Shown here: positions 1 to 64,000 of the stretch, piece after piece
Layout of the letters: each line of letters starts with the position of its first letter
Position numbering within the stretch: position 1 is the first letter of the stretch
NCBI GenBank assembly: GCA_018333865.1
Contig: JAGXSE010000066.1
Span: forward strand, 1 to 64,000
Source: Syntrophomonadaceae bacterium
Lineage (GTDB): Bacteria > Bacillota > PH28-bin88
Reading direction: 5' to 3'
DNA length: 64,000 nt
Program-made: the position numbers and the translations under genes
Notes under the pieces: generated by a model
What the model saw: only the letters and a program-made list of their open reading frames with translations
Told to the model about the DNA's origin: nothing
Database searches by the model: none

Positions 1-427
1 TGGTAAAAAGGCTGAAACCGAGGGTTTTAAAAATGTTGGCAGGCTGTTTAAAGCAATTGCGGAGGCTGAGACCATTCATGCACTGAAACACCTGGAAATT
101 ACAGGCAAGGTAAAAACCACAGCGGAAAACCTTACTGCTGCGGTAGAGGGCGAGCATTACGAATTTACCGCCATGTACCCTGAATTCATTAAAGACGCTG
201 AAACAGAAGGGCATTCTGATGCCCTGAGGAGCTTCAAATTCGCATTAGAAGCTGAAAAGGCCCATGGCAGCCTGTTTGCCGAAGTAAAGGCAATGGTTGA
301 AAAAGGCAAAGACTTAGAAACCGAGGGACTGCATCTTTGTCCTGTGTGTGGCTATGTAGGCCTTGACCCTGTCCCAGCCAATTGCCCTATTTGTAAAGCC
401 CGGTCAGCTTCTTTTATTGCCTTTTAA
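1..427 (+). CDS. Rubrerythrin (5' end cut by window edge)
   Basis: Non-haem di-iron peroxide-scavenging protein of anaerobes, acting in the cytoplasm with reduced rubredoxin or NADH partners. The open frame runs from base 2 without a start, so the N-terminal half lies outside the window. Visible are a ferritin-like helix pair with the iron-ligand style motifs EAETIHALKHL and EGEHYEF, then a C-terminal rubredoxin-like domain with CPVCGY and CPICKA knuckles binding one iron. This order is the classic rubrerythrin architecture. A rho-independent terminator follows directly, so it probably ends its own transcription unit. An internal ATG at 173 would remove essential helices and is not the start. 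Confidence 0.95.
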   Translation, partial: GKKAETEGFKNVGRLFKAIAEAETIHALKHLEITGKVKTTAENLTAAVEGEHYEFTAMYPEFIKDAETEGHSDALRSFKFALEAEKAHGSLFAEVKAMVEKGKDLETEGLHLCPVCGYVGLDPVPANCPICKARSASFIAF

Positions 428-452
428 CCTGCCTATTAATCTTTTAAGAAAC

Positions 453-488
453 AAAAAAGGGCTAGCCAATCACGGTTAGCCCTTTTAG
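453..488 (+). terminator. Rho-independent terminator after rubrerythrin
   Basis: Inverted repeat AAAGGGCTAGCC / GGTTAGCCCTTTT with a short AATCAC loop (one G-T pair), followed by a T-rich tail. It separates the rubrerythrin unit from the iron-transport operon. Confidence 0.85.
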
Positions 489-528
489 TTCTTTTGTTCA
501 CCATTTGCAAATAAAATAATATTCCATC

Positions 529-556
529 TTGACAAATGGCCTGGTTATTTTATACA
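529..556 (+). promoter_or_regulatory. Sigma-A type promoter of feo operon
   Basis: TTGACA at 529-534 and TATACA at 551-556 with a 16-base spacer, about 120 bases upstream of feoA. A Fur-like box starts 8 bases after the -10, covering the expected transcription start. Confidence 0.6.
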
Positions 557-563
557 ATTTTAA

Positions 564-578
564 TGAGAATAATTTTCA
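564..578 (+). promoter_or_regulatory. Fur box upstream of feoA
   Basis: TGAGAATAATTTTCA matches the 7-1-7 Fur consensus TGATAATNATTATCA with one symmetrical mismatch per arm. It overlaps the expected transcription start downstream of the -10, so iron-loaded Fur would block transcription. Consensus knowledge plus position; binding is inferred. Confidence 0.75.
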
Positions 579-674
579 TTATTGTTATTGCTTTTTCCTT
601 TCATTATTTGGGGGGATTAGCCAATGGACTAACTTGGCTTTTTAAAGGTTTAGCATGAGGGGGAGGTAAGTGCC

Positions 675-941
675 ATGAAATTGGATGAAGTAAGGACTGG
701 TCAGCTTGTGAGAATAACTTCCATTCCCGATGAGCAGATAAGAGCTCAGATTATTCGATTTGGAATCGCCGCCGGAGAAGTGGTTACCTGCATAGAGATT
801 ATTCCATCGGGCCCGGTAATAATCGCTAAAAACAAGCAAGAGATTGCCATCGGCAGAAAGCTTGCGCGCCGCATCGGAGTTGAAAGCGCGGTACACCCTG
901 CTTGCAGCGTCTCGGGGGGAGCTCATCATGCAGTGTCATAA
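675..941 (+). CDS. feoA: FeoA, ferrous iron transport accessory protein
   Basis: 88-residue SH3-like FeoA-domain protein. It assists FeoB, probably by binding its cytoplasmic part. The start ATG has the strong ribosome site GGGGGAGG about 9 bases upstream. The typical FeoA pattern of a short N-terminal LDEVRTGQ segment, central GEVVTCIEIIPSGPVII and a terminal GRKLARRI is visible. The 3' end overlaps the likely feoB start by 14 bases, suggesting translational coupling. Fur box and promoter lie just upstream. Confidence 0.9.
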   Translation: MKLDEVRTGQLVRITSIPDEQIRAQIIRFGIAAGEVVTCIEIIPSGPVIIAKNKQEIAIGRKLARRIGVESAVHPACSVSGGAHHAVS

Positions 942-2772
942 CCTGGCCAGTCACCTAAATATTCCCAAAGACGCCAAAAAAGTTGTGCTGGTGGGAAACC
1001 CTAATGTGGGCAAATCTGTGTTTTTCAATGCCTTCACCGGGATATATGCTGATGTGTCTAACTATCCCGGGACAACGCTAGAAATTAACTACGGCAAAAT
1101 GGACGAGTACGTTGTGATTGATACCCCCGGTGTTTACGGCGTTTCTTCTTTTAATGACGAAGAGATTGTCGCCCGCGATGTGATTCTCAGCGCTGACGTA
1201 ATTATTAATATTGTTGATGCTATCCACATGGAGAGAGATCTTTTTTTAACCCAGCAAGTTATCGATATGGGCATCCCCACTGTAGTGGCCTTAAACATGA
1301 TTGATGAAGCCCAGAAACATGGCATTGAGGTTGACATTGATTTACTTAGTGACTTGTTAGGTGTTCCAGTTGTACCCACCATCGCTGTTACCAGGCATGG
1401 CTTTGAGGATGTAAAAACCGCTCTTTCAAAAGCCCGGACCGGACGCGTCGATCCTGAACTACTCCAGGAACTGCAGCAAATGCTGACCAGAGTTGGTAAC
1501 CTTGGCGAGGCGCTCTTGGTCCTGGAAGGGGATCCCTATGTGGCAAAACGCCATGGCATCCCGGCCGGCACCCAAAGAGAAGCAATTTATTCCAAACGGC
1601 GGCACAAGGTTAATGACATTATTGACCACGTGGTTAAAGAAACAAACCGCAATGCCAGTTTTAGCACCCGGCTGGGCAGGTGGATGCTTAAACCAATTAC
1701 TGCCATTCCCATCCTGGCCTTTACTTTATGGCTGATGTACCAGTTTGTCGGTGTCTTTGTCGCCCAAACAGTGGTCGGAATAACAGAAGATGGCATCATG
1801 CTGGGAATGTATGTGCCGGCTGTATCTGATTTTGTAGCAAGGTTTATCAATCCTGCATCAGTCGCGGGTGAACTTTTAATTGGTGAATTCGGCGTCCTGA
1901 CCATGACTGTGACTTATCTCCTGGGCTTACTGCTGCCGCTCGTAATAGGCTTTTACCTTGCCCTTTCGGTTTTAGAAGACTCGGGCTACCTCCCCAGGAT
2001 CGCTGTTTTAGTTGACCGTTTATTGACTGGCATCGGTCTAAACGGCAGGGGAGTTATCCCCTTGATCCTTGGCTTCGGCTGCGTCACCCTGGCTACTATT
2101 ACAACCCGGATGTTGGGCTCTGATCGGGAACGCCGCATCGCCACTTTTTTACTGGCCTTAACAATTCCCTGCTCGGCCCAGTTGGCGGTGATCATGGCTA
2201 TGTTAGCCGGTGCGGGAGGGAAATACCTCGCTATCTACGCAGGAACCATCTTTATAGTCCTGGTAATTGCTGGCACCATTTTACACAAACTCTTACCTGG
2301 CCAGTCTTCCGACTTGTTAATCGACCTGCCGCCGATCAGGCTGCCCAGGCTGGATAACGTGATCAAGAAAACTGTCACCAAATCTGTTCATTTTATGAAA
2401 GAAGCCACCCCCCTGTTCGCTATCGGCGCCTTGTTTATTGGTGGCTTACAGGTCTCCGGCCTGTTGACCAGATTGCAGACTGTCCTGGCACCTCTGACTG
2501 AGGGTTGGCTGCAGCTGCCACGGGAAGCCGCTACCGCCTTCGTGATGGGCTTTGTCCGCAGGGATTTTGGCGCAGCAGGCCTCTATGATCTGTCCATGTC
2601 CCCGGAGCAGAAGGTTGTTGCCATGGTAACCATCAGCCTGTTTGTCCCGTGCATAGCCTCAGCGCTAGTAATCTTCCGGGAAAGAGGCCGTAAAGAAGCC
2701 TTGTTAATTTGGCCCAGCGTACTAGTCCTGGCCTTTATTATCGGCGGGATTTTATCCAGGATTTTAGCTTAA
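928..2772 (+). CDS. feoB: FeoB, ferrous iron transport GTPase-permease
   Basis: About 614 residues. The N-terminal G domain carries G1 GNPNVGKS, G3 DTPGVY and G4 NMID, followed by a GDI-like helical segment and a polytopic C-terminal domain with two gate regions. It imports Fe2+ across the cytoplasmic membrane. An upstream in-frame ATG at 844 would add 28 residues read in an alternative frame of feoA; ATG 928 has GGGGGGAG 7 bases upstream and begins directly before the G domain, so I prefer it. The protein is shorter than E. coli FeoB (773 residues), as common in Clostridia. Confidence 0.92.
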   Translation: MQCHNLASHLNIPKDAKKVVLVGNPNVGKSVFFNAFTGIYADVSNYPGTTLEINYGKMDEYVVIDTPGVYGVSSFNDEEIVARDVILSADVIINIVDAIHMERDLFLTQQVIDMGIPTVVALNMIDEAQKHGIEVDIDLLSDLLGVPVVPTIAVTRHGFEDVKTALSKARTGRVDPELLQELQQMLTRVGNLGEALLVLEGDPYVAKRHGIPAGTQREAIYSKRRHKVNDIIDHVVKETNRNASFSTRLGRWMLKPITAIPILAFTLWLMYQFVGVFVAQTVVGITEDGIMLGMYVPAVSDFVARFINPASVAGELLIGEFGVLTMTVTYLLGLLLPLVIGFYLALSVLEDSGYLPRIAVLVDRLLTGIGLNGRGVIPLILGFGCVTLATITTRMLGSDRERRIATFLLALTIPCSAQLAVIMAMLAGAGGKYLAIYAGTIFIVLVIAGTILHKLLPGQSSDLLIDLPPIRLPRLDNVIKKTVTKSVHFMKEATPLFAIGALFIGGLQVSGLLTRLQTVLAPLTEGWLQLPREAATAFVMGFVRRDFGAAGLYDLSMSPEQKVVAMVTISLFVPCIASALVIFRERGRKEALLIWPSVLVLAFIIGGILSRILA

Positions 2773-2788
2773 AAAAGGGATGGGGCAA

Positions 2789-2968
2789 ATGAGCAAGGAT
2801 GAGGGCAAAGCCACAAAATGTAATAATTGCGACATGATCATCCAGGATGAACGAACAATCAGGTGTCCTCGCTGCAACAGCCTTGTTCATAAGCTGGATT
2901 GTCGAAACTGCACTTTATGCCTGTTTGGTAAAAATGGCTCCGGTATTCTTTCCAAGGAAAGCAAATAA
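2789..2968 (+). CDS. Small Cys-rich zinc-ribbon protein of feo operon
   Basis: 59 residues (62 if ATG 2780 is used). Starts 16 bases after feoB. Cysteine pairs CNNC and CPRC, then CRNCTLC, form a likely treble-clef or zinc-ribbon metal site. ATG 2789 is preferred because GGGATGGGG then serves as ribosome site. I do not recognise a named family. Position suggests a role with FeoB, for example metal handling or the regulatory part FeoC plays elsewhere, but it lacks the FeoC winged-helix length. Function is unknown. Confidence 0.65.
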   Translation: MSKDEGKATKCNNCDMIIQDERTIRCPRCNSLVHKLDCRNCTLCLFGKNGSGILSKESK

Positions 2969-3074
2969 ATTTTGTTTCTCTGCCAAGATAAAATTCTCAG
3001 GGCTGATAGTTGCCAGCACCAAAATACGTCATATTGGCCACCGTCAGCCCAAGTATACATTTCGTTGATAAATC

Positions 3075-3878
3075 TTATCTGGTTAGGCAGGTTATATTGG
3101 GATCCTCTTTAGCAGCCAGTTGCCTCCCCCGGCCTCCAGCCAATACCCATAAGTAGTAAACCTGGCTCATTGGCGCGGCTGCTACAGGATGGTAGCCGTA
3201 GGGTATTGCCACCGTATCCCCGTCTTTGATCAGATAGGCCTCCCTCGTCCGGCCGTCGGCAGTGTAAATCAACTGGACACCAAAACCCTCCTCCGGCTTG
3301 ATCTTAAAGTAGTAAATCTCCTCCATCTCATTTTCCGACGGCAGATCGTAACAGTCATGCTTATGAGGCGGATAGCTGGACCAATGGCCGGGCATGGAAT
3401 AGGTTTCTCCCACTATAATCCGGTCAACCTTGCCTTCCCCGTTTGCTACGATAATGTCATGGATTTTCCGCTGATAGTTCAATTCTCCTCTATGTTTTAC
3501 TACCACATCTTCCGGCCGGACTTCAAATGGCGGGTATTTTTTTTCCGCTGCCGCCATTAAAACAGCGACCTCCGCCTCTTGGCCAGCAGCTTCAGTGATC
3601 TTATAATTACTATCAAGGGGTACGTATGCCGCTGCAGGCAGCCCGGAAAAAACGTCATCCCGGGCGCCCAGGCCTTCAAAACTAACCCCATCAACTTCAA
3701 CCCGGCAAAATCCTTTTAATATAACCAGCACTGCCTCTTTTCCAGGGCTTTCACCCGCAAAAACAGCCTTAGGCTTAAGCTTAACCAGCCCCAGTCCGGT
3801 ATATTGGGCTCCATTTCCTGGCGCTATGACCTCACGGTAACCTTTTACCTCTTGATATGGATACAAACACTTCAACAC
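3075..3878 (-). CDS. iolB: IolB/KduI-family isomerase (5-deoxy-glucuronate isomerase-like)
   Basis: 267 residues, the usual IolB length. The bicupin fold of PF04962 is indicated by the metal-ligand segment PPHKHD, the following EMEEIYYF with a ligand glutamate, and YGYHPV with the last histidine. IolB converts 5-deoxy-glucuronate to 2-deoxy-5-keto-gluconate in myo-inositol breakdown. No other iol gene is beside it, so the true substrate may be another uronate-like acid. It is the last gene of a minus-strand operon after tctCBA, an M24 protein and a Gfo/Idh dehydrogenase. Confidence 0.8.
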   Translation of the reverse strand: MLKCLYPYQEVKGYREVIAPGNGAQYTGLGLVKLKPKAVFAGESPGKEAVLVILKGFCRVEVDGVSFEGLGARDDVFSGLPAAAYVPLDSNYKITEAAGQEAEVAVLMAAAEKKYPPFEVRPEDVVVKHRGELNYQRKIHDIIVANGEGKVDRIIVGETYSMPGHWSSYPPHKHDCYDLPSENEMEEIYYFKIKPEEGFGVQLIYTADGRTREAYLIKDGDTVAIPYGYHPVAAAPMSQVYYLWVLAGGRGRQLAAKEDPNITCLTR

Positions 3879-3988
3879 TGATTCCTCCTGCCAAATTCAT
3901 AATTTTGCAATCAGACTGTTACATATGTTTTTTCGGTCTAACAAAATTTAAACCCGGTTAGAACTGATTTAAGGTTTTGCAAAAAGGC

Positions 3989-5017
3989 TTATCCTGCTGC
4001 AATCCATTTTCCATTAGCAGCATAAATCTTCAGGATCAGATCAAGGGCCTTTAATGCCTCCTCTCCCGCCAAAGGCGGCTGCTTTCCGGCCAGGATTGCC
4101 TGCCCAATAGCCTTAAGCTGGCGCTGGTGGTTGGCCAATGGGATTCCCCCTGGATCCGAACTACCGGAGCCGGAAGGAACAGCATCCAAATAGTCTTCCT
4201 CCTTGCAGCCATCCACCTTCCATCGGGCGATGCGCCCAGCTTCTAGGGCAATGGTCCCCTTTTCCCCGAACAGTTCTATCCGCTCTGGAAAGCCCGGTTT
4301 TAGGGCAGTGGAGCCTGTAAGACAGCCAATAATCCCATTTTCAAACTCCACCAAGGCCATGGCCAGGTCCTCCACCTCTATGGGATGACGAGACGTCCGC
4401 ACCAGGCTGGTAACCATTTTTGGCTTGCTCCCTATAAACCACAACAGCAAGTCAATGGTATGAACGCCCTGGTTGATTAAAGCGCCGCCGCCATCGAGAT
4501 GTTTAGTCCCTTTCCACCTGCTGGTCGTGTAATAAGATTGCTGGCGAAACCACTTAATAGTCGCTTCAGCCGCATATAACTTCCCTAATACACCCTCTTC
4601 CATCGCCTGCTTGACCCTGGCGGCGGCCGGAGCAAAGCGGTTTTGGAAGATGACCGATAAAAAGACCCCACAGTCCCTGCAAGTATCGATCAGCCTCTGA
4701 GCATTTTCCAGTGAAATGTCGATGGGCTTTTCCACCAACACATGCTTCCCGGCCAGAGCGGCCACGCAACCATATTCTGCATGTAAGCCGCTGGGAAGAC
4801 AGATATCCACCAGATCTACCTCCGGGTCAACTAAAGCCTCCTGGTAGGTCTGGTAATTATTGGTGTTGAAATCCCGGGCCACCTCCCCCGCCAGACTGGC
4901 ATTTGCTGCCCAAACCCCGGCAACCCTGAACTCTGGGATCCCGGCCAGGGCTTTCAGGTGAAATTTGCCGACCATCCCGCAGCCGATAATGGCAATACCC
5001 AGCTGTTCTTTTTTCAT
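3989..5017 (-). CDS. Gfo/Idh/MocA family oxidoreductase
   Basis: 342 residues. The Rossmann motif IIGCGMVGKFH (GxGxxG) lies at residues 10-20, VEKP near residue 95 marks the conserved EKP site, and the C-terminal alpha/beta domain contains GGGALINQGVHTIDLLLWF with the catalytic-type histidine. The family oxidises or reduces sugars and inositols with NAD(P). ATG 5017 is preferred over an upstream TTG at 5035 because GGGGGTG sits just upstream. It is 31 bases after the M24 gene and 110 before the iolB-like gene, so it likely works on the same imported substrate. The exact substrate is not predictable. Confidence 0.85.
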   Translation of the reverse strand: MKKEQLGIAIIGCGMVGKFHLKALAGIPEFRVAGVWAANASLAGEVARDFNTNNYQTYQEALVDPEVDLVDICLPSGLHAEYGCVAALAGKHVLVEKPIDISLENAQRLIDTCRDCGVFLSVIFQNRFAPAAARVKQAMEEGVLGKLYAAEATIKWFRQQSYYTTSRWKGTKHLDGGGALINQGVHTIDLLLWFIGSKPKMVTSLVRTSRHPIEVEDLAMALVEFENGIIGCLTGSTALKPGFPERIELFGEKGTIALEAGRIARWKVDGCKEEDYLDAVPSGSGSSDPGGIPLANHQRQLKAIGQAILAGKQPPLAGEEALKALDLILKIYAANGKWIAAG

Positions 5018-5048
5018 TAACACACCCCCAGGCAATCTGTTTATTTAA

Positions 5049-6152
5049 TTATCGGATTAAAATAGCTGGTTTGACAAACTCTTGTCCGTCCACTTCCAGT
5101 TTTAAAGCCGGGAAGAGAACTGGTTTTGTGATCATTACCGGGCCTTCTGGTGTAACAATAAAGCCATCCTCGGATTTTGTCCCACTGATGGTGGGATTCC
5201 AGCAAAAAGCCTGATTCCGGCAGACTAAATCAGTGCTATCCGGGGTAACCCTGATGTCTCGGGCATAATACCCCATCGCACCTCCTTGATGATGCAGCTT
5301 CCATTCCTCTGGCAGACCCAAGTTTTTATAAACTTCCAGCCCTGCCAGGAATGGAACCCGCACTTCTGATCCAATCCTGGTGTTTGCCATCATCACGCAC
5401 TCAATCTCCACATTATTACGGTATTGGGTCAGCAAAGAATCTGGCGCAGATCCAAAGTGAACCAGCCTGGTTACCGTAGTTATTAAGCCCTTATAACGGG
5501 CATTAACGCAGAGCATCAGATAATTTTTCACCCGGTTCATTGTTGGAATGGGATGGCGGTATAGATAGGCCCTTTCATCTGCAGCAGCCATGTAGCCTGT
5601 GGGATCGATCCTGTCCTGCCATAACTCGGCGCTCAGGCGCCCGGTAATTTCCGCCTCAGTATCCCCTGGGCTAACTTCCATCAACACCTTTTCAATGGCT
5701 AAAGAAACCTTGCTGCCTAAAAACAGGTAGCGTTCTACCTCTTGGGCGGTAAGTTCATAACGCAGGAACTTAAACTGGGAATCTATATTTTTCAGGCCGC
5801 CTATACTCACATCGCAGCCAACCGGAGTGTTGCCAGTTATTTTTTTCACCAGTTCCAACTCCTGGTCTTCATACCATTCATAGGCCAGCAAGGTAAATCC
5901 CAGGGCTTCCAGCTCCTCTTCCCGCATCATCCGTTCTGCTTCTATCCGGTTGGCGATGACATAATGAGCATCCTTGGTCACAAGCAATGAGGTCACGCCA
6001 ACTTCTGTCGCTATGCCTACCATATTTAGCCCACCAGCGGTCAGCCAGCAAAAATTGGGCTGCTTTTTAAGCAAAACCGCATTGATTTCCCTTTCTGCAA
6101 GAAAACTCCTCACTTTCATTAATTTTCCTTGAATCTCCTGTAAGCGTTCCAT
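5049..6152 (-). CDS. M24-fold (creatinase/aminopeptidase P-like) protein lacking metal ligands
   Basis: 367 residues with the creatinase N-terminal domain followed by a pita-bread M24 domain. In metallopeptidases two Asp, one His and two Glu bind metals. Here the Asp-Asp strand reads CVNARYKGLITTVTR, so both Asp are replaced (Cys, Thr), and the first Glu site reads CWNPTIS. The His region HHQGGAMG and the last Glu in TKSEDGFIVT remain. It is therefore more likely a metal-independent hydrolase such as creatinase relatives than a peptidase. ATG 6152 fits the GGAGGAGGAGG ribosome site better than ATG 6158. Cotranscribed with tctCBA upstream. Confidence 0.75.
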   Translation of the reverse strand: MERLQEIQGKLMKVRSFLAEREINAVLLKKQPNFCWLTAGGLNMVGIATEVGVTSLLVTKDAHYVIANRIEAERMMREEELEALGFTLLAYEWYEDQELELVKKITGNTPVGCDVSIGGLKNIDSQFKFLRYELTAQEVERYLFLGSKVSLAIEKVLMEVSPGDTEAEITGRLSAELWQDRIDPTGYMAAADERAYLYRHPIPTMNRVKNYLMLCVNARYKGLITTVTRLVHFGSAPDSLLTQYRNNVEIECVMMANTRIGSEVRVPFLAGLEVYKNLGLPEEWKLHHQGGAMGYYARDIRVTPDSTDLVCRNQAFCWNPTISGTKSEDGFIVTPEGPVMITKPVLFPALKLEVDGQEFVKPAILIR

Positions 6153-6237
6153 CAACATCTCCTCCTCCTCCGAAAATTGAATCGCTAAATAGTATTTTCA
6201 TCCCCAGTGGCGGCATGGGTGTCAGTCAGGTACCTGT

Positions 6238-7719
6238 TTAACTGTTTTCCTTTTTCGGCCTTAAGGCATACAAGGCCAGGAATATCGAAACTACCGATAA
6301 AATTAAAAAGGCAAGGGAAATCGGGCTTTGGATGAAGACCATCCAGTCGTTACGCGACAGTAACAAAGCGCGGTTTAAATTCTCCTCCGCCATTGGGCCA
6401 AGAACAACACCAAGGACCAAAGGGGCAGCCGGGTAATCGTATTTTCTCATGAAATAGCCGATAACTCCGAAAACCAGCGCCACCAAGACATCAAACATGC
6501 TGTTTTGCAGGGTGTAGGCTCCAACCACACACAAGACCATCACAACAGGCATTAAAATATTGTAAGGAACCTTTAAAATATAGGGAAAAATCCTTGTGGA
6601 AAAAAGCGCTACAAAAAGCATAGTAAATTGGATTACAATCAGCCCGGCAAATAATGCGTAAACCACATGCGGCTGATCGACAAACAACATCGGACCAGGC
6701 TTGATGCCGATTAACATTAAGGCCCCCAACATCACCGCAGTTACCACATCTCCGGGAACTCCCAGGGACAGCATCGGCACCAGGGCACCGCCAGTTGTCG
6801 CATTGTTAGCTGCTTCTGGTGCGGCTATCCCTTCGTAAGAACCGCGACCAAATTTTTCCTTGTTTTTCGACCACCGGCGGGTCTCATTATAGGCTAAAAA
6901 GCAAGCAATCGCCCCGCCGGTGCCAGGAATAATCCCAATAAATACGCCAATAATCGCGCCAATAATTAATGCCAAAACTACCCCTTTGATCTCCGGAATT
7001 GTCGGGATAGTGTTTCTCAACTCTTGCTGCACAATTTCCCCGGGTTTTTTCTTGCTTTCCACTTCCCACAACACCTGGGAGACTGCAAATACACCAATTA
7101 ATACCGCTACCAGAGTAAAGCCGCCCATCAGTTCCGGTATACCAAAGGTAAAACGCGCCATTCCTGCGATACCATCAATCCCAACGGTGGCAACTAATAG
7201 GCCAAACCAGCCGGAAATCAACCCCTTGATCAGGTTATTCCCGGATGTGCTGGCCATAATTGTCAATCCAAATATAGCCAGCATAAAATAGTCTGCCGGC
7301 ATAAACTTTAAAGCCACTTTTGCCAGTTGCGGGGCCAGCAGGATCAGGCAAAAAACACTGAATAGCCCCCCGGCAAAAGAACCGAGGGCTGCTATGCCAA
7401 TGGCCTTGCCGGCTTGGCCCTGTTCAGTTAACGGATAACCATCAAGAAGAGTGGCGGCGGCCGAAGGAGTGCCAGGAGTCCTGATTAAAATGGCGGAAAT
7501 GGATCCGCCATACATGGAACCACAATACATTCCCGCCAGCATAATCAAAGCAGTGCTAGGATCCAGGTAATAGGTTAACGGCAAAAGCAGGATTATCCCC
7601 ATTGAAGCTGTCATCCCGGGCAAGGCCCCAATGATGATCCCGCCGACAACTCCCAGTACCATATACGCAAAGGTTAGCGGCTGAAATACTATCACAAACC
7701 CATTAAACAGATGTTCCAT
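6238..7719 (-). CDS. tctA: TctA, large membrane subunit of tripartite tricarboxylate transporter
   Basis: 493 residues, highly hydrophobic with about 11-12 predicted membrane segments, matching the TctA family (PF01970). Signature stretches such as GALPGMTASMG, GGSISAILIRTPGTPSA and GIIPGTGGAIACFLAYN are visible. TTT systems import carboxylates with a periplasmic-type binding protein using an ion gradient. It lies 23 bases after tctB in the order tctC-tctB-tctA and precedes catabolic genes. Substrate unknown; tricarboxylate or other organic acid. Confidence 0.93.
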   Translation of the reverse strand: MEHLFNGFVIVFQPLTFAYMVLGVVGGIIIGALPGMTASMGIILLLPLTYYLDPSTALIMLAGMYCGSMYGGSISAILIRTPGTPSAAATLLDGYPLTEQGQAGKAIGIAALGSFAGGLFSVFCLILLAPQLAKVALKFMPADYFMLAIFGLTIMASTSGNNLIKGLISGWFGLLVATVGIDGIAGMARFTFGIPELMGGFTLVAVLIGVFAVSQVLWEVESKKKPGEIVQQELRNTIPTIPEIKGVVLALIIGAIIGVFIGIIPGTGGAIACFLAYNETRRWSKNKEKFGRGSYEGIAAPEAANNATTGGALVPMLSLGVPGDVVTAVMLGALMLIGIKPGPMLFVDQPHVVYALFAGLIVIQFTMLFVALFSTRIFPYILKVPYNILMPVVMVLCVVGAYTLQNSMFDVLVALVFGVIGYFMRKYDYPAAPLVLGVVLGPMAEENLNRALLLSRNDWMVFIQSPISLAFLILSVVSIFLALYALRPKKENS

Positions 7720-7742
7720 AGTATTTGGGCAACCTCCCCTTG

Positions 7743-8189
7743 TTAAAATAAGGAGAATTTGGGCAATAAAACTTGAAAGGCAGAAGTAAATACCCCATAT
7801 ATTGCTCCCGCGCAGGTAATGCTGATGAATAGGGCGCGGAATCGTTCCTTCACCCCGAATAAGAAAAAGGCTGCCATTAAATAAATCGGCGTCAAATACA
7901 AAAAACCAAGATATGGCATGAATTGGATATATGCATAGGTAATTAACGTCAAGGCCGCAACGTAGCGCAAAGCATTAGGGGGATAAAGCCCCTTCAGCGG
8001 CTTTAAACCTGCAACATAGCTTTTTACTGCCAGGATCCCCCCTAGAACAAACAATCCAGTGACAATAAAGCGGGGGTAATCACCAGGACCAATGCCAATG
8101 GGGGCTCTAGGCATATCAAGAGTAATCAAGTACACTGACGCCGCAAATACCATGACCCCAACACCGCCAAAAAAATCCGCCCGGGACAT
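7743..8189 (-). CDS. tctB: TctB, small membrane subunit of tripartite tricarboxylate transporter
   Basis: 148 residues with about four membrane helices; PRAPIGIGPGDYPRF near residue 30 is the conserved loop of the family. It pairs with the large subunit next to it. Separated from the upstream tctC by 248 bases holding a long stem-loop, which may lower expression of the membrane parts relative to the binding protein. Confidence 0.88.
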   Translation of the reverse strand: MSRADFFGGVGVMVFAASVYLITLDMPRAPIGIGPGDYPRFIVTGLFVLGGILAVKSYVAGLKPLKGLYPPNALRYVAALTLITYAYIQFMPYLGFLYLTPIYLMAAFFLFGVKERFRALFISITCAGAIYGVFTSAFQVLLPKFSLF

Positions 8190-8318
8190 TCACAAAACCC
8201 CCTCGTTCTGTTAACAATTTTAGTAAGTACTCAGAACACCCCCACGCCGCCGATGGCGGTACCATCTGAGGAACGAAAATGGGGGCTATTTTCAGGGCAG
8301 GAATGCATTTGAATGACC

Positions 8319-8412
8319 GCCCAACACTCAATCACGAGCAATAAGTAAGATGGCCTGCATCAGACAAGATGCCAGCCGAGTCTCATCGCGATCGCTAGAT
8401 TGAGTGCTGGGC
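8319..8412 (-). promoter_or_regulatory. Long stem-loop between tctC and tctB
   Basis: A 15-base inverted repeat (8319-8333 with 8398-8412, one mismatch) encloses a 64-base loop that itself holds a GCATC/GATGC hairpin. No T-run follows, so it is more likely an mRNA-stability or processing element than a terminator. The rest of the 8190-8437 spacer shows no gene. Confidence 0.5.
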
Positions 8413-8437
8413 TACGCCCATGTATTAACTGAGCGGA

Positions 8438-9772
8438 TTAAAAATAGCGGTCACCCAGCTTGTTTTCTATAATCACCCTTTTAAATTTAGCGTCCTCTTC
8501 CCGGATCAATTTACCAAACTCCTCCGGGTTCAGATAGGAATGGCCAAACCCTAACCCCCGCAATCTTTGCTTAAATTCCGGATCTCTCATGATCCGGGCA
8601 AATATATCATGCAGCCTAGCTTGGATCTCAGTTGGCGTTTCGTTTGGGGCAACGATGCCCCGCCATTGAGGAAGAAGCAGATTGACTCCTTGTTCCCTGG
8701 CAGTTGGCGCGCCGGGAACCAGATCGGTTCTCTCTTCGGCAAATAGGGCTAAAATGCGTAGTTGGCCGGCGGCAACATTGGTAAGCCCCTCTGGGGCTAT
8801 ATTCATCGAAGCATCTACGTGCCTGGCCAATAATCCGGTCACTGCCGGGCCTCCGCCCCCATAAGGCACATGCAGGAACGGGACTGTAAAATCTTGCAGC
8901 AACAATGCCGCCAGGTGGTGCCCGCCCCCAATGCTGGCATTGGCAATGCTAAGCGGTTTTCTTCTGGCATCCGCAAGAAATTCATTTAAATTCTTGTAAG
9001 GCGAATCAGCCCTTACCAGCAGGTAGTTATGGTCTTTAGTCTGTTTTATGATGGGAGCAAATGAGGTTGCCTCAAATCCTACCTTACCCATATGAGTTCT
9101 AATAACTTGGGCCGTATTCCAGTGCAAAATGGTGTAGCCATCCGGTTTAGCCTTGGTAAATTCCATAATTGCCGGAACAGCGGCGCCGCCAGGGATATTC
9201 TTTATCAGCAATGGATGACCGTTGGCATATTTTGGAAAGAACTCAGCGGTTGCCCTGCTAAGCAAGTCAGAAGCCCCCCCTACAGCCCAACCTACAATCA
9301 ATGTAACCGGCCTGTTAGGAAAGTCCAAGGCCGGTGCTGGTGCCGGAGCTGGTGTTGGTGCTGGTTTGGGCGCTGGTGCAGGCGCCGGAGCAGGCACAGG
9401 CGCTGGGCCGCCAAGCGGAACTACGGTACCAGGTCTCGGGGTTGGGACTGGAGCCGGCGCTGGGGCAGGCGTAGGCGCAGGCGTTACAGCTGGCACTGGC
9501 AGCGGGGGCGGAGGCACTGGCAACGGAGCCGGCGCTGGCGCAGGAACAGGTACCGGAGCAGGTGTTGGCGCAGGAACAGGTACCGGAGCAGGTGTTGGCG
9601 CAGGAACAGGTACCGGAGCAGGTGTTGGCGCAGGTTTGGGCGCTGGTGCTGGTGCCGGTGCTGGTGCCGGCGGTTGAGCTGTCTGCTGCACGCCACATCC
9701 CGTCACCAGAACTGCCATCACAAAACCAATCAATAAGATCAGACTTAACCTCTTGATCGTTTTTCTGGACAT
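8438..9772 (-). CDS. tctC: TctC-family solute-binding lipoprotein with long Pro/Ala linker
   Basis: 444 residues. A lipoprotein signal ends in LVTGC (Cys26). Residues 33-148 are almost only Pro, Ala, Val and Thr in PAP-type repeats. The TctC/Bug domain begins near residue 150 ([19 protein letters not shown]) and runs to the end with typical [17 protein letters not shown] and [15 protein letters not shown] motifs. Usual family members are about 320-340 residues, so the linker adds over 110. It captures a carboxylate and delivers it to the TctAB permease. The linker may hold the binding domain away from the membrane through the cell wall. Ribosome site GGGAGGG precedes the ATG. Confidence 0.9.
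9541..9630. repeat. Three exact 30-bp tandem repeats inside tctC
   Basis: Three consecutive identical 30-base units (9541-9570, 9571-9600, 9601-9630) encode a ten-residue [10 protein letters not shown]-type unit of the Pro/Ala linker. Exact DNA identity indicates recent slippage or recombination. The surrounding 9329-9676 is degenerate repeat of the same kind. Confidence 0.95.
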
Positions 9773-9997
9773 CAGAATCCCTCCCTAAATTACTGAATTC
9801 TTGCCATGCCTTAGAAAATTCTCTCAATCCATTTGCAAAGGTAGTCCCCAGCTCTTTTTGGCAAGGCGCGGAGTGCCCACGTTTTACGTTCTCAGCACCT
9901 TCGTTTGAAGCATCACCTCCATCCCCTAGATCCCGTCTATATTTGGACCATTCAGAAAATTAAGCTGCCATGTCTACCTTTCATGTCTCCATCCAAC

Positions 9998-11272
9998 TTA
10001 ATATAATGTGGCTCCCCTATCTCTTTCAGATGTTATGGCAGCTTCCGCCAATATCCCTGCCTGTGATGGCCTAAAAAGCTCCCTTAGAGCCAAGGCGCAA
10101 GCCCCTATGGTAGCGGCGTTTTTACCCAAACCAGAAAGCTCCACTCTAGTAGCCCGGGCTATTTCAGGAAAAGCATGGGTTTTCACTGCTTCCTGTAATG
10201 GGCGCAACAGGACTTCCCCTGCTGCAGCCAACTTACCGCCAACAAAGACCGCTTCGGGATTATACAGGTTAATCGCCCCAGCTATGGCTACCCCCACAAA
10301 GCGGCCCACTTGCCGGATTAATTGCCAGGCATAGGATCCTTCTATTTCAGACTGTTTAATTATATCCTCAATAGTTACTTTCCCCTGTTTTTCCCACAGG
10401 TCTTTTAAGGCATCCTCTCTTTTTAAAACAGGCAGTTCTTCATTGGCTGTTCTTACCACTGCTAAGGCGCCACAGATGCTTTCCAGACAGCCCCGGTTAC
10501 CGCAATTACACAGAGGACCTTCACTCATAATCACAACGTGTCCAATTTCGCCGGCGTGGCCTTGAAAACCCTGGACAATGCGATCATCCATGATCACCCC
10601 GGCACTGATACCTTCACCTAAATTCACATAGACAAGGTTTCGGCTGTCTGTCCCTTTCCCAAACCAGCGTTCCGCCAGTACCGATGCATTAGAATTATGT
10701 TCAACAAAAACCGATAATCCAACTTCTCTTTCTAAAACATCCTTTATTGGGAAGTTATTCCATTCAGGACCAAGGTTAACAGACCTCTTTATGATTCCTT
10801 CCTTAGCCATCAAAAGACCGGGGAAGGCCACGCCGATACCCATAAAATTATTTTTTGACATCCCGTCCGAATTCATCACTTTGTCAATTTCTTTGGCTAG
10901 AGAGAGGACTGCCCGATGAGGATTGCTCATATCCAAAGGCAGGCGGTGAAGCTTCATAGGGTCGTTTTTTAAATCAGCGATCCCAATATTAACTTCATAA
11001 CGGGTAACCTCTAAACCAATAACCAAACCAGCCCTGGGGTTAAATTTAAGCTTTACAGGCTTCCTCCCGCCATTAGATGCGCCTAAACCCTCTTCCTTAA
11101 TCAACCCAAGATCCACAAGCTCTCTTACTATGGCAGTGATTGCCGGGGGAGTAAGCCCAGTAATCTTCGAGAGCTGTTGGCGGCAAATAGGCTCATGTTC
11201 TTTTATAATATTCAGTACCGTCATCCGGTTTAGCTTTTTTACGTATTTGCTATTCCCTGGATTTTTGTTCAA
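9998..11272 (-). CDS. ROK-family transcriptional regulator (NagC/XylR type)
   Basis: 424 residues. An N-terminal winged helix-turn-helix (residues about 15-75, ICRQQLSKITGLTPPAITAIVRELVDLG) is followed by a ROK sugar-binding domain. The zinc-binding ROK signature GHIGH-type segment GHAGEIGHVV and CNCGNRGCLE are intact. Such proteins repress sugar genes and release DNA on binding a sugar or sugar phosphate. It lies directly upstream of the tctC operon on the same strand and is its most likely regulator. A terminator separates it from the selenoprotein gene upstream. Confidence 0.88.
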   Translation of the reverse strand: MNKNPGNSKYVKKLNRMTVLNIIKEHEPICRQQLSKITGLTPPAITAIVRELVDLGLIKEEGLGASNGGRKPVKLKFNPRAGLVIGLEVTRYEVNIGIADLKNDPMKLHRLPLDMSNPHRAVLSLAKEIDKVMNSDGMSKNNFMGIGVAFPGLLMAKEGIIKRSVNLGPEWNNFPIKDVLEREVGLSVFVEHNSNASVLAERWFGKGTDSRNLVYVNLGEGISAGVIMDDRIVQGFQGHAGEIGHVVIMSEGPLCNCGNRGCLESICGALAVVRTANEELPVLKREDALKDLWEKQGKVTIEDIIKQSEIEGSYAWQLIRQVGRFVGVAIAGAINLYNPEAVFVGGKLAAAGEVLLRPLQEAVKTHAFPEIARATRVELSGLGKNAATIGACALALRELFRPSQAGILAEAAITSERDRGATLY

Positions 11273-11443
11273 CGATCTATCTCCTTTTTTAGCATTGAGC
11301 AGTATTTGATCAATAAAAATACTTTCTTTTTTAAGTTAATTAATTATATATATTTTTTTCGCGGTAATTTACTCGATTCCTGCTTGATGATATTTTTTTT
11401 ATTTTTTTGCACAAGAAGAATCCCTTTCCATAAATAACGCAAT

Positions 11444-11480
11444 AAGCCCCGAAACCTTTTAATGGTATTCGGGGCTATAT
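11444..11480 (-). terminator. Terminator after the C_GCAxxG selenoprotein gene
   Basis: Inverted repeat AGCCCCGAA / TTTCGGGGCT around a 13-base spacer, 15 bases beyond the stop of the upstream gene. It ends the trpB-like/selenoprotein unit. The T-run is weak. Confidence 0.6.
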
Positions 11481-11494
11481 ATTTGGGACATTAA

Positions 11495-11950
11495 CTATTT
11501 TGCTGTTTTTGTCTGGAGATAATCCGCCACCCAGCCTAGGTACTGGCGGCACTTTTCGTCAAAAACCTTGTTTTCTTTAGCCTGCTGCCGCTCGCCAGGA
11601 TCTAGCAGGTTGTAACCGATTAACTGCCTGCAGTCAACTTCCTCGAATTCGGCGGAAAAAGCCGACAAGAAATGGGAAGCCGCATCGTAAACCCTTATTT
11701 TTCCTTCGTTATCACTGCTAACATCTCTTCCTTGCAGCAATCCTAAGGCCATGAGTCCACCTGTAAGCGCTCCGCAAACCAAACCATGCCGGCCTATGCC
11801 CCCACCAAAAGGTGAGGCAATTCTGGGGATCAGGCTGGTTTCCAGATCCAGCACATCCTTCACACCGTGAAGGACCGATTCCGCTCAATTAAAGCCATTG
11901 CTTACCGTATCAAAGTGCTGTTGAACTCGCAGATTTAAATTGTTCTCCAT
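11495..11950 (-). CDS. C_GCAxxG_C_C-type redox protein, probable selenoprotein (in-frame TGA = Sec22)
   Basis: Reading from ATG 11950, preceded by AAAAGGATGG, gives about 151 residues with a TGA at codon 22 (11885-11887). Around it the frame reads GFN-TGA-AESVLHG; family members (PF09719/TIGR01909) have Cys here in an NCA-type motif. The other conserved cysteines follow: VCGALTGG, DCRQLIG and EKCRQYLG. A perfect 8-bp stem with GGT loop begins 11 bases after the TGA, matching bacterial SECIS rules. A conventional caller would start at GTG 11863 inside that stem and lose the motif cysteine. It lies 30 bases after the trpB-like gene, so is probably cotranscribed. Likely a thiol/selenol redox protein; partner unknown. 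The alternative is a pseudogene with a nonsense mutation. Confidence 0.8.
11856..11874 (-). promoter_or_regulatory. SECIS-like hairpin downstream of in-frame TGA
   Basis: On the minus strand TCCTTCAC-GGT-GTGAAGGA, an uninterrupted 8-bp stem with a three-base loop beginning GG. The loop starts 19 bases after the TGA. Published bacterial SECIS criteria ask for a loop 16-37 bases away, 3-14 bases long, with G in the first two positions; all are met. Confidence 0.75.
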
Positions 11951-11980
11951 ATTAACCATCCTTTTTTGGCAACTAAAGCG

Positions 11981-13351
11981 CTATTTTATTTCCGGTAAGC
12001 AGGATAAACTGCGCTCCAAATAATCTGGCCCAAGTTCAACATCTTCCAGACGGCCCTCAATATAGGCATCATAAGCGGTCAGATCGAAGTTACCGTGGCC
12101 GCTTAATCCAAACAAGATCACATTGGCCTCGCCGGCTTCTTTAGCAAGAAGGGCTTCAGCAACCGCGCCTTTAATGGCATGGGCGCTTTCCGGAGCCGGC
12201 AATATTCCTTCTGTTCTGGCAAACAGGGCAGCCGCCTGAAAAACTTCACTCTGGCCGAAAGCCCTGGCAGAGATATGTCCCTCATGGTAAAGATGGCTCA
12301 CAAGCGGAGAATCCCCGTGATAGCGAAGCCCACCGGCATGGATCCCGGCAGGAACAAAATCATGCCCCAAGGTATACATCATCATTAAAGGGGTCAGCTT
12401 GGCGGTGTCGCCAAAGTCATAGGCAAATTTGCCCCTGGTCAGGGTCGGGCAGGCAGTTGGTTCAACAGCCAATATTTTTATCTTTTTATTATCGGCAAAA
12501 ACATCCTGTAAAAATGGGAAGGCCAGGCCGGCAAAATTACTGCCGCCACCGCAGCAACCAATGATTACATCAGGATACTCATCAACCTTGGCCAGCTGAG
12601 CTTTGGCTTCCAGTCCTATGACAGACTGATGCAACAACACATGGTTTAGCACGCTTCCCAAAGCATAATTTGTGTCACTCCTGGAAGCGGCATCTTCCAC
12701 CGCTTCGCTGATGGCTATGCCCAGGCTGCCGGTCGATTCGGGGTCTACCTCCAGGATGCTGCGCCCAGCATATGTCAGGTTGCTGGGACTTGGCACCACA
12801 GAAGCCCCATACACCTGCATAAAGGACCGCCGATAGGGTTTTTGATTATAGCTTATTTTAACCATATACACCTGGCATTCCAGCCCGAAAAAACTGCTGG
12901 CTACGCTCAATGCGCTACCCCACTGGCCGGCGCCTGTTTCGGTCGCCAGCCGTTTAACCCCCGCCGCTTTGTTATAATAGGCTTGGGGCAAGGCAGTGTT
13001 CAGTTTATGACTCCCCGCCGCATTTCCGCCTTCATACTTGTAATAGATGCGCGCAGGGGTATCCAAGGCTTTTTCTAAGCGGTAAGCCCGGAAAACAGGG
13101 GCTGGCCTCCACAAGGCATACAGGTCCCTGACCTCTTCTGGTATCTCCACCCAGCGGTCGGTGCTCATTTCTTGTTTGATCAATTCCATGGGGAAAATTG
13201 GCGCCAGGTCTTCCGGACTGGCTGGCTGGAGGGTGCCGGGATGCAATGGCGGTCTGGCCGGGGTAGGCAGGTCGGCCTGAATATTGTACCACCGGTGAGG
13301 GATGTCTTTCTCCTCTAGCAGAATCTTAGTCGGAATCTTTCTCAAGCTCAT
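11981..13351 (-). CDS. trpB: Tryptophan synthase beta-like PLP protein (TrpB2 type)
   Basis: 456 residues, longer than TrpB1 (about 400), with the N-terminal extension typical of TrpB2. The PLP lysine lies in GSHKLNTA, and the phosphate-binding loop is GCCGGGSN. TrpB condenses indole with serine to tryptophan. No trpA or other trp gene is nearby, so it may salvage indole or work on another substrate. It is followed after 30 bases by the probable selenoprotein gene, suggesting a shared transcript. Start ATG 13351 follows a GAGAGGAGAG site. Confidence 0.88.
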
Positions 13352-13522
13352 CTCTCCTCTCGTCTCATCTCAGCTGGGGCTGAAATTATAGTTACTATTT
13401 TACTTAAAAAAGTCGGCCTTGTCTATGGCAAAAAAGTTTTTAAAATAAAATAGCGCCGATACCCAAAACCTGCTATGATTATTCTAGTTTGTTAATATTG
13501 CGCCAGAGGAGTTAAATTAGAG

Positions 13523-14278
13523 ATGGAATTCTCCCATATCGCACTGATCGCTGTTACTGGGCTTGTCGCCGGCTTTGTGAACACTGTGGGCGGGGGTGGT
13601 TCCCTTTTAACTTTGCCGATGTTAATTTTTTTAGGCTTACCCTCCGCCACTGCCAACGGCACCAACCGGGTTGCGGTTTTAGTCCAGTCTGCTGTTGCTG
13701 TGGCAGGCTTCAGACACAAGGGTGTATTTGATCTCCATCTGGGCTTACTCCTTGGATTGCCTGGCTTATTTGGCTCTATCCTGGGGGCGAGGCTGGCCGT
13801 TGACCTGCCTGATGCCATTTTTAATAACGTTCTGGCTGCAGTGATGCTGCTGGTTCTGGTAATAATTCTATTTGAGCCTCACAAGAGATTTATTACCATC
13901 AGTCAAGAATTTTTGGATAACAGAAGAAAAATTATTGCTGCTGTAGTTTTTTTCTTCATTGGGATTTACGGAGGTTTTATTCAGGCTGGGGTTGGCTTTA
14001 TCATCATTGCCTGCTTATCGATAATTGCAGGAATGTCTTTGGTAAAAATAAACAGTCTGAAGGTATTTGTTACAACTACCTTCATGCTTTCCTCGCTCGC
14101 AGTTTTTGTCTACTCGGGCAACATCGACTGGTTTATAGCCTTTATCCTGGCTGTCGGCAACGCACTAGGGGGATGGTTTGGTAGTCTTTTTGCGGTAGCA
14201 AAAGGGGATAAATGGATCAAGGCCATACTGGTAGTATCGGTACTGGCTATGGCAGCTAAGCTTCTTGGCATCTTTTAA
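13523..14278 (+). CDS. TauE/SafE-family membrane permease
   Basis: 251 residues with about eight predicted membrane helices. The duplicated family signature appears as GLVAGFVNTVGGGGSLLTLPML at the start and GIYGGFIQAGVGFIIIA in the middle. Members export sulfite, sulfoacetate or related organosulfur and organic anions. Start ATG has AGAGGAG upstream. Divergent from the trpB-like gene across 171 bases in which no other gene was seen. Substrate unknown. Confidence 0.88.
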   Translation: MEFSHIALIAVTGLVAGFVNTVGGGGSLLTLPMLIFLGLPSATANGTNRVAVLVQSAVAVAGFRHKGVFDLHLGLLLGLPGLFGSILGARLAVDLPDAIFNNVLAAVMLLVLVIILFEPHKRFITISQEFLDNRRKIIAAVVFFFIGIYGGFIQAGVGFIIIACLSIIAGMSLVKINSLKVFVTTTFMLSSLAVFVYSGNIDWFIAFILAVGNALGGWFGSLFAVAKGDKWIKAILVVSVLAMAAKLLGIF

Positions 14279-14283
14279 GAGGT

Positions 14284-14312
14284 AGCAAGTCGGGGACGGT
14301 TCCCAACTTGCT
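14284..14312. repeat. Dispersed GGGGACGGTTC palindromic repeat, copy 1
   Basis: AGCAAGT and ACTTGCT arms enclose a GGGGACGGTTCCC core. It lies between the convergent TauE and modC genes, where a bidirectional terminator would be expected. The same core recurs at 17290, 20486, 20627, 20662 and 43059. Confidence 0.8.
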
Positions 14313-14367
14313 AGCTCCAACACCACCACTGCAATAGGAGTGAGCAAATTAGTTTCTCACCACCTGC

Positions 14368-15450
14368 TCACTTGCTAATTAAGAATAGTCTGGTATCGGG
14401 AAGCCACGCATAGCACTCCTGGCCAACCTCAAGAGGAGCAAAAAAGGCCTTAGATAGCTCGGCTTCCAGGTGATATTCCTTGTCGGGGCTGTCTATCACT
14501 TGCAGGCGGCAGGTATAGCTTGCCACCCCTTCAATCAGTTCCGTAATCCTGCAAGGCAACCGGTTTTCTCCGGCTTCGCCAGCAATGCGGATGTCTTCTG
14601 GTCTTATCCCCGCTATTACATTTTCTTTTACGCTGTTGGTTTTGAACGAGCTGGAGATCTTTAAGCAAGCCTCCTGACCGATATCTGTTAACATAAGCAG
14701 GGCACCGTCCGCATGAATTTCCATGATCATTGCCGGCAAAAAATTTCGGGCGCCTGTCAGCCTGGCTACAGTATGACTAGCAGGAGCATTAATCACCCTT
14801 TCTTTATGGTCCAGTTGCAAGATTCGCCCGGCATCATAAACTGCAATCTTGGAGCCAAAACGATAAGCCTCGGACAGGTTATGAGTGACAAAAATAATAT
14901 CCCCTTTAAAATAGCGATGCAAAACCTGCAGCTCTCGCTCCAGCCTGGCCTTTACCAGGCTGTCCAACGCCGAAAATGGTTCATCCAATAGCAATACTTC
15001 CGGCTCCGGAGCCAAAGCCCTTGCCAAAGCCGCCCGTTGTTGCTGCCCACCGGAAAGCTGCCTGGGATATCGCCCTGCCAGTCCGGTCAACCGCATTTTA
15101 TCCAATAACTGGGCAACCCTTTCAGAAACTTCGGCTCTACCTAAATGCTCAATCCCAAAAGCAATATTTTGGTAAACGGTCATATGAGGAAAAAGAGAGT
15201 AGTTTTGAAACACATACCCGATTCTCCGCTCCTGGGGTGGCAAGTTAATGGCCTTTTCCGAATCAAACAATACCCGGCCATTTAATACAATCCGTCCCTC
15301 ATCGGGTTTTAACAAGCCGGAAATGCACTGCAAAGTCATGCTTTTACCACAGCCTGACGGACCCAACACCGATAATATCTCACCATTCAAGGTAAAGGCT
15401 ACATCCAAATTGAAACTGGGAAATACTTTTCTTACCCGCACTTCCAGCAT
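14368..15450 (-). CDS. modC: ModC, molybdate ABC transporter ATPase
   Basis: 360 residues. Walker A GPSGCGKS, Q-loop, ABC signature LSGGQQQR and Walker B LLLDEPFSAL are intact; the C-terminal region from about 235 is a TOBE/Mop-like regulatory domain (IIAGIRPEDIRI). It energises molybdate or tungstate import. ATG 15450 is chosen over an upstream TTG at 15462 because GGGGGAAG sits just before it. Last gene of modABC, 18 bases after modB. Confidence 0.9.
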   Translation of the reverse strand: MLEVRVRKVFPSFNLDVAFTLNGEILSVLGPSGCGKSMTLQCISGLLKPDEGRIVLNGRVLFDSEKAINLPPQERRIGYVFQNYSLFPHMTVYQNIAFGIEHLGRAEVSERVAQLLDKMRLTGLAGRYPRQLSGGQQQRAALARALAPEPEVLLLDEPFSALDSLVKARLERELQVLHRYFKGDIIFVTHNLSEAYRFGSKIAVYDAGRILQLDHKERVINAPASHTVARLTGARNFLPAMIMEIHADGALLMLTDIGQEACLKISSSFKTNSVKENVIAGIRPEDIRIAGEAGENRLPCRITELIEGVASYTCRLQVIDSPDKEYHLEAELSKAFFAPLEVGQECYAWLPDTRLFLISK

Positions 15451-15468
15451 GGCTTCCCCCAATAGAAG

Positions 15469-16149
15469 TTATCGCCTGTAGCTTTGGTAGCTGCGCCAAT
15501 AGTTCAATCCAAAAACACTGGTCAGGGAAATTGTAAGGACGATTACCACCCAGATCAATGCCTTTTCCGTCTCACCTGCGGCGTTAGCAAAATAAATTGC
15601 AATGGGTATGGTCTGGGTTCGGCCCGGGATGTTGCCCGCTAGCATAAGGGTTGCGCCAAACTCGCCCAAAGCTCTGGCAAATGATAAAATTATTCCGGCA
15701 ACGATACCAGGCCACGCCAGAGGTACAATTATGCGCCAGAATACCTTTCTTTTTGAAACTCCCAACGTATAGGCGGCATTTATTATACTTGGCTCAATTT
15801 GTTCAAATGCTCCCCTGGCGGTCTGGTACATTAATGGAAAGGCCACCACGACCGCAGCAATAACCGTGGCGGGCCAGGAAAAAATTATCGAGTAGCCAAG
15901 ATGAGATAAAACCTTGCCAACAGGCCCGTGTTTACCTAATAGCATCAGCAGCCCAAACCCGATAACGGTTGGCGGCAAGACCAATGGAACCACAAGTAGT
16001 CCGTCAATAATGCTCTTCCCTCGGCCTTGATAACCCACCATCCAGTACGCAATGGATACCCCAAGAAAAAAAGTTAAAAGAGTGGCTGCAGTCGCTGTTT
16101 TTAATGAGACCCAAATTGGGGACAGGTCCATTGTAGTTATGTTTTCCAT
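15469..16149 (-). CDS. modB: ModB, molybdate ABC transporter permease
   Basis: 226 residues with about five or six membrane helices and the BPD permease EAA loop (ALGEFGATLMLAGNIPGRTQT). It forms the channel that receives oxyanion from ModA. It starts three bases after the modA stop, indicating translational coupling, and precedes modC. Confidence 0.92.
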   Translation of the reverse strand: MENITTMDLSPIWVSLKTATAATLLTFFLGVSIAYWMVGYQGRGKSIIDGLLVVPLVLPPTVIGFGLLMLLGKHGPVGKVLSHLGYSIIFSWPATVIAAVVVAFPLMYQTARGAFEQIEPSIINAAYTLGVSKRKVFWRIIVPLAWPGIVAGIILSFARALGEFGATLMLAGNIPGRTQTIPIAIYFANAAGETEKALIWVVIVLTISLTSVFGLNYWRSYQSYRR

Positions 16150-16152
16150 ACC

Positions 16153-16950
16153 TTACTCCAATGTTTTGAACCCATATTTGATAAAAATTGATTTCGCCGC
16201 AGGACTGGTTAAATATTGAATAAATTCTTTCGCCGCAACTTGGTTTTTACTGTCTTTAATCACCGCAACAGGATATTGAATAGGTGTATGGGAATCTTCG
16301 GGAGCAGTTGCGGCAATTTTTACTTTACGAGAAATCGTTGCATCGGTCTGATAAACCATACCTGCATCTACGTTTCCTGTTTCCACATAAGCCAAAACTT
16401 CCCTGACATCCTTTGCCATAACTAACTTGGATGCAATTTGGTCAGTCAGACCTAAATGGGCAAAAACTTCCTGTGCATATTTTCCTGCTGGGACTGATTC
16501 CGGTGCTCCAATAGCTATTTTCTTGACTCTCTCACCGGCTAAATCTGCAAAACCAGTGACTGAAGACTGGCTTGGAACTACCAGAACCAATGTATTCCTT
16601 AAAAGATCTTTTCTGGTACCCTCTAATAGTAAGCCTTTGTCTTCCAATGCGTTCATTTGTTTGGATGCTGCAGAAATAAAAATATCCACTGGAGCGCCCT
16701 GTTCAATCTGTTGCTGCAGAACACCAGAAGAAGCGAAGTTTAACGCTAATTCTACATTCGGGTTAATAGTTCGATAGTTCTGAGCTATTTCCTCCATAGG
16801 CTCTTTTAAACTGGCAGCAGCAGAAATTGTTATTGAGGCCCGTTCTTTTTGCGGCATAGGCTCATTCGCTTGCTGGGCTCTTTGCCCACAGGCCGTTGAA
16901 GCCAAGGAGATTATCACTAACATTAGTATAAGCCAGCTTTTGATCCTCAT
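16153..16950 (-). CDS. modA: ModA, molybdate-binding lipoprotein
   Basis: 265 residues. ATG 16950 gives a clean lipoprotein signal (ASTAC lipobox) and has GGGAGAG upstream; the longer frame from 17019 is rejected. The mature part shows ModA hallmarks: ITISAAASLKEPMEEIA, GSSG-like ASSGVLQQQIEQGAPVDIFISA, and DAGMVYQTDA. It captures molybdate or tungstate outside the membrane. A Moco-type riboswitch candidate with a terminator lies in the 5' leader, so cofactor level probably sets expression. Confidence 0.92.
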   Translation of the reverse strand: MRIKSWLILMLVIISLASTACGQRAQQANEPMPQKERASITISAAASLKEPMEEIAQNYRTINPNVELALNFASSGVLQQQIEQGAPVDIFISAASKQMNALEDKGLLLEGTRKDLLRNTLVLVVPSQSSVTGFADLAGERVKKIAIGAPESVPAGKYAQEVFAHLGLTDQIASKLVMAKDVREVLAYVETGNVDAGMVYQTDATISRKVKIAATAPEDSHTPIQYPVAVIKDSKNQVAAKEFIQYLTSPAAKSIFIKYGFKTLE

Positions 16951-17032
16951 TTTTTCACTCTCCCTGCATCTGATACTTAATTCCGCAGAAGTACGCTTGT
17001 TTAAACAAACAACAGACATTTATCAAGGCAAT

Positions 17033-17101
17033 CTATAAAAATAATTGGTTCCAAGCAACCCCAATAGGAATTAAACTTGGAACCATTAATATTGGCGCCA
17101 A
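17033..17101 (-). CDS. Possible 22-codon leader peptide between riboswitch and modA
   Basis: TTG start at 17101 is preceded by a near-perfect AAAGGAGG ribosome site with 6-base spacing. The frame encodes 22 mostly hydrophobic residues and ends at TAG 17033. It covers the terminator hairpin at 17047-17084, so translation could influence its folding. The AAAGGAGG may instead be part of the riboswitch structure. Not recognised in any family. Confidence 0.35.
   Translation of the reverse strand: MAPILMVPSLIPIGVAWNQLFL
17037..17084 (-). terminator. Leader terminator (riboswitch expression platform) before modA
   Basis: GGTTCCAAG (17084-17076) pairs with CTTGGAACC (17055-17047), then a U-rich stretch follows to about 17037. 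It sits between the riboswitch candidate and modA, the position expected for transcription attenuation. The 20-base loop is long for a strong terminator. Confidence 0.6.
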
Positions 17102-17105
17102 ATTA

Positions 17106-17214
17106 ACCTCCTTTCCAAAAGTGGGGGCTTGCCCGTTTCCGTCGCAAACCTTGACTATCTTGAGATAGTGGCCTTTTTCCATAGGTCAGACCTTTAGGAA
17201 GAAAGGCTCGGAGA
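17106..17214 (-). promoter_or_regulatory. Moco/Tuco-type riboswitch candidate
   Basis: The minus-strand leader of modABC shows a compact multi-stem fold: CCTTT/AAAGG near 17205-17188, a variable hairpin ACTATC-TCAA-GATAGT, and a TTGC..CG-GAAA-CG..GCAA hairpin capped by a GNRA tetraloop. CTCCGAGCC and TGACCTATGG segments flank these. Location before a molybdate transporter, and a GNRA-capped stem, agree with the Moco RNA motif as I know it. I could not run a covariance search, so the class is not proven. Confidence 0.65.
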
Positions 17215-17289
17215 TAATTGCTTATATCTTTTTTTTAATCCTACAGCATAAGGCCAGGCTAGTCAATACCCGCCCTAATTGCTGCCCTG

Positions 17290-17316
17290 GCAAGTCAAGA
17301 ACCGTCCCCGACTTGC
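17290..17316. repeat. Dispersed GGGGACGGTTC palindromic repeat, copy 2
   Basis: GCAAGTC / GACTTGC arms enclose AAGAACCGTCCCC. It begins one base beyond the stop codon of the adjacent TRAP permease gene. Confidence 0.8.
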
Positions 17317-17317
17317 G

Positions 17318-18622
17318 CTACTTTCCGCCTAATACCAGGTTTGGCAGCCACAGGGTAAGGGACGGGAACAGGGTGATCAGGGCCAAGCCGATTAGCAGGG
17401 GGATGTAAAAAGGCAGACAGCCCTTCACGATCCTGGCCAGGGGGACCCCAGTGGCCTTGTTTAAGACAAAGAGTACAGCACCAAAAGGCGGAGTCAAAAG
17501 TCCGATCATCAGGTTAAAGACCATTACCAGGCCAAAATGGATGGGGTCAATCCCCACCATGGTCACTAATGGCAAAAGCACCGGTGTCAATATACTCAAA
17601 GCAGCAATAGTCTCCAGAAACATCCCTACCACCAGCAACAAGAGGTTGATAATCAATAGTACCATCAGCGGATCCTGGGTAAAGGCCATGATCTGTTCCG
17701 CAAAAATGATGGGTACCCGGCTGCGGATAACCATAAAGGCGTAAGCGCTGGCCACAGAAACTAATAGGAGCACAACTGCCGAATCAATCATGGTCTGTTT
17801 GATAATTTCCCAAAGCTCCCGCAGATTCAATTCTTTGTATATTTTCATGGCTAGGATCAAGGCATAGACTACAGCGACAGCGGCAGCCTCCGTGGGGGTG
17901 AAGAAACCGCTTAGAATTCCGCCTACCAGGATAACCGGTGTACCCAGAGCCAGAACACCGCTTTTAAAGGCCTTAACTTTTTCCACCCAGGTACTTTTTC
18001 CGCCATGGGGGAAATTGTATATATGCGCATAAAATGAAGTCATCAGCATCAGCACGATGCCGATTAGTATTCCGGGCAGGAGGCCCCCGAGCAAAATACC
18101 GCCCACGGAAATATTGGCGATAATGGCGTAAATTACCAAGGGGACACTGGGGGGGATGATGGGGCCAATTGTGGCCGAAGCGGCAGTAATACCAACGCTG
18201 ACTTCGTCGGTGTAGCCCCCGTCTTTCATCGCCTTGTATTCTATAGCCCCCAGACCGGCGGCATCGGCTACAGCCACACCGCTCATACCGGCAAAAATCA
18301 TGCTGGCCAGAATATTCACATGGCCCAACCCGCCTTTTACCGGGCCGACAATGACCTTGGCAAAGTCAAAGATTCTTACCGTCATCCCGCCAGCGTTCAT
18401 GATCCTGCCGGCAAACAAAAAGAAGGGGATGGCCAGGAGGATAAAACTGTTTACGCCGCCAAACATGCGTAAAACTAAAAGCTCGGGGTTGATCCCAATG
18501 CCAACGCCAAGGAGCATTAAAGCCAGGGTGGTCAAACCAAGGGAAAAGGCAACCGGTACCCCGGCTATAAAAAAGAACAACAGAATACCGATAAAAAGTA
18601 AAACCATCATTGTCTCACTCAT
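17318..18622 (-). CDS. TRAP transporter large permease (DctM type), system 1
   Basis: 434 residues with about 12 membrane helices. Family motifs include GVPVAFSLGLTTL near the start, FAGMSGVAVADAAGLG and GFFTPTEAAAVAVVYAL. It carries the Na+-coupled transport step for organic or sugar acids delivered by the DctP-type protein. Its start overlaps the dctQ stop by four bases (ATGA). Upstream neighbours are a gluconokinase and KDG-type aldolase, so a sugar acid such as gluconate is a plausible substrate. Confidence 0.92.
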   Translation of the reverse strand: MSETMMVLLFIGILLFFFIAGVPVAFSLGLTTLALMLLGVGIGINPELLVLRMFGGVNSFILLAIPFFLFAGRIMNAGGMTVRIFDFAKVIVGPVKGGLGHVNILASMIFAGMSGVAVADAAGLGAIEYKAMKDGGYTDEVSVGITAASATIGPIIPPSVPLVIYAIIANISVGGILLGGLLPGILIGIVLMLMTSFYAHIYNFPHGGKSTWVEKVKAFKSGVLALGTPVILVGGILSGFFTPTEAAAVAVVYALILAMKIYKELNLRELWEIIKQTMIDSAVVLLLVSVASAYAFMVIRSRVPIIFAEQIMAFTQDPLMVLLIINLLLLVVGMFLETIAALSILTPVLLPLVTMVGIDPIHFGLVMVFNLMIGLLTPPFGAVLFVLNKATGVPLARIVKGCLPFYIPLLIGLALITLFPSLTLWLPNLVLGGK

Positions 18623-19206
18623 GTTGTCACCCGCCCCTTCCCAAAGAAAGACTGCCTAATCGCATCGATATAGTAAATCAGCCACCGTATTTGATAAATA
18701 CCGATAAAGGTTAGGCCCAGGGTCATCATACCATAGAGGTGTCCGACTCTTAACCAGGGAATAGCCCCAACCGGCGACACCATCATTTTAAATGTAAACT
18801 GATAGCTGCCAATAACAGCTACCGCCAGGAAAAACAGGATGAGCAGGCATGAGATAAACTCCAAGACCAGCTTGACCTTAGCCGGGAAATAGTCCACCAA
18901 GGAAGTAATGGTAATGTGTTCTTTCTTGCGCCAGGCAACGGCTGAGCCAAAAAAGACAAAGAATATTAAGAGGTATCTGGCTGCTTCTTCAGTCCATGGC
19001 AGAGATAAGCCAACATGGACTGTAACATACCTGATCAGAACCTGCATGATAACAAACAACACTACAAAGCAAAAAATTACTGAAGAGACCAGCAACAAAA
19101 CCCGGTCAAAAGCGGTTTCCTTGAGTTCCGTCCGGATTTTCAAGCCTTCTGGCGCCTTCGCAGGCGGTGGGGCATTACTGACCGCTGCCACTTTAACTTT
19201 TGTCAT
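18619..19206 (-). CDS. TRAP transporter small permease (DctQ type), system 1
   Basis: 195 residues with four predicted helices and the conserved LPWTEEAARYLLIFFVFFGSA-type segment. ATG 19206 is preferred because GGGAGG precedes it; a frame from 19239 would place that site inside the gene. It connects the binding protein to the large permease. A GC-rich hairpin separates it from dctP upstream. Confidence 0.9.
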   Translation of the reverse strand: MTKVKVAAVSNAPPPAKAPEGLKIRTELKETAFDRVLLLVSSVIFCFVVLFVIMQVLIRYVTVHVGLSLPWTEEAARYLLIFFVFFGSAVAWRKKEHITITSLVDYFPAKVKLVLEFISCLLILFFLAVAVIGSYQFTFKMMVSPVGAIPWLRVGHLYGMMTLGLTFIGIYQIRWLIYYIDAIRQSFFGKGRVTT

Positions 19207-19251
19207 CAAATTTAACCTCCCAACCAAGGAATGCATCATTTATAAGGATAA

Positions 19252-19280
19252 GGGCCGCCAGCGGTTCCCGATGACGGCCC
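19252..19280 (-). promoter_or_regulatory. Hairpin between TRAP dctP and dctQ, system 1
   Basis: GGGCCG / CGGCCC arms around a 17-base loop in the 104-base spacer. No T-run follows, so it probably modulates mRNA stability or read-through rather than ending transcription. Confidence 0.5.
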
Positions 19281-19310
19281 GGCCTAATGCTAAACTACCT
19301 TTAAGTATAA

Positions 19311-20327
19311 TTATTTTGCGTAAGACTGTACTTCCTTCAGGGTAGTTACTCTGAACTGGGTGTTGAAGAGTCTCTCAATAGCCGGCATCCCCTTGTTCAG
19401 GAAAGCTGCCCGGTCTGCCTGGACAACGGTCATCCCAAGTCTTTCCAGGTCCTTGATCACTTGCTCTTCTTTAGCCTTCATTTGGCTCGAACCCCAGGCG
19501 GCAGCTTCTTTAGCTGATTCCAGCACCAAATTCCTGGTCTTTTCGTTAAGACCGTTCAGCCACTTGGTATTAAAGCTGATCAGGCCTAAACTGACCAGGT
19601 GACCAGTTAAAGATAGGTGGGATTGCACTTCGTTCAGTTTAAAACCATGAATCTGGGTCAAGTCGCCTTCCGAAGCGTCGGCAACACCGGTAGCTAAAGC
19701 TGTATACAACTCACCCAGAGGGATGGGAACAGTAGAAGCGCCGACTTCAGTCCAGACGGCGACCCAGGTCGGCAACACCGGCAGGCGGAGTTTAATCCCT
19801 TTTAGATCCTCAGGAGTAACAACCGGCTTTTTGGAGGTAAAGTGGCGCAGGCCGCGGTAAATTGGCGCCGCCAAGGTTGTGTTGCCCGCTGCTTCCATAC
19901 TTGCAAGCATTTTAGCGCCTAACTCACCATTCCAAATAGCCATGATGTGGTTCCAGTCTTTCATTACAAAAGGCGTGTCAAGAAAGTAAAAGGGCGGCGC
20001 ATAGGCATTAATAGGAATCCCGCCGCCGGTCTGCCCTTGAATGGCGCCAGCAGTAACAGCCTTCATAATGTCTTCTTCGTTCCCCATGGCGCCAGCCAGG
20101 AACAGGTTAACCTTCACGTTTCCGTTGCTCTTGGCTTCCGCCAACTCTTTAAACTTCTTGGCCACATCACTCACGATGTGAGCTTCAGCAAAAGCAGTCG
20201 CCATGCTGATCTCGATCTTCTGGATTTCCGCCGCAGGCGGGGGTGCCGGCTGCTGAGCTGCCGGGGCGCACCCTACTACAGAAACCATAAGCGCAACAAC
20301 TAACAATAGGCATAAAATCTTTTTCAC
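19311..20327 (-). CDS. TRAP transporter solute-binding lipoprotein (DctP type), system 1
   Basis: 338 residues. Lipoprotein signal MKKILCLLLVVALMVSVVGC with lipobox SVVGC. The DctP domain shows FLAGAMGNEEDIMKAVTAG, a conserved arginine segment (LKGIKLRLPVLPTWVAVW) that normally contacts the substrate carboxylate, and GELYTALATGVADASEG. It differs strongly from the two DctP paralogues at 28758 and 30332, so it likely has another specificity. First gene of the TRAP system 1 unit downstream of the kinase gene. Confidence 0.92.
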   Translation of the reverse strand: MKKILCLLLVVALMVSVVGCAPAAQQPAPPPAAEIQKIEISMATAFAEAHIVSDVAKKFKELAEAKSNGNVKVNLFLAGAMGNEEDIMKAVTAGAIQGQTGGGIPINAYAPPFYFLDTPFVMKDWNHIMAIWNGELGAKMLASMEAAGNTTLAAPIYRGLRHFTSKKPVVTPEDLKGIKLRLPVLPTWVAVWTEVGASTVPIPLGELYTALATGVADASEGDLTQIHGFKLNEVQSHLSLTGHLVSLGLISFNTKWLNGLNEKTRNLVLESAKEAAAWGSSQMKAKEEQVIKDLERLGMTVVQADRAAFLNKGMPAIERLFNTQFRVTTLKEVQSYAK

Positions 20328-20666
20328 TGTTGGTGTCCCTCCTTAAATCTTACTGATACCCATTTTTCTGCGGCCCAGACTACCATCTAGCTTGCTTCAT
20401 CTCCCACCTCCCTTGATTGATCAAAAATTCTCTATTTTTTAATACAAAGCCCGCAAAATAATAATATTTAGAAAATGTTGAATATGGGGACGGTTCTTGA
20501 GTTGAATGGATAATAAATTGGCAATAGCTAAACGTTTCATCGAATGATTACTACTCCAGCTAAAACTTAAAGGTAATAAATTTTTTGGGGCGTAACCGCT
20601 CTTTTAACCGCCACAATGCACATCTGCCCATTCAAGTCAAGAACCGTCCCCAACTTGCGCTCCCAT
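20328..20666. other. 339-bp spacer between TRAP dctP and kinase gene
   Basis: AT-rich sequence without a convincing gene. It holds three copies of the GGGGACGGTTC repeat (20486-20508 and the pair 20627-20696, the last running into the kinase gene). A promoter for dctP probably lies here, but I cannot single one out. Confidence 0.6.
20486..20508. repeat. Dispersed GGGGACGGTTC repeat, copy 3
   Basis: GGGGACGGTTCTTGAGTTGAAT, a half-element of the palindromic family found elsewhere in the window. Confidence 0.7.
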
Positions 20667-20696
20667 TCAATTCAAGAACCGTCCCCAACTTGCGTC
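20627..20696. repeat. Two tandem 35-bp copies of the GGGGACGGTTC repeat
   Basis: Units 20627-20661 and 20662-20696 share CCCATTCAA.TCAAGAACCGTCCCCAACTTGCG with very few differences. The second unit supplies the last nine codons and stop of the kinase gene. Confidence 0.85.
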
Positions 20697-22178
20697 CAAT
20701 TGGTGATAAATGTTTTGATAAAGGGTAAACATCTTCTGGTATGCAGGAACTTCATCTGGCTTTGGCGGCAGTTTTTCCCTGATCTGAATCAGGGCCGCCG
20801 CGTCTTCCCAGCGGGGATAGAGGCCCAAATACTTACCTGCCATGATAGCTGCGCCAAAACCCGACCCTTCGGTGACCTGGGGAATAGAGACAGCCCGATC
20901 AAAAACACTGGCCAGAATTTGGCACCATAAATCTGATTTGGCGAAACCACCGGTCAGCCTGATCTCCTCAATGCGATCCATCTGATCTAACACCTGATAG
21001 ATGCTGTAAATGCTGTAGGCAATGCCTTCCAGGACAGAGCGGACCAGATGCTGCTTGGTATGGGTAAAACCGAGGCCGGCAAATACCCCGCGAGCATCGG
21101 CATTCCAGTATGGATTTCGTTCCCCGTTTAAAAAAGGCAAAAAAATCAGTCCATCTGAACCAGCAGGGACCTGTGCGGCGTATTGACTGAAAATCTCGTC
21201 AGGGGCTATCTGTAACCTGCCAGCAACGGCTGTTTCAGCATCCCCCACAATATCCCTCAGCCAACGCAATACATTGCCAGCATTGCTGATAATCCCGCCG
21301 GAAACCCAGTAATCTTCCGCCAGGCAGTAGCACCAGGTTCGCTGCAGGGCATCTGTTAACGGCCTGTCGGTGATCATCCGGATGGCCCCGCTGGTGCCGA
21401 TATCAATATTAACCTGGCCTTTGGATAAACACCCAGCCCCTAAGTTGGCCAAGGGGCCGTCCCCTGCTCCAATCACAACCGGCAGATCGGGAACCAGGCC
21501 CATTTTGCTTGCATAAGGCTCTTTAATCCCCCGCAGGACATAGGATGGAGGAACTGTCGGGGACAACTGATCAAGCCTTATTTCCGCCACATCCAGGGCT
21601 TCTTCCTCCCAGCGCCGGCTGTGAATGTTAAAAAGTCCAGTGGCGGAAGCCAAAGACCAATCTACCACATATTCACCAAACAGGCGGAACAGGACATATT
21701 CCTTGATGGAAATAAATTTTACGGCTTTAGCGAAAATATCCGGATGGCATTCCTTCAGCCAGCGAAGTTTGGCCAGCGGGTACAGGGGCTGCAAGGGACA
21801 CCCGGTCAGTTGGTAAAGTTGATTATGGTCCAGCTTCCCCCGCAAGGATTTAGCAACAGCACTGCTGCGGCCATCGGCCCAGATCAGCATCGGGTAAAGG
21901 GCTTCGCCGCTGTTTCCAACCGGGATCAGGCTATACAATGCTGAACTAATGCCCAGGCCGGCAATCTTATTTTTGGGAACCCGGGCCCCGCTCATCAGCG
22001 AGGCCACGCTTTCCAACACTGCTCTGAATATTCTTTCGGGGTCCTGTTCAGCTCCGTTGGGAGGCAGGTAAACTGTCTCATATTCTACCCCGGCCCGGTG
22101 ATGAATGCGGCCAAGTTCGTCAAACAGAATTGCCCGGGTGCTGGTTGTGCCGATATCTAAGCCGATTAAATACTGCAT
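20667..22178 (-). CDS. FGGY-family carbohydrate kinase, gluconokinase-like
   Basis: 503 residues with the two actin-like ATPase domains. N-terminal GLDIGTTSTRAILFD binds phosphate; PLYPLAKLRWLKE, DWSLASATGLFNI and GAGDGPLANLGAG resemble FGGY gluconokinases. It would phosphorylate gluconate or a related sugar acid or sugar. ATG 22178 suits the GGAGAG site better than GTG 22184. The C-terminal nine codons (DASWGRFLN) come from a dispersed repeat, so the original end has been replaced or extended. Upstream genes are DHDPS-type lyase, SDR, ADH and AOR, all on this strand. Confidence 0.88.
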   Translation of the reverse strand: MQYLIGLDIGTTSTRAILFDELGRIHHRAGVEYETVYLPPNGAEQDPERIFRAVLESVASLMSGARVPKNKIAGLGISSALYSLIPVGNSGEALYPMLIWADGRSSAVAKSLRGKLDHNQLYQLTGCPLQPLYPLAKLRWLKECHPDIFAKAVKFISIKEYVLFRLFGEYVVDWSLASATGLFNIHSRRWEEEALDVAEIRLDQLSPTVPPSYVLRGIKEPYASKMGLVPDLPVVIGAGDGPLANLGAGCLSKGQVNIDIGTSGAIRMITDRPLTDALQRTWCYCLAEDYWVSGGIISNAGNVLRWLRDIVGDAETAVAGRLQIAPDEIFSQYAAQVPAGSDGLIFLPFLNGERNPYWNADARGVFAGLGFTHTKQHLVRSVLEGIAYSIYSIYQVLDQMDRIEEIRLTGGFAKSDLWCQILASVFDRAVSIPQVTEGSGFGAAIMAGKYLGLYPRWEDAAALIQIREKLPPKPDEVPAYQKMFTLYQNIYHQLDASWGRFLN

Positions 22179-22208
22179 GGCCACGTCTCTCCTTAAAGCA
22201 GGGATAGG

Positions 22209-23099
22209 CTAAAAGTTCAGGTCCAATTTGGCCAGGGCAGCTTCAAAGGTTGCCTTTTCCTGGGAAGTAAAGTCCCTCAAAGGCTTGCGCAGGCCGCTGA
22301 AGCGATAACCCCTTGTTTCAATTGCATATTTATAGGCGGCCAGGTAGGGACCGATTTTCAAGACATCCCGCAGTTGGCTGATCAGGAAGTTTTGCCTGGT
22401 AGCTTCAACAAAGTCTTTTTTGTTAAAGGCATCGTAAAGCTTCACAAAAGGCTCCGGGTAGGGGTTGGCAATCGCCGACACAACGCCATTGCCGCCAATA
22501 TAGAGGGAGGTTAAAACCATCCCGTCGGTACCGATAATAGAGGCATAGCCGTCTTTTTTAATTACATCAATATATTCCTGGAACAGCATGATATCCTTGC
22601 TACTGTCCTTAATACCAATCATATTTGGCCATTTATCAGCCAGTTCGGCTGCCAGCTTCGGGGTAATATTATTGCCGGAGCGGCCAGGGTTGTTGTAAAG
22701 ATAAATGGGAAACTCAGGTACTTCCCCGGCAATTGCTTCAAAAAAACCTCTCAGGGCAATGCTATCGAAAGGATAGAAACTCGGCGCAATTATGGAGATG
22801 CCATCAGCGCCAACATCACGGGCATGCCTGCTGAGTTCGATGGTTTCATCCTGGTTAGTTGTAGTTACTTGAATGACTACAGGAATTCTTTTGGCAGTCT
22901 GGTCAACAACAATCTCCGTTACCAGTTTTCTTTCATCATTATTTAAAACCATGCCTTCGCCCATGGTGCCATTGACGAAGAAACCATGGACACCCTTCTC
23001 AATCATGAAGTCTACATGCTGTCTGAGGGATTCTTGATCGATGTCTTTGCCATTGTTCAAAAACGGAACCATTACAGCTGGGATTACACCATGCAGCAT
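22209..23099 (-). CDS. DHDPS/NAL-family aldolase (KDG aldolase-like)
   Basis: 296 residues, a class I TIM-barrel lyase. The Schiff-base lysine lies in IGIKDSS, the tyrosine in IYLYNNPGRSG, and the substrate carboxylate loop is NGTMGEG instead of GTTGE. Family members cleave 2-keto-3-deoxy sugar acids to pyruvate plus an aldehyde or make dihydrodipicolinate. With a gluconokinase, SDR and TRAP transporters beside it, a sugar-acid lyase is more likely than lysine synthesis. ATG 23099 is chosen as AGGAGAGG then has proper spacing. Confidence 0.85.
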   Translation of the reverse strand: MLHGVIPAVMVPFLNNGKDIDQESLRQHVDFMIEKGVHGFFVNGTMGEGMVLNNDERKLVTEIVVDQTAKRIPVVIQVTTTNQDETIELSRHARDVGADGISIIAPSFYPFDSIALRGFFEAIAGEVPEFPIYLYNNPGRSGNNITPKLAAELADKWPNMIGIKDSSKDIMLFQEYIDVIKKDGYASIIGTDGMVLTSLYIGGNGVVSAIANPYPEPFVKLYDAFNKKDFVEATRQNFLISQLRDVLKIGPYLAAYKYAIETRGYRFSGLRKPLRDFTSQEKATFEAALAKLDLNF

Positions 23100-23149
23100 T
23101 ACAAACATCCTCTCCTGGTTGAGTTATTATATTGACTTGACAGGCCTGC

Positions 23150-23908
23150 TTAGCAGGCCAGCCAGCCGCCGTCAACATAGATTACTTGTCCTGTCACATA
23201 ATCGGAAGCCTCGGATGCCAGGTAAACCGCTGCGCCGGCCAGGTCAGACGGTGACCCGGTTTTCCCCTGGGGGATCCGCCGCAGAGCGTTTTGCTCCCAG
23301 CCTTCCCTTTGGAACAGCTCTTCGGTCATGGCGGTACGGAAGTACCCGGGGCCGATAGCATTAACGTTGATCTTGGGGGCCCATTCTACAGCCATTCCCT
23401 TGGTCATCTGGACCAGCCCGCCCTTGCTGGAACAATAAGGGACAATCGTAGGAATGCCCATAATGGCACTCAGTGAAGCAACATTGATAATTCTGCCTTT
23501 GCCTTTTTGCAGCATGACCTTGGCAGCTGCCTGGGAGGCAAAAAATACGCCTTTTAGATTTACTCCCAAAACCCGGTCCCAATCAGCCTCGGTCATCTCT
23601 ACCGTTGGCTTGCGCACATTTATTCCGGCTCCATTAACAAGGATATCCAGGGTCCCGTATTTTTCCGCCACCCAGTCGACCATGTTCCTGATCTCAGTTA
23701 CATTCAGCATATCTAATTGGTAACTGGCACTGTCAGTGCCAAGGTCTTTTAGCTCTTTCGCTGTTTCGGCCAATTCATCGGCCGATCTGGCAGCTACTAC
23801 CACATCTGCTCCCGCCCCTGCCAAACCAAGAGCAATACCCTTACCCAAGCCCCGGCCGCCACCGGTAACCAGGGCCACTTTGCCTTTTAATGAAAATTTT
23901 TCCAGCAC
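23150..23908 (-). CDS. SDR-family oxidoreductase (gluconate 5-dehydrogenase-like)
   Basis: 252 residues. TGGGRGLGKGIA forms the NAD(P) loop, NGAGINVRKP the NAG site, and S-Y-K catalysis is seen as ASLSA and YCSSKGG. The C-terminus DYVTGQVIYVDGGWL is standard. It interconverts hydroxyl and keto groups of sugar acids; position suggests gluconate or KDG chemistry. The start is GTG with GGAGG eight bases upstream. Cofactor and substrate cannot be assigned from sequence alone. Confidence 0.85.
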   Translation of the reverse strand: MLEKFSLKGKVALVTGGGRGLGKGIALGLAGAGADVVVAARSADELAETAKELKDLGTDSASYQLDMLNVTEIRNMVDWVAEKYGTLDILVNGAGINVRKPTVEMTEADWDRVLGVNLKGVFFASQAAAKVMLQKGKGRIINVASLSAIMGIPTIVPYCSSKGGLVQMTKGMAVEWAPKINVNAIGPGYFRTAMTEELFQREGWEQNALRRIPQGKTGSPSDLAGAAVYLASEASDYVTGQVIYVDGGWLAC

Positions 23909-23932
23909 CTCATTTGCCTCCGTTTACTCCCG

Positions 23933-25087
23933 TTACATGGCCCGCAGGCAGATATCAATCAGGTCCTGCAAGGTCGGCGTGCGCGGGTTAATTGGGATAT
24001 TAACATTTTTCATTGCCTCGGCACAAACAGCCGGCAGCTGCTCTTCCTCCACCCCAAATTCGAGCATTCCGGCCGGCAGCCCGATGTCAAGGGATAGGCG
24101 CCTGATCGCAGCCACAGCTTGCAGAGCTGCCTGATAGGCTGTCAACCCCTCCGTGTTTTCCCCCAAAACCTCGGCGATATGTGCATATTTCTCCAGATTT
24201 CCAATCAGGTTAAATTCCATTACATATGGGAGCAAAATAGCATTTATTGTTCCATGTGGCACATCGAAATAACCGCCGAGGGGGGAGGTGATGGCATGGA
24301 CAACACCCAGCCTGGTATTGGCAAAGGCCATCCCTGCCAACAGGTTCCCCAAGAGCATCTGGTAGCGGGCTTCCAGGTTATCGCCTTTGGCTACGGCCGG
24401 CCGCAAGCTTTGGCCAATTAACCGGATCGATTCCAGGGCTAGCTGCTCAGAAACCGGATCGGTAACGGTATTGGTATAGGATTCAATGGCGTGGGTCAGG
24501 GCATCCATCCCTGTTGCCGCCGTAACCGCAGGGGGCATGGAAACAGTCAAGAGGGGGTCGCAAACTGCAACAGCCGGAGCCAGTTTGGGATGGCCGATAC
24601 CCATCTTGACCTTGCGCTCGGTGTCTTTGATCACGGTAACCCAGGTTATTTCGCTGGCAGTACCGGCAGTAGTCGGCACCGCAATAACCGGCAGAGACTG
24701 GTTGGGAGGTTCCTTACCCCAAAAGTTTTTTATTTCCCCAGGGTTTGCCATCATTAAGCCAATGGCTTTAGCTGTATCCAGTGCACTGCCTCCTCCTAAA
24801 CCAACCAGCACATTTGCCCCGTGGTCATTGGCCAGATCTACCCCTTTTTCTACCTCCCGGGTAGTTGGATTAGGCACCACATCGGCAAACACGGCCACCT
24901 CAATCCCCGCTTTTTGCAAGCTGTCTTTCACTTCATCCGCCATGCCGGCCCTCATAACCCCCGGATCGGTAACCAAAAGCACCCTGGTTCCGCTCAATTC
25001 TTTTACACGATCACCGATCTTCTTAGCCTCTCCGATGCCGAAAAAGATTTTTGTCTTAAGCTGCCACTGGAAGGTCCTTGTGTTCAC
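23933..25087 (-). CDS. Iron-containing alcohol dehydrogenase, copy 1
   Basis: 384 residues of the group III (PF00465) family. NAD-binding GLGGGSALDTAKAIG, the TTAGTASEIT loop, and iron ligands in the segments MDALTHAIESY, RLGVVHAITSPLGG and VPHGTINAILLPYV are visible. It reduces aldehydes to alcohols or the reverse. GTG start follows GAGGGTG. It lies just after the aldehyde oxidoreductase, so both may act on the same aldehyde. A second family member is at 43877. Confidence 0.92.
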   Translation of the reverse strand: MNTRTFQWQLKTKIFFGIGEAKKIGDRVKELSGTRVLLVTDPGVMRAGMADEVKDSLQKAGIEVAVFADVVPNPTTREVEKGVDLANDHGANVLVGLGGGSALDTAKAIGLMMANPGEIKNFWGKEPPNQSLPVIAVPTTAGTASEITWVTVIKDTERKVKMGIGHPKLAPAVAVCDPLLTVSMPPAVTAATGMDALTHAIESYTNTVTDPVSEQLALESIRLIGQSLRPAVAKGDNLEARYQMLLGNLLAGMAFANTRLGVVHAITSPLGGYFDVPHGTINAILLPYVMEFNLIGNLEKYAHIAEVLGENTEGLTAYQAALQAVAAIRRLSLDIGLPAGMLEFGVEEEQLPAVCAEAMKNVNIPINPRTPTLQDLIDICLRAM

Positions 25088-25108
25088 TTAAGCTTCACCC
25101 TCTTTCAT

Positions 25109-26809
25109 CTATCTATTGTGAACATTATCTAAATCTTCGAGGGTAACGTCAAAGACCAGATCATTAGGAGGGAGTTTTTCTTCCAGCATATAGCCGGGGA
25201 TCCGGTCGTGGACTTTGGTGAACCCTGCCTGACGGTTGAATTCCAGTTCATTCTTTAATACAGAAACCCCAAGTTGATACATGTAGTCATCCGGCTGCGG
25301 CTGACCTGTAAGTGCTGTCGCCATCCTGGCCACCGCACTCAAGTTTTCATTGATGACTGCTCCGGTAAAAACACAAAAACCCAAACTGTCATAGGCGGCG
25401 ATCATGGCTTGGCTGCGAGACGAGATAGCGGCCCTTCCTTCTGGAATGTGATGGTCTTTGCCCCTGATGGTGTTGGCGGCAGTATGGTCAGCACCCATAG
25501 GTGAAGTAGCATAAGTCACTCCGTTTCCTTTAACTGCCCGCGGGTCATAGGCGGGCATGCCCTGCCCCTTCACTACCGGAACCCTCTCCACGCCAAAAAC
25601 CCGGCCGGTTATTAATGCACCTTCGGCAATCACCCGGCCCAATGCAGTACCTTGCCGTACTTCTTCCAGCATTTTTTCGGCCGCAGGGCCATCTCCGAAG
25701 GGAATTATTCCCGCCTCCATGGCTACCCCGATTGCCACGCCAATTTCAATGGTATCCACGCCCAGATCATTACAGACGTAGTTCATTCTGGCAATTGTGT
25801 CCAGGTCGCCGATCCCCAGGTTAGAGCCCAACAATCCCAAGGTCTCGAACTCCAGCGGGGAAACCAATGCCTTGCCGTTTTGATCGGGATAGATATTGGA
25901 GCACTTGATGATACACCCGGTCATACAGGCATGGCTGGGATCCCCTTCCCCGCCCCTGGCGAGAATGGTTTCGCGCAGCTTGTCTCCATTTATTTGCATG
26001 GCCTGTTCAAACCTGCCTGTGCGGAAATTGCGGGTGGGGAGCCCGCCAACTTCGTTAACATAATTCAGGACGCCGGCGGTGCCAAATTTCGCAAAGGCTT
26101 CCATGCTTGGGTGGCCGGTCATTTTCTGATACAGCATCTGACAAATGCTCTTAAATTCCTGTTGGTCATGAAAATTGATTTCGGAAGCACCGCTGTCATC
26201 AATAACAATTGCCTTGACACCTTTACTGCCCATTACCGCACCCAGTCCGCCCCGGCCACAGAAGCGGCTGGGAACCCCTTCTCGATCGGTATTGGTGATG
26301 CCGGCTGACGAAGCTAGTCTCTCCCCAAGGGGGCCGTTAGAGATAATGGCAACCTTATTCCCATATTCATCCAGAAGGCTGGCAGCCAATTGGTAGTTGC
26401 CCATTTCCCTGTATTTTTCTCCCGGAATAAGAGCTGCTCCGCTTCGATCAATTTTTAAAATAAACAACTCCTGGCTTTGGGGTTTGCCTTCAATAATGAT
26501 GGCCCTATATCCAAGTCGAGCCAGCTTCCGGGCTGTCTCTCCGCCGCCGTTCGCCTCTTTAATTCCTCCTGTCAGAGGGCTTTTAGCCCCGATGGAAATT
26601 CGCCCTCCGCTTGGGGCCATGGTTCCGGCAAATAAACCGGCAGCGATCACCAGCTTGTTATGAGCGCTGAGGGGATGGCAGGTTGGCGGAACTTCATCGG
26701 CAACAATTCTGGAAGTCAGGCTGCGACCGCCTAAAACCATGTATTCGTCCCCAGGAGGTGCAGCGGCAATAACGCCCGTACCTACATTTACCCGCAAAAT
26801 CAAACCCAT
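25109..26809 (-). CDS. Tungsten-type aldehyde:ferredoxin oxidoreductase (AOR)
   Basis: 566 residues. N-terminal AOR domain 1 includes the pterin-binding stretch AGTMAPSGGRISIGAKSPLTGG, and domain 2/3 contain the 4Fe-4S cysteines ACMTGCIIKC with a final cysteine in LGFCVFTG. AOR enzymes oxidise aldehydes to acids and reduce ferredoxin, using a bis-pterin tungsten cofactor. Strong AAAGGAGGG ribosome site. The window also carries ModABC, ModE and two tungstate-type binding proteins that could supply the metal. Within this operon glyceraldehyde or another sugar-acid cleavage aldehyde is a likely substrate (inference). Confidence 0.92.
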   Translation of the reverse strand: MGLILRVNVGTGVIAAAPPGDEYMVLGGRSLTSRIVADEVPPTCHPLSAHNKLVIAAGLFAGTMAPSGGRISIGAKSPLTGGIKEANGGGETARKLARLGYRAIIIEGKPQSQELFILKIDRSGAALIPGEKYREMGNYQLAASLLDEYGNKVAIISNGPLGERLASSAGITNTDREGVPSRFCGRGGLGAVMGSKGVKAIVIDDSGASEINFHDQQEFKSICQMLYQKMTGHPSMEAFAKFGTAGVLNYVNEVGGLPTRNFRTGRFEQAMQINGDKLRETILARGGEGDPSHACMTGCIIKCSNIYPDQNGKALVSPLEFETLGLLGSNLGIGDLDTIARMNYVCNDLGVDTIEIGVAIGVAMEAGIIPFGDGPAAEKMLEEVRQGTALGRVIAEGALITGRVFGVERVPVVKGQGMPAYDPRAVKGNGVTYATSPMGADHTAANTIRGKDHHIPEGRAAISSRSQAMIAAYDSLGFCVFTGAVINENLSAVARMATALTGQPQPDDYMYQLGVSVLKNELEFNRQAGFTKVHDRIPGYMLEEKLPPNDLVFDVTLEDLDNVHNR

Positions 26810-26866
26810 TTCCTAACCCTCCTTTAAGATTCTTTAAGGCCTCTTTTTTTTATTAATTAGCCAGGC

Positions 26867-28153
26867 CTAAAACCACCAGCTCAGCGGGACCAGCACCAAT
26901 GACGGAAACATAACCAGCAACAGCAGCACCCCGATCAATACCAACAAAAAGGGTGTCAGCTTGCTGATCAACTGCCCGAAGGTCACTCCGCCCACTGCGC
27001 AGCCAACGTAAAGCACTGTACCAACCGGCGGAGTAATCAGACCGATCACCAAATTCAGCACCATGATTAACCCGAAGTAAATCGCATCAATCTGGGCAGA
27101 TTTTACTACTGAGGCCAGGATGGGAGCAAAAATCAGGATTGCGGGAGTAATATCCATCACCATCCCCAGCATCAGCAGGAAAGCGTTGATTGTCAGCATT
27201 AAAGCCATTCTATTCTCGGCCAGACCAGAAAGCATGGCTACAATCTCCCGCGGAATGCCGGCAATTGTGATCACCCAGGCCACGCTGAGTGCGGCTGCCG
27301 CTACCAGCAAGACCTGACCGGTGATTTTTGAAGCCTCTAAAAGCACCTTGGGGATTTCTTTAATAGCTAATTCCCGATATGCCACGGAAACAATTAAAGC
27401 ATAGACTGTAGCAATGGCGCCTGCCTCGGTGGGGGTGAATACGCCAAAACGAATGCCGCCGATAATGATTACCGGCATGAAGAGAGCGCCGATAGAACCT
27501 TTAAATGTATGCCAGAACTCCTGGCTGGTAGCCTTTTTCCCGGCAGCATAGTTGTGTTTCTTGGCAATAAAGTACCAGCAGGTCATCAAAGCTATTGCCA
27601 TAATGAGACCTGGCACAATCCCGGCCATGAACAGCCGGCCGATAGATACTTCAGCGGCAACACCATACAGGATCATGGGAATACTGGGCGGAATAATCGG
27701 CGCAATGGTGGCGGCAGCAACAATCAGTGCGGTAGCAATGGCCCGGTCATAGCCGGCAGCAACCATCATGGGAATCAATAGAGCACCCAGGGCAGCGGCA
27801 TCCGCCACGGCTGAACCAGAAAGGCCCGCAAAAATAACGCTGCTGAGAATCGCCACATAGCCCAGGCCCCCGCGGACATGGCCAACGAGAGCATTAACAA
27901 AGGCCACCAACCGTTTAGAAATACCGCCATGGGCCATAATATTCCCAGCCAGGATAAAGAAGGGGATAGCTAAAAGGGTAAAGGTATTGGCGCCAAAGAT
28001 AATAGCTTGAGATATAAAACGGGTGTCAAAGTTACCCATGGCAACAAGCAGGATTGCCGCAACAAGAAGCAAAGAAAAGCCAATGGGGACCCCGATAAAT
28101 AAAAGCCCAAACAGTGAGCCCAAAAAGAGCAAAACCAACTCAAATCCCGCCAT
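26867..28153 (-). CDS. TRAP transporter large permease (DctM type), system 2
   Basis: 428 residues with about 12 helices and family motifs GVPIGFSLLLVAAILL, FAGLSGSAVADAAALGALLIP and GVFTPTEAGAIATVYALIV. It is the second complete TRAP system in the same gene island. It begins 27 bases after the dctQ stop and is followed by the AOR gene, linking uptake to aldehyde oxidation. Confidence 0.92.
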   Translation of the reverse strand: MAGFELVLLFLGSLFGLLFIGVPIGFSLLLVAAILLVAMGNFDTRFISQAIIFGANTFTLLAIPFFILAGNIMAHGGISKRLVAFVNALVGHVRGGLGYVAILSSVIFAGLSGSAVADAAALGALLIPMMVAAGYDRAIATALIVAAATIAPIIPPSIPMILYGVAAEVSIGRLFMAGIVPGLIMAIALMTCWYFIAKKHNYAAGKKATSQEFWHTFKGSIGALFMPVIIIGGIRFGVFTPTEAGAIATVYALIVSVAYRELAIKEIPKVLLEASKITGQVLLVAAAALSVAWVITIAGIPREIVAMLSGLAENRMALMLTINAFLLMLGMVMDITPAILIFAPILASVVKSAQIDAIYFGLIMVLNLVIGLITPPVGTVLYVGCAVGGVTFGQLISKLTPFLLVLIGVLLLLVMFPSLVLVPLSWWF

Positions 28154-28180
28154 AATTTTCCTCCTAGCTCCAAAGACAAT

Positions 28181-28672
28181 TTATTTTTCGCCAACTATCA
28201 TGCTGCGAAGTGTCAGGTACATTTGATGGAGCACAATTAAGGCCATCACGACACCGGAAATCACCATACTGACAGTGATATAGGAAAAGGGCAGCCCGGT
28301 AGCGGCGCTGATGGTCTTATGGACAACCATGGTAACCTTATAGCCGCCATCGATCAGGATATAGAGGGCAAAAAGCACAAAAGAATTAGCAATAAGTGAT
28401 AGAATTTTCTGCACCTTTGTTGGCGCCATTTTTACAAATACATCCACCGCAATATGCATCTTGTTTGCCATCGCCAAAATTCCGCCCATGAAAATAACCC
28501 ACACAAACAGGTTTACCGCCAGCTCCTCGCTCCAGGTAATGGCGAATTTAAACACATACCGCAAGAGTACATTAATAAACACCAGCAAGACCATAGCCAC
28601 AATCGCACTCATGGTAACATAATTAAGCAAGCTCTCACTAGTTTTCAAAAAGTTTCGCACAACTTTATCCAT
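28181..28672 (-). CDS. TRAP transporter small permease (DctQ type), system 2
   Basis: 163 residues with four helices and the conserved WSEELAVNLFVWVIFMGG region. It bridges the DctP protein and the large permease. It is separated from the adjacent dctP gene by 85 bases that contain a strong hairpin. Confidence 0.9.
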   Translation of the reverse strand: MDKVVRNFLKTSESLLNYVTMSAIVAMVLLVFINVLLRYVFKFAITWSEELAVNLFVWVIFMGGILAMANKMHIAVDVFVKMAPTKVQKILSLIANSFVLFALYILIDGGYKVTMVVHKTISAATGLPFSYITVSMVISGVVMALIVLHQMYLTLRSMIVGEK

Positions 28673-28707
28673 TGCTTCACCCCTTAATAGGCCTCTTTGA
28701 GGAATCA

Positions 28708-28735
28708 GGGGGGCCGGGAGGTTATCCCCGCCCCC
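28708..28735 (-). promoter_or_regulatory. Hairpin between TRAP dctP and dctQ, system 2
   Basis: On the minus strand GGGGGCGGG pairs with CCCGGCCCCC across a loop of about eight bases. Very GC-rich and without a U-tract; probably an mRNA 3'-end stabiliser or attenuator. Confidence 0.55.
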
Positions 28736-28757
28736 AATTGGTTGCCAGATTTACTTG

Positions 28758-29789
28758 TTACTTTTTCAGCTCAGCCATTACCATATCGTAGATAGCTTTG
28801 TCCATTTTAGCCTCGAAAGCAGGATACATTCCCCGGGCCGATTCGACAAATCTTAGTTGTTCGGCAGGCGTGATCTCAGTGATCACATTCTTGCCCTTCT
28901 GACGGATTGTTTCCAAGGAATCAACAGCTTGTTTTCTGTTGACTTCCCGCTGGTACAATGCCATCTCTCTGGCAGCCTTTCTGATCATTTCCTGTTCGGC
29001 CGGAGTAAATTTGTCAAAAATTTGTTTGCTGAACATCAGCACAAAGGGGCTGTAGACATGGCCGGTCATGGAAATAAACCGGTTAACTTCGAAGAAACTG
29101 CTGTTTAAAATAGTAGGAATCGGGTTTTCCTGTCCGTCCACAACTTTTTGCTCAAGAGCGGTAAACACTTCGCCGAAGGGCATGGGGGTAGGAATTGCTC
29201 CCCAGTTTTTAAACACCTCAATATGGACAGGGTTTTGCATTACTCTAATTTTCAGTCCCCTCAGGTCTTCAAGTCTTTTTACTTCCCGGGCGCTGTTGGT
29301 AAGGTGCCGGAAACCGTTTTCTGTAAACTCAAGGCCGACAATGCCTAGTGGCTCAAGGGTTTTTAACATTGCTTTCCCGGCCGGGCCGTCCAAAATCCTG
29401 TCGGCTGTCGCAGTATCCGGAATTAAGTAGGGAAGGTCAAACACCAGGAAGCTGTTGGTCAGGTTGGCGATGGGCGCTGTTGACGGCATGGTCATTTCCA
29501 AGGTGCCCATCTGTAAGCTTTGCATCATGGACAGGTCGGCTCCCAGCTGGCCGCCTGGGAACAGTTCTACCTTGAAACGGCCATTGCTTTCTCTTTCCAA
29601 AACTTCTTTAAACCTTTGCGCACCGATAAAACTTGAAGATGTTTCTGGGAGACCCATTCCGAACCTGATAGTATAAGTCTCTACCTTCGGCTCGGCAGGT
29701 TTTTGGGCAGCCGGCTCTCTCTGGCCACAGCCAATTACGCTGAAAGCAAGCAAAAACACCAACATTAATACAAGGATTTTTTTAAACAT
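28758..29789 (-). CDS. TRAP solute-binding lipoprotein (DctP type), system 2
   Basis: 343 residues. ATG 29789 opens a lipoprotein signal with lipobox SVIGC; the longer frame from 29810 is unnecessary. DctP features: FPGGQLGADLSMMQSLQMG, substrate arginine in LRGLKIRVMQNP, and PFGEVFTALEQKVVDGQENP. It is closely similar, over most of its length, to the protein at 30332, with equal length, so the two arose by duplication. It probably serves the DctQM pair just downstream. Confidence 0.92.
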   Translation of the reverse strand: MFKKILVLMLVFLLAFSVIGCGQREPAAQKPAEPKVETYTIRFGMGLPETSSSFIGAQRFKEVLERESNGRFKVELFPGGQLGADLSMMQSLQMGTLEMTMPSTAPIANLTNSFLVFDLPYLIPDTATADRILDGPAGKAMLKTLEPLGIVGLEFTENGFRHLTNSAREVKRLEDLRGLKIRVMQNPVHIEVFKNWGAIPTPMPFGEVFTALEQKVVDGQENPIPTILNSSFFEVNRFISMTGHVYSPFVLMFSKQIFDKFTPAEQEMIRKAAREMALYQREVNRKQAVDSLETIRQKGKNVITEITPAEQLRFVESARGMYPAFEAKMDKAIYDMVMAELKK

Positions 29790-30331
29790 TAAGAAATACC
29801 CCTCCTGCAATTACTATAATCAATACCAAGCTCAAATTCCCACAGCCACACGATCGAAAACAATCGCCCTTTGGCTTCCGATCTGCCTCCCCCTATATTG
29901 CTATTTCTGACCATCACCCCATCTTTCTGTCGGAGGTTTACAGGAGACCATTTAAGAATTGGCCACAACTGTAATATTTCCTGCCTTGAGAGAGAATTTT
30001 TTTCGAAACAAGAATAATATTTCGCAAAGGGTTTTGGCCTGAAATATCATTGCGATTCCAGAATATGATTAAAATATTCTTTATTCTCAAGGCAGATATC
30101 GCTCCGGAGAAGGGTGATTGGGTTAGGTTTTAGCATAAAGAATGTATTTGCATTTTAATAATTGCAGGATAGTTTTTGAAATATCAGAATTATCTCGCAT
30201 TCTTTTAGTTCATATCATTTTGGCGTCAGGCCTGACTCTGTTCTGTTAAACCAGTGCTAACAGGGGGGGGCCTGGGAGGACAACCCTGACCCCCTATTGA
30301 ACTCTTCTCCAGCGGATGCAACGGGGCAAAA
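29790..30331. other. 542-bp AT-rich spacer between duplicated dctP genes
   Basis: No convincing gene on either strand. It holds CGAAA/TTTCG arms at 30006-30026, a perfect GTCAGGCCTGAC palindrome at 30225-30236, and a G-run near 30263. Likely a promoter and operator region for the downstream dctP, so the two paralogues may be expressed separately. Confidence 0.5.
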
Positions 30332-31363
30332 CTACTTCCTTAGCTCTGCCATAACCTGATCGAAAATCGCCTTATCCATTTTCGCCTCAAAGGCAGGATA
30401 CATGGCCCGGGCAGAATCTATAAACCTTTGCCGTTCAGCCGGAGCAATCTCAGTAACTACATTCTTGCCACCCTGGCGGATTCTCTCCAGAAAATCATTC
30501 TTTTGTTTTCTGTTAACCTCCCGCTGGTACAATGCCATCTCCCTGGCAGCCTTCCTGATCATCTCCTGTTCGGCTGGGGTGAACTTATCAAAAATGGATT
30601 TGCTGAACATAATCACAAAGGGGCTGTAAACATGGCCGGTCAGGGAAATGAATTTATTTACTTCATGGAAACTGCTGGTGAAAATAAGCGGGATGGGGTT
30701 TTCTTGCCCATCGACAACCTTTTGCTCAAGGGCGGTAAATACTTCGCCAAAAGGCATGGGAGTAGGAATTGCCCCCCAATTCTTAAACACATCAATATGA
30801 ATTGGGTTTTGCATGACCCGGATCTTAAGTCCCTTCAGGTCCTCCACTTTCTTAACTTCCCGGGCACTGTTGGTCAGGTGGCGAAAGCCGTTCTCGGTAA
30901 ATGCCAAGCCAACAATCCCGACAGGCTCTAAAGATTTCAATAGCGCTTGCCCGGCCGGACCGTCCAATATTCTGTCGGCTGTCGCGATATCAGGAACCAG
31001 GTAGGGAAGATCGAACACCAAAAAGGTATTGGTCAGGTTGGCGATGGGAGCTGTTGCCGGCATGGTCATATCCAGGGTGCCCATCTGCAGGCCTTGCATC
31101 ATGGAGAGGTCGGCCCCTAGCTGGCCGCCTGGAAACAGGTCTACCTTAAAACGGCCCTTGCTCTCCCTTTCCAGAATCTCTTTAAACCTCTGAGCGCCAA
31201 TATGGCTGGAAGACCCCTCCGCAGCGCCCATTCCAAACCTGATGGTATAAGTCTCCACTTTCGGCTCTGCTGGCTTTTGCGCAGCCGGCTCTCTCTGTCC
31301 GCAGCCTACCACACTGAAAGCAAGCAGCAGCACTAACAACAGGGCAATGGTTTTTTTATACAT
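30332..31363 (-). CDS. TRAP solute-binding lipoprotein (DctP type), extra paralogue
   Basis: 343 residues from ATG 31363, preceded by AAGGAGG; a frame extending to 31477 is rejected since it would put the signal peptide inside. Lipobox SVVGC. The mature protein is nearly collinear with the 28758 gene product, differing mainly in the N-terminal GAAEGSSSH segment and LIFTSSFHEVNKF. No membrane genes follow directly, so it must share a DctQM pair, probably the one at 26867-28672. First gene of the island, divergent from the RpiR regulator. Confidence 0.9.
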   Translation of the reverse strand: MYKKTIALLLVLLLAFSVVGCGQREPAAQKPAEPKVETYTIRFGMGAAEGSSSHIGAQRFKEILERESKGRFKVDLFPGGQLGADLSMMQGLQMGTLDMTMPATAPIANLTNTFLVFDLPYLVPDIATADRILDGPAGQALLKSLEPVGIVGLAFTENGFRHLTNSAREVKKVEDLKGLKIRVMQNPIHIDVFKNWGAIPTPMPFGEVFTALEQKVVDGQENPIPLIFTSSFHEVNKFISLTGHVYSPFVIMFSKSIFDKFTPAEQEMIRKAAREMALYQREVNRKQKNDFLERIRQGGKNVVTEIAPAERQRFIDSARAMYPAFEAKMDKAIFDQVMAELRK

Positions 31364-31815
31364 TGAAAACAAGCCTCCTTTACAATCGTTAAAGTTCACC
31401 CGTTTTATGCCATTGTAACGAAAGAGAAGCCAATAATCCTCCGAAACTGCCTCCTTTCCGCTGTTATTTGCAGCCATGCCTCTCTTTCTGCGCGAAGGTT
31501 CCGAATATATTAAATATAAATATTATCCATAATTAGCGAATCTCCTGCTTTATTAAGATAGTTTTCTCAAAACAATGCCCATTGTTTCCGAAAAGAATTT
31601 TCAATGCATTTCAATTATTGCTCCTAAACATTACCTATCTCTTTCATCAGAACTTTTATGACATCTTCCTCCGCATTTTGTTGAGCGGGCAGCTATCTAT
31701 GATCAACAGGATAATATTTTTCTTTTCCGACAGGATTTTTACTAAAATTGCAGAATAGGCTGATATATTTCATCCTTAATTTGCTTTGCAGAAAATCGCA
31801 GTGGGGGAAAATCGC
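31364..31815. other. Divergent regulatory region between dctP and rpiR-type gene
   Basis: About 450 AT-rich bases without a convincing gene. It contains the extended dyad at 31562-31594 and several A/T tracts. Both divergent promoters are expected here. Confidence 0.5.
31562..31594. promoter_or_regulatory. Candidate RpiR-type operator dyad
   Basis: AAACAATG-CC-CATTGTTT is a perfect 8+8 palindrome, flanked symmetrically by TTTTC and GAAAA. It sits between the divergent dctP and RpiR-family genes. Assignment to this regulator is inference from position. Confidence 0.4.
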
Positions 31816-32679
31816 ATGACAAAAAAAAGATTGAATATTGAGGGCGTTTTGGTTCGCCTTCGAAGCATTGAACCCTCTTTAAAACCTGCGGAGGGCAGGG
31901 TAACCAACTATATTATGTCAAACCCGGAGGCTATCATCCATATGCCAATTACGGAACTGGCCGAAAGATGCGATACCGCCGAGGCAACCGTGGTCAGGGT
32001 GTGCAAAAAAATCGGCTGCAGCGGATACCAGGACTTGAAAATTGCCCTGTCTAAAAGCCTGGTAGAGCCGCTAAAAAACATCCATGAAGAAATTTCCGTT
32101 GGCGACGACACCAGGTCACTGGCAACCAAAGTCTTTGCCAGCGCAAAAAAAAGTTTGGAGGATACCTTTCATATTCTGGATTTCCGCCAGGTGGAAAACG
32201 CTGTTACGACTATGGCACAGGCTTCCAAAATCGATTTCTACGGCTCCGCCTCCTCCGGCATCATTGCCATGGATGCCCACCATAAAATGCTGAAGACAGG
32301 ATTAATTACCGCAGCCTACAATGACCCCCACATGCAGGTAATCTCCGCCAGCTTGCTAACCAGCAAGGATGTCGCTGTGGGTATTTCCCACTCGGGCAGC
32401 AACAAAGACGTAATCCAATCCCTGCGGGTGGCCAGGGAAGCCGGGGCCAAAACTATCTGCATCACCAGCTACATGAAATCCCCGATCACCAAGGTCTCTG
32501 ATATCCAGCTTTTCGTTGCCGCCAATGAAACCAATTTCCGCACCGAAGCAATGGCAGCCAGGTTATCCCAATTGTGTTTAATCGACTTGCTGGTAGTGGG
32601 AGTTTCCTTTTTGCGGCAAGAAGAAACCCTGCGGGCCATCCAACAGATCCGGCAGGGTATTGCATTAAAGCGTTTTTAA
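31816..32679 (+). CDS. RpiR/MurR-family transcriptional regulator (HTH plus SIS domain)
   Basis: 287 residues. N-terminal HTH_6 domain (ITELAERCDTAEATVVRVCKKIGCSGYQDLKIAL) is followed by a SIS sugar-phosphate-binding domain with GSASSGIIAMDAHHKM and ISHSGSNKDVI. ATG 31816 follows GTGGGGGAA; TTG 31786 is less likely. Such regulators sense phosphosugars. Divergent orientation to the dctP-led island makes it the probable regulator of that island. Confidence 0.9.
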   Translation: MTKKRLNIEGVLVRLRSIEPSLKPAEGRVTNYIMSNPEAIIHMPITELAERCDTAEATVVRVCKKIGCSGYQDLKIALSKSLVEPLKNIHEEISVGDDTRSLATKVFASAKKSLEDTFHILDFRQVENAVTTMAQASKIDFYGSASSGIIAMDAHHKMLKTGLITAAYNDPHMQVISASLLTSKDVAVGISHSGSNKDVIQSLRVAREAGAKTICITSYMKSPITKVSDIQLFVAANETNFRTEAMAARLSQLCLIDLLVVGVSFLRQEETLRAIQQIRQGIALKRF

Positions 32680-32753
32680 ATTATCAGTAATGCACTCATT
32701 GGCTTCGTTGCCCGCTGCCGTTTAATGGCCTTGCATTATAATGCTGTTAACTA

Positions 32754-34058
32754 TCAGTGCTGCCCGGCAGGAGAAGCGAGAATGTTGTCTTCCCCGTCAA
32801 ATTCTATTGAGAAAGGTTCACCCAAGACTTCGATGTCCTCCCGCCCCGCCAGATCTGCCAAGAGGGGCTCTGAAACAAGGATGTGATTTAGCTCCAGAGT
32901 ATTCTTTATCATCACAATCTTGGCCTGTTCCGGCTTCACCCTGTTGCAGGTTTTTACCGCCACCAACAAAGCTTCTTTTTCAGTATTCAAGAACATAGGG
33001 ATTTTTGCCGCCCCTACTACCGTGGAAGTGATGGAGTTGGCGTAGGTATAGCTGAAATTAATATTTGAAACTACTTTCCTGGTAGTAACGTCCGCCATCC
33101 CAATTCCCACGGCGCTGCCATGGGTCCTTTCAGTCAGGCCTAGCACCAGAATTTTTTGGATCGGGGGAGCGTTAAAACCTTCCTTTAATCCAGTAGTAAC
33201 CCGCCCGGTGATGTTGGGATCCATGCCGGAACCGCTGATATCTTTCCCTATCTCATCAACTATCAGCACATCAATCGCATCCATCAAAAGCCGAGGCATA
33301 AAGCTTTTTGCTTCGGCAAGCAATTCGGGCTCCCTGTCCGGGATGGCGTGCCCCGGCACGGCTACTATTTTAGCTGTTTCGTCATAGGCATTTTCCAGCA
33401 CCGCAACACCGACCGCCGGCGGGATTTTATCCAAAATGAGCGCGCCAGCCCTGGGAATAAGTTCGCGGAAAAGATCAAAGCCCATGCTGTGGATAGCGGT
33501 TGCTCCCTTGTGATTGCCTAATCCAATAACCAGCATCTTCAGCAGGCCGCTCTCAACCGGGCCTTTAAAGCTGGTATGGGGCTTGATCCTGTTAATCATC
33601 ACCACCGCATCAGCTTCAAAAGCAGTTTTGTCGAAATACAGCGGGCAGCCGTCTACCGAACCCAACTCCACCACTTCCATGGAAGAGATCAGGGGAACAC
33701 CCATTTCTTCGGCCGTAACTCCAAAACTGGCCAACACTTCTTCCTGGCCCTCCGCAGTGGCGCCCCCGTGGCTGGCCATTCCCGGAACAAGGAACGGCTG
33801 CAGGCCCAGAGCCTTTAATTCTTCTACTACAGCCTTGACAATTTCCTTCAGGTTGGCAATGCCTCTGCTGCCTACTGCTACGGCTACTTTTGCCCCGGAC
33901 TTCAGTTCCCGGGTTATTTCGGGTTTGATTAATTCCCGGTGAATAGCATCGGGAATATTGTCTACCCGCTGGGTATTAAATTTTTGTTTCACCGGGACCA
34001 TTCTAGGGAATACAACATCTTCTGCTCCTTCAATATTTACGGTAAATTCCTTAATCAC
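32754..34058 (-). CDS. LarA-like (DUF2088) protein
   Basis: 434 residues, the usual LarA length. An N-terminal alpha/beta domain with SRGIANLKEIVKAVVEEL and PGMASHGGATAEGQ precedes a region with RIKPHTSFKGPVESGLLKMLVIGLGNHKGA; these carry histidines and lysines where lactate racemase attaches its nickel-pincer cofactor. Family members racemise or epimerise 2-hydroxy acids. No larB, larC or larE is nearby, so the cofactor would be made elsewhere or absent. Followed-by relation: it is 41 bases downstream of the VOC gene in one minus-strand unit. Confidence 0.65.
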   Translation of the reverse strand: MIKEFTVNIEGAEDVVFPRMVPVKQKFNTQRVDNIPDAIHRELIKPEITRELKSGAKVAVAVGSRGIANLKEIVKAVVEELKALGLQPFLVPGMASHGGATAEGQEEVLASFGVTAEEMGVPLISSMEVVELGSVDGCPLYFDKTAFEADAVVMINRIKPHTSFKGPVESGLLKMLVIGLGNHKGATAIHSMGFDLFRELIPRAGALILDKIPPAVGVAVLENAYDETAKIVAVPGHAIPDREPELLAEAKSFMPRLLMDAIDVLIVDEIGKDISGSGMDPNITGRVTTGLKEGFNAPPIQKILVLGLTERTHGSAVGIGMADVTTRKVVSNINFSYTYANSITSTVVGAAKIPMFLNTEKEALLVAVKTCNRVKPEQAKIVMIKNTLELNHILVSEPLLADLAGREDIEVLGEPFSIEFDGEDNILASPAGQH

Positions 34059-34099
34059 TTCCGCTAGCCCCCTTTTTTGTTACGATTTACTTTCGGACA

Positions 34100-34480
34100 T
34101 CAACCATAAATCTCAAGCAGCTCATTGTCAGGTCCGCGGAACATGGCCCGGTGCCCGGTCCCTTCCCCGTAGCGTACCGGTACTTCCACCGGCTCAACCA
34201 CAACAGGCAGACCTGCTTCCTTCATGCGCTGGTAATCGGCCAGGAAACTATCGGTTTTGAAGCAGATATGGATACCTTCCACCGGCATTGCCTCCGGAAT
34301 ATGCATTAATTCAATCTCCGATTCTCCGCCTTCCAGGCGTAAAAACACTATTTTTTTCACGTAAGAGTTCAGCATTTCTCTTTCCAATACTTTTTTAAAG
34401 CCAAAGTTATCCTGATAGAACTTCACGGAAATGTCCAGGTTCTTTACCATTACGGCCACATGGTCAATGCGTTTGATCAT
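34100..34480 (-). CDS. VOC-superfamily protein (glyoxalase/epimerase-like)
   Basis: 126 residues with two beta-alpha-beta-beta-beta modules. RIDHVAVMVKNLD opens module 1 with a ligand His, and the terminal RGPDNELLEIYG contains a ligand Glu. VOC enzymes include glyoxalase I and methylmalonyl-CoA epimerase. ATG 34480 is preferred since GGAGG stands eight bases upstream. Between an aminotransferase and a LarA-like gene; reaction unknown. Confidence 0.8.
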   Translation of the reverse strand: MIKRIDHVAVMVKNLDISVKFYQDNFGFKKVLEREMLNSYVKKIVFLRLEGGESEIELMHIPEAMPVEGIHICFKTDSFLADYQRMKEAGLPVVVEPVEVPVRYGEGTGHRAMFRGPDNELLEIYG

Positions 34481-34570
34481 CTTAGTTTCCTCCATGTTAA
34501 ATCTATTTAAACTCTCATGGCATCTTTTTCTTTAAATAAAGCTAAATTCCTGCCCAAACCGGCATTGAAA

Positions 34571-35773
34571 TCATAAATAAGAACAAGCTTTTACTCCAGG
34601 TTTTTGTCCCAAAAAAGCCTCCAGGCGGTCGAGGCCCTCCTTGATGTTTTCCAAAGAATTAGCGTAGGAAAAACGAATATAACCCTCACAATTGCGCCCG
34701 AAATCGATACCGGGAGTTACGGCTACTTTAGCCCGCTCCAGAATTTCAAAGGCAAAGGAATAAGAATCCATGGTATAACCTTTAACATTTGCCAGAGCAT
34801 AGAAGGCTCCCGTAGGTTCAACCCGGGTGGCAATCCCCAGGGTGTTGAGCCGGGATAAGAGGTAGCGCCGGCGCTCATTATAAACCGCCTTCATTTTAGC
34901 AGCGTGGTCATCACAATCTCTTAAGGCGGCAATCCCACCGGCCTGAACAAAAGACCCCGCGCAAATAAACAGGTTCTGTTGAATTTTCTGCATCGGCCGG
35001 ATAAACTCCTGGGGCGCAATCACATAGCCAAGCCGCCAGCCGGTCATGGCATAAAGCTTGGAGAAGCCGTTTATTACAAAAGCTTGATCCGTATATTCCA
35101 AGATGGTGTGCTCTTCTCCTTCGTAGGTCAGGCCGTGATAGATCTCATCAGAGACAATATAAGGACCAAGGGCTGCAATATCTTGCAGTTCTGGCCCCGA
35201 AAAAACATTACCAGTCGGGTTGGCGGGAGAGTTAATTAATATCCCCTTTGTGAGCGGGGATATTTTTGCCTGGATGTTCTCGATACGGTATTTAAACCCG
35301 TCCTGTTCACTGACTGGTATAAACACAGGCTGCCCGTCAACATACCGGATAAAGTTAGGATAGCAGGCATAATGGGGATCTGACAAAATAATTTCCTCTC
35401 CCCTGTTCAACAAGGCTGAAAAAATTAAGAGCATGGCCGGAGAGGTCCCGGAGGTTACAATTATGCGGTCAGGGGATACTTCCACCCCGTATTTGCGGCA
35501 GTAATACCTGGAAATTTCCTCCCGCAATTCTAGCTTGCCAAGACTGTGGGTATAGTGGGTATCCCCCTCCCGCATGGCTTTTACCGCAGCTTCCACAATT
35601 GGCTGGGGGGTGTCCTGGTCAGGTTCCCCCACCTCCAGATGAATAATATGTTCTCCCTTAGCTTCCATTTGTTTAGCTTTTTCCAAAACGTCCATGACGA
35701 TAAAAGGAGGTATTTCCCGGGCTTTTGTTGCTACCTTGCAGTTGTCAGCAGACAAAACAATCACCACTTTCAT
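34571..35773 (-). CDS. PLP-dependent aminotransferase, class I
   Basis: 400 residues. The PLP lysine is in NGFSKLYAMTGWRLGY, SPANPTGNVF and SDEIYHGLTYEG are typical fold type I sites, and FRYS-like IRFSYANSLENI ends the active site. It transfers amino groups between an amino acid and 2-oxoglutarate or pyruvate. ATG 35773 is preceded by GGGGACA, which belongs to a dispersed GGGGACATT repeat. It begins the unit with the VOC and LarA-like genes. Confidence 0.88.
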   Translation of the reverse strand: MKVVIVLSADNCKVATKAREIPPFIVMDVLEKAKQMEAKGEHIIHLEVGEPDQDTPQPIVEAAVKAMREGDTHYTHSLGKLELREEISRYYCRKYGVEVSPDRIIVTSGTSPAMLLIFSALLNRGEEIILSDPHYACYPNFIRYVDGQPVFIPVSEQDGFKYRIENIQAKISPLTKGILINSPANPTGNVFSGPELQDIAALGPYIVSDEIYHGLTYEGEEHTILEYTDQAFVINGFSKLYAMTGWRLGYVIAPQEFIRPMQKIQQNLFICAGSFVQAGGIAALRDCDDHAAKMKAVYNERRRYLLSRLNTLGIATRVEPTGAFYALANVKGYTMDSYSFAFEILERAKVAVTPGIDFGRNCEGYIRFSYANSLENIKEGLDRLEAFLGQKPGVKACSYL

Positions 35774-35791
35774 AAGAAATGTCCCCAATTG
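35774..35791. repeat. GGGGACATTTC dispersed repeat unit
   Basis: AAGAAATGTCCCCAATTG matches the 18-bp unit repeated at 43338-43391. Here it supplies the ribosome-binding region of the aminotransferase gene. Confidence 0.6.
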
Positions 35792-35805
35792 AGAGCTTAG
35801 CCCTA

Positions 35806-36405
35806 TCAGAAATTGGGCAATTCAGGGATGCTGTCCATAATCTCGCGCATTGTAAAAAAGACGCAGCTAAGTTGCTGTGAATGAACAGGTTGGTTTTCCT
35901 GGTAGACCTCAAACAGCTGATACTGCTGATCCGTCAACAGGTATTGCTCAAGCAGCTCATTATTGATATCTACGATCCAGTATTCCGGAATACAGTACTT
36001 GGCATAGGCATGCAATTTTTGCTGCCGGTCGCGTTTGGCCGAGAAGGGTGACAGGACTTCTACGATCAGGTCAGGCGCTCCTTCAACACCTCTTTTCGTG
36101 ATCAGAGACAGCCTGTCACGGCGAATCATGATCAGATCCGGCTGGCGCACCTCCGTTTCCGAAAGGATCAGATCAATGGGCGCCAATAAAACTATAAAAT
36201 CCTTGGCACAGTTTTGCAGCAGGTGGTGCTCGATTTGCTGCAAGACCAGCTGGTGCACCGCGTTTGGACCCGGTGACATAACTTCCAGCCGCCCGTCGTT
36301 TATTTCATAGCGCACGCCATCGTCCGGCAGATTTGCGTAATCCTCGTATGTTACGGGTTGTTCTCTGATCAGGCAAGCTGACTTCGCAGCTTTATCCTGT
36401 CCCAT
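35806..36405 (-). CDS. Uma2-family (DUF820) endonuclease-fold protein
   Basis: 199 residues. PD-(D/E)XK-like core: PDLIVEVLSPFSAKRDRQQKLHAYAKYCIPEYWIVD has the expected Asp, Glu and Lys, with an upstream EINDGRLEVMSPGPNAVHQLVLQQ. These proteins occur in many copies in cyanobacteria and Clostridia; their cellular role is not established. Monocistronic in appearance. Confidence 0.88.
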   Translation of the reverse strand: MGQDKAAKSACLIREQPVTYEDYANLPDDGVRYEINDGRLEVMSPGPNAVHQLVLQQIEHHLLQNCAKDFIVLLAPIDLILSETEVRQPDLIMIRRDRLSLITKRGVEGAPDLIVEVLSPFSAKRDRQQKLHAYAKYCIPEYWIVDINNELLEQYLLTDQQYQLFEVYQENQPVHSQQLSCVFFTMREIMDSIPELPNF

Positions 36406-36607
36406 CCAGAATATCCCCCTTATCAGACTTATTTCATCCTATATTATACCAAACAGCCTTTTACCGTTCAATCAGCGGGGCGGTCCTGCCTAACATTTTC
36501 GAATAATGCCGGGCTACAAAGCAAGCAGGAAAAAGAGCAGCGGAAAAAGAACAGTACACTGGTACACCAGCAAAGTGAAGAAACAGCTTCGAGTGGAGAT
36601 GGCATAA

Positions 36608-37672
36608 TTGGAAGATCTATTATTGTTGTTTTCAGCGGGTATTCTCGGCTGGTTATTGTTTTCATTGCTGAATATTTCTGCGGCAGCCATGTTGGGCCCT
36701 ATTGCAGCAGTAGCAGCTATGAATTTAGCAGGTTTTTCCCTCCCAAAAGCGCCGGAATTTCTCAGCCCAGTGCTGCAGATTGTTATAGGCCTCTACCTGG
36801 GAGGCAAGGTTAAGCAGGAAGAAATTGCAGGAATTAAATCTCTCCTGAGACCGGCCCTCCTGATGCTTTTGTGGGCACTGTCCATCACTTTCGGCCTCGG
36901 TTATTTGCTTACCCGAATGACAGACATGTCTTTCCTCACTGCCGTTTTGGGGAGCAGTCCGGGTGGAGCTGCGGAAGTGGGAATAATTGCTGTCGCCACA
37001 GGAGCCGATGTTGCTACTGTAACTATATTGCAGGTGATCAGATTATTTGCTACTCTTATTTTTTTCCCTTTATTTCTGCCGCGTGGGGGCAAGAAGATTA
37101 AGTTTAAAAAATATAATCCACTGCACTCCAAATCTTATCTCGAAAAAAACTGGCAAGAGATCAGATCAATAGCTTTTGGCCGCTTGCTGCTAACCCTTAG
37201 TATCACCACTGCAGGGGCCTATCTTTTCTATAAGATGCATTTCCCCGCCGGCTGGATGTTCGGAGCGATGGCCACAGTGATCGCCCTTTCCTGCAAAGGT
37301 TATCCCATCCAGCTGCCCCCGAAATTTCTGTTAAATATATCTCTGGCAGGCCTAGGACTTCTTTTAGGGCAATCCTTCAGCAGGGACCTTTTTTTAGGTT
37401 TAGGGTCCCTGCTTCCCGCAATTATTGTCAACACCCTTATTCTTTTTCTGGCTGCCTGGCTGTTAGCCAAGTACTACCAGCGGATTACCAATTGGGATGC
37501 CAGTACCTGTATCTGCTCAACCGCTCCGGGAGGTATCAGCGCCATGGTAGCGGTTGCCGAAGCCTATGGCGCCGATTCATTCAAAGTAAGCCTGCTCCAT
37601 TTAGTACGGCTTTTGGCCATTAAGGCTTCCTTGCCTTTAATTGTGATCATCGCCCGGCTTTTCGACCATTAA
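36608..37672 (+). CDS. AbrB-family (PF05145) membrane protein
   Basis: 354 residues built from two repeated halves of about five helices each. Each half contains a conserved glycine-rich segment: LGSSPGGAAEVGIIAVATGADVATVTILQVIRL in the first and CSTAPGGISAMVAVAEAYGADSFKVSLLHLVRLL in the second. Start is TTG after GGAGAT. The family is named after a putative ammonia monooxygenase or AbrB link but is probably a transporter; substrate unknown. Same strand as modE, 135 bases upstream of it. Confidence 0.8.
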   Translation: MEDLLLLFSAGILGWLLFSLLNISAAAMLGPIAAVAAMNLAGFSLPKAPEFLSPVLQIVIGLYLGGKVKQEEIAGIKSLLRPALLMLLWALSITFGLGYLLTRMTDMSFLTAVLGSSPGGAAEVGIIAVATGADVATVTILQVIRLFATLIFFPLFLPRGGKKIKFKKYNPLHSKSYLEKNWQEIRSIAFGRLLLTLSITTAGAYLFYKMHFPAGWMFGAMATVIALSCKGYPIQLPPKFLLNISLAGLGLLLGQSFSRDLFLGLGSLLPAIIVNTLILFLAAWLLAKYYQRITNWDASTCICSTAPGGISAMVAVAEAYGADSFKVSLLHLVRLLAIKASLPLIVIIARLFDH

Positions 37673-37697
37673 CTGATGGCATCTGATAGCCGTCTAT

Positions 37698-37726
37698 TTG
37701 TTCTTTTGTTCCAACCTTGGTATAAA
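37698..37726 (+). promoter_or_regulatory. Promoter of modE-like gene
   Basis: TTGTTC at 37698-37703, a 17-base spacer, and TATAAA at 37721-37726. A ModE-type dyad lies 38 bases downstream of the -10. Confidence 0.55.
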
Positions 37727-37763
37727 AAAGAGGAATTTTTTAACACGGGTAGAATGTAATAAG

Positions 37764-37787
37764 CGTTATGAACACAAAAGCATAACC
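37764..37787 (+). promoter_or_regulatory. ModE-type operator upstream of modE
   Basis: CGTTATG-N10-CATAACC. The known E. coli ModE site (CGNTATATA-N6-TATATNNCG) has the same 24-base span and CG/CG ends. It lies 20 bases before the modE start, suggesting autoregulation. Confidence 0.6.
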
Positions 37788-37807
37788 AAAAGAAGGGGCG
37801 AAAGCAG

Positions 37808-38137
37808 ATGAAGGCCCGGTACAGGTTGTGGTTAGAAGGTGACGGCCATGTTTTCGGTGACGGGATGGCAAATATGCTTAAAAGCATAGATGAACTAGGG
37901 TCTATTTCCCAGGCTGCGGCGAGTTTAAACATTTCCTACCGCAAGGCCTGGGGCATGATCAAAAAATCAGAAGGCCACTTGGGAATTAGACTCCTCAATA
38001 CCCAAGCAGGAGGTGAGCACGGCGGCGGAGCTTTTTTAACCCCAGAGGGACAGGACCTGGTCAAAAAATACTTTAATTTCAAAAAGGAGGTGGATCTGGC
38101 CATCAGCCATAGCTTTTTAAAGCATTTCAGCCAATAA
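37808..38137 (+). CDS. ModE-type molybdate/tungstate regulator (DNA-binding domain only)
   Basis: 109 residues, equal to the N-terminal winged-helix domain of ModE: DGMANMLKSIDELGSISQAAASLNISYRKAWGMIKKSE with a LysR-like HTH, then the wing GGEHGGGAFLTPEGQDLV. The two Mop oxyanion-binding domains of E. coli ModE are missing, so how it senses the anion is unclear. Matching dyads stand before this gene and before the tup operon. Ribosome site AGAAGGGGCG. Confidence 0.88.
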   Translation: MKARYRLWLEGDGHVFGDGMANMLKSIDELGSISQAAASLNISYRKAWGMIKKSEGHLGIRLLNTQAGGEHGGGAFLTPEGQDLVKKYFNFKKEVDLAISHSFLKHFSQ

Positions 38138-38148
38138 TTTTTTACCTT

Positions 38149-38172
38149 CGTTATGCATCTTTATACATAACG
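38149..38172 (+). promoter_or_regulatory. ModE-type operator upstream of tup operon
   Basis: CGTTATG-N10-CATAACG, a perfect 7+7 inverted repeat with the same 10-base spacing as the site before modE. A possible -10 (TATACA, 38162-38167) lies inside it, so binding would block transcription. Confidence 0.65.
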
Positions 38173-38237
38173 GCAGGTATTTTTTTGTACTGAAAAAAGA
38201 CTTTTCCTCAAAAATATTTTTAAGGAGGAAGCCTAGC

Positions 38238-39116
38238 ATGTGGAAAAAATTCCTTTTGCCAATCTTGTTAGCCTTTACACTTACAAGCATGATCGCAACA
38301 GGCTGCACCCCCCAGGCTGCTACGCCAGAACCGGCTAAAACACAACCGGTAATAAAAGAAATCATCCTGGCTACAACGACCAGCACCCAAGACAGCGGCT
38401 TGTTAGATACGTTAATTCCCACGTTTGAGGCCAAAACTGGCTACATAGTAAAGACGGTGGCCGTTGGATCCGGTGCGGCACTAGCCTTAGGCGAAAGAGG
38501 CGAGGCTGACGTGCTCCTGGTTCACGCCCCCGAGAGAGAGAAGCGTTTGCTGGCGTCTGGCAATGCTATCACTCGTCAGCTGATCATGTACAACGATTTT
38601 GTCATCGTTGGCCCTGCCAGCGATCCTGCTGGAATTAAAGGCTTAAAGGCAGCAGAAGCTCTTGCGAAAATTGCAGGCAAAGAAAGCCTGTTTATTACCC
38701 GTGGTGATAATTCCGGCACCCATATTATGGAAATGTCGCTATGGAGACAAACCGGGATCACTCCCAGCGGCAAATGGTACTTGCAGACCGGCGCCGGCAT
38801 GGGCCAGACTTTAAGCGTTGCTTCGGAAAAGCAAGGTTATACCCTTACCGACCGGGGCACTTACCTGGCACGGAAAGGACAATTGACCTTGGAGGTATTA
38901 GTCGAAGGCGAGGCAGCCCTTTTAAACATTTATCATGTGATGCGGGTAAACCCGGAAAAATTCCGCAAGGTTAATGCCCCCGGAGCTATCGCATTTGCCG
39001 ATTTTATGCTTTCGCCGGAAGCTCAGCAAACGATTAAAACATTTGGAGTGGATAAGTTTGGCCAGCCCCTCTTCTTTCCTGCTGCCGGCAAGAAGGAAGA
39101 AGAACTAGGAAATTAA
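38238..39116 (+). CDS. tupA: Tungstate ABC transporter binding lipoprotein, TupA-like 1
   Basis: 292 residues. Lipoprotein signal ending ATGC (lipobox MIATGC). The mature start ILATTTSTQDSGLLDTLIP carries the TTTS motif that binds tungstate in TupA, and GEADVLLVHAPERE, RGDNSGTHIMEMSLW follow. Substrate is likely tungstate (possibly molybdate), needed for the AOR. A ModE-type operator precedes it. A second binding protein follows after 12-30 bases. Confidence 0.9.
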   Translation: MWKKFLLPILLAFTLTSMIATGCTPQAATPEPAKTQPVIKEIILATTTSTQDSGLLDTLIPTFEAKTGYIVKTVAVGSGAALALGERGEADVLLVHAPEREKRLLASGNAITRQLIMYNDFVIVGPASDPAGIKGLKAAEALAKIAGKESLFITRGDNSGTHIMEMSLWRQTGITPSGKWYLQTGAGMGQTLSVASEKQGYTLTDRGTYLARKGQLTLEVLVEGEAALLNIYHVMRVNPEKFRKVNAPGAIAFADFMLSPEAQQTIKTFGVDKFGQPLFFPAAGKKEEELGN

Positions 39117-39146
39117 TTTAGACTTGGAATGGAGGATGACCATGAT

Positions 39147-40031
39147 ATGAAACGCAAAAAAAATTATTTTTTGATCTCTGGGATCCTGATAATTTTTCTG
39201 CTTGCAATGTCCGGGTGCGGCGCTCAGCAAACCGCCCCTGAAAAAACCGCTCCAAAAGCCCCGGTGCAAATAATCATGGCCAGCACCATCGGCCCAATTG
39301 ATGCCGGTATTGTTGGCGTCTTTGCAGATGAATTTGAAAAGAAAACCGGCATCATCGTAAGGCCCGTCGGGGCAGGAACAGGAGAGGCCATTAGAATTGC
39401 CCAAAGCGGCGCTGCAGACCTGGTTATGTTGCATGCGAGGGAACTTGAAGAAAAATTCGTGGCCGATGGCTTCGGCACAAAGCGTTACGACCTGATGTAC
39501 AATGACTTTATCATCATGGGACCGGCTGCTGACCCGGCCAAAATCAGGGGAGAAAAAAGCGCCGCCGAGGCCTTTAAAAAAATCGCAGAGGCTCAAGCTT
39601 TGTTTATCAGCAGGGGAGACAGGTCCGGAACCCATGTCAAGGAAATGGAAATCTGGGCTAAGGCTGGCCTTAAACCCGAAGGGGACTGGTACCGTATCTT
39701 TGCCAGAGGAGCTGAGGGGAACACCGTAACCTTAAAACATGTAAACGAACAGAACGCCTATACCATAATTGACAGGGCAACCTACTTGAGGCTAAAGAAA
39801 GAGCTGGCACTGGAGGTTCTCGTGGAAAGTGATGAAATCCTCCTGAATTTCATTACTGTGATCCCGGTTAACCAGCAAAAATTTCCAGCTGTCAAAAACA
39901 CGGAGGCCATGAAATTTATTGAATGGCTTACTTCCAAAGAAGGCCAATCCATTATCAAGAACTTTGGAGTAGACCAATTCGGCGCCCCGCTGTTTTTTCC
40001 GAACTCCCCCGCCGGAAGAGAATTAAAATAA
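39147..40031 (+). CDS. Tungstate-type ABC binding lipoprotein, TupA-like 2 (divergent)
   Basis: 294 residues from ATG 39147, which opens a normal lipoprotein signal (lipobox AMSGC); ATG 39129 would add a charged leader. It follows the TupA fold (GAADLVMLHARELEEKF, RGDRSGTHVKEMEIW), but the N-terminal anion loop reads MASTIGPIDAG instead of TTTSTQDSG. The binding residues therefore differ and another oxyanion or affinity is possible. The permease TupB follows after 182 bases containing a terminator-like hairpin. Confidence 0.87.
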   Translation: MKRKKNYFLISGILIIFLLAMSGCGAQQTAPEKTAPKAPVQIIMASTIGPIDAGIVGVFADEFEKKTGIIVRPVGAGTGEAIRIAQSGAADLVMLHARELEEKFVADGFGTKRYDLMYNDFIIMGPAADPAKIRGEKSAAEAFKKIAEAQALFISRGDRSGTHVKEMEIWAKAGLKPEGDWYRIFARGAEGNTVTLKHVNEQNAYTIIDRATYLRLKKELALEVLVESDEILLNFITVIPVNQQKFPAVKNTEAMKFIEWLTSKEGQSIIKNFGVDQFGAPLFFPNSPAGRELK

Positions 40032-40085
40032 GAAAACTGGCACAGCAAGCGGCGCCCCTTTGCCGGGGGATTTAACCGGCTCCAG

Positions 40086-40126
40086 GCAAGAGCGGGGGAA
40101 GAAATCCCTTGCTCTTGCTTTTATCA
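40086..40126 (+). terminator. Terminator-like hairpin between tupA pair and tupB
   Basis: GCAAGAGC (40086-40093) pairs with GCTCTTGC (40111-40118), with GGG/CCC extending the stem and a TTTTAT tail. It likely reduces tupBC transcription relative to the binding proteins. Confidence 0.65.
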
Positions 40127-40213
40127 TAACAACAGTCTGTGATAAAATTTATAGCAAGAGATGGCCACTTTTTACCATGAACTGCCCAATACATACTCTT
40201 TTGGAGGAAGCAG

Positions 40214-40912
40214 ATGGAACTAATCTGGGAAGGTCTGGTCCAGGCCCTGAAACTTTTGCTTGCCGGTGACCCGGAAATGATCCAGATTACCCTTTTAACC
40301 TTGCAAGTTTCTGGGACCGCCACCTTGATCAGCGTAATCATTGGCGTACCCATTGGCGTTTTCCTGGCCCTGCAGCGCTTCCGCGGCCGCAATTGGGCGG
40401 TAGGAGCCGTCAACACCGGGATGGGGTTGCCACCTACCGTCGTGGGGCTTTTTGTCAGCATTTTAATGTGGCGCTATGGCCCTTTAGGATTTTTCGGCCT
40501 GATGTATACCCCCACCGCCATGATCATTGCCCAATCTCTCATCGCTTTGCCCCTGGTAACCGGATTTACCATGGCCGGGGTACAGCAGTTAAACCCCAAA
40601 TTAACCCTGCAGATCCTGGCCATGGGCGCTTCCCGGTGGCAGCACTGGTGGTTATTGATTCGGGAAGCCAGGCTGTCCCTGCTGGCCGCAGTCATCGCCG
40701 GATTTGGCGGCGTGGTATCTGAAGTTGGCGCATCCATGATGGTAGGAGGTAATATCCGGGGGCATACCAGAGTACTTACCACCGCAGTTGTGATGGAGGT
40801 TTCCAGGGGTCATTTTGCCATGGCCATCGCCTTAAGCATTATCCTCTTAGCATTGGCTTTTGCGATCACCATGTGTTTAACCAAAATTCAGCAAAGGGGT
40901 GGCGGGAGGTAA
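40214..40912 (+). CDS. tupB: TupB, tungstate ABC transporter permease
   Basis: 232 residues with about five or six membrane helices and an EAA-type loop (ASRWQHWWLLIREARLSLLAAVIAGFGGVVSEVGASMMVGG). It forms the membrane channel for the oxyanion delivered by the TupA-like proteins. TGGAGG ribosome site. Its stop overlaps the tupC start as TAATG. Confidence 0.9.
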   Translation: MELIWEGLVQALKLLLAGDPEMIQITLLTLQVSGTATLISVIIGVPIGVFLALQRFRGRNWAVGAVNTGMGLPPTVVGLFVSILMWRYGPLGFFGLMYTPTAMIIAQSLIALPLVTGFTMAGVQQLNPKLTLQILAMGASRWQHWWLLIREARLSLLAAVIAGFGGVVSEVGASMMVGGNIRGHTRVLTTAVVMEVSRGHFAMAIALSIILLALAFAITMCLTKIQQRGGGR

Positions 40913-41688
40913 TGGAAGAGGTCTTGCTGGCCAGAGAACTTCAGGTTACTAGAGGAAATCGCACCATCTTGGACATCCCCAATTTAGCCATTCAACCAGG
41001 CGAGGTCATGGCCATCATCGGGCCAAACGGAGCAGGCAAGAGCACCCTTTTGCAAGCCTTGTCGTACTTGATTAAGCCGGATAAGGGGGAGGTCTTGTTT
41101 CGCGGGCAGCCCTGCCGGACGGGAAAAAGCTTGTTATCAGCCAGGCGGCGGATGGCAACTGTGTTTCAGGATAGTTTTTTATTGGATGGCTCAGTTTTTT
41201 TCAATGTGGCAACGGGCCTGCATCTGCGGGGATGTTCGTCTCCAGAGATAACAACGAAGGCAAACTACTGGCTGGAGCGGTTTGGCATTGCCCATTTCGC
41301 TAACCGGCATGTCCGGGGATTATCCGGGGGAGAAGCTCAGAGGGTGAGCCTGGCCAGGGCTTTCGTTGTTGAACCGGAAGTGTTGTTTCTGGATGAACCC
41401 TTCACATCCCTGGATGCCCCGACAAAGGTCTTCTTAATGGACGAATTGGAGCAGGTAATCAAAAACACAAAGGTTACCACCATTTTTGTCACCCATGACG
41501 CAGAGGGAATTCCTTTCTATGCCAACAGGTTGATTGTCCTGGAGCAGGGCCGGATAGATCTGGATGGGGAGCCACTGCAGATGTTGAAAAACCCTGCCAC
41601 ACCATTTTTGAAGGCCTTTTTCAGGCATCTCCTGACTGGCAGCAGTTTAGCAGCCAACTCCTCCACCCAACAGACCGCTAGCGAATAA
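40912..41688 (+). CDS. tupC: TupC, tungstate ABC transporter ATPase
   Basis: 258 residues. Walker A GPNGAGKST, signature LSGGEAQR and Walker B LFLDEPF are intact. ATG 40912 overlaps the tupB stop and has GGGAGG upstream, so the longer frame from 40873 is rejected. It drives oxyanion uptake. It ends seven bases from the convergent spoVAC gene. Confidence 0.9.
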   Translation: MEEVLLARELQVTRGNRTILDIPNLAIQPGEVMAIIGPNGAGKSTLLQALSYLIKPDKGEVLFRGQPCRTGKSLLSARRRMATVFQDSFLLDGSVFFNVATGLHLRGCSSPEITTKANYWLERFGIAHFANRHVRGLSGGEAQRVSLARAFVVEPEVLFLDEPFTSLDAPTKVFLMDELEQVIKNTKVTTIFVTHDAEGIPFYANRLIVLEQGRIDLDGEPLQMLKNPATPFLKAFFRHLLTGSSLAANSSTQQTASE

Positions 41689-41694
41689 TAATAG

Positions 41695-42174
41695 TTATGC
41701 GGCCAAGAGTAAATTTAAGGTTGTTTTGATTAAAGCGACGATAAAAGCAGAAAAAACTCCAAATACGATCACCGGGCCGGCCAGCTTAAACATATTTCCG
41801 CCGACCCCCAGGACAAGCCCCTCGCTTCTATGTTCGATTGCCGCCGAAGCAATGGCGTTGGCAAAGCCAGTCACGGGCACCGCCGTGCCAGCCCCTGCCC
41901 ACTGAGCGATATGATCGTAGCGGCCCAGTGCGGTGAGCACCACCGCAAAAAATACCATCACAGCAACCGTGGGGTTTCCTGCTGTTTTCTCGGTGAAATC
42001 GAAATTCCAAATAAAGAAGTCCTTCACTCCCTGGCCGATCAGGCAAATTATCCCCCCTACCAAAAACGCCTTAACACAATTGGCTAACACAGGGCGCTTT
42101 GGCTCCCTTTTCTTGGAAAAGGAATGATACTCTTGCTGCACCGGAGACAGCTTCTTCTTCTTTTTATTAGACAA
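41695..42174 (-). CDS. spoVAC: SpoVAC, stage V sporulation membrane protein
   Basis: 159 residues with a basic N-terminus and about four membrane helices; TGFANAIASAAIEHRSEGLVLGVGGNMFKLAGPVI is characteristic. SpoVA proteins form the spore inner-membrane channel for dipicolinic acid. spoVAD and spoVAE, which normally follow, are absent here; the gene ends next to the convergent tupC. Ten bases after the DUF421 gene. Confidence 0.92.
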   Translation of the reverse strand: MSNKKKKKLSPVQQEYHSFSKKREPKRPVLANCVKAFLVGGIICLIGQGVKDFFIWNFDFTEKTAGNPTVAVMVFFAVVLTALGRYDHIAQWAGAGTAVPVTGFANAIASAAIEHRSEGLVLGVGGNMFKLAGPVIVFGVFSAFIVALIKTTLNLLLAA

Positions 42175-42184
42175 TATTCTCCTC

Positions 42185-43042
42185 CTACCTTTTTAAAAGC
42201 GGCTCCAGTTCTCTGGCGGCTGCGGCTACTTCACCGGCAGACTGTCCGTACATCTTTTTTGCCTCTTGGTTTAATGTGCTTAATGCGTAAGTCTCCAGAG
42301 CTGCCTCGCATTGCTTTAAGGTAGCATAGAGCAGCTCTTTGGTTTGTGGCTGCGGGGCTTGAATCGCATCATCAAACAAATCCAGGTAAAGCTGGCCAAC
42401 GGAATCGACCTGAGCCAGAAAGATATTTTCCAGCGCCACTCCCGCTTTTTTCAGTTCCGTATGCAACCAACCCATGTTCAACCCCATCGCTGCAAGGGCT
42501 TCATCCATAATGACGCCATCCATGATAACGGTTTGGGGTACGCTTTCTTGTCCTGTATTTAACCCCAAGGTTTTGGCTGTGGCGGGCTGGATGTCTTTCT
42601 TCAACATCACGCTGACATCGCCGGCAGGCTCCATCACAGCAAATTCAACATCGGCAGTCTTAAATACATTTCTCCTTCTCAGTTGGCTTAACAAGTCCTC
42701 CGGTGTCAGGCGGGCCTTTAACAGGTTATCTTCCATGATCTTGCCGTGATTGATCAAGACGATTTCCTTTCCCTGGACCAGATCCCGCACAGCCTTGTAC
42801 TTGATAGCCGCCCAGTAGACAGCCATGGGAAAAAGGGTCCAAACAGCCAGAGCTATAAATCCTTCAATAATTCCAATCAGACCCAGGGAAGTAGCACCTG
42901 CTAAAACCCCAATCACGACAACGTTTACAAAATCAAAAAAAGTTAGCTGGGAGTTCTGGCGTTTCCCAAACAGGCGAACCAGAAACAAAACAAGGACAAA
43001 TATTCCAGCTGAGCTGAGAAAAACCCTTAATACATCCGGCAT
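42185..43042 (-). CDS. DUF421/YetF-family membrane protein
   Basis: 285 residues: three N-terminal helices (RLFGKRQNSQLTFFDFVNVVVIGVLAGATSL) then a soluble DUF421 domain with LSQLRRRNVFKTADVEFAVMEPAGDVSVM, and a C-terminal DUF3290-like extension. In spore formers such genes sit with spoVA and DUF1657 genes, and homologues belong to the 2Duf/spore-membrane family affecting germination. Ribosome site AAGGAGATG. Confidence 0.88.
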   Translation of the reverse strand: MPDVLRVFLSSAGIFVLVLFLVRLFGKRQNSQLTFFDFVNVVVIGVLAGATSLGLIGIIEGFIALAVWTLFPMAVYWAAIKYKAVRDLVQGKEIVLINHGKIMEDNLLKARLTPEDLLSQLRRRNVFKTADVEFAVMEPAGDVSVMLKKDIQPATAKTLGLNTGQESVPQTVIMDGVIMDEALAAMGLNMGWLHTELKKAGVALENIFLAQVDSVGQLYLDLFDDAIQAPQPQTKELLYATLKQCEAALETYALSTLNQEAKKMYGQSAGEVAAAARELEPLLKR

Positions 43043-43058
43043 AACACATCTCCTTAAA

Positions 43059-43337
43059 GGAAGACAAGGGGACGGTTCTCTTGTCTACCTAGCTCTTGTC
43101 TCTTCTTGCTCTTGTCTCTTGCCTCTTGCTTCTTGCTTCTTGAACGGGACAGGAAGACAAGGGGACGGTTCTCTTGTCTACCTAGCTCTTGTCTCTTCTT
43201 GCTCTTGTCTCTTGCCTCTTGCTTCTTGCTTCTTGAACGGGACAGGAAGACAAGGGGACGGTTCTCTTGTCTACCTAGCTCTTGTCTCTTCTTGCTCTTG
43301 TCTCTTGCCTCTTGCTTCTTGCTTCTTGAACGGGACA
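43059..43337. repeat. Three 93-bp tandem repeats
   Basis: Units 43059-43151, 43152-43244 and 43245-43337 look identical. Each begins with the GGGGACGGTTCTCTTG core and continues with a CTCTTG/CTTCTTG-rich tract. The period is 31 codons, so reading frames stay open on both strands without being genes. Confidence 0.95.
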
Positions 43338-43391
43338 GGAATGTCCCCGAATAAGGGAATGTCCCCGAATAAGGGAATGTCCCCAATTAAG
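43338..43391. repeat. Three 18-bp tandem repeats (GGAATGTCCCC)
   Basis: GGAATGTCCCCGAATAAG twice, then a variant ending AATTAAG. Directly abuts the 93-bp array and matches the single unit at 35774. Confidence 0.9.
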
Positions 43392-43400
43392 CATCCCGTT

Positions 43401-43604
43401 CTAAAAACCTTTATACTGCGGCTCTGCAAATTCCAGAGTTTGCAGCCTCTTTTCCAAGTCAATAATAACCCTGCCAATACGCCCGGCGTTTTGTTCGAAT
43501 ACTTCCTGCGCCTCGGTTTTCTCAAAGGAGGCAAAGGTTTGCAGGGTTGCCTGGGCTCCCTTCAGGCTGGCGATAGTCTGTTTTACCTGTCCGGCTACTG
43601 TCAC
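43401..43604 (-). CDS. DUF1657-family small protein
   Basis: 67 residues. MTVAGQVKQTIASLKGAQATLQTFA at the start and EPQYKGF at the end match DUF1657, a small helical protein repeatedly found in spoVA-containing operons with DUF421 genes. Role unknown, probably spore membrane or germination related. It is now split from the DUF421 gene by the 93-bp and 18-bp repeat arrays. Confidence 0.88.
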   Translation of the reverse strand: MTVAGQVKQTIASLKGAQATLQTFASFEKTEAQEVFEQNAGRIGRVIIDLEKRLQTLEFAEPQYKGF

Positions 43605-43822
43605 CTCTTCACCTCCACGGAAATATGCTCAGCGTTGAATTAAGTTTGGTTTAAGTCAATGAAGGCGAGCATGAAATTCGCTTAGAGGCCACATTTAATC
43701 AATGAATACTTTGTGGACTAGCTAATTATATTTTGTTCAGATCTCTTTTTTGTATACCTAAGGCTGGTTGAACTTTCCGCAATTAATTAACACCTGATGA
43801 CGCAGCGGCCCTATCAAGAATA

Positions 43823-43858
43823 AAATAAGCCCCTTCCCTCTTTGGCAGGGAAAGGGCC
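43823..43858 (-). terminator. Terminator after iron ADH copy 2
   Basis: Minus-strand stem GGCCCTTTCCCT / AGGGAAGGGGC with a seven-base loop and a TTATTTTAT tail, 19 bases beyond the stop codon. Confidence 0.88.
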
Positions 43859-43876
43859 GGTAAATTAACAGGTTGC

Positions 43877-45034
43877 TTAATAGGCCAGTTCAAACAGCTG
43901 GATGATGTCTTCTACGCCGGCTTGCCGGGGATTAACCTTCACGTTGCCGCTTTTCATGGTATCAACTGCCATCTGGGGAATTGCTTCCCGCTTAACCCCG
44001 ACAGAAGAAATCTTAGCAGGGATACCCAGTGCTTTGTTTAAATTCTCCACGGCAACAATCGCTTGTTGCGCCTTCTTTTCCGGCTTTAAGCCATGCAAGT
44101 CTTCACCCAAGAGCCGGGCAATCTGCGGATATTTGCCCTTGTCAGCCAGGAGGTTATACTGCATGACATAAGGCAACAAGACGGCATTGGCCATTCCATG
44201 AGGCACATCAAAGAAACCTCCCAGGGGATGGGCCATGGCATGGACTAAGCCCAGCCGGGCATGGCCAAAAGCGATGCCCGCAAAAAGGCTGGCCAGAAGC
44301 ATTCCCCCGGCAGCCTCCAAATCCTGGCGATTGGCGACAAAGTTCTTTAAATGCCGACCGATTAAAAAAATTGCCTTCTCTGACATGCTCTCAGAAAAGG
44401 GGTGGGCCGTCAGCGACAAATAGGATTCAATGGCATGGGTAAGGGCATCCATGCCGGTAGCTGCCGCCACCTGTGGCGGCAAGGTAGTGATCAAGACCGG
44501 ATCCAAAAAGGCTACGCGGGGGATCAAGGAAGGACCAGCCACCGGAAACTTATAATTAGTCTGCCGGTGGGTAATGACAGCAAAAGGAGTTACCTCACTG
44601 GCTGTGCCGGCGGTAGTGGGTACAGCAAATAATGGAGGCGGCGGGTTTTTAAATTTTCCAACTCCTTCATACTGAGTCAATTCGCCCCCATTGGTGGCCA
44701 GGACACCGGCTGCTTTGGCCACATCCATCGGACTGCCGCCACCAAAAGCCACCATTCCCTGACAGCCGTTTTCCCGGTACTCTTCCAAGGCTTTCATCAC
44801 AGTCTCCACACTGGGATTAGGCTCCACCTGGTCAAATAATGTAAACTTAACCCCGGCCTCCCTGAACAAACCAAACATTTCCGCCAGCAATCCCGCTTTT
44901 ACCACTCCAGGATCGGATACAACCAATACATTATTGATACCATTCTTCACCAATTCGTCGGGGATTTGTTTAATAATCCCCACGCCAAAACGCACCTGAC
45001 CTGGGACCGAAAAAGAAAAATCAGCAAACGGCAA
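43877..45034 (-). CDS. Iron-containing alcohol dehydrogenase, copy 2
   Basis: 385 residues of the PF00465 family. GGGSPMDVAKAAG binds NAD, TTAGTASEVTPF follows, and metal-ligand segments MDALTHAIESY, RLGLVHAMAHPLGG and VPHGMANAVLLPYV are intact. TTG 45034 is the start: GGGAGGG stands seven bases upstream, and the nearby ATG is out of frame. It is clearly paralogous to the gene at 23933. Last gene after the SDR, with its own terminator. Confidence 0.9.
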   Translation of the reverse strand: MPFADFSFSVPGQVRFGVGIIKQIPDELVKNGINNVLVVSDPGVVKAGLLAEMFGLFREAGVKFTLFDQVEPNPSVETVMKALEEYRENGCQGMVAFGGGSPMDVAKAAGVLATNGGELTQYEGVGKFKNPPPPLFAVPTTAGTASEVTPFAVITHRQTNYKFPVAGPSLIPRVAFLDPVLITTLPPQVAAATGMDALTHAIESYLSLTAHPFSESMSEKAIFLIGRHLKNFVANRQDLEAAGGMLLASLFAGIAFGHARLGLVHAMAHPLGGFFDVPHGMANAVLLPYVMQYNLLADKGKYPQIARLLGEDLHGLKPEKKAQQAIVAVENLNKALGIPAKISSVGVKREAIPQMAVDTMKSGNVKVNPRQAGVEDIIQLFELAY

Positions 45035-45179
45035 AGAGCATCCCTCCCATTTAAATGAAAACTGCTAAAACCTGTTTTCAACGAAGTGTCAATAAATTCC
45101 TGCATGGCCCGGCAATTTTCAATTGGGTTTTGGCTTTTTGCAGGGGTGCTTACCCCGGCTTTTGTTCAGGTCAAAATAT

Positions 45180-45923
45180 TTAAGCCATATGCATCCCGCC
45201 GTCGACAACAATTGTTTGGCCGGTAATCATCCCGGCATTGGTAATCAGGCTCATGACCACCTCCGCCACATCTTCCGCCTCGCAGGCTCTCCCCAAGGGC
45301 ACATCCTTGCTCCCACGCAGGATATGGTCTTCCCGCCCGGCAACCCACCTGGTCATCACGATGCCAGGAGCGACTGCATTGACCCTGACCTCCGGAGCCA
45401 AGACCCTGGCCAGAGATTTAGTAAGGGTGTTCACCGCTCCCTTGGAGGCCGCATAAGCCATGGAACTGCCAACTCCGGTAAGGCCTGCCCTTGAACTTAC
45501 ATTAACAATTGCCCCTTTGCTGGCCTTTAAATAAGGGGCTGCTGCCCGGCAGCAGAAGAAAAGACCCTTGACATTAACCGCCATCGCCCGATCCCAGTAT
45601 TCTTCCTTCAGCCCTTCCAAATCTCCTAAGGGAACAAAATTTGTGGTACCGGCGCTGTTGACCAGGATGTCCAGCCGCCCATACTTTTCGGCAACTGCTG
45701 TGAACATTGCTCTGATCTTTGCATCATCGGCAACATCGGCCTGCCAGGTCATGCCCTGCCCGCCGGCTGCTATAACCTCGTTCAGGGTTTCTTCGGCTTC
45801 CGGCCCTGACCGGGAGTAATTGATGACGACAGTTGCCCCTTCTTTTGCCAGGTTAAAGGCAACTGCCTTGCCGATTCCCGTGGCTCCTCCGGTAATAATC
45901 GCAACTTTTCCCTTTAAAGACAT
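45180..45923 (-). CDS. SDR-family oxidoreductase (FabG-like)
   Basis: 247 residues. TGGATGIGKAVA is the cofactor loop, NSAGTTNF the NAG site, SSRAG with YAASKGA the catalytic Ser-Tyr-Lys, and TGQTIVVDGGMHMA the C-terminus. Substrate unknown; could be a keto-acyl or sugar compound. Lies 47 bases after the NtrC-type regulator gene and 145 before an iron ADH on the same strand. Confidence 0.87.
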   Translation of the reverse strand: MSLKGKVAIITGGATGIGKAVAFNLAKEGATVVINYSRSGPEAEETLNEVIAAGGQGMTWQADVADDAKIRAMFTAVAEKYGRLDILVNSAGTTNFVPLGDLEGLKEEYWDRAMAVNVKGLFFCCRAAAPYLKASKGAIVNVSSRAGLTGVGSSMAYAASKGAVNTLTKSLARVLAPEVRVNAVAPGIVMTRWVAGREDHILRGSKDVPLGRACEAEDVAEVVMSLITNAGMITGQTIVVDGGMHMA

Positions 45924-45970
45924 AACTGTTCATCCTTTCGACTGCAACATTTTTTTAGATTCTGGCCTGA

Positions 45971-47326
45971 TCAGGACAACCCATGTTTTTCCATCCGGTA
46001 CAACAGGGCAGAGCGGGTGATGCCCAGCAATTTAGCCGCACCTGTCCTGTTTCCGCCAGTGCGCCGGAGGGCCTCGAGGATTAGCCCTTGTTCAACCTCA
46101 TCCAGAGAAATCCCTCCGGAAGGAAACCGGATAATCAGGCCGTCCGTTTCAAAGGGCTTCCTGTGGGATGCGGCGGCAGAAAAAGGCAAATGCTCCGGCA
46201 GGATCGTCTCTCCGGAAGCCACAATCAGTGAGCGTTCAATGGCGTTTTCCAACTCCCGCACATTGCCCGGCCATTGATAGGCCTGTAATATTTTCATTGC
46301 CTCAGGAGATATCCCTTTAATTTTTTTTCTGACATCGAATTTACTTAGAAAAAAACGGGCCAAAGCCGGAATATCTTCTTGCCGCTCTCGCAAGGGAACC
46401 AGGTGCAGGTTAATCACATTCAGCCGGTAATACAGGTCCTCCCTGAAAGACCCCAAACGGATGGCCTCGGGCAAATTCCTGTTGGTAGCCGCGATGACTC
46501 GCACATCAACCTTGAGAGTCTTTGTCCCGCCAACCCTTTCAAAAGACCGGTCCTGCAGCACACGCAAGAGCTTTACCTGCATTAACGGGGGCATTTCCCC
46601 GATTTCATCCAGAAAGATAGTCCCCCCATCCGCCAGTTCAAACCTCCCTGGCTTTTTGGCCACCGCTCCGGTAAAAGCCCCTTTTTCATGGCCGAATAAT
46701 TCGCTTTCCAAAAGGGGTTCTGGCAAGGCGGCACAATTCACAACCACCAGCGGTTTGTCCCCGCGCTGGCTGCTTTTGTGGATGGCCCTGGCCACAACCT
46801 CTTTGCCGGTACCGCTTTCTCCTGTCAATAATACCGTTACCTGGGTGCCGGAAATCTGTTCGACAGCCTGGCGCAACTGTTTAGTTGGTTCACTCTCTCC
46901 AATTATCTCTTCCGGATGCCTGGATTGAACTTCCTCTTGCAACAATTCTACCTTCTGAACCAGGGCATTTAGCTGTAAGTTCCGCCCAACGGCCAAACGC
47001 AGCTCCTCGATATCGAAGGGCTTGGTCAGGTAGTCTGCCGCGCCGGCTTTGATAGCTAGAATAGCTGTATCAATGGAGCCGTAAGCAGTAACCATGATCA
47101 CCTGAATACGGGGCGATCTTTCTTTGATTATTTTCAAGACCTGGATGCCATCCATGTCAGGTAACCGCATATCCAGGAGTACCAAGGCAGGTTCTTCTTT
47201 CTCCACCAGGTTGATGCCTTCCTGACCGGTAGCGGCAGTGATCACCCTTCCCTGCTGCCGCAAGGCCCGTTCCAGCAGATTTCGCATATGCCCTTCATCG
47301 TCAATTGCCAGGATTAAGGGTGTCAC
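45971..47326 (-). CDS. Sigma-54-dependent response regulator (NtrC/AtoC type)
   Basis: 451 residues: receiver (LAIDDEGH, phospho-Asp in [18 protein letters not shown]), AAA+ domain with Walker A GESGTGKE, the sigma-54 contact loop [14 protein letters not shown], and a Fis-type HTH at the end ([22 protein letters not shown]). GTG 47326 follows AAGGGAGGGG, better than ATG 47347. It overlaps the histidine kinase gene and is surely its partner. Targets not identified; no clear -24/-12 site was found in the flanks. Confidence 0.9.
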
Positions 47327-48785
47327 TGCCGCTCCTCCCTTCTTCATACGCAGGCAGGATTACCCTGAAGACTGCTCCCGGGTCACCCTGCAAAACCTCG
47401 ATTGTACCCCCGTGCAGGGCTACAATTTGATGCGAGATAGCTAAACCCAACCCGGTGCCCTCGTTTTTGGTAGTAAAAAACGGATCGAATAAATGGGGCA
47501 AATCGGCAGGACTAATTCCCGGACCTGTATCCCTGAAAGTAACCATAACTCTGCCAGGAACCCCGGCGGTTTCTATGGTAACCTTGCCACCCCCAGGCAT
47601 GGCCTCTGCAGCATTCAACAACAGGTTAAGAAAAACCTGCTTTATTTTTTCTCCGTCCGCCAAAACTGCTGGCATACCGGCCTCAAATCTGGTAGCCAGT
47701 TCCACCTGTTTTTGCTGCAGGAATTTCCTGCTAAACAACAGGACAGACTCCAGTACCCCATTGAGATCAATTACCTGCATTTGTGGTGGCGCAGGTCTGG
47801 CAAAATCTAACAACTCCTTGATCACCCGGTTTTGCCGGTCAACCTGTTCCAGAATAACGCCTACGTCCTGGGCTAGCCCTGGTACATGCTTGTATTCCTG
47901 CGCCATCAGCTGGGCGGTGCCGCGGATTATCCCCAAGGGGTTCCGCATCTCATGGGCTACGCCGGCAGTAAGATGCCCTAATGAAGCCAAGCGGCTAGAG
48001 CGCTGCAGCTCTTGTTCCAGCCGGCCTTTTTCCCACAAACCCAAAGCGAGTTGATTAATTGCCGCCGCAATCTGTCCCAGTTCTCCCGACATCGGCGGCA
48101 AACGATAATTCAGGTCATTTTTTAAGGAGGCCAAGCCTTTTTGGATCCGGTTAACGCCACTGGCCAGCCGGCCAGAAAGAAAGATGGCGGCGGCAAAGGC
48201 AACAACCAGGCCGAACATGGGCAGAAGGAAACCCCATTTCCGCACCGCCCGATGATGGAGAAAAGCTGGCTGTAGCATTTCTTCCGCCCAGACCACTGCT
48301 TTTTCATCCGCCAAGGAAACGGGCACGGCATAGACCAATTTTTCCCCTCTAAAGAAAGGGACCAACCCGGAGGCCGCTTCTCCAGCCGTTATGGCTTGCT
48401 GAATAACCGGGTTTTTATGCAGGATAAAATTTTCTTCTTCCTGTGGCCGCGGTTCTGGCCGGCGGGCGAAAGAGGCCAGGTTTCCAACCAAAATCACCCT
48501 GCGGGAAGGATAGAGGATCACTCCGGCCCTGACACCCTCATAATCAACCAGGCTAGTTTTTAAAGTTCCCTTAACCTGTTCATCAAAGGCCTCACTGGTT
48601 GCGTCTATTTCATTCAAGCCGTCTCCAATCACTTCTAGTACGGCCTGCAAACGCTTCCCCCGTTCCTCTACAGCCAGCCTTTCCACACCGGCGCCGGTGT
48701 ATAAGCCATAGATGGCAAAGCCAAGGGGGAAAATTAATGAGATGATCACAATTGTCACCAGTTGAAATAAGATACTCCTGGCCAT
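47301..48785 (-). CDS. Membrane sensor histidine kinase (NtrB-like)
   Basis: 494 residues. One N-terminal helix, an extracytoplasmic sensor of about 130 residues, a second helix near 190 ([18 protein letters not shown]), HAMP, the H-box [19 protein letters not shown]-box [11 protein letters not shown], and G boxes [31 protein letters not shown]-type. It starts one base from the MacB-like permease gene, so the sensor probably reads the state of, or substrates for, this efflux pump. Confidence 0.9.
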
Positions 48786-48786
48786 T

Positions 48787-49956
48787 TTACTCCGACCTCA
48801 GTGCTTCGATTGGGTTTAAATTGGCCGCTTTGTTGGCCGGGTACATGCCGAAGAAAATGCCCACAAAGAGCGAGAAAACAACAGCAACCAGTACTACTTG
48901 GGGAGAAAACACAACCGGGAGACCGGCCAGGTTGCTGATCGCCCGGATCAGGCCGTAACCCAAGGCCAGGCCAATCACCCCGCCGATGCTGCTGATGACT
49001 GATGATTCCACCAAAAACTGCATCATGATATCCCTCTTTTTTGCTCCCAATGCCTTGCACACACCTATTTCCCGCGTCCGCTCCGTAACCGAAACTAGCA
49101 TGATATTCATAATACCAATACCCCCTACCACAAGGGAAATTCCCGCAATTCCCGCCAACATCATGGTTAGGGTACCCGTAACCTGGTTCATTGTATCCAG
49201 GATGTCAGCCTGGTTAAAGATGCGAAAAGCATTGGCATCCCGGAAGCGGCGGATCATGCTTGCTTCCAGGGAAGCAACGGCCCACTGCACAGCATCCGGC
49301 GATTCGGCCTGGACAAAGATGGTGCGAATGCCTGCAGTGCGCAACAGTCGCTGGGCTGTGCTGATCGGAATCATCACCTTGTCATCCATGGACCCGCCCA
49401 TACTGGTTCCTTTTTTATTCAATATGCCAACTACAGTAAAAGAGACGCCATTGATCCAGATTTCTCTCCCCAATGGATTGACACCGGAAAAGAGCTTATC
49501 TGCAACCTCTGCCCCCAGCACAGCCACATTCTGCCGGTTATGAATGTCAATACCAGAAAGAAACCGGCCCTCCTCGACAGAATGGTTGCGAACAGACGGA
49601 TAATCTGGGGTAGAACCCTCAACAGTAGTTTCCACACTGGTGGTACCAAACTTAACAGTAACCCGCCCGGTAACAGTAGGAACGGCAGCCTGGACCCCTG
49701 GCCTGGAGACCATTTCTAAAGCCTCCTCATAGGTAAGACTTGTTAACGGCCCCCGCCCCGTAATGGTTACCGTGATCAGGTTCGATCCCATTTCCCGCAC
49801 CTGGTCTGTAACCCTTTTGGTTGCACCCTGCCCCAAGGAGACCAGGGCTACAACCGCAAAAACCCCAATGATGACACCCAGCATGGTCAGAAAAGAACGC
49901 AGCTTATTAGCCCAAATTGCCCCAAAAGCCAGGCGGATTCCTTGCGTCAGGTTCAT
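48787..49956 (-). CDS. MacB-like ABC transporter permease (FtsX fold)
   Basis: 389 residues: one N-terminal helix (SFLTMLGVIIGVFAVVALVSLGQG), a long extracytoplasmic MacB_PCD domain, then three C-terminal helices with VVGGIGIMNIMLVSVTERTREIG and GVIGLALGYGLI. Such permeases couple cytoplasmic ATP hydrolysis to export of peptides, antibiotics or lipids. The start overlaps the ATPase stop by four bases. Confidence 0.92.
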   Translation of the reverse strand: MNLTQGIRLAFGAIWANKLRSFLTMLGVIIGVFAVVALVSLGQGATKRVTDQVREMGSNLITVTITGRGPLTSLTYEEALEMVSRPGVQAAVPTVTGRVTVKFGTTSVETTVEGSTPDYPSVRNHSVEEGRFLSGIDIHNRQNVAVLGAEVADKLFSGVNPLGREIWINGVSFTVVGILNKKGTSMGGSMDDKVMIPISTAQRLLRTAGIRTIFVQAESPDAVQWAVASLEASMIRRFRDANAFRIFNQADILDTMNQVTGTLTMMLAGIAGISLVVGGIGIMNIMLVSVTERTREIGVCKALGAKKRDIMMQFLVESSVISSIGGVIGLALGYGLIRAISNLAGLPVVFSPQVVLVAVVFSLFVGIFFGMYPANKAANLNPIEALRSE

Positions 49957-50639
49957 GAGGCCACTCCCTCCCCTGCCTGTAAAATCAGGCCGTCGTGGAT
50001 CCGCACCTGGCGCATTGTATGACGGGCAATCTCCGGGTCATGGGTAATAATCATGATGGTCCTGCCCTGGGCATGGAGTTCTTTAAGCAGACGCATCACG
50101 TCCTGGCCGGATTTACTGTCCAGGTTGCCAGTCGGTTCATCAGCCAGAATCAGGGCCGGATCCCCAACCAGAGCCCGGGCTATTGCCACCCGCTGCTGCT
50201 GGCCGCCGGAAAGCTGGGTCGGCCTGTGAAGCATCCGATCCGCCAAGCCAACCTGGGTCAGAGCTCGGATTGCATGTTCCCGGCGCTCCTTCCCGCCCAT
50301 CCCACGGTAAACCAGTGGACGCTCAACGTTCTCCAAAGCCGTCAGCCTTGGCAGAAGATTAAAGCTTTGGAATACGAAGCCAATCTGTCTGTTTCGCACT
50401 TCTGCAAGTTGATTGGCAGACAACCGGCTGACCTCGTGGCCGTTCAACCAGTATTTTCCGGCAGTTGGCACATCCAAACACCCAATCAGGTTCATCAGGG
50501 TTGACTTACCCGATCCCGATGGCCCAATTATTGCCATAAACTCACCCGTGTTCACGGTGAGGTCAACCCCTCGTAATGCTTCCACTGTTACCCCGTCCAT
50601 ACGGTAGACTTTTTTCAGGCCTTCCATCCTGATCATCAC
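49953..50639 (-). CDS. MacB-like ABC transporter ATPase
   Basis: 228 residues. Walker [10 protein letters not shown], signature LSGGQQQR, Walker [13 protein letters not shown]. It belongs to the LolD/MacB ATPase group. It overlaps both the adaptor gene before it and the permease gene after it by four bases (ATGA), indicating coupled translation. ATG at 50639 or the codons just after it may be used. Confidence 0.92.
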
Positions 50640-52282
50640 TGGCTACCACCCCTTTGCTGGGACGGACGGGGTTGGGCCCCTCCCGGGGCACCCATTCCCG
50701 GAATGCGAATACCGGGTATGTTTCCGGCCCTGCTCTGGGCAGCCTGGATGAGAACCTGTTGCCCTTCCTGCAATCCTTCGATAATTTCTATTCTGGCCGC
50801 GTCATATGCTCCGGTCCGAACCTGCACCGGCCGCGGACTGCCTGGTTTTCCGTCTTCTCCGGGTTCTCCCGGGACCATCACTATGCTGCGACCTCTTTGC
50901 TCATTCACAGCTTCAATGGGAACTAACAAAACGTTTTGCCGCTGCTCGACAAGGACTTCGGCATTTACTGTCATGCCCACCTTTAATTCCGGATTTGCTT
51001 CAATCTTAATAGTCACGTCAAAGGTCGCCACCCCGCTCTGGCTGGTCCCCTGGCTGGCTACCTTCAGGACCTCCCCGCTGATATTTTTCCCGGGAAGAGC
51101 AGCAGCTGTAAGGCGTACCCGCTGGCCAGGACGCACCTTGGCCACATCCAACTCATCCACCGGGGTCACTACCTGCAGCTGGGAATAATCCACTACTCTC
51201 CCAAACACAGTGCCCTGGTTAATGCTGTCACCGACACCTACCGGTTTAGCCGGCAGAACTACTGTGCCGTCAATTGGAGCCACTATCAAGCGGTTCTGGC
51301 TCCGGTCTTTTTGCTGCTGTTCCCTATCCTCCAGATCAAGCCGGGCCTGCTGCAGGCGCAACTCGGCAGTTGCGATCTGGTTAACAAGCTTATCTGCCCG
51401 GTCTGGGTCGGAGATCTCCGCCAGCACCTGTCCCGCAACCGCACCCCGGCCGTTTTCAACCTTTATGGTTTGGATATTCCCGGCTATGGATGAGCGAATA
51501 TCCACCGGCTCTGACAGGCTGAGGATACTTTCCTCCACCGCCCCCAAGACCCCATTCGCGGTAATCACACTCATGCGGGCTTTCATTCCGGGTGATAGCC
51601 CACCCGGGTTCATTATTTCTGCCCTGACATCAAAGAGAATGGCCCCGGCAGTCCCTGCTTTCGGCGCTGTGTTGACCTCAACTACCCTGGCGGTCAGGGT
51701 GGAAAGGAATTCCGGCAGGAATATTTCTGCGCTCTGCCCTACCTTGATGTGTTGTATTTGGTCTGAATTAAACCGGCCCACGATTTCCATCTTGGATCGA
51801 TCCTGCAGGGTCCCAATAATGGCTCCCTCCTGCACCCGGTCGCCAGCCCTCACCCTCCAGGTAACTTCGCCTGCAGCAGTGGCATTAATCGTATCTAATG
51901 TCTTTTCCTGCCGCAGACTAGCCAGTTCCCGTTCCTGGATGGTAATATCCAGCTTTAACCTGGCAATCTGCAGGCTCAAGTCCTGAACATCCAGTTCGGC
52001 TAGAACCTGCCCGGCCTTAACCTGCTGGCCGTCTTTCATGGCTATCATGTTAACGGTGCCGCTCATTCTGGCGCGGACTTCTTCCTGATTGACCGGCTGC
52101 ACTGCTCCGGTACCATTAACCCTGACCAGCAGGTTCCCCCGCTCCACCTTGACTGCCATTGTTTGCGGTCCCTGATTGGCGCTGGCCCGCCCACTTGAGT
52201 ATTGCCGCCAGCCGTACCAGGCAGCTGCGGAAATTAAAACCATTACCAGAACCCAGACTCCCCATTTTTTCAGCAACAGCAT
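50636..52282 (-). CDS. MacA-like (HlyD/RND) membrane-fusion adaptor
   Basis: 548 residues. A single N-terminal anchor helix (WGVWVLVMVLISAAAWYGW), two biotinyl-lipoyl-like hairpin domains (MKDGQQVKAGQVLAELD, and a second VENGRGAVAGQVLAEI), a coiled coil between them, a beta-barrel region and a Pro/Gly-rich tail. ATG 52282 follows AAGGAGGG; the frame from 52321 is not needed. In a monoderm-type operon it probably guides substrates through the wall. First gene of the pump plus two-component operon. Confidence 0.88.
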   Translation of the reverse strand: MLLLKKWGVWVLVMVLISAAAWYGWRQYSSGRASANQGPQTMAVKVERGNLLVRVNGTGAVQPVNQEEVRARMSGTVNMIAMKDGQQVKAGQVLAELDVQDLSLQIARLKLDITIQERELASLRQEKTLDTINATAAGEVTWRVRAGDRVQEGAIIGTLQDRSKMEIVGRFNSDQIQHIKVGQSAEIFLPEFLSTLTARVVEVNTAPKAGTAGAILFDVRAEIMNPGGLSPGMKARMSVITANGVLGAVEESILSLSEPVDIRSSIAGNIQTIKVENGRGAVAGQVLAEISDPDRADKLVNQIATAELRLQQARLDLEDREQQQKDRSQNRLIVAPIDGTVVLPAKPVGVGDSINQGTVFGRVVDYSQLQVVTPVDELDVAKVRPGQRVRLTAAALPGKNISGEVLKVASQGTSQSGVATFDVTIKIEANPELKVGMTVNAEVLVEQRQNVLLVPIEAVNEQRGRSIVMVPGEPGEDGKPGSPRPVQVRTGAYDAARIEIIEGLQEGQQVLIQAAQSRAGNIPGIRIPGMGAPGGAQPRPSQQRGGSQ

Positions 52283-52504
52283 TATTATTACGCCCTCCTT
52301 AACAGCAAAACATGTTGTCATCTACTTAAACATGCAATATTCGTGCCGGAAGCAATTCGTCTGCCCCAAAAAGTATTTTCTGGCCATTGCGCTCGGATTC
52401 CTGCCCGAAAAAAAAGAAAATTGTCTGTTCTCAAACAGCTGGTGTTCAAAAACAGCCAGTCCGCAAGCAGTTTAATATGTTCAAGCCATTATTACAGGAT
52501 TTGC

Positions 52505-52652
52505 TCGCTTGATGGTATAAACAGATTCGCTGACCTTCGCCAGAAACCGCGCATGGGAAACCAACATCTGCGTGGCTTCATCCGAAACAACTATGTCATA
52601 GCGTCTATTTTTGTTGTCCACTCCCAACCTCCAGGATAGCGGCCTGCATGGT
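52505..52652 (-). pseudogene. Truncated RelE-type toxin gene remnant
   Basis: Bases 52527-52652 match 56635-56767, the start of the intact RelE gene at 56417-56734 and the last codons of its antitoxin, with few substitutions. TCGCTTGATGGTA at 52505 matches 56359, but the roughly 250 bases between these parts in the intact copy are missing. So it is an internally deleted second copy. Confidence 0.85.
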
Positions 52653-53045
52653 GACATTATCATTATCACAGATTAAACACACAGTGGGGAATTTTTATTG
52701 ACATCAACACATGCCAATGACATAATAATAACATCCTTATTTGGAAATAATTAACATTTTTCTGTGCAATTGCTAAAAGGTTAGGCAAATCCTCTGCTTT
52801 TTTATGAGCAGAGATGCATAGAATGTCTTATGAAAACCACCCAACAGTGAATTTACTGTATCTTTTGCATGACAGCGCCATGGATGTAAAGGAAAGGGGG
52901 TGGCTGACAAATAAACACCAATAATGTTGTGGACCGAAATTGTAGCATTAATTTGGAAGCAAAATCGGCAGTTAACCATGATCATTGCGGATAGCGACTT
53001 AAGGCATCAGGATTTAAGTTTAAAAAACGAAAGGGATGATTGCAG
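52653..53045. other. Leader region before tctC 2
   Basis: AT-rich, no convincing gene. It holds the TTGACA/CATAAT promoter and a small hairpin (52792-52813). A 70-codon minus-strand frame at 52773-52985 lacks coding character. Confidence 0.5.
52698..52726 (+). promoter_or_regulatory. Promoter of tctCBA operon 2
   Basis: TTGACA (52698-52703), 17-base spacer, CATAAT (52721-52726). It lies about 320 bases before tctC, implying a long 5' leader with a CTCTGC/GCAGAG hairpin at 52792-52813. Confidence 0.6.
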
Positions 53046-54065
53046 ATGTCAAAAATAAAGATATGGGTAACTTTATTTATGATTGTATCGCTGACTGTCA
53101 TGGTGTTAGCCGGTTGCGGGCCTAGACAAGAACAGGGTCCGGCAGCAGTAGAAAAAGCGTGGACACCTTCGGGTACAGTAGAGATAGTGGCTCCCGGAAG
53201 TCCTGGTGGCGGATTCGACCTATTGGCTAGGAGTGTACAGAAGACGCTTGACGTAGACAACATCGTGCCTAATGACATTATTGTGATGAATAAACCAGGC
53301 GGAGGCGGTGCTGTCGGATGGGGCTACCTGCATGAAAAAAGAGGCCAGGGAGAATTTCTGGCAGTAAACTCCACTCTCCTGATCTTCAACAACCTTCTTG
53401 GTAGAAGCGAACTAACGTTTAGAGATTTTACTCCCATAGCAAACCTGCTTACCGAATGGTTAGTTGTAGCGGTAGACATCGACTCTCCTTACAAGACTAT
53501 TAAAGAGTACTTCGAAGCTATGAAAAAGAATCCCGCTGCAATGCCCATAGGCGTGGGGCCTGCGCTTGGCAATGCTGATCATATCCATTTTCTGAAGCTG
53601 GCAAAAGCTCACGGTATTGACCCCAAAACGATGAGAACTGTGGTATATCCTGGATCACTAGGTGAACTGATTCCGGCTCTGCTGGGTGGTCATGTGACGG
53701 CCATCCCTATCAGCCTGGCTGAGGGCATGGAGTATAAGAGAGCCGGGGAAGTGCGCATATTGGGCATTTCTTCCGATACGCGATTGGAAATAGCCCCTGA
53801 TGTTCCAACATGGAAAGAACAGGGGATTGATGTGGTATTTGCTCCTTGGCGCGGCATCATGGGGCCTCCGGATATGACACCTGAGCAGATAAAATTCTGG
53901 AGTGATGCAATTGCCAGGATGGTACAGCAGGAATCCTGGAAAGCAACCTTGAAAGACTTGGGGTTATTTCCCTACTATATGCCGGCTGAAGAATATAAGG
54001 CTTATCTGGAAAAAAGGACTGTAGCATTTGAAAGCCTGTTGAGAGAGGTAGGTTTGATAAATTAA
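53046..54065 (+). CDS. tctC: TctC-family solute-binding lipoprotein 2
   Basis: 339 residues from ATG 53046, preceded by AAAGGGATG. Lipobox VLAGC. The mature part shows GTVEIVAPGSPGGGFDLLARSVQ, PGGGGAVGWGYL and the acid-binding loop VVYPGSLGELIPALLGGHV. Unlike the 8438 protein it has no Pro/Ala linker and a normal length. Codon use and base composition look more AT-rich than the neighbours, hinting at separate acquisition. Confidence 0.9.
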   Translation: MSKIKIWVTLFMIVSLTVMVLAGCGPRQEQGPAAVEKAWTPSGTVEIVAPGSPGGGFDLLARSVQKTLDVDNIVPNDIIVMNKPGGGGAVGWGYLHEKRGQGEFLAVNSTLLIFNNLLGRSELTFRDFTPIANLLTEWLVVAVDIDSPYKTIKEYFEAMKKNPAAMPIGVGPALGNADHIHFLKLAKAHGIDPKTMRTVVYPGSLGELIPALLGGHVTAIPISLAEGMEYKRAGEVRILGISSDTRLEIAPDVPTWKEQGIDVVFAPWRGIMGPPDMTPEQIKFWSDAIARMVQQESWKATLKDLGLFPYYMPAEEYKAYLEKRTVAFESLLREVGLIN

Positions 54066-54130
54066 AAATAATAATAATAATTATCTGAACAAGCTTTCTA
54101 TTCTAAGCTTTACCTGACTGATTTTCATAT

Positions 54131-54285
54131 AAACTATCAAATTGCCTCAGGAAGCAGACTGCTTTGACTCCAATTTATCACAGGATGGAGTGTTTGGTGT
54201 GGAGAAGAAGTAGTAAAAAACATAAACCCATTCTTTTTTAGGGATATGTTTTAAAAAGTTCTATCCTGAGGCTCTTTGATAGTTT
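54131..54285 (+). promoter_or_regulatory. Structured spacer RNA/terminator between tctC and tctB 2
   Basis: Arms 54131-54152 and 54264-54285 pair over 10 plus 9 base pairs with a 3x3 internal loop (AAACTATCAA..GCCTCAGGA). Inside, AAACATA-CCC pairs with GGG-TATGTTT near 54220-54252. A T-run follows the last arm, so it could act as an attenuator before tctB. Confidence 0.6.
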
Positions 54286-54330
54286 TTTTATAAAACAAGT
54301 TTCCAAACAAATTTACGGATGGTGAAATAA

Positions 54331-54801
54331 ATGAGCAATAATGCGCTGACCGGAATAATTTCAATCATCCTTGGCACATTTTACTACTTTATGTCTATGC
54401 AAATACCTGTGGTAACCATAGGAGATCTGGTAGGACCCAGATTATTTCCGCAAATTGTTGCCGCAATCGCTGTCATAAGTGGTGTGTTGCTGTTATTAGG
54501 TGAAATCATATCAAAGAACAAGAAAAAACAGAAGATATTATGGGATTTTCAAGAAAGAAAAGATGTATATATCAGGATTGTGCTTACTGTTGTTGCTGGT
54601 TTAATTTACGGTTTTTTATTAGTCCCGTTGGGATATATACTTTCGACAATCCTTTTTATGAGCATGATCATGCTGATAATTAACGGTACCCGGCGGATTT
54701 TTGAAAGCATCAGTTTTTGCTTGGCTTTTTCGATAATAACATACGTAGCATTTGCTATGTTATTGAACATAGGCCTTCCTCGCGGCATTTTAGCGTTCTA
54801 G
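54331..54801 (+). CDS. tctB: TctB small membrane subunit 2
   Basis: 156 residues with about four helices; VVTIGDLVGPRLFPQIVAAIAV matches the conserved first loop of TctB. It partners TctA just downstream. The ATG has no strong upstream GGAGG site, a weak GGATGG precedes it. The gene lies 265 bases after tctC behind the structured spacer. Confidence 0.87.
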   Translation: MSNNALTGIISIILGTFYYFMSMQIPVVTIGDLVGPRLFPQIVAAIAVISGVLLLLGEIISKNKKKQKILWDFQERKDVYIRIVLTVVAGLIYGFLLVPLGYILSTILFMSMIMLIINGTRRIFESISFCLAFSIITYVAFAMLLNIGLPRGILAF

Positions 54802-54819
54802 AAAGGAGTGAGATAACGG

Positions 54820-56325
54820 TTGGATACAATATTCCAGAATCTGGCACTGGGTTTTCAGCAAGCATTTACTCTTGAAAATATAATCTGGATTTTCATCGGA
54901 GGCCTTCTGGGAACTATAGTAGGTATGTTGCCTGGCATTGGGCCTTCAAGCGGTATTGCAATTCTCATTCCCATCATTTATGGCATGAACCCTACCACTG
55001 CTCTGATAACCATGACCGCAGTTTACTATGGTGCCATGTTCGGCGGCTCCAGGGCTTCTATCCTGATCAATACTCCAGGTGATTCATCCTCAATAGTGAC
55101 TTGCTTTGACGGTTACCCGATGACTAAAAATGGCCAGGCTGGAAAAGCGTTGGCTATTACAGCTATTGCATCTTTTATAGGTGCTATAATGGGTATAATC
55201 ATGATCATATTTTTGACACAGCCGGTAGCAAGCGCTGCTCTAAAGTTCGGTCCTGCTGAAAGGTTTTCACTGATGCTTTTTGCCCTTACTGCTGCTGTGG
55301 TCCTTTCTGAGGGGAATATCCTAAAAGGATTTTTTTCTATGGCCATAGGATTTATGCTCAGTACCGTGGGTATGGATCCTCAGACTGGCGCTTTTAGATA
55401 TACATTTGGGATAATAGAACTGCATGATGGCATAGATTTTCTTGTGGCTATGATTGGCCTTTTTGCTGTGGCAGAGGTATTCAGAAATTATAAAGACATT
55501 GATTTGCGATTTAATTTTGATAGCAGAACCATCGGCAAGGTGATGATCACAATTGAAGATTTTAAAAAATGTTTTATACCGATGCTGAGAAACACTCCGC
55601 TAGGATTTGTAGTAGGAGTGCTGCCTGGCATGGGTGGTGCGATAGCAACTTTTATGACTTATGCCATGGAAAAGCAATTAAGCAGGCATCCCGAAAAATT
55701 TGGCAAAGGGGCCATTGAAGGAGTGGCAGCACCAGAAGCTTCAAATAATGCCTCTGCCTGTGGCGCAATGGTTCCCCTGCTGACGCTTGGCATACCAGGT
55801 TCCCCATCAACCGCTGTGATGCTGGGTGCTCTGATGTTGCTTGGTGTAAAGCCAGGACCGCTTCTTTTCCAGGAACGTCCTGAGATAGCATGGGGTCTTA
55901 TTTCGGCCATGGTTTTAGTTGCCGTCGTGCTTCTGATTATTAACCTTCCGCTGGTTGTGCCAATGGTACAGCTCTTAAAGATCCCTCAAAGGCTAATGTT
56001 GCCGCTTATACTGGGGCTTGGATTTATGGGGGCATATTTCCTGAACTACAGCTCATTTGATTTTATTCTGCTTTCTTTATTTGGTATTTGTGGATATTTT
56101 ATGTCAAAATTGGAGATTCCCATCCCTCCTTTGGTACTTGCGCTCATCCTGGGTAGCTTTACAGAGCAGTCCTTTAGAAATGCGATGGTCATCTCTAACC
56201 TGGATATTTCTATATTTTTCACAAGACCCATTTCCCTTGCTTTAATTATTTTAGCGGTTATATCAGTTATGTATGCTGTACATCGAGAAATAAAGATCGC
56301 CCAAAAGAGATCTAGGGAATTTTAG
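54820..56325 (+). CDS. tctA: TctA large membrane subunit 2
   Basis: 501 residues, 11-12 helices. GMLPGIGPSSGIAILIPIIYG, GGSRASILINTPGDSSSI and GVLPGMGGAIATFMTYAMEK are the family signatures. The start is TTG after AAAGGAG. Clearly homologous to but distinct from the 6238 gene. Completes the tctCBA set between two RelE copies. Confidence 0.92.
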   Translation: MDTIFQNLALGFQQAFTLENIIWIFIGGLLGTIVGMLPGIGPSSGIAILIPIIYGMNPTTALITMTAVYYGAMFGGSRASILINTPGDSSSIVTCFDGYPMTKNGQAGKALAITAIASFIGAIMGIIMIIFLTQPVASAALKFGPAERFSLMLFALTAAVVLSEGNILKGFFSMAIGFMLSTVGMDPQTGAFRYTFGIIELHDGIDFLVAMIGLFAVAEVFRNYKDIDLRFNFDSRTIGKVMITIEDFKKCFIPMLRNTPLGFVVGVLPGMGGAIATFMTYAMEKQLSRHPEKFGKGAIEGVAAPEASNNASACGAMVPLLTLGIPGSPSTAVMLGALMLLGVKPGPLLFQERPEIAWGLISAMVLVAVVLLIINLPLVVPMVQLLKIPQRLMLPLILGLGFMGAYFLNYSSFDFILLSLFGICGYFMSKLEIPIPPLVLALILGSFTEQSFRNAMVISNLDISIFFTRPISLALIILAVISVMYAVHREIKIAQKRSREF

Positions 56326-56416
56326 GGTGCACGAAATGTTGTTATTTACTTAAATTGGTCGCTTGATGGTACAAAATGTTTTGCGCAGTACTCCGGTCTT
56401 TTTGACCTTGTCTGTA

Positions 56417-56734
56417 CTATAAAAGCCACCCATAGTCCTGACGCGTATCGACAACTGCATCAACATACACTACATTTTCCTTGATCTGATATATCAGCAG
56501 ATAACGCTTTTCAAACAAAAGTTTTCGATATTTTCCAGTCGGGATCAGTGGGTCTTTCAACCAGGGATTTCTTTCGGGAAACACCTCAAGTGATTTTGCT
56601 TTCTCATAAAATGTTTCCATTAACCGCAATGCCGCAGATTCGCTGACCTGCGCCAGAAACCGCGCATGGGAAACCAGCATCTGCGTGGCTTCATCCGAAA
56701 CAACTATGTCATAGCGTCTATTTTTGTTGTCCAC
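56417..56734 (-). CDS. RelE/ParE-superfamily toxin
   Basis: 105 residues: YDIVVSDEATQMLVSHARFLAQ at the start and FEKRYLLIYQIKENVVYVDAVVDTRQDY at the end match ParE/RelE toxins with a C-terminal basic strand pair. It overlaps the upstream antitoxin gene by 17 bases, a common type II arrangement. An internally deleted second copy lies at 52505-52652, on the other side of the tct operon. RelE-type (mRNA cleavage) or ParE-type (gyrase) action cannot be decided here. Confidence 0.87.
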   Translation of the reverse strand: MDNKNRRYDIVVSDEATQMLVSHARFLAQVSESAALRLMETFYEKAKSLEVFPERNPWLKDPLIPTGKYRKLLFEKRYLLIYQIKENVVYVDAVVDTRQDYGWLL

Positions 56735-57011
56735 TCACAACCTCCCGGATAGCGGCCTGCATCATGGTAGCAACCTCGTCAACAGAATAACCGGGCTTCC
56801 CGTACAGCCTGCCTTCCTCAGCAGCTATTAGATTTTCCCTTAGCCGAAGCATACTTTCCCTTCTAGCAAAAGTATCCAAATCCATTACTACGAGGTCGCC
56901 CTCACCGTTTTTAGTCAGAAAAACGGGTGCTCCTGTCCGCTTGCATAAATCGGAAATTTCATTGTAGTTTTTGCGGATCGCCGCAGACGGCTTAATGTTC
57001 AAAGCTATCAC
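56718..57011 (-). CDS. Phd/YefM-family antitoxin
   Basis: 97 residues. PSAAIRKNYNEISDLCKRTGAPVFLTKNGEGDLVVMDLDTF is the conserved Phd/YefM DNA-binding fold; the remainder is the toxin-wrapping helix. It neutralises the downstream toxin and represses the pair. A GATAAT-like promoter is likely in the AT-rich stretch 57012-57060. Confidence 0.88.
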   Translation of the reverse strand: MIALNIKPSAAIRKNYNEISDLCKRTGAPVFLTKNGEGDLVVMDLDTFARRESMLRLRENLIAAEEGRLYGKPGYSVDEVATMMQAAIREVVSGQQK

Positions 57012-57161
57012 CTCTTTGTGTAGTAATATTATATGCTTATAGTATGCTTATTATATTACCATTAAACCGATATGTCTATTATCGAAGCCCGCAAGGAAAG
57101 CCTAGGATAAGAACAAAAATGTTAAAAATCAAGACCTGACCCCTATAGTTGACCCAGGAAC

Positions 57162-57269
57162 TGTCAAAACTACGGCGAACATCATCAAATTAGGAATGAT
57201 GTCTTTAGCAAGAAACTGGTTGAAGAATATAAAAATGCGGACTGCCGGGCTGCAATTTCTGAATTATAG
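57162..57269 (+). pseudogene. Possible C-terminal gene remnant
   Basis: A 35-codon frame open from a TGA just upstream, without a start codon, reading NYGEHHQIRND then FSKKLVEEYKNADCRAAISEL and TAG. Codon use looks coding-like, but I do not recognise the family. The surrounding 57012-57296 spacer has no other gene. Confidence 0.3.
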
Positions 57270-57296
57270 GCTTAGGAGTCTTGGGGGATGTAATAA

Positions 57297-57602
57297 ATGA
57301 GTGATTGCTCTGGGTTTTGGGTCTACATGTTGAAATGCTGCGACGGCACCTTGTACACCGGCCAGACCAACGATCTATCCCGCCGGGTGCTTTTGCATAA
57401 CGCCGGGAAAGGAGCCACTTATACCAGAGGGCGGCTCCCTGCAACACTCGTTTACGCTGAAAAAATGGCCAGCCGGGGAGATGCTTTAAGAAAAGAAAAG
57501 GAGATTCGCAAGCTGCCTAGAAGAAAAAAAGAATTGCTGCTTAAAATCGGAGCAGGATCATTGATAGAAACACAAGTCTTAAGCAAGCAGACGAACACCT
57601 AA
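57297..57602 (+). CDS. GIY-YIG nuclease-superfamily protein (YhbQ/UPF0213 type)
   Basis: 101 residues. FWVYMLKCCDGTLYTGQTNDLSRRVLLHNAGKGATYTRGRLPATLVYAEK is the complete GIY-YIG-like domain (VYML..LYTG, catalytic Arg, later Glu). Small single-domain members are proposed DNA repair or RNA-related nucleases. Preceded by GGGGG. Its 3' end overlaps the convergent DUF401 gene by 24 bases. Confidence 0.9.
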   Translation: MSDCSGFWVYMLKCCDGTLYTGQTNDLSRRVLLHNAGKGATYTRGRLPATLVYAEKMASRGDALRKEKEIRKLPRRKKELLLKIGAGSLIETQVLSKQTNT

Positions 57603-58799
57603 AAAGAAAAGGGCTGCAATCCCAGCCAGTAAAACCAGCTGAATGGCCCAGTATTCCCGGTAAATTTGCATCAGCTTAATTCCAAAATGGTCGTTAGTCA
57701 ACACCTGGCACACATGTAAAGGTGAAACCATATAAGAGATCAAACCGACAGCGTACAGGACAACCACGTAAAAAAGCTTGGTATCAAGCGGAACCAAAGG
57801 CATCAGCAAAGGAAAGACCAAAGCCACACAAGTGGTGGGATCAGCCGTAAAAAAACCGACTACCAAAGGCACAAGAAAAACTAAGATGTTAAAGGGGATC
57901 CCATAATTCACAATGCTGTGCAATAGGTTAGGCAATGCCTCGATACTTTGTACGGTCTTCGCAAAAACAAGAATGGCGCACATGGTCATAATCAGATCCA
58001 GCCTAATCCCCCTGATCACTGTTTGAAACTTGAAGTTAGGATGGCCAAAGGCAAAGAACAAACAGAGGATTAAACCTAACAACAACGACAAGTCAAGCCT
58101 CAGACCAAAGGCACTCCCTGCTAAAATGGCGCTAAGGGGTGATGAATAGAATAAAAAATCCCGGCCAGCCAGCAGGCGATTTGGTTTTTGACCATTTCCA
58201 TCTTCTTTTACCTGTGCTTTCCGCAATAAAAACCAGTACCCGGCCAAAAAACCCAGGATTGTCAAAGGAGCCTGGGCCTTGACCAAATCAAATAAGGGTA
58301 TAGCTGAGAAACTGGCCGCCAAGAAGTAGTGAGCGCGAAACGGCATTACCCAAATGCTGACGTGGCGGAAAATAATGTTGATTGCCGCCAGGCGGGCATT
58401 GCTCAAGTCCGTGCTTGTGCCGACCTGGCCCACTAGCGGAGCAGAGATGATCGCCCCGCCAGTAACCGGGATGCCTCCGGCCAGGGCCGGGATACCCATC
58501 AGGGTTAGCTTGGGATTATGTAAAAAATCTGCCAGTTTTTCAACCATCCGCTCCAAGAGATTGATCGAGGACATAACCGAGATCATCATCGATACAATGG
58601 TTACGGCTAGAACTAACTCCAAGGTCTTGGGTGCTGACAGGGCCAAGCCAACTATCTTAACTGTATCGATTAAGCCATTGCCATTAGCGATGCTTAAAAT
58701 GACCGATCCGCCAAGAAGTCCCCAATGCAGCTGGTGTCCTTTTTGGATGAGATAAATGATAGTAGCCATAACTATAATTAATATAACTACAGAAAGCAT
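57579..58799 (-). CDS. DUF401-family membrane transporter-like protein
   Basis: 406 residues, about 10-12 helices, related to gluconate/citrate-type permeases (IT superfamily). GGIPVTGGAIISAPLVGQVGT and FFTADPTTCVALVFPLLMPLVP are symmetrical re-entrant-like loops. Substrate unknown. It is divergent from the HpcH/HpaI aldolase gene with a 269-base gap, so the two may share regulation. Confidence 0.82.
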   Translation of the reverse strand: MLSVVILIIVMATIIYLIQKGHQLHWGLLGGSVILSIANGNGLIDTVKIVGLALSAPKTLELVLAVTIVSMMISVMSSINLLERMVEKLADFLHNPKLTLMGIPALAGGIPVTGGAIISAPLVGQVGTSTDLSNARLAAINIIFRHVSIWVMPFRAHYFLAASFSAIPLFDLVKAQAPLTILGFLAGYWFLLRKAQVKEDGNGQKPNRLLAGRDFLFYSSPLSAILAGSAFGLRLDLSLLLGLILCLFFAFGHPNFKFQTVIRGIRLDLIMTMCAILVFAKTVQSIEALPNLLHSIVNYGIPFNILVFLVPLVVGFFTADPTTCVALVFPLLMPLVPLDTKLFYVVVLYAVGLISYMVSPLHVCQVLTNDHFGIKLMQIYREYWAIQLVLLAGIAALFFLGVRLLA

Positions 58800-58856
58800 A
58801 GGGCAGATCTCCTGTACATCTATTTGTTCGTTATGAATTCACTTTAACAAAGAAAT

Positions 58857-58943
58857 GGTTTGGAGGCAATTTGAAATAGCCGCGGCCTCAAACCGTTTAG
58901 GCGAATTTTTAGCCATAAAGCCGGTTTTTTCCATAATCGGCTT
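58857..58943. promoter_or_regulatory. Two inverted repeats in the DUF401/aldolase divergent region
   Basis: GGTTTGGAGGC (58857) pairs with GCCTCAAACC (58885) with one bulge; AAGCCG (58918) pairs with CGGCTT (58938) over a 14-base loop. Positioned between divergent genes, they are candidate operators or leader hairpins. No regulator gene lies adjacent. Confidence 0.3.
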
Positions 58944-59068
58944 ATATCTAAAAATTCCAATTGTTCCTGTGTGGTGTTTTTGTGCAGAGAATTAAAGCAG
59001 GAAAAAAGAAGAAACTGTAGAAATTGTCAGGCATCATAGCAGAAACCACTGATTGGAGATGAAACAAA

Positions 59069-59851
59069 TTGCCAGTATTTGATACCCGTTTTCGCAGCTG
59101 CCTCCGGGAAAACCGCCCTTTAGTAGGCTTCTTTACCGGCATTACCAGCCCCGCCCTGGTCGAAATGGCCGGCTACGCTAACTTTGACTTTGTAATCATT
59201 GATAATGAACACGGCCCTGCCGGTATTGAAACAACGGAGCACATGATCCGGGCGGCCCGCAGCGCCGGGATTGTACCCCTGGTGCGGATGTCCGGCGCCA
59301 ACCCCCAGGAGATTTTGCGGACACTGGACATCGGCGCTGCCGGTGTTCAGGTGCCCCAGGTCAATACTAGAGAGCAAGCCAAGCTGGTTGTAGATGCCGT
59401 TAAGTTTCCGCCGATGGGCAACCGGGGTGTAGCTTATTCTACCCGGGCTGGTGGTTATGGTTTTTTTGGCGGGCTGGAACATATTCAAGCCTCCAATGAG
59501 CATACTGTGGTTATAACTCATATCGAAACAGTGGAAGCAGTAAATAATCTGGAGGCCATCCTGACAGTTAAAGGTATCGACGTCCTGTTCGTTGGCCCAT
59601 CGGATCTTTCGGTATCCATGGGTTATCCCGGCAACCCAGGTCACCCGGAGGTTCAGGCTACTATTGCCAGTTGCCTGAAACGGATTGCTGCAGCGGGTAT
59701 CACACCCGGGGTCCTGATCACTAATAAAGATGAATTCCACAAATATGCTGCTCTCGGCGCCCGTTTCATGCCGATAATGGCCACAACGGTAATCATCGGG
59801 GCAATGAAAGGGCTGATTGCCGGTACTAAAGAAACCCTAGGTATAAAATAG
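59069..59851 (+). CDS. HpcH/HpaI-family aldolase
   Basis: 260 residues, class II pyruvate-dependent aldolase. DFVIIDNEHGPAGIETTEHMIRAARSAG and a metal-ligand Glu in ITHIETVEAVNNLE, Asp in GPSDLSVSMG are present. It reversibly splits 2-keto-4-hydroxy acids to pyruvate plus aldehyde. TTG start with GGAGAT upstream. Divergent neighbour is a possible organic-acid permease, suggesting linked uptake and cleavage. Confidence 0.9.
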   Translation: MPVFDTRFRSCLRENRPLVGFFTGITSPALVEMAGYANFDFVIIDNEHGPAGIETTEHMIRAARSAGIVPLVRMSGANPQEILRTLDIGAAGVQVPQVNTREQAKLVVDAVKFPPMGNRGVAYSTRAGGYGFFGGLEHIQASNEHTVVITHIETVEAVNNLEAILTVKGIDVLFVGPSDLSVSMGYPGNPGHPEVQATIASCLKRIAAAGITPGVLITNKDEFHKYAALGARFMPIMATTVIIGAMKGLIAGTKETLGIK

Positions 59852-59925
59852 CGGGAGAGTTTTATGGACGGCATTAAATCATTAAGGCCCGCTTAGGATT
59901 TTTGTTTGAAGGCTGGAAAGAGAAG

Positions 59926-60924
59926 ATGATCTTGTATAAAGGCCAGCAACCGCGCCACCTTCTGCTGTTTGTTTTTCTTGCTTTGTTGCCCGCAATTTTA
60001 TCTCTTGTGACAGGATGTTTTGCTGCGCCAAAAGAACGGATCGATCAAAAAAAAGCCCATCCAAGCCAGAATACACAAGCGGATCAGGAAAAAACTCCGG
60101 ATAAAAGCGACGTGTTGCCTGTTTTACGACTTTCTACAACCACGATTGCACCTGGGGATATTTTTATCCTGTACCTTGAACATGCTACTAAGAATGACGT
60201 CCTGGAGTTCCATACCTCTTTTGCCGAAAAGAACCCCCTGTTTTTTGACTATCCAGCAGGCAAGATGGCTATTTTAGGAGTAAACTACCGCACTGTTCCC
60301 GGGGAGTACTATGTTCAAACTAAGCTATCCAGAAACGGTGAAACGATCCTAAATGCACGAAAGACTGTCTTAGTAACCCCAAAAGAATTCCCTGCCCAGT
60401 TCCTAAGAGTAACCCAAACGCAGCAAGCCATGCGCTGTGACAAGCTCTGGCAGGAAGACCGGGTTCATATTATCAGAGCCAGATCAAGCACAGCACCAAT
60501 GCCTCTGTGGCAAGGCGCCTTTTTGATGCCTGTAGAAGGAAGAATTTCTACCGGGTTTGGGGTGTTCCGCTATATTAACAATATAGAATCAGGCAGGCAT
60601 TCCGGCATCGATATCGCAGCCCCCGCCGGAACCCCCATTAAAGCAGCCAACAGAGGGTTGGTTACCTTATCCAAGTCCCTGAATGTGGTTGGCAAAACCG
60701 TCATTATTGACCACGGGCTGAACCTTTACAGCGCCTATTCTCACCTCAACCGTCTCCTGGTGGAAGAAGGTGCTTTGGTAGAAAAAGGAGATATTATCGG
60801 AGAGGTCGGCTCTACCGGTTTCTCTACCGGTCCCCACCTCCACTGGACCATCAGCGTAGGCTCTGTCTTCGTCAACCCCTGGTTGTTCCTCGCAGAAGAC
60901 CCTTTATTAAGGCACTCAGACTGA
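59926..60924 (+). CDS. M23 (LytM)-family peptidase lipoprotein
   Basis: 332 residues. ATG 59926, after GGAAAGAGAAG, opens a lipoprotein signal (lipobox LVTGC); TTG 59902 is an alternative. A beta-rich middle region precedes the M23 domain: GRHSGIDIAAPAGTPIKAA, HGLNLYSAYSHL and GPHLHW carry the zinc ligands His, Asp, His. It cleaves peptidoglycan cross-bridges, perhaps during sporulation or wall growth. It ends three bases from convergent hflX, leaving no room for a terminator. Confidence 0.9.
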   Translation: MILYKGQQPRHLLLFVFLALLPAILSLVTGCFAAPKERIDQKKAHPSQNTQADQEKTPDKSDVLPVLRLSTTTIAPGDIFILYLEHATKNDVLEFHTSFAEKNPLFFDYPAGKMAILGVNYRTVPGEYYVQTKLSRNGETILNARKTVLVTPKEFPAQFLRVTQTQQAMRCDKLWQEDRVHIIRARSSTAPMPLWQGAFLMPVEGRISTGFGVFRYINNIESGRHSGIDIAAPAGTPIKAANRGLVTLSKSLNVVGKTVIIDHGLNLYSAYSHLNRLLVEEGALVEKGDIIGEVGSTGFSTGPHLHWTISVGSVFVNPWLFLAEDPLLRHSD

Positions 60925-60927
60925 CTA

Positions 60928-62787
60928 TTAACTACTGATTTGCTTAGCATCGAGATAGGACTGGTAACGCCCAATCTTGTCCTTAGGCACCACTGCGTCC
61001 ACTACTATTGCTTCTTCCCGGTAATTGACGGAAATGACTTGTACCGTTTTATACAGTTCATTGAGTACTCCTGCCTGATGATAAGGCAGGAACAGCTGTG
61101 CCGGCCTCCTGTCTTGCTGCAGCAAATTGGCCATCTCCCGCAAGAGCTGCTCCAGGCCAGTGCCTTTCGCCGCTGAAATCAAGACCCATGGATTGCCGTC
61201 CGCCAGAGGTATTGGACTGGCACTTGACGCCAACAAATCTATTTTGTTTAAAATATTAATTACCGGCCTGTCACCAACCCCTAATTCTCCCAGAACTTTC
61301 TCCACCGTTTTTTTCTGTTCCTCCCACCTGGGATTGCTGGCATCAATGACATGGAGAATAAGGTCGGCTTCCTCTACCTCTTCCAGTGTAGCCTTAAAAG
61401 CAGAAACAAATTGATGGGGGAGCTTGTTAATAAAGCCGACCGTATCCGCAACCAGCACTTCCTGACCTCCAGGCAAGTTTATTCCCCGCAAGGTGGGATC
61501 AAGGGTAGCAAAAAGCCGGTCTGTGCCTCTGTCTTCGAGTTCCAAATCAGTTTCCCGGCTGCCGGCCGACTGCAAGAGACGAAACCGCAGAGTTGATTTG
61601 CCAGCATTAGTGTACCCCACCAGAGCCACGGTGGGAAGATCCTGGCGTCCGGAGCGCTGCACCTGGCGGCGATTTTTCACATCGGCCAGTTGTTCCTCAA
61701 TCTCCTTGATACGGCGGCGGATGTGGCGCCGGTCTGTTTCCAGTTTCGTTTCACCCGGACCACGGGTACCGATTCCTCCCGCCAGGCGGGATAAAGCTCC
61801 GCCTTGGCCAACCAGCCGGGGCAGCCTGTAGCGCAATTGGGCCAGCTCCACCTGGAGTTTTCCTTCCCTGGTTTGGGCCCGCTGGGCAAAAATATCCAGG
61901 ATTACCGCTGTCCGGTCCAGAACCCTTACCCCGGTTAACTGCTCCAGATTACGCATCTGGGTACCCGTTAATTCATGGTCTACCACAAGTACATTTGCCC
62001 TCAGTTCCTGCAGCTGTAAACTTAATTGCTGGGCAAAGCCCTTGCCGACAAAAAATGTCCCATCAATGCGGCTCTTCTTTTGGCAATAGGAACCCACCAC
62101 GATGGCTCCCGCAGCTTCAACCAGCTCGACCAATTCGGACAGGGACTCTTCGGGCTGCAGCACATCGTCTTTCTCCGGCGGCAGAACCAAGGCAACCACA
62201 ACTGCCCGCTCAGCTGTTTCGATTGCTGTTTCTGTTACTTTGGCTGAACGGGCCTGTTTTTCAATATCATCGATAATTTCCTGGAGGTTAAAGCTCTCTA
62301 AATCCGGCAAACTAAATGGCCCTTTCTCCAAACGGCTCCCTGAGGTTACTTCTGTGCCGGGGCAACAAAAACCCACATAGACATCCGCTACCTTTCCATT
62401 CTGAACTCCGATCGCGGCGATACAATCAAACTGCATCGCCTCCAGGGCTGCCCAATCAACACCCGAAAGCATCCCGCTACTTCCGGGGTGGGTATGGACC
62501 AGACGCACCCCGTTTAAGCGGTTCGCCTTCCGGCGCACTGCAAAAGGAGGCAATCCAACCTGATTACGGCTCCCGAGGGCTACTGCCAGCACCTTTCCCT
62601 GGCGGTTAAGGTAAACTGCTACTTCTCTTCCTATTAGATCAGAAATCCAGGCCATCCTTTCGGCCAGTTCCGTTGAAATTAAAGAGGCGCGCTCTACCGC
62701 ATAGAGATAAAAATCCTCCAGTTCTCTTATGATATCTTCCTTCAGACCAGTTGTTTCACCATATAATACCTGTTTGATCTCGCTCAC
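60928..62787 (-). CDS. hflX: HflX GTPase with N-terminal JAMM-like domain
   Basis: 619 residues against 426 in E. coli. From about 195 onward it is a standard HflX: GTP-bdg_N domain (GKGFAQQLSLQL, VVDHELTGTQMRNLE), coiled-coil GGIGTRGPGETKLETDRR, then G1 GYTNAGKS, G3 DTVGFINKLPH and G4 NKID. HflX splits stalled or stress-affected ribosomes. The extra 190 residues contain HTH-x7-S-x2-D (His98, His100, Ser108, Asp111) and a possible catalytic Glu55, the JAMM/MPN+ metalloprotease signature as in RadC. I infer a metal-site domain fused to the GTPase. Confidence 0.9.
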   Translation of the reverse strand: MSEIKQVLYGETTGLKEDIIRELEDFYLYAVERASLISTELAERMAWISDLIGREVAVYLNRQGKVLAVALGSRNQVGLPPFAVRRKANRLNGVRLVHTHPGSSGMLSGVDWAALEAMQFDCIAAIGVQNGKVADVYVGFCCPGTEVTSGSRLEKGPFSLPDLESFNLQEIIDDIEKQARSAKVTETAIETAERAVVVALVLPPEKDDVLQPEESLSELVELVEAAGAIVVGSYCQKKSRIDGTFFVGKGFAQQLSLQLQELRANVLVVDHELTGTQMRNLEQLTGVRVLDRTAVILDIFAQRAQTREGKLQVELAQLRYRLPRLVGQGGALSRLAGGIGTRGPGETKLETDRRHIRRRIKEIEEQLADVKNRRQVQRSGRQDLPTVALVGYTNAGKSTLRFRLLQSAGSRETDLELEDRGTDRLFATLDPTLRGINLPGGQEVLVADTVGFINKLPHQFVSAFKATLEEVEEADLILHVIDASNPRWEEQKKTVEKVLGELGVGDRPVINILNKIDLLASSASPIPLADGNPWVLISAAKGTGLEQLLREMANLLQQDRRPAQLFLPYHQAGVLNELYKTVQVISVNYREEAIVVDAVVPKDKIGRYQSYLDAKQISS

Positions 62788-62852
62788 GCACCTTCTTCTT
62801 TCTTCATAATTTTATTTTATCATAAACATGGTTTTAAAGGTTAAAATACAAG

Positions 62853-62882
62853 AACCAGGGCTTGAAATATAAAACCCTGGTT
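62853..62882 (-). terminator. Terminator-like hairpin after lipoprotein gene
   Basis: AACCAGGG / CCCTGGTT arms with a 14-base loop, followed on the minus strand by CTTGTATTTTAA. Lies between the lipoprotein gene and hflX. Confidence 0.5.
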
Positions 62883-63001
62883 GTTAGTGGCGTAATCCCT
62901 CTTGTTTGCCTGTGCGTGTTCGTAAGCAGACAAGCGTTGCGCGCGGACAGGGGTCGCCGCTTTTAAATAAGCAAGGATACAAAAGTGAATATTTTGCCGG
63001 T

Positions 63002-63646
63002 TTACTGGACTTTGTACTCCCTGAGTTCAGCTATTATTTTTGATTCTTTAGCCCGGAATTCGGATTTAACCATCCCTACATTAGGAGCATAATACTGAAA
63101 AATTTCATGTTCACCAGCCTTAAAGGTAGAGTGGATTTTAAGGCAATCCTTAAAAGTGCCGGCCGGAGTGGTTACTGTAGCGTTGGTTTCCACTATTGTA
63201 TAGGTTCTTTCGCCTGCACTCCAGGTTGTCCCCACCTTAAAGGGTCTTTTTAAGATTATTTCCCGCTGGTTTTCTTTAAAGGCAGCAAGCAGGTTTTTTT
63301 CTTCGTAAAATCCTTCTTCACTGAAGACTCTGGTAATGCTGTCCTCTGTTACCTCGTAGATAAAGGCCAGAGTTGTCCCCGGGTTTGCCCTTTTAAGCTG
63401 GACCAGATTGCCTTCTCTAAACAAAACCCGATCATCATACTCCGCATGCGCGTATCCCTCGCCCCGGTAGTCCCAGAAATTACCTGGCTTTAATGGGAGG
63501 TAGGTCTCCGCCGTCGCCTCCTTAGCCGGAGGCTGTGGGACGGGCCTTGCTTGTTCCGGCGGGCGGGGCCAACAGCCAAAGGAACCCGCCAGACCTCCAA
63601 TAATGATTAGGAGCGTCAATACCCCCAGTCTATTTATTAATTTCAC
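63002..63646 (-). CDS. Lipoprotein of unknown function
   Basis: 214 residues. Signal peptide with lipobox GSFGC; after a Pro-rich stretch (RPVPQPPAKEA) a beta-rich domain starts LPLKPGNFWDYRGEG and ends with DCLKIHSTFKAGEHEIFQYYAPNVGMVKSEF. The YAPNVGMVK ending is common in secreted beta-sandwich proteins of spore formers. No enzyme motif was seen. Probably an outer-surface or spore-related lipoprotein; function unknown. Confidence 0.8.
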   Translation of the reverse strand: MKLINRLGVLTLLIIIGGLAGSFGCWPRPPEQARPVPQPPAKEATAETYLPLKPGNFWDYRGEGYAHAEYDDRVLFREGNLVQLKRANPGTTLAFIYEVTEDSITRVFSEEGFYEEKNLLAAFKENQREIILKRPFKVGTTWSAGERTYTIVETNATVTTPAGTFKDCLKIHSTFKAGEHEIFQYYAPNVGMVKSEFRAKESKIIAELREYKVQ

Positions 63647-63858
63647 AATCCTTCACTCCTGATGTAAATTTCTGCAACCTTCTGCCCCTGCGGCAATATT
63701 TATTTTCCCCCGCCAGCAGCAATCCATGCATCCCTATTTCAATTATTTGCAGATTACGGCAGCGTTCCCTTTTCATGCCATATTTTTCTGGGGCATCATT
63801 AACCAATCATCCCGCCCCAACATATGATGTTAACAAAGACTGAAAGGGGGATGTTAAT

Positions 63859-63963
63859 TTGGATAGCCAATTTTTCGGACCGAAACCGCCAGGATCATCG
63901 ATGTCTACGTCCAGGCTGTTAATGATTTTCTTGCTAATCCTGTTCCTCTTCGATTTTAGATAA
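63859..63963 (+). CDS. Tiny single-helix membrane protein
   Basis: 34 residues from TTG 63859, eight bases after AAAGGGGG. MDSQFFGPKPPGSSMS is a short soluble part, then a single hydrophobic helix (LLMIFLLILFLF) and DFR. Similar tiny one-helix proteins abound in spore-forming Firmicutes, but I cannot name a family. A competing ATG at 63851 in another frame gives 23 residues and is less helix-like. Confidence 0.45.
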   Translation: MDSQFFGPKPPGSSMSTSRLLMIFLLILFLFDFR

Positions 63964-64000
63964 GGGTTTGTCCCAAATTCCAAGCCATTGATGTTCTCTT

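Follow-up and report, generated by a model that had tools for sequence, protein, structure and literature searches.

In the window (the whole 64,000-nucleotide stretch of DNA analysed here), a reverse-strand frame from ATG 11950 to TAG 11495 is open apart from a TGA at 11887–11885, raising the question of whether this codon ends translation or is read as selenocysteine (Sec). From the codon position, the downstream structure, the relatives, and the gene content of the genome, we infer with high confidence that it is decoded as Sec in the cell.

Table 1. Positions of the features discussed (window coordinates unless a contig is given)
Feature	Position	Strand	Remarks
C-GCAxxG-C-C selenoprotein gene, 151 aa with Sec22	11495..11950	-	ATG start, TAG stop; predicted
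TGA, codon 22, first motif cysteine	11885..11887	-	read as selenocysteine (predicted)
SECIS-like hairpin	11856..11874	-	8 bp stem, GGU apical loop 11866-11864
GTG	11861..11863	-	expected pick of a standard gene caller; drops Sec22
Cys59 (CGA), motif cysteine 2	11774..11776	-	
Cys107, motif cysteine 3	11630..11632	-	
Cys134, motif cysteine 4	11549..11551	-	
TrpB-like PLP enzyme (NF009057)	11981..13351	-	upstream neighbour, 30 bp gap
ROK-family regulator, winged-helix DNA-binding domain	9998..11272	-	downstream neighbour
Tripartite tricarboxylate transporter genes TctC, TctB, TctA	6238..9772	-	further downstream
Exported split-Soret cytochrome c, in-frame TGA at first motif cysteine	C56:123291-124283 (L019 1318-2310)	-	same genome

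The in-frame UGA and the hairpin downstream

The first-pass annotation had placed the TGA at the first conserved cysteine of the C-GCAxxG-C-C family, and this was borne out: in the frame from ATG 11950 it is codon 22, in the context GFN-U-AESVL, and the remaining three motif cysteines (residues 59, 107, and 134) are intact, as had also been claimed. The read-through product, with bit scores computed with C at the TGA position, matched PF09719 (E = 1e-24, 87.4 bits versus a curated cut-off of 27) and TIGR01909 (1.8e-18, 66.7 bits versus 47.4) over residues 20–146, and it contains both a CGAxxG-type motif and the four conserved Cys positions. When C was substituted for U, the U22, C59-G-A, C107, and C134 columns were invariant in a 44-row alignment. 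Inspection by eye placed AAGGA 8 nt 5′ of ATG 11950. The structure model of the protein was confident (pLDDT 92) and all-helical; the sequence has neither a signal nor a CxxCH haem motif, and its C-terminus reads QTKTAK, with no GUXX. A read-through scan of the whole 64-kb window left this gene as the sole credible candidate, two further entries being rejected as out of frame within transporter genes.

Downstream of the TGA, the letters TCCTTCAC-GGT-GTGAAGGA form a hairpin of 8 perfect base pairs with a minimum free energy (MFE) of −16.4 kcal/mol. The stem and GGT loop had been described correctly in the first-pass annotation and the distance had not, the hairpin starting 10 rather than 11 bases past the TGA and its loop starting 18 nt past it. 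The bacterial SECIS rules given in PMC13188914 specify a loop of 3–9 nt, an upper stem of 4–16 bp, a spacing of 16–37 nt, a G within the first two loop positions, and an MFE ≤ −7.5; the window hairpin satisfies all of them, in line with the earlier claim for distance and loop. When the 20 codons downstream of the TGA were replaced by random synonymous codons, a stem of at least 8 Watson–Crick pairs at the same distance appeared in 0.1% of 20,000 recodings, and an equally low MFE in 0.3% of 3,000 recodings. Such a stem follows only 2 of the 1,872 TGA trinucleotides in the window, and only the stem behind the TGA at 11885–11887 has a GG/GU loop.

The genome (3.2 Mb, 71 contigs) was checked for selA, selB, selC, and selD, as had been proposed, and all four are present. 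selA (assigned from the ORF translation adjoining selB), selB, and tRNA-Sec (ARAGORN, anticodon TCA) lie side by side on one contig (C40). selD is on another (C18) and itself has an in-frame TGA, as do two molybdopterin oxidoreductase (FdhA-type) genes. In both fdhA genes, GGT occurs exactly 18 nt past the TGA, as in the window gene, and selD has a G-rich loop about 16–19 nt past its TGA; decoding would be alike in these genes and the window gene, whereas the proteins are unrelated. SelB and Sec-tRNA would read the UGA at 11887–11885 as Sec, decoding would be steered by the hairpin at 11874–11856, and the product would be a 151-aa all-helical C-GCAxxG-C-C protein with Sec22 in place of the first invariant cysteine.

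Judging from their distance alone, the TrpB-like PLP enzyme gene and the window gene are probably on one transcript; terminator and promoter pattern scans performed no better than chance. Inspection of related loci by eye showed that zinc-type alcohol dehydrogenase genes adjoin a UGA relative as well as two close relatives with Cys, the latter both also lying near periplasmic-binding transport proteins. The neighbourhoods are therefore catabolic and transport-related, yet they differ in detail. Among other features of the window, the TctC-type binding protein (8438–9772, reverse strand) has a lipoprotein-like signal followed by a long Pro-Ala-Pro-Val repeat linker, a molybdenum/tungsten cofactor riboswitch (RF01055, 71 bits; 17225–17092, reverse strand) lies upstream of a molybdate-type ABC transporter (17019–14368), and a GCCCCGAA...TTCGGGGC repeat was seen, by eye only, 3′ of the window gene.

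Cysteine and UGA among C-GCAxxG-C-C relatives

C-GCAxxG-C-C appears as a selenoprotein family, with forms 1 and 2, in PMC13188914 and is named once as such in PMC9312934. The NCBIfam title of TIGR01909 already says "(seleno)protein", and the Pfam title for PF09719 is putative redox-active protein. The selenoprotein status of the family was thus on record, a point absent from the first-pass annotation, and since the family is already in two reviews, the window gene represents a new, divergent member of a known family. The available text of these reviews does not state which cysteine is Sec in forms 1 and 2, and the accessible portions of two older lists (PMC2398784, PMC5029168) do not name the family. 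The window protein shares with the family the domain, the four-cysteine motif, the use of Sec for Cys, and a bacterial SECIS-type hairpin, but it is a distant member. The closest relatives found were about 45% identical, in a comparison set drawn from outside its species and genus, and the best of them (from genome G022) carries Cys. It also matches the N-terminal part of the HUGP/GUXX-star fusion selenoprotein (NF045501, 6e-17), yet it reaches 61.8 bits against a curated cut-off of 325 and lacks the GUXX-star tail.

As had been proposed, the family was aligned to check for Cys/Sec alternation. Among 146 family sequences from a phylum sample and GTDB genomes (window gene included), the first-cysteine column held Cys in 141, UGA in 5, and no third residue; 5/146 is not an estimate of frequency, since the sampling patterns can contain the Cys codon and so bias the GTDB set towards Cys. 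Motif cysteines 2 and 3 were never UGA in these sequences. One UGA in the fourth-cysteine column (L167, which by eye ends soon after as ...CRRLAGUNARI) was judged a stop or end-of-frame artefact and not a second Sec form. The genome-contig scan that gave matches used a three-sequence alignment as the query, and a search of a plasmid collection returned one distant Parabacteroides match only. An ordinary Cys paralogue with 26% identity (L017; C39:11028-11384, reverse strand) was also seen in the same genome.

Besides the window gene, UGA is found in two genomes of its own phylum (G026, G193) and in two Chloroflexota MAGs (L106, L170). Hairpins satisfying the published rules were found in all five, the four relatives that keep the UGA included. 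SelB scored above its curated cut-off in 4/4 of the other UGA genomes and in neither of two genomes with Cys orthologues (G022, G394). A 142-row tree placed the UGA members on five separate branches, implying five changes, at least four of them forced by well-supported branches.

A Cys codon (TGC or TGT) becomes TGA by one base change, so the codon alone would also suit a recently inactivated gene whose TGA is a genuine stop, and the comparison set contained no close strains. We nevertheless consider such a pseudogene very improbable, given that nothing else breaks the frame, that the other three cysteines are intact, that the hairpin has a p of about 0.001 under recoding, and that four other relatives, on separate branches and all in SelB genomes, have UGA in the same column. 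A start at GTG 11863 would instead shorten the product to 122 residues and remove the first motif position. The first-pass annotation rightly anticipated that standard callers would choose this codon, which opens the longest frame under the standard code, but it lies within the 3′ arm of the hairpin, no purine-rich ribosome site precedes it by eye, and the residues lost include the invariant column of the family; that translation begins there is extremely improbable. The case illustrates how selenoproteins are lost in annotation, because an entry starting at GTG 11863 would omit the first motif residue. Decoding of the UGA as Sec is the reading that we carry forward.

Split-Soret cytochrome c genes with UGA

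The third PF09719 match in the genome is the split-Soret cytochrome c gene in Table 1. Its product (NF047622, 4e-50; 1h21, 1e-39) has a Cu-amine-oxidase-N-like domain at its N-terminus, and the TGA sits at a cysteine conserved in 1h21 (GFGC-G). Two CxxCH motifs and a twin-arginine signal were recognised by eye. A phylum search yielded many relatives with one TGA. Across 70 split-Soret sequences, 22 had UGA for the equivalent residue, the other 48 all had Cys, and the following three cysteines were retained wherever the sequence reached that far. The in-frame TGAs that L209 and L210 carry 179–189 residues further downstream lie off the motif and were left out of the Sec count.

SECIS-like hairpins satisfying the rules were present in 22/22 UGA split-Soret genes, and the mean fold energy past the codon was −14.9 kcal/mol in the UGA forms versus −8.4 kcal/mol in the Cys forms (Mann–Whitney p 7e-9, not corrected for relatedness). 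In 13 UGA genes of the same register, stem pairs were kept at 95.6% with seven two-sided changes, and these stems exceeded all shuffles and slid controls on both pairing and covariation. The UGA forms implied five changes on a quick tree. Of the other UGA split-Soret genomes, 17 were checked and 16 had SelB; this count serves as a consistency check only, since most Cys split-Soret genomes of the sample have SelB too. The exception, G168, which carries the UGA-type split-Soret-like gene L219, gave no SelB at E ≤ 1e-65 in an assembly about 90% complete; SelB is present in its genus-mate G066, and the missing gene is probably an assembly gap. L219 and four other UGA split-Soret-like sequences (L222–L225) lack the haem CxxCH columns in the aligned part and are possibly haem-free or truncated forms.

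Our literature search, of partial coverage, found no report pairing selenocysteine or selenoproteins with split-Soret cytochromes. Some split-Soret-type proteins may fall within "form 2" of PMC13188914; for both reasons, the novelty of a split-Soret selenoprotein is unproven.

A shared four-residue site and its possible role

A profile–profile comparison linked the soluble C-GCAxxG-C-C family to the split-Soret domain (95.7%, E 1e-8), with the first Cys offset by about 2 residues and the other cysteines roughly coinciding. 1h21 was also the best relative of the window protein in the PDB by fold and sequence, albeit a weak one whose fold match (E 1.4) is not significant alone; a fold search against viral structures found no match. 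The split-Soret proteins (NF047622, 1h21) thus have a homologous domain whose four cysteines correspond, one after another, to the four motif positions of the window protein, and many members in this phylum share its UGA at the first cysteine. They differ in being exported and, in most members, having two CxxCH motifs, both features being absent from the window protein.

Positions 22, 59, 107, and 134 probably form one redox site. That a signal-less protein has it in common with an exported dihaem cytochrome points to a site for electron transfer or for an Fe-S centre. The role of Sec22 within it can be read in two ways, which agree on the decoding. As a free selenol, Sec22 would form a selenenyl-sulfide with Cys59, Cys107, or Cys134 and act as a thiol oxidoreductase or a peroxide/disulfide reductase. 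Such a role would accord with the Pfam name and with the statement in section 8 of PMC13188914 that Sec commonly replaces redox-active cysteines. The window protein, however, has no CxxC or thioredoxin-like motif, and four spaced invariant cysteines resemble a metal site, leaving the free selenol a serious contender with somewhat less than an even chance. A published title reports a novel iron centre in split-Soret cytochrome c, which also speaks against a free selenol in a homologous protein. Abreu et al. reportedly described an iron–sulfur centre in that cytochrome; if that centre is as described, Sec would be a selenium ligand. An iron–sulfur centre with selenium as one ligand is accordingly the hypothesis we slightly prefer, at roughly even odds.

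Taking both families together, we tentatively propose, with less confidence than for either role separately, that C-GCAxxG-C-C and split-Soret proteins share a redox or Fe-S site of four cysteines, the first of which has switched repeatedly between Cys and Sec. The Sec-containing split-Soret proteins would then form a widespread selenoprotein family that has so far gone unreported, in which selenium is adjacent to, or a ligand of, an Fe-S centre beside stacked haems. The repeated exchange of Cys and Sec marks the first cysteine as functionally critical in a large uncharacterised family. If confirmed, the extension to split-Soret cytochromes would bring a haem protein family into the selenoproteome and offer a direct test of a selenium ligand near an iron–sulfur centre.
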